Virus record (IMG/VR): IMGVR_UViG_3300042565_000704
Location: 1 to 22,401 of that record
Length of the DNA: 22,401 bases
Direction: 5' to 3' (one strand)
Origin: a virus
Positions within the stretch are counted from its first letter, which is position 1. Each line of letters begins with the position of its first letter. Below, piece after piece: positions 1 through 22,401 of this stretch. The position numbers were made by a program, and so were the translations under genes. The notes beneath the pieces were generated by a model that searched no databases, had not been told where the DNA came from, and was given only the letters and a program-made list of their open reading frames with translations.

Positions 1-347
1 GACACCTCGGCGGTGGCCCAGTTGAGCGCCGGCCCGATGTGGTCGGCCTGCACCTCGACCTTGGACCGCTTGGTCCCGTCGTCGGCCTCCCACGACCGCT
101 GCCGCAGCTTGCCGACGACGATCACGCTGGTCCCCTTGGGCAGCGACTCGGTGACGTTCTCGGCCAGCTGTCGCCAGCACACCACGTCGTAGAAGCTGGG
201 GTCGCCGTCGACCCACTCGCCCCGCTCGTCCTTCTTGCGGTTGTTCACCGCCAGGCCGAACGTGCACATGGCCAGCCCGGAGCCGGTGAACTTGAGGTCG
301 GGGTCTCGGGTGATGTTCCCCACGATGGTGACTGCGGTCATTGCCAT
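1..347 (-). CDS. ssb: Single-stranded DNA-binding protein (SSB), 3' end cut by window
   Basis: An OB-fold SSB coats single-stranded DNA during phage replication and recombination. The protein begins MAMTAVTIVGNITRDPDL, the usual SSB opening, and continues with TGSGLAMCTFGLAVNN, then FYDVVCWRQLAENV and KGTSVIVVGKLRQRSWE, which are the family's beta-strand signatures. About 115 codons are present, all open to the window edge, so the acidic C-terminal tail is not seen. The ATG at 345-347 follows a GAGGAGG Shine-Dalgarno sequence with about 6 nt spacing. It lies 1 nt after the stop of the RecT-like gene, so the two are probably co-translated. The neighbouring RecT and YqaJ genes place it in a recombination and replication module. 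Confidence 0.95.
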   Translation of the reverse strand, partial: MAMTAVTIVGNITRDPDLKFTGSGLAMCTFGLAVNNRKKDERGEWVDGDPSFYDVVCWRQLAENVTESLPKGTSVIVVGKLRQRSWEADDGTKRSKVEVQADHIGPALNWATAEV

Positions 348-348
348 G

Positions 349-1257
349 TCAGACCTCCTCGGTCTCGGTGTCGGCGGGGACGATGTCGGCCACGATGGCG
401 AGCACCTGCTGGCACTGGCCCACGTCCCACTTCTGTGACGACAGCGGGATCTCGGCGGCCTTGAGCGCCTCGGCGACCTCGCTGTAGATGCCCTGCCCCT
501 TGGCGATGTCGACTGCGGCCCGTGCGGTGCCACGCAGCGCTGGGAGCGTCGTGTCGTCGTCTGCGGCCTTCGGTGCGGCCGTCGGTGCCGTCGGCCGCTT
601 GGGCGGCTCAGGAGCGGCCTGTGGCGGCTCTGGCGTGTCCTCGACGACCTCGGCGTCGACCACGTCGTCCTCGAGCACAGGCTCAGGCTCGGCCCGCAGC
701 ACCTGCACCGGGTCGGCCTCGGCCACGTCGAGCTGCTCGGCCTCGTCCTCGGTGAGGCTGCCCCCGACGAGGGCGTCCGAGCAGTAGCGCCGCACCGCCC
801 GGCTGGTCGCCCTGGCCACGAGCATGTCCTCGGGGTTGGACTTCCAGTTCGACTTCCCGGCCAGACCTGCGGTCCGGGCGTCGTCCATCGTGTAGGTCAC
901 GGTGCCGAGGGTCTCGCCAGTCGAGGTGAGGATCACCTTGGCAGTGGCCGACTCCCGGCTGGCGTCGGTGACCAGCACCCGGTACCCGGCCCGGATGGCG
1001 AGTGCCCGCAGCAGCGTGGCGTCGATCACCGGCTTGCCCTGGACCCATGCGACGCCGTGGATGGCGTCCATGACGGACAGTCCGACACGGTCGGCCCAGT
1101 CCATCGCCAGCAGGACCGCACCGGGGTTCGCCCGGTAGGTCCGTGGCAGCAGGTCGCCGGCCTTGGCGATGGCGGTGGCCTTGGCCATCTCCACGTCGTG
1201 ACTGGCCTGCTGGACGGCAGGCGGTTGGGCCTGACGGGTGGTCAGGATCTTGCTCAT
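349..1257 (-). CDS. recT: RecT-like single-strand annealing protein
   Basis: This 302-residue protein probably anneals complementary single strands and works with the exonuclease encoded just upstream. The core (about residues 24-165) has the RecT-family layout: a helical start AKATAIAKAGDLLPR, then GLSVMDAIHGVAWVQGKP, a beta region ending VTYTMDDARTAGL, and then NWKSNPEDMLVARATSRAVR followed by CSDALVGG. The W-x-P-ML-RATSRA pattern is the most recognisable part. Residues about 170-235 form an acidic, Pro/Ala-rich linker, and a small helical C-terminal domain follows, ending TETEEV. The ATG at 1257 overlaps the exonuclease stop as ATGA. The acidic linker and C-terminal domain may dock SSB or the exonuclease; this is inference. 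A more distant annealing family is the main alternative. Confidence 0.85.
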   Translation of the reverse strand: MSKILTTRQAQPPAVQQASHDVEMAKATAIAKAGDLLPRTYRANPGAVLLAMDWADRVGLSVMDAIHGVAWVQGKPVIDATLLRALAIRAGYRVLVTDASRESATAKVILTSTGETLGTVTYTMDDARTAGLAGKSNWKSNPEDMLVARATSRAVRRYCSDALVGGSLTEDEAEQLDVAEADPVQVLRAEPEPVLEDDVVDAEVVEDTPEPPQAAPEPPKRPTAPTAAPKAADDDTTLPALRGTARAAVDIAKGQGIYSEVAEALKAAEIPLSSQKWDVGQCQQVLAIVADIVPADTETEEV

Positions 1258-2261
1258 CGGTTGTCTCCTTCTGTCTGCTTGATGGTCAACCTACGCGCCC
1301 CGACCGGCTGGCGGTGGGATTCGTAGAGCTCGGGTGCCTCGGCCTTGGCCTTGTCCCGGTCAAGGACGGCCTTGGCGAGGTCGGGCCGCTCGGCGATGAT
1401 CGCCTGTTCGGCCTCGGCGGTCAGGGTGGCTGCGGGCTGTGAGATCGACACTCGCCAGCCCTCGGCGGTGCCGGTGGTGGCGTGGCCGATGGCGTCCCGG
1501 ATGCGGGCCTCGAGCAGCTTCTGCTCGTCGGTCACGGCCTTGACGGCAGCCTTGAGCTCGTGCAGCCGGGCGATGTCGTCGACCAGGTCGGACACGTCCA
1601 CGGTCTCGGCGTCCGGGTCGGCCTCGGCGTTGACGACCTTCACGTCGTCGAGCGCTGCGGCTGACTCCGGTTCGCACAGTTCCCCGGCGTCGAGGTAGGC
1701 CAGCAGCACGTCGGCGTGTGCGGCCAACTCGCCCTGGACGAACTCGTCGGCGTCCAACCGGACGATGCGGATGCCGGTGCACGTGTCGTCGGTGTCGTCG
1801 ATCGTGGCGATGGCGATGACCGCCTGTGGCACACCCGTCACATACATCTGCCACTGAACCTGCATCGTCGTGCGGTCAAGGTTGTGCCGCACACCGACGC
1901 CGGTGGTCTTGATCTCCAGCACTGCGGTCACCTCGTCGATGCCACAGTCCGGGACTGGGGCCAGGAACCCGTCGACGGTCGCCCGGTAGCGACGCTGCTC
2001 GACGTGCTCGCACCACGTCTCCTCGCCGACGACGTACAAGCCGGTGAGTGCGTGCACCGCATCGGCGATCGTCTCCTGCCACCGCTGGCCGCGGTCCATC
2101 GCCGTGGTCTGCTCGGGCGGTGGAATCAGGTCGAGCTTGCGGGCGAGCACCGAGTAGGCACCGCCGTAGCTGCCGCAGTAGGCGTCGGCCACCTCGGTGG
2201 CGGTGATGCCACCCTTGCGCCACTCAAGCCATTCGGCCTGCTCGTCATCGTGGACTGGCAT
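1254..2261 (-). CDS. YqaJ-type viral recombinase exonuclease
   Basis: This 335-residue protein looks like a lambda-exonuclease/YqaJ-family 5'-3' nuclease that resects duplex ends to provide ssDNA for the RecT-like protein. Visible motifs are EWRKGGITATEVADAY near residues 13-28 (the R-x-x-GIT/S opening of YqaJ), GQRWQE at 58-63 (G-x-x-x-x-E), YRATVDGF with D97, and LEIKTT with E116 and K118 (the PD-(D/E)xK core). QVQWQMYVTGVPQAVIA follows, the typical Q-x-Q-x-Q/MxVTG helix. After about residue 200 a long acidic and helical region (about 215-305) is extra to the catalytic core. The start at 2261 has a strong AGGAGGAG ribosome-binding site 7 nt upstream, inside the end of the XRE-like gene (17-nt overlap). 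Confidence 0.9.
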   Translation of the reverse strand: MPVHDDEQAEWLEWRKGGITATEVADAYCGSYGGAYSVLARKLDLIPPPEQTTAMDRGQRWQETIADAVHALTGLYVVGEETWCEHVEQRRYRATVDGFLAPVPDCGIDEVTAVLEIKTTGVGVRHNLDRTTMQVQWQMYVTGVPQAVIAIATIDDTDDTCTGIRIVRLDADEFVQGELAAHADVLLAYLDAGELCEPESAAALDDVKVVNAEADPDAETVDVSDLVDDIARLHELKAAVKAVTDEQKLLEARIRDAIGHATTGTAEGWRVSISQPAATLTAEAEQAIIAERPDLAKAVLDRDKAKAEAPELYESHRQPVGARRLTIKQTEGDNR

Positions 2262-2487
2262 TCTCGGTCTCCTCCTGTGGTGGGTACATGGCGAGCAGCT
2301 CGGCGAGTCGTACCCGTTCGAGCGCCTCCAGGACAGTGTGCAGACGGGCTGTGACAGCGACTCCGGGACGCTGAATCTCCCGCCGCCATGCGTACAGTGC
2401 TGAGTCGCTGATCGGGACCAGCTTGGCGAACTGGCTGAACGTCATGCCGGTGAGCCGGATGCGTCGCTCAAGCTCGGCCCCGGTCAC
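2245..2487 (-). CDS. Small XRE-like helix-turn-helix protein
   Basis: An 80-residue protein with one probable helix-turn-helix. Residues about 15-41 (MTFSQFAKLVPISDSALYAW, then RREIQRPG) read as a Cro/XRE-type HTH: F-x-x-FAKLVPIS is helix 2 and the turn, and DSALYAWRRE the recognition helix. A second helical stretch, VTARLHTVLEALERVRLAELL, follows and could dimerise. The GTG start at 2487 overlaps the stop of the WhiB gene as GTGA, so translation is coupled. It lies between a WhiB-type regulator and the recombination genes and may control this operon. No specific target can be named; a structural adaptor role is also possible. Confidence 0.7.
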   Translation of the reverse strand: MTGAELERRIRLTGMTFSQFAKLVPISDSALYAWRREIQRPGVAVTARLHTVLEALERVRLAELLAMYPPQEETENASPR

Positions 2488-2966
2488 GTCGGCTCCCGGC
2501 GGTACTCAATGCGGCCCTGGTCGTCTTGGCGCATCTCCACGGGCCAGTGGTGGCCCAGCTTCTTCATCTGTGCGTGGACGTGCGCTTCGGACCGGCCGGT
2601 GGTGAGCGCCAGTTCGGCGGTCGTCCACCACTGCCCGTCGGACAGGCAGCGGCCCACGGTCATGCGCCTGTGGCTGTGCGGCTCCCGCAGGTGCCCGCCC
2701 CACACGCCGTAGGACTCCGACAGCCCGGCCGCTGCACACTCGGCACGCACGCTGCAGCCGGCGCACAGCTCGAGCGCCTTGGCGATGGCCTTCTGCGCCC
2801 CGACCTTGCGCCGGTCCGGGAACATGATGCCGTACTGCCCACGACAGGCCGCCTCCGACCACCAGTCCTGTCGGATCATGGCGATGAGGTCCAATACGTC
2901 GATGCGCTCAGGCTTGTCCTGTGCACCGACGTGGACGGCCCATTCGTGTGGCGGCTGTGCGGCCAT
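2484..2966 (-). CDS. WhiB-family iron-sulfur regulator with C-terminal HTH-like extension
   Basis: WhiB proteins are actinobacterial regulators holding a 4Fe-4S cluster through four cysteines. Here the four are C41 (WWSEAACRG), C68 and C71 (LCAGC) and C77 (RAEC), followed by GVWGG at 87-91, the family's beta-turn motif. The FPD motif at 49-51 is also present. The C-terminal third (about residues 104-160) is not part of the usual WhiB fold. It contains WWTTAELALTTGRSEAHVHAQM, which reads as a winged-helix or MarR-like HTH, so the protein may bind DNA directly. The ATG at 2966 lies 1 nt after the resolvase-like gene. Phage WhiB proteins are known, for example mycobacteriophage TM4 gp49, which interferes with host WhiB2 and blocks superinfection. 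A similar role here is inference. Confidence 0.92.
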   Translation of the reverse strand: MAAQPPHEWAVHVGAQDKPERIDVLDLIAMIRQDWWSEAACRGQYGIMFPDRRKVGAQKAIAKALELCAGCSVRAECAAAGLSESYGVWGGHLREPHSHRRMTVGRCLSDGQWWTTAELALTTGRSEAHVHAQMKKLGHHWPVEMRQDDQGRIEYRREPT

Positions 2967-2967
2967 G

Positions 2968-3282
2968 TCACAGGTTCGGCAGGTCCAGGTCGCCCAGGCG
3001 CATGACCACCAGCCCGTAGGCCGTCGACATCTGGCGGCGCTTCAGGATCAGCGCTGGCCGCTCGTCAGGCCCGGCCTTGCGTTCGATCTGGCTGAACCAC
3101 TCCTGCACCCGCCACGACCCGTGGTCCTTGCACTCGAGCAGGAGGCCGTTCTCCATGACCACGTCGCCTGCGTCGTCGTGCACACCGGGCCGAGTCGACC
3201 TGGTGGTCTGCGTGCCGTAGAACTGCGCCACGGCCCGCTCCCACCGGATGCCCTTCATGCGTGCTGCTGCACCACCGCTCAT
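2968..3282 (-). CDS. Holliday-junction-resolvase-like PD-(D/E)xK nuclease
   Basis: A 104-residue protein with the layout of small archaeal Hjc/Hjr-type or phage resolvases. It shows KGIRWERAVAQFY (E15 in helix 1), then TRPGVHDDAGDVV (D40), then LLLECKDH (E50-x-K52), and a later helix with IERKAG. These residues make a complete E...D...ExK nuclease core. It probably cleaves branched DNA during replication or packaging, or acts as another structure-specific nuclease. The ATG at 3282 overlaps the upstream stop as ATGA. An actinobacterial host may use it with the RecT/YqaJ/SSB set of the same operon. Specificity for four-way junctions cannot be told from the sequence. Confidence 0.82.
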   Translation of the reverse strand: MSGGAAARMKGIRWERAVAQFYGTQTTRSTRPGVHDDAGDVVMENGLLLECKDHGSWRVQEWFSQIERKAGPDERPALILKRRQMSTAYGLVVMRLGDLDLPNL

Positions 3283-3899
3283 GCTGCCCCCTGTGCCTTG
3301 CGTCGTCGGTATTCGGCCTGTCGTACCCGGTGGCGCTCACGTCGTACCCGGTGGCGCTCACGCTCGGTCCCGACCAGCTCAGCGTGCAGCTCGGCGACTG
3401 CGTCAGCGGTCGACTGCAAGACCATGTCCCGACTGATCTGCAGGACCGGCCTGTGGTAGGTAGCACCGAGTCGCTTGGCCAAGTAGCCCTGCGTGTAGCC
3501 ATAGCGGAGCATGTCCTCGAGCAGCTGCCAGGTCGGTCTGGCATCGACGAGTCCACCCGGTGCACGAACGTGCGTGCCGACAGCGAGGATGGCAGCGATC
3601 GTCTCGGCTCGTGATCGTCGTGCACGACCGCTCAGGATGCTCTGCAGCGTGGTCCTGCCTATGCCTGACCGCTCCTGAACGGTCCGCAGGCCCACCCCCT
3701 TGCCGCTGAGCCACCGCAGATGTTCACGTGCCTCGGTGTTGTCGAACAGCGTCTCGATGCCCTTGAGACGCCGCCGCTCCAGGATCTTGTTGTAGGTGGC
3801 CGCAGCCTGTCGGCATGCCTCACAGCGGCAACCCCTGTGCCAGTCCTGTCCGGGCTCCGGCCCCCAGCGATAGCAGGTGTAGGTCCCGTGCTCCCTCAC
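3279..3899 (-). CDS. Cys-rich N-terminus plus helix-turn-helix DNA-binding protein
   Basis: A 206-residue protein starting at GTG (3899), which overlaps the upstream stop as GTGA. The N-terminus has HGTYTCYRWG and then RGCRCEACRQAAATY (C24, C26, C29, with C9 and H4 nearby). This is a recurrent H-G-T...G-C-x-C-x-x-C module that may bind zinc. Residues about 62-107 (WLSGKGVGLRTVQERSG, then IGRTTLQSILSG) read as an HTH, and a second HTH-like segment follows at about 124-146 (LLEDMLRYGYTQGYLAKRLG). The C-terminus is very basic and holds a seven-residue tandem duplication, RERHRVR twice, encoded by a 21-bp perfect tandem repeat. A transcription regulator or DNA-organising protein is likely; the target is unknown. 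Confidence 0.8.
   Translation of the reverse strand: MREHGTYTCYRWGPEPGQDWHRGCRCEACRQAAATYNKILERRRLKGIETLFDNTEAREHLRWLSGKGVGLRTVQERSGIGRTTLQSILSGRARRSRAETIAAILAVGTHVRAPGGLVDARPTWQLLEDMLRYGYTQGYLAKRLGATYHRPVLQISRDMVLQSTADAVAELHAELVGTERERHRVRRERHRVRQAEYRRRKAQGAA
3321..3362. repeat. 21-bp perfect tandem duplication inside the HTH gene
   Basis: Two adjacent identical 21-bp units (3321-3341 and 3342-3362) sit in the basic C-terminal part of the HTH gene. The length is a multiple of three, so the reading frame is kept and the protein carries RERHRVR twice. It looks like a recent replication-slippage event. Confidence 0.9.
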
Positions 3900-4105
3900 T
3901 GGTCCTCCTCGAGCACTCCGATGGCGTCGGACCACAGCCGGATGTCGGCGTCGTGCTGGGCGTCGCCGTCATGGCTGGCCTGACTGACCACCAGCTTGTG
4001 CAGGGCGATCGCTGCGAGCAGCTGGTCACGTTGCCGGGTGACCTCGACCAGCTTGCGCCACAGCTCGTCCATGCCGGCGATGATCGGTCCGTCCTCGTGA
4101 TGCAT
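3896..4105 (-). CDS. Small helical protein, unknown function
   Basis: A 69-residue acidic protein not matched to a family. Residues about 14-35 (MDELWRKLVEVTRQRDQLLA) suggest an amphipathic or coiled-coil helix, and the C-terminus is acidic (IGVLEEDQ). The ATG at 4105 shares one base with the lipoprotein stop (TGATG) and has GGAGG 5 nt upstream. TTG (4117) and GTG (4108) starts are also possible in frame. It lies directly before the Cys-rich HTH gene, overlapping it as GTGA, so the two are probably co-translated. An oligomerising accessory protein is possible, but no function can be assigned. Confidence 0.7.
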   Translation of the reverse strand: MHHEDGPIIAGMDELWRKLVEVTRQRDQLLAAIALHKLVVSQASHDGDAQHDADIRLWSDAIGVLEEDQ

Positions 4106-4500
4106 CACAGCCTCCAAGGAGCACGGCCCGCCTCACGGAACAGGTGCAGCGCCGCCTTGCTGTTGCACAGCGGGTCGGACCACTGGCTCGGGTCGCAGCC
4201 GACGGCCCGGAAGCGGTTGGCGTGGAGCGGCAGCATCATCTGCCAGCAGCCCGACGCGCCAGACCGGTTGTAGGCCGTCGGTGTGTGGCGGGACTCCCGG
4301 TACATGATCGACTCGGCCCACGCCCACTCCGACTGCGGCCACACCCGCTTCATGGCGTCCACGCACCCCTGTGGTGGGAACAGCACGTCGAGCACAGCCT
4401 GCTGCTGGTCGGCTGGCAGCGACTTGAACAGGGCCACCTCCTCGGGCGTGCAGGCGACGGCGGTGCAGGCCAAGACGATCGCAGCGATGATGCGCCTCAT
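4105..4500 (-). CDS. Predicted lipoprotein with lytic-transglycosylase-like core
   Basis: A 131-residue protein with a lipoprotein-type signal: basic MRR, hydrophobic IIAAIVLACTAVAC, and a candidate lipobox with C17 as the lipidated cysteine. Residues about 63-89 read ESIMYRESRHTPTAYNRSGA then SGCWQMM. This matches the lysozyme-like SLT pattern E-S-x-x-x-P-x-A-x-N-x-x-G-A-x-G-x-x-Q, with E69 as the candidate catalytic glutamate. Extra cysteines (C46, C85 and two near the C-terminus) could form disulfides outside the membrane. It starts at ATG 4500, overlapping the upstream stop as ATGA. It is far from the lysis cassette and in the early-type operon, so a role at the cell surface, such as superinfection exclusion or envelope remodelling, fits better than lysis. 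That role is inference. Confidence 0.75.
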   Translation of the reverse strand: MRRIIAAIVLACTAVACTPEEVALFKSLPADQQQAVLDVLFPPQGCVDAMKRVWPQSEWAWAESIMYRESRHTPTAYNRSGASGCWQMMLPLHANRFRAVGCDPSQWSDPLCNSKAALHLFREAGRAPWRL

Positions 4501-4778
4501 GCCAGCACCTCGTCGTCGTCGGTGCCGATCGTGCGGTCGGCCCGTTCCCGCCAGTCCTCGGGCAGCTGGTCGTAGATGCGGTCCCGACACTCGGCGTCCT
4601 CGTCGCCGATCATGGCCAGGAGTCGCTGCAGGTCGGCAGCAGCGTTGACCTGCTTGCCGTTCAGCGTCCAGGCGCAGCCCTTGTGGTCGAAGATGCGCAC
4701 GTTGACATCGCCCAGCACCTGCACCCTGCTGGCCTCTCGGGACCAGTGGAAGGTGTTGTCAGCCTTCTTCTTGGCCAT
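4497..4778 (-). CDS. Small acidic protein, unknown function
   Basis: A 93-residue protein starting MAKKKADNTFHWSREASR. A short beta-rich N-terminal half (VQVLGDVNVRIFDHKGCAW) is followed by a helical acidic half ending DDDEVLA. No family was recognised. The ATG at 4778 shares one base with the stop of the upstream membrane-protein gene (TGATG). The 3' end overlaps the lipoprotein start by ATGA. The operon position suggests an early accessory protein. Confidence 0.75.
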   Translation of the reverse strand: MAKKKADNTFHWSREASRVQVLGDVNVRIFDHKGCAWTLNGKQVNAAADLQRLLAMIGDEDAECRDRIYDQLPEDWRERADRTIGTDDDEVLA

Positions 4779-4993
4779 CACAGACTCCTGTAGCTCGTCA
4801 CGAGGATGCCGACCACTGCGGCACAGGCCAGACCGACGCAGCACCACGACAGCGTGTTCAGCAGTCGTGCCATTGCCTCGTCGCGCCTGGCCTGTGCCCG
4901 CTCGGCCATCCACCATTCCTCCACCGACATCGTGTCCTGCACCACGTGCAGCCGCCTGCGGCCACGCTGCGCCGGGTGTTCAGCCCTGCTCAT
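4778..4993 (-). CDS. Small single-pass membrane protein, unknown function
   Basis: A 71-residue protein with a basic N-terminal half (RGRRRLHVV, and AERAQARRDEAMARLL) and one hydrophobic segment near the C-terminus (about residues 47-66, LSWCCVGLACAAVVGILV). The tail after the segment is very short, so a C-tail-anchored or N-in arrangement is likely. The ATG at 4993 has GGAGG 6 nt upstream and overlaps the end of the preceding gene by 14 nt. A shorter start at the internal ATG (4930) is possible. It is not next to the endolysin, so a holin role is not supported. Confidence 0.72.
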   Translation of the reverse strand: MSRAEHPAQRGRRRLHVVQDTMSVEEWWMAERAQARRDEAMARLLNTLSWCCVGLACAAVVGILVTSYRSL

Positions 4994-5336
4994 CGGACAC
5001 CTCCTCGAGCTCGGCGTCGGTCATACGGACGACCCCGCCTCGGCTGTATCGGCCCTGCGGTCGGACGGCCCGCCAGCCGACGAGCCCCGTCGGCGAGATC
5101 AAGGTGCCGCCGTTGCCTTCGGCCTTGATCTGTGCGACGTGCCGCAGGCGCTGGTAGATGTCGGCGGCGGTCTGCTGCGCCTGGTCGGCGAGGTCGAGCA
5201 GGTCGGCCACGGCGTCGGTCGGCACCCGGCCCGGCTTGCCGGTCGCCGGGGCCAGGTCGTCGGAGATGCGGGCCAGCAGTTGCCGGGCTTCGACCAGCAG
5301 CTCGGCGATGGCGTTGACATCGATCTCGTCGCTCAT
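4980..5336 (-). CDS. Helical acidic protein, unknown function
   Basis: A 118-residue protein starting MSDEIDVNAIAELLVEAR. Two long predicted helices (about residues 7-30 and 44-75, with DLLDLADQAQQTAADIYQRL) suggest a helical hairpin or coiled coil. A short basic beta-like section follows (GLVGWRAVRPQGRYSRGGVV), and an acidic end DAELEEVSDEQ. The ATG at 5336 overlaps the upstream stop as ATGA. It belongs to the run of small coupled genes behind the operator-controlled promoter. No family was recognised. Confidence 0.73.
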   Translation of the reverse strand: MSDEIDVNAIAELLVEARQLLARISDDLAPATGKPGRVPTDAVADLLDLADQAQQTAADIYQRLRHVAQIKAEGNGGTLISPTGLVGWRAVRPQGRYSRGGVVRMTDAELEEVSDEQG

Positions 5337-5557
5337 CGGTCGACCTCCTGCCAAGCGGTCGCCTGCTCACGCTGCCGGCGGAGGTACAGCTCGGTCGGCG
5401 ACTCGGCCGGGCGACGGACCGTGAGGTCGGGCTGCGTGTGCCGAACCCACCGGGCGTTGAGTCCGGTGCGCTGGGCGAGGACGTAGCTGGCAGCGAGGAC
5501 GATCACCAGGAACGCGGTGACCGCTGCGACCTCGACGAGTGCGGACAGGATCGTCAT
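5333..5557 (-). CDS. Small N-terminal-anchored membrane protein
   Basis: A 74-residue protein with one strong hydrophobic segment at about residues 5-29 (LSALVEVAAVTAFLVIVLAA then SYVLAQ). A basic, soluble C-terminal region follows (RTGLNARWVRHTQ... LYLRRQREQATAW). This fits an N-out/C-in anchored protein. The ATG at 5557 overlaps the upstream stop as ATGA. It is one of two small membrane proteins in this operon and may act at the host membrane early in infection; that is inference. Confidence 0.72.
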   Translation of the reverse strand: MTILSALVEVAAVTAFLVIVLAASYVLAQRTGLNARWVRHTQPDLTVRRPAESPTELYLRRQREQATAWQEVDR

Positions 5558-5763
5558 GCCGACACCTCCTCGGTGTGCTCGATCACCTTGGCCGCCGCCT
5601 TCAGCAGCAGGGTGACGATGTGCTCTGGCGTGGCGCTGATCGTCAGCGTGTGCTGCTCGTCGCCACCGAACTCCAGGTAGACCTTGCCGTCGTTGACGCG
5701 CAGGCGCACGTCGGTCTGATCGTCTGCGCACAGGTGCGTGCGGTTGAACATCATGGTCGTCAT
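5554..5763 (-). CDS. Small protein, unknown function
   Basis: A 69-residue protein with a beta-rich core (DVRLRVNDGKVYLEFGG, HTLTISATPEH) and one C-terminal helix (IVTLLLKAAAKVIEHTEEV). The ATG at 5763 shares one base with the upstream stop (TGATG). No family was recognised. The compact beta-then-helix layout would suit a single-domain binding protein. Confidence 0.72.
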   Translation of the reverse strand: MTTMMFNRTHLCADDQTDVRLRVNDGKVYLEFGGDEQHTLTISATPEHIVTLLLKAAAKVIEHTEEVSA

Positions 5764-5945
5764 CAGCTGCTCCTTCTCGTGATGATGTTGGCCACGGTGC
5801 CGTGCGAGAGCTTGCCGCCTGATGCAGCGGCGATCTCACGGTAGCTGGCACCGTCCTTCCACAGGTCGACCACGATGTCGTCCCGTGCCTGTGTGGCGGC
5901 CGTGATCCAGTCACACGCCCGCTTGAGGTCTCGTGCGTTGCTCAT
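5763..5945 (-). CDS. Small HTH-containing protein
   Basis: A 60-residue protein starting MSNARDLKRACDWITAAT. The C-terminal half, about residues 33-59 (GASYREIAAASGGKLSHGTV then ANIITRR), reads as a helix-turn-helix of the resolvase or homeodomain-like type. SYREIAAASG is the first helix and turn, and SHGTVANII the recognition helix. The ATG at 5945 overlaps the upstream stop as ATGA. It is the second gene after the promoter with the CTAGAC palindrome, so it is a reasonable candidate for autoregulation there. This is inference. Confidence 0.72.
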   Translation of the reverse strand: MSNARDLKRACDWITAATQARDDIVVDLWKDGASYREIAAASGGKLSHGTVANIITRRSS

Positions 5946-6157
5946 GCCTGCACCGTCTCGGCCAGCTCCTCGGCCTCGCGTGCGGCCTCGAGCAAGTCGA
6001 TCGCCAACTGGCGTGCCTGGGCCGGGCTGATCGGGCCGTGCTGGTAGGCGTCGCCGTTCAGCACCGGCTCGTCGTAGTGCCACAGGTACACCGCCGGGCT
6101 GTCGCCGTCGAACGCTCCGCAGGCTTCCGGGGTCATCGTGTAGATGTGTGACGCCAT
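5942..6157 (-). CDS. First gene of the left operon, unknown function
   Basis: A 71-residue protein starting MASHIYTMTPEACGAFDGD, with a beta-like N-terminal part (AVYLWHYDEPVLNGDAY) and a C-terminal acidic helix (ISPAQARQLAIDLLEAAREA). The ATG at 6157 has a strong AGAAGGAG ribosome-binding site with 8 nt spacing. A promoter lies just upstream (6206-6234), with a predicted 5' leader of about 42 nt. It overlaps the HTH gene by ATGA. Being first in the operon it is likely an early protein. No family was recognised. Confidence 0.75.
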   Translation of the reverse strand: MASHIYTMTPEACGAFDGDSPAVYLWHYDEPVLNGDAYQHGPISPAQARQLAIDLLEAAREAEELAETVQA

Positions 6158-6204
6158 GTCGCTGGCTCCTTCTGTCAGGGCCGGTGCACTCCCGGCCACA
6201 CGAA

Positions 6205-6246
6205 CTGTCTAGTGACTAGACGCCAGCGTGTCAAGCACCTAGACAG
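6205..6246. promoter_or_regulatory. CTAGAC operator-like palindrome and extra half-site
   Basis: GTCTAGTGACTAGAC at 6207-6221 is a 15-bp palindrome with 7-bp arms and one central base. A further half-site CTAGACAG at 6239-6246 is the reverse complement of CTGTCTAG at 6205-6212. The palindrome covers the -10 box and the extra half-site lies just upstream of the -35 box, a classic repressor arrangement. Another CTAGAC occurs at 6334-6339. The protein that binds is not known. Confidence 0.6.
6206..6234 (-). promoter_or_regulatory. Sigma-70-type promoter for the left operon
   Basis: On the minus strand TTGACA (complement of 6229-6234) is followed after exactly 17 nt by TAGACA (complement of 6206-6211). 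The -35 is a perfect consensus hexamer and the -10 agrees in four of six positions. Predicted transcription start is about 6199, which gives a 42-nt leader before the ATG at 6157. This is the only strong promoter seen in the window. The -10 hexamer lies inside a CTAGAC palindrome. Confidence 0.72.
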
Positions 6247-6250
6247 CCGA

Positions 6251-6299
6251 ACGCCCCGGTCCTGCGGTACAGAAGGAGAGAAACCGCAGGCCGGGGCGT
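6251..6299 (-). terminator. Strong GC-rich hairpin, probable terminator of the late operon
   Basis: The arms 6251-6268 and 6283-6299 pair over 17 bp with a single bulged T in one arm, around a 14-nt loop (6269-6282). It lies about 35 nt after the stop of the metallophosphoesterase gene and before the next promoter. No U-tract follows on the minus strand, as is common for high-GC actinobacterial terminators. A second short hairpin (6306-6319) sits between the gene and this stem. RNA processing instead of termination is possible. Confidence 0.7.
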
Positions 6300-6333
6300 C
6301 GACTTGCACCTGGAGGTGCCGTGCCCGATCAGC

Positions 6334-7344
6334 CTAGACCACGATCGTGGTGCGCCACGCGATCCGGTCCCGGTCGACGAACGCCACGACCTGCTGGGGT
6401 GGCTCCACCGGAAAGTTGCATTCGGCGCTGAAGGCGCTGTAGCCGACGAGGCTCCCGTTGACGGTGAAGCTCGGGCCGAACGTCGCCTGGTGCCAGTGGC
6501 CCAGCCACAGGTGTGCGAACGGTCTACCGAGCGCCGACTGTCGCTGCTGCTTGCGTGCGTGCAGCCGCATGAGCGGCGGCCAGATGCCACCGATGCCGCC
6601 GCCGCCACGGGTCTGGTCGCCGTGGGTCAGTAGGTGCCGCTGCCCCATGACCTCGAACTCAGCGTCGCTGGCCTCGTCGATCTGCCACGTGATCCGCTTG
6701 TCGTCGGCGGTCAGCCGGGCGACCAAGCCCGCCAGGTGCCAGTCGAGGTTCGAGCGGACCTTCAGGTGCGTCCGCTTGGCCTTCTCCATGCGGCCGTGGT
6801 TGCCGACGACGACCGGCACGTGGACCTTGCCGTAGTGGTCGGCCAGCAGGGTCAAGGCTGCGGCCAGCTGCTCGGACCAGTAGAGCAGCGTGCCGAACAT
6901 CGTGTCCGCTGCTTCCTGCAGGTGCATCACGTCGATCGGCCCGGTCATCATGTCGCCACCCCACAGGACGATGACACCCTGCAGGTCGGCATCCGGCCCC
7001 GAGTCGGCGACGTGGACCAGCTGCTCGGCCCATGACTGCAGCCGGCGGGTGGCGATCGTCCGGTCGTAGGCGTTGACGCCGGCCACGTCCTCGGCGCGCA
7101 CGATCTCGTCGAAGTGCGTGTCACTCAGCATGGCCACGATCACCGCCTGCCTCGGGCCCGGCTTGCGAGGGTTCGGCCACTTCGGCGGCTTCGGGTCCAG
7201 GCGGTCGATGCCCTCGAGCAGTGAGATCCTCGCCAGCGCGTCGTCCAGCGCCGCCTGGGATGCCTTCAGGTCGGCCTTCAGGCGCGCGTTCTGCTGGCGC
7301 AGCAGACTACGCCCCGCCTCCTCGGCGAACTCGTCGAGGTCCAC
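6334..7344 (-). CDS. Metallophosphoesterase with N-terminal coiled coil
   Basis: A 336-residue calcineurin-like metallophosphoesterase. The dimetal motifs are all present and in order: DTH (D75, H77), GGD (D131), GNH (N181, H182), THGDQ (H240) and GHWH (281-284). The substrate cannot be told; members of this superfamily include phosphatases, nucleases such as Mre11/SbcD, and cyclic-nucleotide hydrolases. Residues about 14-44 form a probable coiled coil (LLRQQNARLKADLKASQAAL), followed by a Pro/Lys-rich linker (PKPPKWPNPRKPGPR). The GTG start at 7344 is 1 nt after the preceding small gene. It is the last gene before the terminator hairpin, behind the lysis genes. The linker and coiled coil suggest a partner protein, perhaps the upstream 75-residue product. 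Confidence 0.9.
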   Translation of the reverse strand: MDLDEFAEEAGRSLLRQQNARLKADLKASQAALDDALARISLLEGIDRLDPKPPKWPNPRKPGPRQAVIVAMLSDTHFDEIVRAEDVAGVNAYDRTIATRRLQSWAEQLVHVADSGPDADLQGVIVLWGGDMMTGPIDVMHLQEAADTMFGTLLYWSEQLAAALTLLADHYGKVHVPVVVGNHGRMEKAKRTHLKVRSNLDWHLAGLVARLTADDKRITWQIDEASDAEFEVMGQRHLLTHGDQTRGGGGIGGIWPPLMRLHARKQQRQSALGRPFAHLWLGHWHQATFGPSFTVNGSLVGYSAFSAECNFPVEPPQQVVAFVDRDRIAWRTTIVV

Positions 7345-7345
7345 G

Positions 7346-7573
7346 TCACCGCTTGCTGCTGCGCCGGTAGTGCTCGACCTTGGAGTAGGTGGCGTCCGGG
7401 TAGCCGTTCGCCTGCAGCCACTTCACGATCGTGTGCGTGGCGTGCGGTGAGTCGGTGATGACCTGCCGCAGATCCTCGGGCAGCGTGTACCACCAAGCGG
7501 TGGTGCGACCGGACTTGATCTCCTCAGCGAACGCATCGAGGCTCGCCGCAAGGTCGGCCGGCTTCTTGCTCAT
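7346..7573 (-). CDS. Small protein, possible HTH, unknown function
   Basis: A 75-residue protein starting MSKKPADLAASLDAFAEEIK. The rest (WWYTLPEDLRQVITDSPHA, then THTIVKWLQANGYPDATYS and KVEHYRR) is helical and ends basic. HTIVKWLQANGYPDATYSKV could form a helix-turn-helix, as in small DNA-binding or replication-initiation proteins, but this is weak. The ATG at 7573 overlaps the endolysin stop as ATGA, and its own stop is 1 nt from the metallophosphoesterase start. A partnership with that enzyme is a reasonable idea from the coupling alone. Confidence 0.68.
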   Translation of the reverse strand: MSKKPADLAASLDAFAEEIKSGRTTAWWYTLPEDLRQVITDSPHATHTIVKWLQANGYPDATYSKVEHYRRSSKR

Positions 7574-8361
7574 GCTTCACCTCGCTCAATGCGTGCTAGC
7601 AGGAAGATCAGCGCCTCACGTGTCCTCGGTCCCACGATGCCGTCGACCTCGAGCCGAAACAGGCGCTGCAGGTCCTTGACCGCTGCGGCGGTCGCCGGTC
7701 CGAAGTCGGCATCCTCCACCAGCCCCTTCCCGGCGGCGAGGTTTAGGCTGCGCTGCAGTGCCAGCACGCCAGCGCCACGGCTGCCCTGCCGCAATGTCCC
7801 GGCCTTGGACAGGTCCCGGATGTTGATCGCTGCGGCGTAGCGTCGGAACCCAGCGGCCTCGTCAGGGTTGATCGGCGGTGGCGGCGGTGCCGACGAGTAG
7901 GCAGGCCGACCGAAGCCGGCGATCACCGACCTCGGCCGGACCCGCCGGTACACGCCTCCCCCGTTGGACTGCGACCCGGCGTTGCTCGGCGACGTGTTGC
8001 CCTCGATGGTCTCGACCTGGCCATCCCGCCGGACGCCGGTGACAATGCCGACGTGGTCGACGCCTTGGCTGCTGGTCCCACCCTGCCAGTCGAAGTAGAC
8101 CAAGTCGCCTGCCTGCGCCGGACCATTGCGGTCGATGGCGCGTCCGGCCTTGCGATACGCCTGCAGCCCGGATGGCGTCCAGATGCTCGAGGGTTCACCG
8201 GTCTGGCCCGCCTTCTTCAGCACCCAGTCGGTGAATGTCCCGCACCAGGCTTGGTTGTTCGCGTGACCGACCTCGGGCGCGTACTTGTTCCAGTTGTTCC
8301 GGCCCTCGGTGTAGCCGACCTCGGCCGAGGCGATGCGGACCACGTCCGCCGCCGTGGCCAC
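7570..8361 (-). CDS. Endolysin: CHAP domain plus peptidoglycan-binding domain
   Basis: A 263-residue peptidoglycan hydrolase for host lysis. The N-terminal CHAP domain (about residues 1-150) has C40 in QAWCGTFTDWV, H103 in VDHVGIVTG and the E120/N122 site in IEGNTS, with GDLVYFDW before the His. These give the Cys-His-Glu/Asn centre of CHAP amidases or endopeptidases. A proline linker (SSAPPPPPINP) follows. The C-terminal domain (about 188-260) matches PG_binding_1, with GSRGAGVLALQRSLN and VDGIVGPRTREALI. No signal peptide is present, as expected for a holin-dependent endolysin. GTG start at 8361, 1 nt after the holin stop. Confidence 0.93.
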   Translation of the reverse strand: MATAADVVRIASAEVGYTEGRNNWNKYAPEVGHANNQAWCGTFTDWVLKKAGQTGEPSSIWTPSGLQAYRKAGRAIDRNGPAQAGDLVYFDWQGGTSSQGVDHVGIVTGVRRDGQVETIEGNTSPSNAGSQSNGGGVYRRVRPRSVIAGFGRPAYSSAPPPPPINPDEAAGFRRYAAAINIRDLSKAGTLRQGSRGAGVLALQRSLNLAAGKGLVEDADFGPATAAAVKDLQRLFRLEVDGIVGPRTREALIFLLARIERGEA

Positions 8362-8362
8362 G

Positions 8363-8581
8363 TCAGTCCTCCCGCCAGCTGGCGTTGTCCGGGTCGCCGA
8401 CCGTCTTGCCGATCAGCGCCATCCCGGCCGATAGAGCCGCTGCGACTGCGGCCACGGCGACACCCTGCAGGCTGTCGATGCTGAAGTTCGGATCGGACAG
8501 GTGGACGACGGCCACGGCGATCGCCGCCTGTACCATCGTCCTGAGGACACGCTCGATCAGGTCACGCTGGAACTTGCTCAC
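8363..8581 (-). CDS. Holin, r1t-like
   Basis: A 72-residue membrane protein starting VSKFQRDLIERVLRTMVQAA. This is the opening of r1t-type holins, a charged helix with LIERVLRT followed by the first membrane span (MVQAAIAVAVVHL). A second span follows at about residues 42-62 (GVAVAAVAAALSAGMALIG), with a polar end NASWRED. It precedes the endolysin gene by 1 nt. The chosen GTG (8581) overlaps the upstream stop as GTGA and has GGAGG 8 nt upstream; an alternative GTG lies three codons earlier. Two spans and the endolysin neighbour make a holin the best reading. Confidence 0.85.
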   Translation of the reverse strand: MSKFQRDLIERVLRTMVQAAIAVAVVHLSDPNFSIDSLQGVAVAAVAAALSAGMALIGKTVGDPDNASWRED

Positions 8582-8841
8582 CTGAACCACCTCCGTGGCT
8601 TGTGGTTGTCGAGTCGACTGTGGGCGTGGTCGACGCGGCTCGCGACCGACTCGATCCGATCGCCGAGCTGGTCGACCTTCCGGCCGTGGCCGTCGACCTT
8701 GTCGGCCAGGTTCACCAGCAGACGCTGCGACTCGCCGTGCTGGCTGGCGTTCTCTCGTCGGGTGCGTGAGCTGATCCAGGCCGCTGACACAGATGCCGCC
8801 GCTGCGATCGCTGCCACGAGGACTGGGACGACGTAGTCCAT
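8578..8841 (-). CDS. Membrane-anchored coiled-coil protein of the lysis region
   Basis: An 87-residue protein with an N-terminal membrane span (about residues 3-24, VPVLVAAIAAAASVSAAWIS), a basic stretch (SRTRRENA), and a long heptad-like helix (LLVNLADKVDGHGRKVDQLG then DRIESVASRVDHAHSRLDNH). This resembles small phage membrane proteins annotated as DUF2746-like that sit beside holins. It may act with the holin or as a spanin-like or anchoring element. The ATG at 8841 is 1 nt after the previous stop. Its job is inferred only from location. Confidence 0.78.
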   Translation of the reverse strand: MDYVVPVLVAAIAAAASVSAAWISSRTRRENASQHGESQRLLVNLADKVDGHGRKVDQLGDRIESVASRVDHAHSRLDNHKPRRWFR

Positions 8842-8842
8842 G

Positions 8843-9103
8843 TCACCCGACCCCCCAGGCGGTCGCCTCGTGGACGAGATGCTCGCCGGTCGTGCCGACA
8901 CTGTGCGCGGCGTCGTCGATGTCCAGCACACCCTCGACGACGAGGAGCGTGGCGAGCGCCCCGGTGGCGTCCAGCGGCGGGAACGGCGGTTCTGCTGCCT
9001 CGGCGTCGGCCCGACGCTGCAGGAACGCTTCCGAGGGCTCGACGAGCCTCCAGGCGACGCCGTCCTCCGACACCCACCGTCCGTCGTGGTCGTTGCGTTC
9101 CAT
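8843..9103 (-). CDS. Small acidic protein next to the tail fibre gene
   Basis: An 86-residue acidic protein starting MERNDHDGRWVSEDGVAWRL. A helical middle holds FLQRRADAEAAE, and the C-terminal half is helical (LDATGALATLLVVEGVLDID and GEHLVHEATAW). The ATG at 9103 shares one base with the fibre gene stop (TGATG). No family was recognised. A position right behind the fibre gene is where fibre-assembly chaperones are often found, but no matching motif is visible. Confidence 0.7.
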   Translation of the reverse strand: MERNDHDGRWVSEDGVAWRLVEPSEAFLQRRADAEAAEPPFPPLDATGALATLLVVEGVLDIDDAAHSVGTTGEHLVHEATAWGVG

Positions 9104-10695
9104 CACGCCTCCAGTCCGAGCACCCGGATGCGCGACCCGGCAGCGAGGCTCCCAAGGTTCCCGGCCAGTTCGATCGACGTGACCGCCCCCGTCAGCGTAG
9201 AGAACAGGCCGGTGAACGTCGGGTTGGCTCCGACCGAAAAGTTGGACTGCAGACTCGTACGCAGAACGTATCCGGCCTTCGTGTAGCCGTCGGTGAGCGA
9301 TAGCCGGATGTCGACGTGCTGGTGCCGGTCGGCGTTGGTCAACTGCCCCGGAATCACAGCGGCGGACCAAGATGTCGTCAGCGCCGCCGCGTTCGTGGAG
9401 TAGACCGACGACGAGTCCCCGTTCACCGTCATCAGCAGAGTGTCGATCGTGCCGTTCCGAATCGTGTTCCCTGAGAAGATGACGTGGAGTTGGTCGTAGC
9501 CCGTCACGTTGTACGACACCGACGCCGTGTTCGACGCCAGCAGGTCGTCGGCGATGATCGTCCAGCCCTCCGGCGGACTTGCCCACGTCTGATCGCCACG
9601 CAGGAACGTCGTGCCATCGGCCGTGCCGCTCCCGAGGCGGGCGGTGGCGACCGTTCCGCTGGTGAGCTTCCCGGCGTCGATCGCGTTGGGCACGTCGTTC
9701 GTGCGGCCCGGTCCCAGGACGAGGATCTCGCCGGAGTTCTGGTTTGCCCGGATCACCCGGCCGATGTTCTGGATCAGCTCCGACGTGCCGGTTGGCTTTG
9801 TGATCGTCAACTGGCCCGCCGTCGTCGAGACGTACAGCGGAGCATTGATCGCCAGCCCTTGAGTGTCGACACCCCGGAGCGTCCCGACGACCACGACATA
9901 CCCGAACTCGTTCGGGTCCAGCTCGGACTCGGTGAGGCCGATCGCCGGCATCTTGGCCGAGTCGTCGGCGTCGGCCGGTGCGATCTCGACCGTGGACGTG
10001 TCGCCGACCGTCCCGGTGGCGTACACCGGCGCGCCCTTGGCGATTGTGCTGCCGGAGGTGTTCTTGACCGGGACGTAGACCGGAACATCAGCGGTCCAGC
10101 CCGTGCCGGACAGCAACTCGTAGCCGGTGCGGGTGCCAGTCGTCCACGTCGGGACACCGGATTGCAGCGTGACAGCGTTCCCGTCGGCGATCCCGAGGCC
10201 GTACCAGTCGGGGAGGTCGGTCATGGACCCGATCCGGTTCGTGATCGCCCAGCCCCAGGTGCCGCCGATGTTGACCGAGACAAACGTGATGCCGTTCGTG
10301 CTGGCGACCACGATCGACGCGCCCGCACCGTGGATCGTGTCTGTCCCGGCGGCGCTGATCGTGCAGTCGACCACGCTCACACCGACCGACACCGACCGTC
10401 CGACGTTGTCCTCGGCGTCCGGCAACGTCACCGCAGCGCCAGTCGTCACCAGCAACGACTCGTCGGTGATCCCGTAGGGACTCGTCGTCGTGAACACCGA
10501 GTCGGCCCGCTGGTACTGCTTGTGGTCGTCGTCAGCCAGGCCGGTCAGTTCGCCGTGGTCGGTCACACCGCCACCGCCGGCCGTGGCGTTGACGACCTCG
10601 ACCGTCACCGGCGCACGCACGACCGTCAGGTTCGATTCGGCTTCGGTCCCCTCGAGCGTGACCCGCACGTCCGAGCTGGTCAGCTCGACTGTCAT
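9103..10695 (-). CDS. Tail fibre / receptor-binding protein
   Basis: A 530-residue virion protein with recurrent phage fibre motifs. Residues about 46-61 (DHGELTGLADDDHKQY) are the typical DHG-x-LTGL-x-DDDH repeat found in many fibres. SGTVATARLGSGTADGTTFL followed by RGDQTW is another common fibre motif, here ahead of the C-terminal domain. The rest is Thr/Ser/Gly/Val-rich beta structure, with very few cysteines. The C-terminal about 150 residues, with LHVIFSGNTIRNGTIDTLLM, look like a beta-sandwich tip and may bind the receptor. The ATG at 10695 is 1 nt after the upstream stop. It is the last large tail gene before lysis, as usual for receptor-binding proteins. Confidence 0.85.
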   Translation of the reverse strand: MTVELTSSDVRVTLEGTEAESNLTVVRAPVTVEVVNATAGGGGVTDHGELTGLADDDHKQYQRADSVFTTTSPYGITDESLLVTTGAAVTLPDAEDNVGRSVSVGVSVVDCTISAAGTDTIHGAGASIVVASTNGITFVSVNIGGTWGWAITNRIGSMTDLPDWYGLGIADGNAVTLQSGVPTWTTGTRTGYELLSGTGWTADVPVYVPVKNTSGSTIAKGAPVYATGTVGDTSTVEIAPADADDSAKMPAIGLTESELDPNEFGYVVVVGTLRGVDTQGLAINAPLYVSTTAGQLTITKPTGTSELIQNIGRVIRANQNSGEILVLGPGRTNDVPNAIDAGKLTSGTVATARLGSGTADGTTFLRGDQTWASPPEGWTIIADDLLASNTASVSYNVTGYDQLHVIFSGNTIRNGTIDTLLMTVNGDSSSVYSTNAAALTTSWSAAVIPGQLTNADRHQHVDIRLSLTDGYTKAGYVLRTSLQSNFSVGANPTFTGLFSTLTGAVTSIELAGNLGSLAAGSRIRVLGLEA

Positions 10696-10696
10696 G

Positions 10697-11050
10697 TCAG
10701 AGCGTCCAGTTGCCGACGACGAATGGCCCGCTGCAGAGCGGCACGTCGCTGGTGCCGTCGTTCCACTGCAGACTCCACCAGTAGCGGCCGACCGCCAGCG
10801 TGGCGTCCGCTGCGGCCACGACGATCTTGAACTGTCCCGCTGCGCCGTTCGTGATGGTGCACGTGAAGGTCTTCGAGGCCGTGTCGGTGGCCTCGTCGGC
10901 GGTGATCTCAGCGGTGATCGTGTAGGCGGTGATGTTGATCGCCGTCCCGGCCGAGTCCTTGGCGGTGAACGCCCGAGACCAGGTGCAGTTCTCCCGCACG
11001 TTCCAGGTGACGTATGCGCCGCGGTCGTCGAAGGTCAGGTTGGTCGCCAT
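10697..11050 (-). CDS. Small beta-rich baseplate or tail protein
   Basis: A 117-residue protein starting MATNLTFDDRGAYVTWNVRE. It has alternating hydrophobic/polar strands (ITAYTITAEITADEATDT, FTCTITNGAAGQFKIVVAAA, RYWWSLQWND), similar to BppU-type N-terminal or immunoglobulin-like domains. This suits a small structural tail protein. It lies directly before the fibre gene, so a fibre-attachment or baseplate role is plausible. The ATG at 11050 follows a 30-nt gap with GAGG a short distance upstream. Confidence 0.75.
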   Translation of the reverse strand: MATNLTFDDRGAYVTWNVRENCTWSRAFTAKDSAGTAINITAYTITAEITADEATDTASKTFTCTITNGAAGQFKIVVAAADATLAVGRYWWSLQWNDGTSDVPLCSGPFVVGNWTL

Positions 11051-11080
11051 AGGGAGCCTCGCTGTCAGTCTACTAGTGGC

Positions 11081-11773
11081 CTACCAGCCGACCGATCCGA
11101 CGACCCAGCCCTTCGTGGCGAGGAAGTTGACGACCGTCACGCAGACGAATGAGACATTGAAGAACTGGTCATCTACCGGATTCGTCGTGCCGTTCTCGAA
11201 GGTCACCTGCACAGCACCGAAGTTGCCGTTGTTCTGCGCGCCAAGCCATGTCGAACCTGTGGGACCAAGGAATGTCGGCCCGTTCGTCGAACCACCGCCC
11301 ACTTGCGCGCCTTGATACCGGAACTGGACACGCACCGACTCGGCTGTCGTGCCGCTCGGTTCGGTCACAGTCACGGTTCGGGTGCCGCTGGTGCTGACCG
11401 GTAGTGCTGTCGTCGTCGCCTTCGTCGGACTGGTCACCTCGGTGACGCCCGTAAGTCTGATGGCCTGTGAGCCCTCGTAGTCGACCGTCGTCGACTTCGT
11501 AATCGTCGGCACCGGCTCTGATGCGGAGTCTGCGAACTTCCAGCACGCCAATGTGGCGAACGATAAGTCGGTACCGAATGAACCGGAGGACAGGTATGTC
11601 GGTGCCACGTTCAGACTCTCGGAATGCGCCAGCGTCCAGTCGGACGAGTCGAGCGTCAGGGTCGGCACGATCGACGACTGCTTGTTGACGCCCACCATGT
11701 AGAGCAGCAGGTCGCCAGCGGCGTGCGTCGGCATTCCAGGCGTTGCGCCAGCGGTCGGCATTGAGGCCGCCAC
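11081..11773 (-). CDS. Minor tail protein, beta-rich
   Basis: A 230-residue protein with a GTG start (VAASMPTAGATPGMP) and HAAGDLLLYMVGVNK, a motif shared by many phage tail proteins with the pattern AGDLLLL. It is rich in Ser, Thr and Gly. Strands such as FATLACWKFAD and SVRVQFRYQGAQVGGG are followed by a Thr/Asn-rich tail. No enzyme motif is seen. G+C content looks lower than in its neighbours, which could mark exchange of a host-range gene. An internal ATG (residue 5) could be the true start. Confidence 0.72.
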   Translation of the reverse strand: MAASMPTAGATPGMPTHAAGDLLLYMVGVNKQSSIVPTLTLDSSDWTLAHSESLNVAPTYLSSGSFGTDLSFATLACWKFADSASEPVPTITKSTTVDYEGSQAIRLTGVTEVTSPTKATTTALPVSTSGTRTVTVTEPSGTTAESVRVQFRYQGAQVGGGSTNGPTFLGPTGSTWLGAQNNGNFGAVQVTFENGTTNPVDDQFFNVSFVCVTVVNFLATKGWVVGSVGW

Positions 11774-11775
11774 GC

Positions 11776-12630
11776 CTAGCGCTCCCCGAACACCAGCGTG
11801 ACGACCAATCCGGCCGCACCGGTGCCGACCGCAGTCGTCGACACCTGCATCGAGTAGAGCGGCGTCACGTCGACCTGGGCGATCGTCATGCCGAACACCG
11901 CATCACGCCCGGCCGGGATCGTGATCGTGGTCGACGACGACCCGCCCGACTGGCTGAACTCCACCGGGAACCCGGCGATCTTCACCACGCACGTCGTCGC
12001 CGTCGTGCCGGCGGTCTTGAGCGTCACGAACGCAGACTGCAGGCGGCCGTAGTCGCTCGGGTACTTGATGCCCGAGTCCGAGACCTCGAGCGTGTCCTGC
12101 GAGAAGTCCTGCTCGAAGGTGCGCACCCGACCGGCGCGCACGTCCGGGTCCAGGTCCCCGGCGATCGTCGCCGCAGCCGACCGGCCGTTCAGCGTCCCGT
12201 CGTTCAGCTGGCGCAGCTGGCCGTCGGCCTGCTGGAACCGGGTGGACGCCACACGCACCAGCTCCGGCGTGAAGGACAGCTGGCCGGTGGCGTCGTCCTC
12301 GGTGACCGTGATCGACCGCACCTGCATCGTCTCGCCGGTCAGGCTGTTGGACAGGCGTGGCACCGTCACCGACGCACCAGGTCCCCACTGTCCGGCATAC
12401 GGCGTCTCGGCGTCCGAGGTCGGCAGCAGACCGGCACGCACCGTCGTGATCCCCGAGTCCAGCGTGTCGAGGTACTCGGTGATCGCAGCGGACGTGGCTG
12501 CGCTGTTCGCAGTCGAGGTCAGCGACAGGAACGTCTCACGCCTGCCATTGGCAGCGACAGACGTGGCGTCGGTGTCGGTCCGGTAGCCGCCCTGATAGCG
12601 AGTCAGGATGGCGTTCTTGATCGTGCTCAT
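11776..12630 (-). CDS. Tail hub protein, C-terminal part
   Basis: A 284-residue virion protein starting MSTIKNAILTRYQGGYRTDT, then ATSVAANGRRETFLSL. This N-A-I-x-x-R-G...D...S...GRRE pattern is usually found in the middle of hub proteins of the gp27/Gp37-like type, not at their start. The C-terminal part (from about residue 170) is beta-rich with a possible fibre or dispersal region. The ATG at 12630 overlaps the previous stop as ATGA, and a GGAGG sequence lies about 10 nt before it. Together with the preceding gene it probably completes one hub, so the family's usual single gene appears to be split. Confidence 0.78.
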   Translation of the reverse strand: MSTIKNAILTRYQGGYRTDTDATSVAANGRRETFLSLTSTANSAATSAAITEYLDTLDSGITTVRAGLLPTSDAETPYAGQWGPGASVTVPRLSNSLTGETMQVRSITVTEDDATGQLSFTPELVRVASTRFQQADGQLRQLNDGTLNGRSAAATIAGDLDPDVRAGRVRTFEQDFSQDTLEVSDSGIKYPSDYGRLQSAFVTLKTAGTTATTCVVKIAGFPVEFSQSGGSSSTTITIPAGRDAVFGMTIAQVDVTPLYSMQVSTTAVGTGAAGLVVTLVFGER

Positions 12631-14051
12631 CGGGGCTGATCCTCCTCGAGCTCGGTGAGGTTCGACCCGATCGTGAACGTCGCAGCGTTCGGCTGCGTGA
12701 TCGTGTCCCGCCGCCACACGTCGAGGACCAACCCGGCCGGACGTGCAGCGAACTCGATGGACGTGTCGGCCATCTGGCGCAGCACGTCGGCGTAGGTCTG
12801 GCCGACGCGGAACACGTGCGCCTGGTCGTTCGGCCACGGCTGGCCGGCTGAATCGACCGTGTCCGTGCAGCCGAGCGCCCAGCTGGTGAGCGCACCACGT
12901 GCCTGCGCCTCCTCGAGCAAGGCCCGCAGGATGCGGCCCGGCGTCGGTGCCGGATACACCGTCGGGTAGTCGAGACACTTCCACGACGAACTCGTGCCGA
13001 CCAGCAGGTTGCCCGACGAGTAGACCGCACCGGCACCGCCACCGGAATGCACCGCAACCTGCAGGATGCCTCGTGACACGCCCGGCAGGGTCGGCGTCCA
13101 CGCTCGGGACTCGGCCTCCACAGCGATGTAGTGCGTACCCGAGGACAGGTACGGCGTCGCCCGATGCGCGTAGATGAACGACTCCTCATTGGGTTCCGAG
13201 GTCCAGCCCGGCGTGACCAGCACACCGTCGACCCAGACCCGGCACCTCGAGGACGCCGTGTAGAAGATCGCCACCCGACCGGCGCTGCCCAGACTGAACG
13301 TCGTGCGGAACAGTGACGCACCCTCAGGGTTGCCGCTGTTCGTCGCCCGGCTCCAGATCCAGTCGGTGCCGGTCAGGACCGAGGTCCAACCCTTCGGCGG
13401 GAACCAAGGGTCCGGCAGCGGCGGCACCGTCCGAGTGTTCGGTGCGAGACCCGAGACACCCACGACCGCCGACTGCCAGCCGGTCGTCGACAGTTCAGGC
13501 GAGAACCACCCGAACGCCCGACTGTCCGAGCTCGGCCGAGCGCCGGTACCGCCGTAAGGGAACACGACCGCATCCTCCCAGGCCGAGACGAGACCCCGGC
13601 CGGTCAGAGTGAAGCCACGCGACGACTCCTCGTCAGGCCCGTACCGCCAGCGCTTCTGCTCCACCCGAGATGCGAACGCATACACGCCACCGGTCGACGC
13701 CAGCTGCTGCGGCGTGGCGATCTTGAAGCGCAGCACACCCGGATTGAGCGACGCATTGTCCGACGACGACAGGACCGACACGCTGCCCCGGCCCAGCCCC
13801 GACAGCTCGTCCTGAAAGCTCCGGTCGTACGCCTCGTCCAGGTCCCCAAGGTAGGTGCCGTTGTCGGCCGACCACGCCTCGACGAGCATCTTGGCCGGTG
13901 TGAACGTCGCACTCGGCACCGAGGTCGTGAACCCTTGCGCCTGGGCGACCGACGACAGGGTGTCGAACGTGCGTGTGGTCGCCCCGATCGTAGTCGTGAA
14001 GGCGACAGGACCACCGCCGCCGGCGAGCGTGTCGAAGCTGCTGGTGGGCAC
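12627..14051 (-). CDS. Tail hub protein, N-terminal part with inserted lectin-like domain
   Basis: A 474-residue protein starting at GTG. Residues about 54-105 (MLVEAWSADNGTYLGDLDEA) resemble the N-terminal region of siphovirus Gp37-like hub proteins. The middle (about 175-345) is a different domain: WTSVLTGTDWIWSRA, then FRTTFSLGSAGRVAIFYTAS, CRVWVDGVLV and HYIAVEAES. This is a beta-sandwich resembling galactose-binding or PA14-type carbohydrate-binding folds. The final part (about 365-474) returns to hub-like sequence (GRILRALLEEAQARG, YADVLRQMADTSIEF, FTIGSNLTELEEDQP). The following gene carries the continuation. Confidence 0.8.
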   Translation of the reverse strand: MPTSSFDTLAGGGGPVAFTTTIGATTRTFDTLSSVAQAQGFTTSVPSATFTPAKMLVEAWSADNGTYLGDLDEAYDRSFQDELSGLGRGSVSVLSSSDNASLNPGVLRFKIATPQQLASTGGVYAFASRVEQKRWRYGPDEESSRGFTLTGRGLVSAWEDAVVFPYGGTGARPSSDSRAFGWFSPELSTTGWQSAVVGVSGLAPNTRTVPPLPDPWFPPKGWTSVLTGTDWIWSRATNSGNPEGASLFRTTFSLGSAGRVAIFYTASSRCRVWVDGVLVTPGWTSEPNEESFIYAHRATPYLSSGTHYIAVEAESRAWTPTLPGVSRGILQVAVHSGGGAGAVYSSGNLLVGTSSSWKCLDYPTVYPAPTPGRILRALLEEAQARGALTSWALGCTDTVDSAGQPWPNDQAHVFRVGQTYADVLRQMADTSIEFAARPAGLVLDVWRRDTITQPNAATFTIGSNLTELEEDQPR

Positions 14052-14058
14052 GACAGGC

Positions 14059-14463
14059 TCAGATCGTGAAGATCCCGCTGGCTCCGAAGCTCAGAGTCAG
14101 GTCGCCACCCGAAGGCGTGAAGCTGAACGCACCGCCACCGCTCACCGTGTCGAAGTACGCAATCAGCTTGCTGGTCGACTCAGTGCCGCTGTCCTTGAAC
14201 AGGACCCACGACGTGACCGTGTCGCCGGTCAGCGCCGTGAACGTCACGTCGGCCGCATCGAACGCACCGCCGGTGGTCGTCTTGCTGGCCAGCGCCGAGC
14301 TGGTCGCCACACGCGCCCCGGCGGTGATGTCGTCGAGGTTGTCGTGGGCCGTGTTGTACGTGTAGCCCGAGTCGCACAGGACGATCTTGATCGTGTCGGT
14401 CAGCAGGTCGATGTCAGCATCGAGCAGGGCCTTCTTGGCCAGCGGGTAGACGGCGTTCGCCAT
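14059..14463 (-). CDS. Common small virion structural protein
   Basis: A 134-residue protein starting MANAVYPLAKKALLDADIDL. The pattern DTIKIVLCDSGYTYNTAHDN...AGARVATSSAL...FDAADVTFTALTGDT is one I recognise from many actinobacteriophage and other siphophage tail modules, where it is annotated as a structural or hypothetical protein. It is beta-rich with GGG/GGD turns and no enzyme motif. The ATG at 14463 has GGAAGGA upstream and lies 1 nt after the previous stop. It may be a baseplate or tail-tip component. Confidence 0.82.
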   Translation of the reverse strand: MANAVYPLAKKALLDADIDLLTDTIKIVLCDSGYTYNTAHDNLDDITAGARVATSSALASKTTTGGAFDAADVTFTALTGDTVTSWVLFKDSGTESTSKLIAYFDTVSGGGAFSFTPSGGDLTLSFGASGIFTI

Positions 14464-14464
14464 G

Positions 14465-14938
14465 TCACTGAATCCTTCCGCTAGGGATGCTGAGCTCGAG
14501 CGTGGCCAGCATCCACCGGCCGTCCTCAGCGTAGCGGCCGACCTCCATGCCAGTGACATGCACCGGCTCGGTCCGGCTCGTCCCGTCCGGCATCGTCAGC
14601 ACCGCCGACCTGGTGCCATCCGTCGTGCCGGTCGGGGCCACGATGTTGGTGCGCAGGTAGTCGACGTTGATCTGCAGCCGCTCGAAGGCGTCGCCGGTCG
14701 TCGCCCCGGTGTAGGTGATGTCCCCGGCGATGATGATCCGCACGCTGCGCCTCGTCACCGTGTCCCGCCGCTGCTGGGCCAGCACACCCGACGCACCGGG
14801 CACGACGCGGTCACCGCCACGCTGGTCCGCAGGTAGCCACAGCTCGACGAGGTTGAGCACCTTGCACCACGTCGTCGTCAGGCTGATCCCACCGATCGTC
14901 AGGCCGCCGGCCGCAGTGTTCCAGTCGAAGCCCGGCAT
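14465..14938 (-). CDS. Distal-tail-like minor tail protein
   Basis: A 157-residue protein right after the tape measure gene, where the distal tail (Dit) or tail-tip protein is normally found. It begins MPGFDWNTAAGGLTIGG and contains RRSVRIIIAGDITYTGATTG, then AFERLQINVDYLRTNIV and MLATLELSIPSG, which suit a beta-rich ring-forming protein. An ATG (14938) shares one base with the tape measure stop, and a GTG (14941) is also possible. Assignment rests mainly on position and size. Confidence 0.72.
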   Translation of the reverse strand: MPGFDWNTAAGGLTIGGISLTTTWCKVLNLVELWLPADQRGGDRVVPGASGVLAQQRRDTVTRRSVRIIIAGDITYTGATTGDAFERLQINVDYLRTNIVAPTGTTDGTRSAVLTMPDGTSRTEPVHVTGMEVGRYAEDGRWMLATLELSIPSGRIQ

Positions 14939-17334
14939 CACACACCCGCCAGGAACTCGGCGTCACGCTGCCGTCGCACGACCTCGGCAGCGGTCAGGAT
15001 CGGATCGGGCGACGTGATGTTGAAGGTCTGGTTGACCTCGCCGGTCGGCAGCTGATTGTTGGGGATGATCGTGCCCGAGGTCTTGGGCTTGAAGATCTCA
15101 GGACCTTCCTCGCCGACGAGGTAGGACTGGTTGGCTGCAACCGGCCCGCCCTCGGCACGTCGGAACTGCGGCGGGATGAAGAACGCAGGCGGCAGGTTCG
15201 GCATCGGCACCTGCTGCTTCTGTCCAGCCTTGCCAGCGAACACGCCACCGAACAGATTGATCACTGCGTCCGCTGCGATGTCGGCCTGCGACTTCACTGC
15301 GAACAGGCCGCCAGACAGACGACTCAGTCCGTCAAGAACGGGCTGAACATTGGCAGTGATTGAGAGATCAATCGGGGCAGTGTCCTTGAGACCCTGTGCG
15401 GCCAATGCGGCGAAGAAGAACTCGTCCTTGACCTGACCGATTGACGGGGCCAGCTGCGGGTACTTCTCGGCCAGCACGTCCAGCGTCTCGATTGCCGTGC
15501 CGTACTCGATGTTCCCGGCCTCGACCTCGCCACGCAGGGCAGCGATCGTCGACTCCAGCCCGACCGCAGCGCCGACCGCGTCACGCTGTGCGTCGGCTAG
15601 GTCGACGAACTCCTGTGCTGTCGCACCATCGGTGAACAGGGCGATGTATGCCTCGGCCACCTTGGCCTGTGCATCGGCCAGCCCACCGGCAGCGTCGATG
15701 ACTGCGAAGAAGGGATCGGTGTTTGCCTTCAGCACGTCGCTGTACGCCTGGAAGGCGTTCTTGGCCTCGTCGGTCTTGACTGCCAGACCCTCGACCGTGA
15801 ACAGCAGCTCCTGGGCCGGCACGTCAGTCTGCGCCAGCTGTGTCTCGAGGTTGTCCAGTTCGCCACCTGTGACCTGTGCTGCGCCAGCAGCCAATCCGAG
15901 CGACTCCCGGTTGCGGTCGATGAACTCCTGGTTGGCCTTCCATTGACCGCTGTTGCGGTCCAATCCGTCGGTGACGATCTGCAACTGATCCAGCGTCGCA
16001 CTGGCTACTGCCGGGTCCGAACCCTTCAGCTTGTCGAAGGCCGCCTGCGTGTCCTCGACGCTCGAGATGAGTCGATTGTTGCCGAGCTCAATCTGTGTGC
16101 CGTTGTCCGTCACAATCTTGCTCAGACTCAGCACACGATCTTCGGCATTGACAAGACCCGAGAAGGCGTCCAGCACGCCCGGACCAGTCTGCTGAGCGCT
16201 GACGAGTGTTCGGTTGAGCGCATCCTCAAGGTCACCGCTGGCATTGCTGCCAGCATTCAAGGCTTGGAAGATGCCTTCCGAAATGGCGAGTGCTGTGCCG
16301 ATCTTGCCGACGACGATCGCAGCGTTGCCGAGCTTGGTCAGCGATCGGCGCTGCGTCTCGACCCCGTCCACGACCGTCGTGGTCGTCGTCGTGAAGGCGT
16401 CCCGGAACTTGAGCGCCTGACCGGCGACGAGTGACAGCGCACCGACGGCGACGGCCCCGAACGCACCGATGCCGCCGAGCGCAGCCAGCGGACCCTTCAA
16501 GCCCTCGGGCAGCTCGCTGAACTTCGTGATGATGTCGTTGATGCCACCGACGACCGTGGCGAACACAGGCGTCAACTTCTCGCCCAGCTCGGTCTTCAGG
16601 TTCTCGAAGTTGGCCTGGGCGTTCCGGGTCTGATTGGCGAGGCTGTCCTGTGTGCGGATCACGTCGCCTTGGGCCAGCTCGAAGTCCTTGAACAGCTTGC
16701 TGTTGATGGCGACGATCTTCTGCTGGGCCGTCAGGCTGCCGGTCACCTCCTCGCCGGTCAGGGCCAGGTACTCGGCCTTCAGCGCTACATCGGAGATGTC
16801 ACCGCCGAGACGCCGGATCGGCTCGCCCTCGCCTGCGAGACCGGACTGCAGAGCCGCCAAGGCGTCGGCCACCGAGATGTCCCGGAAGGACGAGATGTCG
16901 CCGGCCAGCTGCACGAGGTCGGTCGAGAACTTGACCGCCGCCGTGCCACTCAGACCGGCCTGTCGAGCGAACGTGGCGAACCCGTTGGCCGCCTTGGTCG
17001 CCTCGGTCTTGGAGATGTTGGCCGTGTCGGCTGCCGCCTCGGCGAACTTCTCGAGCTGGGCTGCGCCCTGCTCGCCGAACGTCACCGTGGCGGCAGACAC
17101 CTGCTCGCCGTAGGCACTTGCCGAGTCGGCCAGCGTCTTGAGACCGGCGATGGCGACTGCGCCGCCAGCGATCAGACCAGTCCCGAAACTGGTGAGGCTG
17201 GCGCTGATCTTGTTCAGCTTGTCCTCGGTACGACCCAGCTCCCGGTCAGCAGCAGCGCCGACCTTCTGGAACTCACGGATGGCACCCTGGGCGTTGCCGT
17301 CGACCAGGATCTGCAGTCGCTCGAGGAGTGCCAT
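14938..17334 (-). CDS. Tape measure protein
   Basis: A 798-residue protein that sets tail length and sits inside the tail tube. It starts MALLERLQILVDGNAQGAIR and continues with a long helical and Ala-rich body, with hydrophobic segments near residues 49-68 (FGTGLIAGGAVAIAGLK) and about 285-312 (LGGIGAFGAVAVGALSLVAG) of the type used for membrane insertion. The C-terminus has EEGPEIFKPKTSGTIIPNNQ, a common tape measure ending. By the usual rule of about 0.15 nm per residue the tail would be near 120 nm long; this is an estimate only. No peptidase or lysozyme motif was seen. The start is 1 nt after the frameshift product's stop. Confidence 0.93.
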   Translation of the reverse strand: MALLERLQILVDGNAQGAIREFQKVGAAADRELGRTEDKLNKISASLTSFGTGLIAGGAVAIAGLKTLADSASAYGEQVSAATVTFGEQGAAQLEKFAEAAADTANISKTEATKAANGFATFARQAGLSGTAAVKFSTDLVQLAGDISSFRDISVADALAALQSGLAGEGEPIRRLGGDISDVALKAEYLALTGEEVTGSLTAQQKIVAINSKLFKDFELAQGDVIRTQDSLANQTRNAQANFENLKTELGEKLTPVFATVVGGINDIITKFSELPEGLKGPLAALGGIGAFGAVAVGALSLVAGQALKFRDAFTTTTTTVVDGVETQRRSLTKLGNAAIVVGKIGTALAISEGIFQALNAGSNASGDLEDALNRTLVSAQQTGPGVLDAFSGLVNAEDRVLSLSKIVTDNGTQIELGNNRLISSVEDTQAAFDKLKGSDPAVASATLDQLQIVTDGLDRNSGQWKANQEFIDRNRESLGLAAGAAQVTGGELDNLETQLAQTDVPAQELLFTVEGLAVKTDEAKNAFQAYSDVLKANTDPFFAVIDAAGGLADAQAKVAEAYIALFTDGATAQEFVDLADAQRDAVGAAVGLESTIAALRGEVEAGNIEYGTAIETLDVLAEKYPQLAPSIGQVKDEFFFAALAAQGLKDTAPIDLSITANVQPVLDGLSRLSGGLFAVKSQADIAADAVINLFGGVFAGKAGQKQQVPMPNLPPAFFIPPQFRRAEGGPVAANQSYLVGEEGPEIFKPKTSGTIIPNNQLPTGEVNQTFNITSPDPILTAAEVVRRQRDAEFLAGV

Positions 17335-17335
17335 C

Positions 17336-17742
17336 TCATGTCCCGCTGTCGTTCAGTAGCCGTAGGTCTCGCAGTGTCTGGCGACGGGTCACGTCCGGCG
17401 GCCAGTTGAACCGCTTGGCCATGACGACTACCCAGTCGTCTCCGGGTCGCCCTCCGATTTTGGGACGCCGCCCTCGTACACCTCGGGCAGGTCGTCGTCG
17501 ACCATCTCGAAGATCGGCGGGTCGCCGATCAGTCGCTGTGGTGTCAGCTCCTCCGGGACCGCACCTGCGTGCTCGCAGGCGATGCGGTACACCGTGAGCG
17601 CCCCCTGGGCCGATGCCGCCGGCGCAACGATGACCTCGACCCACCGCTGTCCGGTCTCGGCCTCGATCGTTGCGAACTTGTCCAGTGGCAGGTCCATGAG
17701 CCGGACCTGCCCCTTCGGAGTGTTGACGGCGAACGACCCCAC
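17336..17742 (-). CDS. Tail assembly chaperone fusion made by -1 frameshift (gpGT-type)
   Basis: The long product of the chaperone pair, as in lambda G/GT. Ribosomes read the upstream frame to K95 at the slippery site (17458-17464), slip back one base and continue for 40 more residues (IGGRPGDDWVVV, then MAKRFNWPPDVTRRQTLRDL, then RLLNDSGT) to the stop at 17336-17338. The fusion is about 135 residues. The T-like extension is short and has FNWPPDVTRRQ, similar to other phage second chaperones. It ends 1 nt from the tape measure start. A separate start at the ATG inside the extension cannot be excluded. Confidence 0.82.
17428..17742 (-). CDS. Tail assembly chaperone, short form (gpG-type)
   Basis: A 104-residue protein beginning at GTG (17742): VGSFAVNTPKGQVRLMDLPL. 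It contains EAETGQRWVEVIVAPAAS and ALTVYRIACEHAG, and ends DPETTG at TAG (17428-17430). Position between the major tail protein and the tape measure gene, small acidic composition and the overlapping second frame are typical of phage tail assembly chaperones, which keep the tape measure protein soluble during tail building. Confidence 0.85.
   Translation of the reverse strand: MGSFAVNTPKGQVRLMDLPLDKFATIEAETGQRWVEVIVAPAASAQGALTVYRIACEHAGAVPEELTPQRLIGDPPIFEMVDDDLPEVYEGGVPKSEGDPETTG
17458..17464 (-). promoter_or_regulatory. Programmed -1 frameshift slippery heptamer CCCAAAA
   Basis: On the minus strand the sequence reads GTC CCA AAA in the chaperone frame. The heptamer C CCA AAA has the canonical X XXY YYZ form and the correct phase: the first C is the third base of a codon. 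A slip of one base gives exactly the 40-codon extension that reaches the stop next to the tape measure gene. Confidence 0.85.
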
Positions 17743-17745
17743 CTA

Positions 17746-18159
17746 TCAGGCCTGGACGTAGCCGACGGACGTGGACGCCGCCCAGCTGCCCGACGACTCG
17801 GCCGCACCGCCGACCGTGAGGGTCGTGGTGAGGTCGAAGGTGGCGGTCCCGAACCAGTAGGTCCCGACGTGCGCCGACCCGGCCTGCGGGTACAGGTAAA
17901 ACTTGCGCGGGTTGGAGTCGGCCACGTACCGGGTCAGGGTGCCGTCGGCGTCCCAGAAGCCCGAGAAGTCGCCCTGGGCGTCCTTGAGACCGGCCACGTA
18001 TGCCTTGGTCGTGTCGCCGAAGGACGTGACCTCGGTGCGGTCGGCGGTCTGGTTGACGCTGAACGACGACAGGTTCACGATCGGCTGGGCCGAACCGTTG
18101 GCCGCTGCGCTCGTGTCGACATACAGCCTTCCGTTCCTGCCCGAAATGGGTGCGGCCAA
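17746..18159 (-). CDS. Major tail protein (tail tube)
   Basis: A 137-residue protein with the features of a siphovirus tail tube protein: LYVDTSAAANGSAQPIVNLS, SVNQTADRTEVTSFGDTTKA then YVAGLKDAQGDFSGFWDADG, and a C-terminal beta hairpin TATFDLTTTLTVGG. The VTSFGDTTKAYVAGLKD/GDFSG pattern is characteristic of this family. The only usable start in the open frame is TTG at 18159, with AGGAG 7 nt upstream and the CgeB-like stop just before it in frame. A TTG start is unexpected for one of the most abundant virion proteins. It lies between a glycosyltransferase gene and the tail chaperone genes. Confidence 0.88.
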   Translation of the reverse strand: MAAPISGRNGRLYVDTSAAANGSAQPIVNLSSFSVNQTADRTEVTSFGDTTKAYVAGLKDAQGDFSGFWDADGTLTRYVADSNPRKFYLYPQAGSAHVGTYWFGTATFDLTTTLTVGGAAESSGSWAASTSVGYVQA

Positions 18160-18174
18160 TGGTCTGCTCCTGGC

Positions 18175-19194
18175 TCAGAGTCCGATTGCCTGTAGTAGCT
18201 GCCGGACATTGTTCGGGAAAGTGCGATCCTCGACAGCAGCCCAGGCTCGCTCCACTGCCATCATACGCCTGTCTGGGTTGGCGATGGCCCATCGCAGCTG
18301 TTCGCCCAGCTCCTGCGGGTTGCTGAACGTCGGCAGCATCGGGAACACCTCGTCCGACTCGGGCCGGGACTGGCGTGCGAACCACAGCCCACAGCGGGCC
18401 ATCTCCACCTCACGTGGCCCCATCGCCCACCCGTCGGCCGTGTCGGACAGCTGGCCGTTCGTCTCGGTTCTGTAGATGTTGAAGCTCGCCAGACTGCCCC
18501 GGTAGACCTCGGCGGTCACGTCGTTGTCAACGCAGTCCTCGGGGTCATGGCCGACGAACTGCAGCAGGCACTCGGGTGCGTCCTTGAAGTTGCCGCCGAA
18601 GCTCACGTCCAGGCCCGTCCAGTCGACCTGCTCGAGGAACCGGGCCCGGCTCGGGTAGCACGTCCCGATCCACGACACGTCCGCATGGTGCGGGGCCGGT
18701 GCCCGGTAGTGGACCTGCGGGTCGTAGGCGTGCGGTGCGTACAGCGCCGGGCCGTCACATGCCTCGCTGAAGGCGTCCAGGTTCGTCGGGTCGTTCACCA
18801 CGACGGCGTCGTACCACGCAGCCTTGGCCAGCTGCGTCTCGTCCTCGTAGGGCGACTCAGTGCACAGCAGTACCACGTGCCGGTGCCGGGCACGCATGAT
18901 CTCGACGAGCTGCGGGTACATGAAGAACCCGGAGACGACCAGCACGATGTCCGGCCACCAGTCGTAGCACGCCGCCTTGATCTGGCCGGCGGCCAGCTGG
19001 ATCGCTTCCTGCTCCTCGTGCGCCTTCACGATCTGACCGTCCCGGTCGGTGTAGGCGTAGCTGAAGTAGTCCAGCAGCTTGTCCAGCTCGAACGTCCGCA
19101 CGTCCACGCCCAGCTCGGCCAGCCCCTTGGCCCAGCCCCGTGCCACGTCGGCCACGCTGAAGTTCGGGCCGGGATTGACGACCAGCGCCCTCAC
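18175..19194 (-). CDS. CgeB-like glycosyltransferase
   Basis: A 339-residue protein with the layout of GT-B type CgeB-like glycosyltransferases. The N-terminal Rossmann domain starts VRALVVNPGPNFSVADVARG and includes PDIVLVVSGFFMYPQLVEIM and VVLLCTESPYEDE. The C-terminal domain has ADVSWIGTCYPSRARFLE, then FNIYRTETNGQL and GPREVEMARCGLWFARQ, the pattern for the nucleotide-sugar-binding end of the Glyco_trans_1_2 group. The GTG at 19194 overlaps the gp10-like stop as GTGA. Its place inside the tail joining genes, just before the tail tube gene, suggests a virion protein as its acceptor, but a host or DNA target cannot be excluded. Confidence 0.82.
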   Translation of the reverse strand: MRALVVNPGPNFSVADVARGWAKGLAELGVDVRTFELDKLLDYFSYAYTDRDGQIVKAHEEQEAIQLAAGQIKAACYDWWPDIVLVVSGFFMYPQLVEIMRARHRHVVLLCTESPYEDETQLAKAAWYDAVVVNDPTNLDAFSEACDGPALYAPHAYDPQVHYRAPAPHHADVSWIGTCYPSRARFLEQVDWTGLDVSFGGNFKDAPECLLQFVGHDPEDCVDNDVTAEVYRGSLASFNIYRTETNGQLSDTADGWAMGPREVEMARCGLWFARQSRPESDEVFPMLPTFSNPQELGEQLRWAIANPDRRMMAVERAWAAVEDRTFPNNVRQLLQAIGL

Positions 19195-19763
19195 AGGAAC
19201 GTCTCGGCCAACGATCTTGCGTGCACAGCCCGGAACGTCCGCATCGCTCCGGGTGTCGCCGCATTGATGCCCCGTGACCACGTTCGCTTGGCCGGGGTAC
19301 CGGGGTGCATGACCCCGAAGCGAGCGCTGCCGTCGGGCAGGGCGAGGGCGATCGGCCGGGTCAGACGTTGGCTACCAGCCACGGTCTTGGTCGCACGGGC
19401 ACCACGCTTGATGTAGCCCTTGCCTCGAGCGATCTTCGGCCGGATGAAGTGCGGACGTGCGCCAGACTCGAGCACCCGCCACGGCCCCATCGGTCGGGCC
19501 TTCAACAGCGCCACGGCGTTCGTGTAGCCACGCACGTCGTAGCCCGCCGACACCTTGAGCGGCTTGTAGGTCTGCGTGCGCCAGTTCCAACGCCAGCGAC
19601 TGATCCGCTGGTCCTGGCCCACGTCCTGCTTGGCAGCCTTGATGACGCCTTCCTTGTAGACCTTGGCCGCCTCGGTCACCGCCTTGCGGTTGGCGTTGCC
19701 AAGGCCGAATGCGTAGTTCTCGATCTTGGCGACGAGCTGGGCGGTGTTGACCGACGTACCCAC
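19191..19763 (-). CDS. HK97 gp10-like tail completion protein
   Basis: A 190-residue protein starting at GTG (VGTSVNTAQLVAKIENYAFG). It carries the C-terminal signature ARFGVMHPGTPAKRTW, close to the family's HPGT-x-x-x-x-F/W motif of HK97 gp10-type proteins, which join head and tail or complete the tail. The middle is basic (RPKIARGKGYIKRGARATK). The start shares one base with the previous stop (TAGTG). Gene order with the adaptor and tail-terminator-like gene supports the call. Confidence 0.85.
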   Translation of the reverse strand: MGTSVNTAQLVAKIENYAFGLGNANRKAVTEAAKVYKEGVIKAAKQDVGQDQRISRWRWNWRTQTYKPLKVSAGYDVRGYTNAVALLKARPMGPWRVLESGARPHFIRPKIARGKGYIKRGARATKTVAGSQRLTRPIALALPDGSARFGVMHPGTPAKRTWSRGINAATPGAMRTFRAVHARSLAETFL

Positions 19764-20167
19764 TAGAGCATCACCGACAGGGTCGCCGAGGCTGCGTAGT
19801 AGCCGATCTCAGCCACGACCAGCTCCCGGTAGTCACCCGCCTGCTGGACGCTGCAGAAACCCACGAGACCGTCGAGCGTCGGGTCGTCCCCGAAGATCTG
19901 CCAGATGGACTGCGTGCCCGACGGTGACAGCAGCTCGTCGAGCACCTCGACCTGGTCGACGTGGCGGCGGGACACCATGAACTGCACCTCGGCAGCGACC
20001 CGCAGGGACTGATCGCCGAACGTCCCGGTGTCCACATTGAACCCACCGATGGCAATGGCGGGCGGGTCGATGTTGTCGGGTGGCAGCTGGTAGACGTTCC
20101 AGCCGGGCAGGGCGTCCTGCAGGGTGCGGGCCACGCCGGTGCGGAGGTCGTGCAGGCTCGCAGGCAT
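19763..20167 (-). CDS. Tail-terminator-like protein
   Basis: A 134-residue protein starting MPASLHDLRTGVARTLQDAL, then GWNVYQLPPDNIDPPAIAIG. The pattern V...PPAIAIG...L...VQFMVSR...VLDELLSPSGTQSIWQIF...DPTLDGLVG reads as a tail terminator or head-closure protein, closing the proximal end of the tail. ATG at 20167 shares one base with the adaptor stop (TGATG). Distinguishing terminator from head-closure protein needs a structural search; the adaptor, this and the gp10-like gene are the only three joining genes visible. Confidence 0.72.
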   Translation of the reverse strand: MPASLHDLRTGVARTLQDALPGWNVYQLPPDNIDPPAIAIGGFNVDTGTFGDQSLRVAAEVQFMVSRRHVDQVEVLDELLSPSGTQSIWQIFGDDPTLDGLVGFCSVQQAGDYRELVVAEIGYYAASATLSVML

Positions 20168-20796
20168 CACGCCAGCCCGACGTTCAGCGGATGCCGGAAC
20201 GGCTGCAGGAGCTGCTGGGCACGAGCGGGCAGCTGGCGGCCCAGGCGCACGACCCCGAACTCCCCGAAGCCCGCCACGCCCATCGGGGCGTCGGCCAGCT
20301 TGTAGAGCTCGGCGGCGAGGATGCGTGTCGCCTGCTTGACCTCGGGCGGGACCGCCGGCCAGCCCCAGGTGCCCGTCAGGCGCACGAGGCCGACCCTGCC
20401 GAGTGCCGTGGGTGCGTAGGGCAGGACGACCGTCGACAGCACTCGGACCTGCGTGTAGGGCCATGTGGCCGGAGCCTGACCCTGCTGGGGTCCGATCAGC
20501 TGGTAGCCGGTCGCCGTGATCGTCGACTCGTAGGTCCCGTCGTCGTTGTTGTCGTAGGCGAACGTCGTCAGCGACACGAGGTCATTGAACGGCCCGAGCG
20601 TGATGGTGTAGCCGTCCGGGTCCACGTCGAACTCACGGGCCTCGGCGGTCGCCTGGTAGAAGTGCCGCCCGCAGTAGCGGTCGACCATCCGGGACGCAGC
20701 GGTGAGCACGTCGTCCAGGTCGGCGGTGTCGACAGCGCCGGAGACCCCGACGTAGCTGCGCAGCTCCTCGAGCGTCAGGTATGCGTTCGTGGCCAT
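20167..20796 (-). CDS. Head-tail adaptor protein (gp6-like)
   Basis: A 209-residue protein starting MATNAYLTLEELRSYVGVSG, then DLDDVLTAASRMVDRYCGRH. The helical N-terminus with TLEELRSY...L...ASRMVDRYCGRHFY is the common head-tail connector/adaptor form. It docks on the portal ring. The middle is beta-rich (LGPFNDLVSLTTFAYDN) and the C-terminal part helical (PPEVKQATRILAAELYKLAD). The ATG overlaps the GT-A gene end by 22 nt. The portal and capsid genes are presumably further right, outside the window. Confidence 0.88.
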   Translation of the reverse strand: MATNAYLTLEELRSYVGVSGAVDTADLDDVLTAASRMVDRYCGRHFYQATAEAREFDVDPDGYTITLGPFNDLVSLTTFAYDNNDDGTYESTITATGYQLIGPQQGQAPATWPYTQVRVLSTVVLPYAPTALGRVGLVRLTGTWGWPAVPPEVKQATRILAAELYKLADAPMGVAGFGEFGVVRLGRQLPARAQQLLQPFRHPLNVGLA

Positions 20797-21323
20797 CGGT
20801 GCTGCTCCGGTCTGACGATGTAGGCGATCTGCTGGGCCATCACGACGATGCGTTTCCGGTCCACGAACCGCCTGACGTACTCGTAGTCCTCGATGCTGGC
20901 GCAGCGTGGCGGCCCCGGCAGCATCGGTTCCTGTAGGGCCAGTCTACGCTTGACCGTGAAGGAGATACCCACGTTGCCGTGCACGATCGGGTCGCTGCCC
21001 GGCCTCGGGATCGGCCCCAGCTCCGGGTGCCACATCGGGTGCAGGACCATGTCGACCGCCGGGTGCGGGATCAGGTTGGCCCCGTACACGTCCGGGATCA
21101 GCACGTCGTCGTCGTCTAGGAACCCGACCCACTCGCAGCTGGCAGCCTCCACGCCAGCGTTGCGGGCCAGACCGGGTGCCCCCACGTCCACGTGCACCGT
21201 CGCCCCGACGTGTGGCGCACCGTCGGCCACCACGATCACTTCGTCCGCACAGGCCGCAGCGGATGCAATCGCCCGCTCCAGGGTCTCCCGGCCGGTCGTC
21301 GGGATCACGATCGACAGCCTCAT
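20775..21323 (-). CDS. GT-A glycosyltransferase (GT2-like)
   Basis: A 182-residue protein starting MRLSIVIPTTGRETLERAIA, the usual GT2 opening. It has VIVVADGAPH, then GLARNAGVEAA and FLDDDDVL with the DDDD at 70-73, the metal-binding motif that holds the nucleotide-sugar. The protein is short for the family, with SIEDYEYVRRF near the C-terminus as the acidic part of the active site. The ATG at 21323 overlaps the previous stop as ATGA and seven codons of the open frame lie before it. It sits immediately before the adaptor gene. Confidence 0.9.
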   Translation of the reverse strand: MRLSIVIPTTGRETLERAIASAAACADEVIVVADGAPHVGATVHVDVGAPGLARNAGVEAASCEWVGFLDDDDVLIPDVYGANLIPHPAVDMVLHPMWHPELGPIPRPGSDPIVHGNVGISFTVKRRLALQEPMLPGPPRCASIEDYEYVRRFVDRKRIVVMAQQIAYIVRPEQHRWPRTHT

Positions 21324-22153
21324 CCGAGCACCGGGCTGCGCCACCAGAATACCGCAGGCAGCAGGGCCAGCGGCAGCCAGCGCTCAGGGATCACGCCACA
21401 GGCCACCAGAGCCACCACAGGCGCTGCAGGCGGCTGGTAGACCCTGACCGTGTCGGTGGCCACCAGCAGGGCTGCGTAGCCGACTGCGAGCGCCGCCAGC
21501 AGCTGCCAGCTCGGCTCGAGCAGTGCGACCAGGCCCACCGACCACGGTGCCGCCATGAGCCAGAAGTTGCGCCAGCCACCGGCCTGCCTGCGGTGCTCGA
21601 ACGCTGAGCGGACCGGATGATCGTGGACCCGGCGCAGCAGCGGCGTGGCCGTGATGGCGTCGATGACCGGACGGCGCAGCAGGTAGGCCACGCCAGCGAG
21701 CGGCAGCACGACCAGCGGCAGCCACGACCAGGCCCACAGGGCGATCCAGATGGGCGACTGTTCCTTGATCGTGACCGCCCATACAGCGAACACGATCCCC
21801 AGCACCGGCTGATCCCACACGAAACAGGCGGCCGAGACCGCCGACATGGCCATCGCCGGCAGGTCGACCCCGACCGGCCAGGTCGACTGGGGCTGCAGGA
21901 CCCCCGGCAGTGCCACCACGAGCACCGCCGTGGCCAGCGCCACCGGCCACGATGCGCCCAACCCACGCGCCCACAGCACCAGCGAACCGGCGAGCACCGG
22001 CCAAGACAGACCCCACACCACCCACCATGCCGCAACATCGGTGCCGCACACTGCGGGCAGGAGCCATCGCAGATTGAACGGAAACGCCACCCGCTTGCCC
22101 TCGGCCGCCAGCAGGTACCGCCCGGCGTCAGGACCGGGCCGGAACTGGATCAC
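21320..22153 (-). CDS. Multi-pass membrane protein, possibly GT-C-like
   Basis: A 277-residue protein starting at GTG (VIQFRPGPDAGRYLLAAEGK) that overlaps the upstream glycosyltransferase stop as GTGA. About eight or nine hydrophobic segments can be seen, among them WVVWGLSWPVLAGSLVLWA, VALATAVLVVALPGVL, MAMSAVSAACFVW and WLPLVVLPLAGVAYLL. A KEQSPIW loop and an FNLRWLLP motif near the first segment resemble membrane (GT-C) glycosyltransferases, but this is weak. Its neighbours on both sides are glycosyltransferases, so a role with lipid-linked sugars at the host membrane is a reasonable inference. It has no holin-like features. Confidence 0.75.
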   Translation of the reverse strand: MIQFRPGPDAGRYLLAAEGKRVAFPFNLRWLLPAVCGTDVAAWWVVWGLSWPVLAGSLVLWARGLGASWPVALATAVLVVALPGVLQPQSTWPVGVDLPAMAMSAVSAACFVWDQPVLGIVFAVWAVTIKEQSPIWIALWAWSWLPLVVLPLAGVAYLLRRPVIDAITATPLLRRVHDHPVRSAFEHRRQAGGWRNFWLMAAPWSVGLVALLEPSWQLLAALAVGYAALLVATDTVRVYQPPAAPVVALVACGVIPERWLPLALLPAVFWWRSPVLG

Positions 22154-22401
22154 CCTGCCGTGTCCCGCTTGGCGCTGCCGTCGCCCATGAAGTAGTCGGG
22201 CGGCACCGGCTGCTTGCGTGCGTCCTCGGGCCACCACACCTTCGGCCCCTTGTGGTGCCCCACGTGCATGGTCGTGTCCACGTGCACGGTCCAGCCGGCG
22301 TCACGGGCACGCAGGCAGAAGGACACGTCCTCGCCCAGCTCCCACTCGCCCGCAGGGGTCGTGAACTGGTCGTAGCCGAACCACGAATGGATCGACCCGC
22401 C
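22150..22401 (-). CDS. Glycosyltransferase, C-terminal part (5' end outside window)
   Basis: About 83 residues of a longer protein are present, open from the window edge to TGA at 22150-22152. They read GGSIHSWFGYDQFT, then GEWELGEDVSFCLRARDAGW, then TVHVDTTMHVGHHKGP. GEDVSFCLRARDAGW...VDT...VGH is the well-known C-terminal part of GT2-like GT-A enzymes, with the ED pair of the catalytic base and the His that follows in the metal site. The end overlaps the membrane protein gene start as GTGA. Confidence 0.88.
   Translation of the reverse strand, partial: GGSIHSWFGYDQFTTPAGEWELGEDVSFCLRARDAGWTVHVDTTMHVGHHKGPKVWWPEDARKQPVPPDYFMGDGSAKRDTAG

Follow-up and report, generated by a model that had tools for sequence, protein, structure and literature searches.

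The three glycosyltransferases (GT2, GT-A, and GTB) and the multipass membrane protein (MEM) encoded in the virion operon of the window are best explained as a cassette with divided targets. The window is the whole stretch of DNA analyzed here, 22,401 nucleotides of IMG/VR record IMGVR_UViG_3300042565_000704, and its source is probably an uncultured phage of actinobacteria. In the preferred explanation, which is given a probability of about 0.5, GT2 is directed at the capsid, GTB at the tail tube, and MEM at a glycan of the host envelope, and the genes form a late, coupled cassette in a siphovirus-type operon. Its basis is the identity, order, conservation, and co-variation of the glycosyltransferase genes together with a fold prediction for MEM; from these we infer the substrates, the donor, the side of the membrane, and the purpose. 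The most likely function of the soluble enzymes is to glycosylate the capsid and tail tube, which has been reported in mycobacteriophages.

The cassette would be translationally coupled and expressed late, within the head-tail operon. GT2 and GTB would be soluble cytoplasmic enzymes that draw on host nucleotide-sugars and glycosylate virion proteins during their production, GT2 the major capsid protein and GTB the major tail protein. In certain lineages the glycan would probably be lengthened or varied by GT-A, and an optional methyltransferase could add a cap. MEM would be a minimal GT-C-like enzyme in which the first GT-C helix is missing and the invariant Asp9 stands where the juxtamembrane helix JM1 has its catalytic aspartate. 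The sugar that it transfers would most likely come from a host polyprenyl-phosphate donor and be passed to a glycan of the host envelope and not to the virion, for a purpose such as a change of receptor late in infection.

Virion glycosylation in actinobacteriophages has been recognized only recently, and it affects recognition by antibodies. The MEM family is the new part of the cassette. A layout with one transferase for each target, GT2 for the capsid and GTB for the tail tube, would provide predictions that can be checked gene by gene.

Organization of the Gene Cassette

All four genes are found on the minus strand inside the capsid-and-tail operon. The gene for GT2 (22150..22401) encodes the C-terminal part of a GT2-family glycosyltransferase (PHROG 1574, 3.6e-8), its 5′ end being cut off by the end of the contig. 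This fragment scores 16 bits against the curated cutoff of 27 for Pfam Glyco_tranf_2_3 (PF13641). In relatives the protein is about 270 residues long, and the full-length orthologues match PF13641 (1.3e-9; 38.9 bits for that of locus L003) and PHROG 1574 (9e-18). Residues D103 and D105 of a DxD motif and E213 and D214 of an ED motif are invariant in alignment A4. The gene for MEM (277 residues) is located at 21320..22153 and is followed by that for GT-A (20775..21323), a compact GT2-family enzyme of 182 residues. GT-A matches PF00535 (1.6e-9; 38.3 bits against a curated cutoff of 23.3) and PHROG 14775 (1e-7), and its sequence contains LDDDD and IED, which correspond to a DxD-type motif and an acidic catalytic pair.

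The next three genes encode the head-tail adaptor (20167..20796; phrog_442, 6e-28), the tail terminator (19763..20170; phrog_17840, 2.2e-14), and a gp10-like head-tail or tail completion protein (19191..19763). The last of these is named from its position only, which is conserved in 38 loci, and no family match of its own was obtained in Pfam and PHROG profile searches. GTB (18175..19194; 339 residues) is a CgeB-like GT-B glycosyltransferase that matches PF13524 (4.2e-8) with 33.7 bits against a curated cutoff of 25, and the orthologue from locus L012 scores 42.7 bits. A scan of defense families gave a weak match of GTB to Csx21, which was taken as chance, and nothing else. The gene for GTB is directly upstream of that for the major tail (tube) protein (17746..18159; phrog_10528, 2.7e-9), its proposed acceptor.

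GTGA overlaps join GT2 to MEM and gp10 to GTB, an ATGA overlap joins MEM to GT-A, and the genes for GT-A and the adaptor overlap by 22 nucleotides. Between 17000 and 22401 no promoter-like site was found, and the one terminator-like site is no more than shuffled sequences give. The dN/dS values of the glycosyltransferases and MEM (0.09–0.28) are similar to those of the adjoining structural genes. A search of INPHARED with the DNA of the window gave no match, and no isolated phage of its group turned up. The earlier note had described a GT2-like fragment, a GT-A enzyme, a CgeB-like GT-B enzyme, and a multipass membrane protein coupled to structural genes by GTGA and ATGA overlaps. The family matches bear out the three transferase classes, and the overlaps read from the sequence confirm the coupling.

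Conservation of Gene Order in Related Loci

The window was compared with about 80 related IMG/VR loci that share the order of the cassette. Because the order recurs in these loci and dN/dS is low, it is not a chance assembly. In the relatives the major capsid gene is followed directly by GT2, in the region that lies beyond the contig end of the window. The order capsid-GT2-MEM is found in 73 of 74 loci and the order gp10-GTB-tail tube in 38 of 38. The exception (L083) has MEM beside the terminase gene, with GT2 still behind the capsid gene, and in the record of L073 GT2 is positioned just before the adaptor gene. GT2 accompanies MEM in 74 of the 76 loci that hold a capsid gene, and for one of the remaining two the underlying record has GT2 further on. 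Of the MEM loci with a tape measure gene, 37 have this tail-tube family and 36 of these carry GTB, as against none of the 8 with another tail module. GT-A is confined to closer relatives, about 23 loci. The Haloechinothrix alba locus L089 was rejected as a relative, with a distant capsid gene only and no glycosyltransferase or MEM.

The earlier note had named findings that would speak against it, among them membership in DNA- or nucleotide-modifying families and homologous loci in which these genes stand apart from the structural genes. The loci do not show such a separation. As to DNA modification, the remainder of the closest large relative, with 31 called proteins, yielded no sugar pathway that modifies DNA or its bases, and no Pfam family of base-hydroxylating, hydroxymethylating, or TET-like enzymes was detected among these proteins at E ≤ 1e-5. 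That the transferases decorate phage DNA bases and thereby block restriction is therefore considered highly improbable. Virus-encoded glycosyltransferases that hypermodify DNA have been reported (Pyle et al. 2024, as described in PMC12619734), but here they adjoin capsid and tail genes, and such a role leaves MEM without a place.

Since MEM adjoins GT2 in nearly all loci, a shared GT2-MEM pathway is possible, and this counts against the preferred explanation. All four enzymes might act on one host-surface glycan in the manner of a gtr system, with GT2 making or extending a lipid-linked sugar, MEM transferring it outside, and the virion operon setting the late timing only. The fixed capsid-GT2-MEM order, the resemblance of MEM to GT-C enzymes, which use lipid-linked donors, and the existence of phage gtrA-gtrB-gtr(type) cassettes favor this arrangement. 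It is nevertheless judged unlikely, because inspection of alignment A4 shows GT2 without the pair of C-terminal membrane helices that a GtrB protein should have, and because no Pfam family of flippases or lipid-sugar synthases was found either in the same 31 proteins or in the 25 best families obtained for 60 proteins of two relatives. The divergence of GT2 and GTB described below also argues against it.

Co-variation of the Transferases with Their Putative Targets

Across loci, the identity of GT2 co-varies more closely with that of the capsid protein (0.90) than with that of MEM (0.45), with a bootstrap 95% interval of 0.17–0.72 for the difference. For GTB the values are 0.90 with the tail tube and 0.73 with gp10 (0.01–0.36 for the difference). 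Much of this co-variation could stem from linkage within the head module and the tail module, since the values for GT2 with the portal protein (0.88) and GTB with the tail chaperone (0.87) are nearly as high as those for the proposed targets. With GT2, capsid, GTB, and tail tube, MEM has partial correlations between –0.07 and –0.26, which suggests that MEM evolves apart from the soluble transferases and their putative targets.

In position as well as in divergence GT2 goes with the capsid gene and GTB with the tail-tube gene, whereas MEM shows no such tie. The cassette is therefore probably divided between soluble enzymes directed at the virion and a membrane enzyme that acts elsewhere, a comparative argument part of which may reflect linkage. 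On this comparison of sequences, the earlier view that nothing decides between virion and host targets appears too pessimistic. The tail tubes of GTB-bearing loci often have 6–8 Ser/Thr among their last 20 residues; this feature is not found in every lineage and was for that reason kept out of the evidence.

Predicted Structure and Orientation of MEM

The AlphaFold2 model of MEM, built from 42 sequences, has a pLDDT of 90.2 and a pTM of 0.89; it supersedes a model from 15 close sequences with a pLDDT of 64. A Foldseek search of the PDB gave no match at E ≤ 0.001 (best E, 0.17), and every match with a probability above about 0.1 is a GT-C-fold protein. These include ArnT, STT3/AglB, ALG9/6/3, EmbA/B/C, Pmt4, and PIG-U. 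In the model D9 heads a helix (residues 8–17) that appears to be placed like the catalytic JM1 helix of PimE and ArnT. The catalytic aspartate is at the apex of JM1 in PimE, ArnT, ALG6, and PglB (PMC12041525). MEM appears to resemble the GT-C_A glycosyltransferases (PimE, ArnT, ALG6, STT3) in predicted fold, in the aspartate heading a juxtamembrane helix, and in a second short helix that follows before the transmembrane helices. It differs from them in its length of 277 residues, the lack of TM1 (the first GT-C helix), the lack of a match at the sequence level, and an occurrence so far in phages only.

MEM is probably a membrane enzyme that uses a lipid-linked sugar, in line with the earlier suggestion of a lipid-linked sugar pathway. 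Taken as a whole, the earlier interpretation holds for the transferase classes, the coupling, and this possible role of MEM, and was too cautious about the target.

As PIG-U shows, the GT-C fold can be noncatalytic. MEM might likewise be a membrane exclusion or assembly protein on a GT-C-like scaffold, a rather improbable reading that would fit its short length, the missing TM1, the presence of PIG-U among its structural matches, and the lack of a significant sequence or Foldseek E-value linking it to enzymes. Its conservation argues for an enzyme: in 42 members, down to about 45% identity, there is little or no variation in the motif GPDxxRY...PF..R....P with Asp9, in E131, or in ATDxxR, and D9 itself is invariant in 42 of 42. 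The nearly constant company of GT2 also weighs against a nonenzymatic role.

TM1 is absent in all members: the JM1-like motif is preceded by only a few residues, about ten at most. The N-terminal segment carries a mean of 5.6 Arg/Lys and would be hard to export. MEM might therefore be inserted with its active site in the cytoplasm, where it would take a lipid-linked sugar and, with the other enzymes, build virion glycans; its fixed position beside the capsid gene and GT2 agrees with this. Such a role is improbable, however: when Arg/Lys are counted over all loops, 35 of 42 members favor the usual GT-C orientation and 2 the inverse one, by a margin of about two charges, and MEM shows no co-variation with capsid, tail tube, or the transferases. 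Host envelope glycans are a more likely acceptor for MEM than virions.

A broader and still doubtful proposal is that MEM is the first of a class of minimal GT-C enzymes that is confined to phages and has lost TM1, serving either in inverted topology to pass a cytoplasmic lipid-linked sugar to virion proteins or as a late modifier of the host envelope whose gene is part of the virion operon. If MEM is a GT-C enzyme without TM1, it bears on the minimum size of such enzymes and on remodeling of the host envelope by a late phage gene.

Relation to Known Phage Glycosylation Systems

Mycobacteriophage virions carry glycans on the C-termini of capsid and tail-tube proteins (Freeman et al. 2023, Cell Host Microbe, as cited in PMC12619734 and PMC11600133). 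According to these accounts, that system, which includes cluster O phages such as FoulBall and Schuy, resembles the one proposed here in its phage-encoded glycosyltransferases, its reported targets (capsid and tail tube), and its actinobacterial hosts. As described in PMC12619734, PMC11600133, and PMC11256854, an O-methyltransferase gene accompanies the transferases of cluster O, which are three tandem genes after it, and those of an F1 phage are near the 3′ end of the genome. In the window group, by contrast, the capsid gene adjoins GT2 and the tail-tube gene adjoins GTB, and the block includes a GT-C-like membrane protein. A transferase fixed among capsid and tail genes, a trait of virion-glycosylating phage systems, is seen in the 73 of 74 and 38 of 38 loci given above.

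The gtrABC serotype-conversion cassettes of P22, SfV, and relatives also combine a phage-encoded GT2 with a multipass membrane glycosyltransferase, and they are usually near the attachment site. The window cassette differs in that it lies in the virion operon, its GT2 has no GtrB membrane tail, and no GtrA flippase turned up among the proteins called for the closest large relative.

Distribution of the MEM Family

MEM is a widespread phage family, found in at least 123 environmental phage contigs, for which no entry was found in the protein-family libraries searched (Pfam, NCBIfam, and PHROGs). A pattern search of genome contigs gave 73 matches, none of them a relative, and the single 16-bit profile match in 396 Actinomycetota genomes was lost on re-search. 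Comparison with bacterial GT87/NF046093 proteins by hhalign was not significant and little better than with reversed profiles. No MEM-bearing prophage was found, which leaves the idea of an advantage in lysogeny without support.

One homologue was identified in Caudovirales GX15bay (MK557849, CDS 182-1045, annotated as a hypothetical protein) with a profile E of 1.4e-42. Its N-terminus is longer and, by inspection, not membrane-spanning. The GX15bay genome is, like those of the window group, rich in glycosyltransferase genes; it differs in that its virion operon is arranged otherwise and the MEM homologue is located at the left end of the record.

Operon Layout and Gene Order

The minus-strand order in the window is a GT2-family glycosyltransferase gene whose 5′ end is cut by the contig end (GT2, 22150..22401), a 277-aa multi-pass membrane protein (MEM, 21320..22153), a compact 182-aa GT2-family glycosyltransferase (GT-A, 20775..21323), adaptor, tail terminator, a gp10-like gene named by position only (19191..19763), a CgeB-like GT-B glycosyltransferase (GTB, 18175..19194), the major tail protein (tail tube, 17746..18159), chaperone and tape measure. 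The Pfam cut-offs are passed by GT-A and GTB themselves and by GT2 in a full-length relative. The earlier note's proposal that glycosyltransferases and a membrane gene are threaded through the virion operon is confirmed, as is their coupling by short overlaps: GTGA at GT2/MEM and gp10/GTB, and ATGA at MEM/GT-A. The GT-A and adaptor genes overlap by 22 nt. A search of 17000-22401 gave no promoter-like site and one terminator-like site, which is also the number in shuffles. The dN/dS values between the window and its relatives are 0.09-0.28 for GT2, MEM, GT-A and GTB, and similar for structural genes.

Related loci were obtained by scans with MEM and GTB (L002-L024) and by a MEM alignment search that returned 123 relatives, the best 80 of which were used. 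ORFs were labelled using iterated profiles and gene orders were counted. The order capsid-GT2-MEM is kept in 73/74 loci and gp10-GTB-tail tube in 38/38, so homologous loci do not separate these genes from structural genes. Terminase, portal and protease lie upstream of the capsid gene in the relatives. GT-A is confined to about 23 closer loci. Among 45 loci with MEM and a tape measure, 36 carry this tail-tube family with GTB, one carries it without GTB, and eight have a different tail module and no GTB. L080 has the tail-tube family, no GTB, and a second GT2 downstream of MEM at 8816-9520. Six loci (L003, 6953-7441; L004, L009, L015, L029 and L076) carry an optional small PF13578 methyltransferase, possibly a sugar O-methyltransferase, between GT2 and MEM; the window lacks it.

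MEM lies downstream of terminase in L067, L073, L074, L081 and L083; two of these, L083 and the L073 record when followed further, still have GT2 directly before the adaptor gene. In this lineage both MEM and a homologue of window gene 10697-11050 come after terminase rather than after the capsid gene, and they precede portal where the contig extends that far. L003 (1788-1928) and L087 encode a 46-aa hydrophobic protein between terminase and portal, and L012 has one that is similar.

Co-variation of Protein Identities

Pairwise identities were compared across 21 non-redundant loci, the locus pairs being non-independent. The correlation for GT2-capsid is 0.90 versus 0.45 for GT2-MEM (bootstrap interval of the difference 0.17-0.72), and that for GTB-tail tube is 0.90 versus 0.73 for GTB-gp10 (0.01-0.36); both intervals exclude zero. 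Capsid, GT2, GTB and tail tube inter-correlate at 0.79-0.90 across the block between them, and MEM tracks mainly the adaptor (0.72). Since GT2-portal reaches 0.88 and GTB-chaperone 0.87, joint inheritance within the head module and within the tail module accounts for much of this co-variation. Partialling out portal, adaptor, terminator and chaperone leaves correlations of 0.62 between GT2 and capsid and 0.52 between GTB and tail tube; MEM against each of these four falls between -0.07 and -0.26. The earlier interpretation, which left virion proteins and host surface sugars as possible targets, is partly supported and sharpened: co-variation ties GT2 to capsid and GTB to tail tube, linkage explains much of it, and MEM stands apart.

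Predicted Fold of MEM

Searches of Pfam, NCBIfam and PHROGs assign MEM to no family; a single member has a marginal hit (E 0.011) to NF046093, a family linked to glycopolymer formation. The AlphaFold2 model from 42 sequences has a pLDDT of 90.2 and a pTM of 0.89. No PDB match was found at E <= 0.001, and every match with a probability above ~0.1 is a protein of the membrane glycosyltransferase (GT-C) fold: STT3/AglB, ArnT, ALG9, ALG6, ALG3, EmbA/B/C, Pmt4 and PIG-U. Invariant residues include G7, P8, D9, R12, Y13, P25, F26, R29, P33, D97, E131, D165, P180, R195, T233, D234 and R237. In the model, two helices resemble the juxtamembrane helices JM1 and JM2, respectively: 8-17, with D9 at its head, and 31-36. 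The catalytic Asp58 of PimE is at the apex of JM1, with an equivalent position in ALG6, ArnT and PglB (PMC12041525). MEM starts at the JM1-like motif and so lacks TM1, the first helix of the GT-C core. Loop charge counts favour the usual orientation in 35/42 members, with a slim margin of some two charges.

The closest named relative comes from Caudovirales GX15bay: a search started from one family member gave 36% over 232 aa (E 3e-3), and the MEM profile gave E 1.4e-42. This protein, annotated only as hypothetical, likewise shows no evident TM1. GX15bay (MK557849) has a run of glycosyltransferase, rhamnosyl-, galactosyl- and methyltransferase genes at 13126-18249.

Proposed Mechanism

Soluble GT2 and GTB would meet virion proteins in the cytoplasm, where these fold and assemble; the coupling of each glycosyltransferase gene to its neighbour suits modification ahead of assembly. 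GT-C enzymes use lipid-phosphate sugar donors and face outward in bacteria, as established for PimE and ArnT. Host envelope glycans would thus be the more natural target of MEM. The 31 proteins called elsewhere in the closest large relative show no flippase, lipid-sugar synthase, or DNA- or base-modification family; the donors would then be host-supplied.

Mycobacteriophage capsids and tail tubes are glycosylated, and phage glycosyltransferases are held responsible (Freeman et al. 2023, as cited in PMC12619734 and PMC11600133). The soluble glycosyltransferases of the window are a probable further instance of this kind, with an orderly layout. Neither the MEM family nor its virion-operon placement was found in a limited search of family libraries and literature. 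The locus is a virion-operon glycosylation variant with one undescribed membrane family.

Phage and Host

The window is a 22,401-bp virus fragment (IMG/VR) with no DNA match in INPHARED. Judged by its predicted WhiB-like, RecE/RecT, endolysin and tail genes, it probably comes from an actinobacterial siphovirus. On the L087 contig, from a very close relative, the capsid is 96% identical to that of L003, and GT2 and the methyltransferase come next; this contig was binned in an Actinomycetota MAG. A second contig, L088, fell into a Rhodobacteraceae MAG, so bin membership by itself is insufficient to fix the host. ARAGORN calls a tRNA-Ala at 1343-1427 (+), opposite the RecE-like gene (1254-2261); it is probably spurious.
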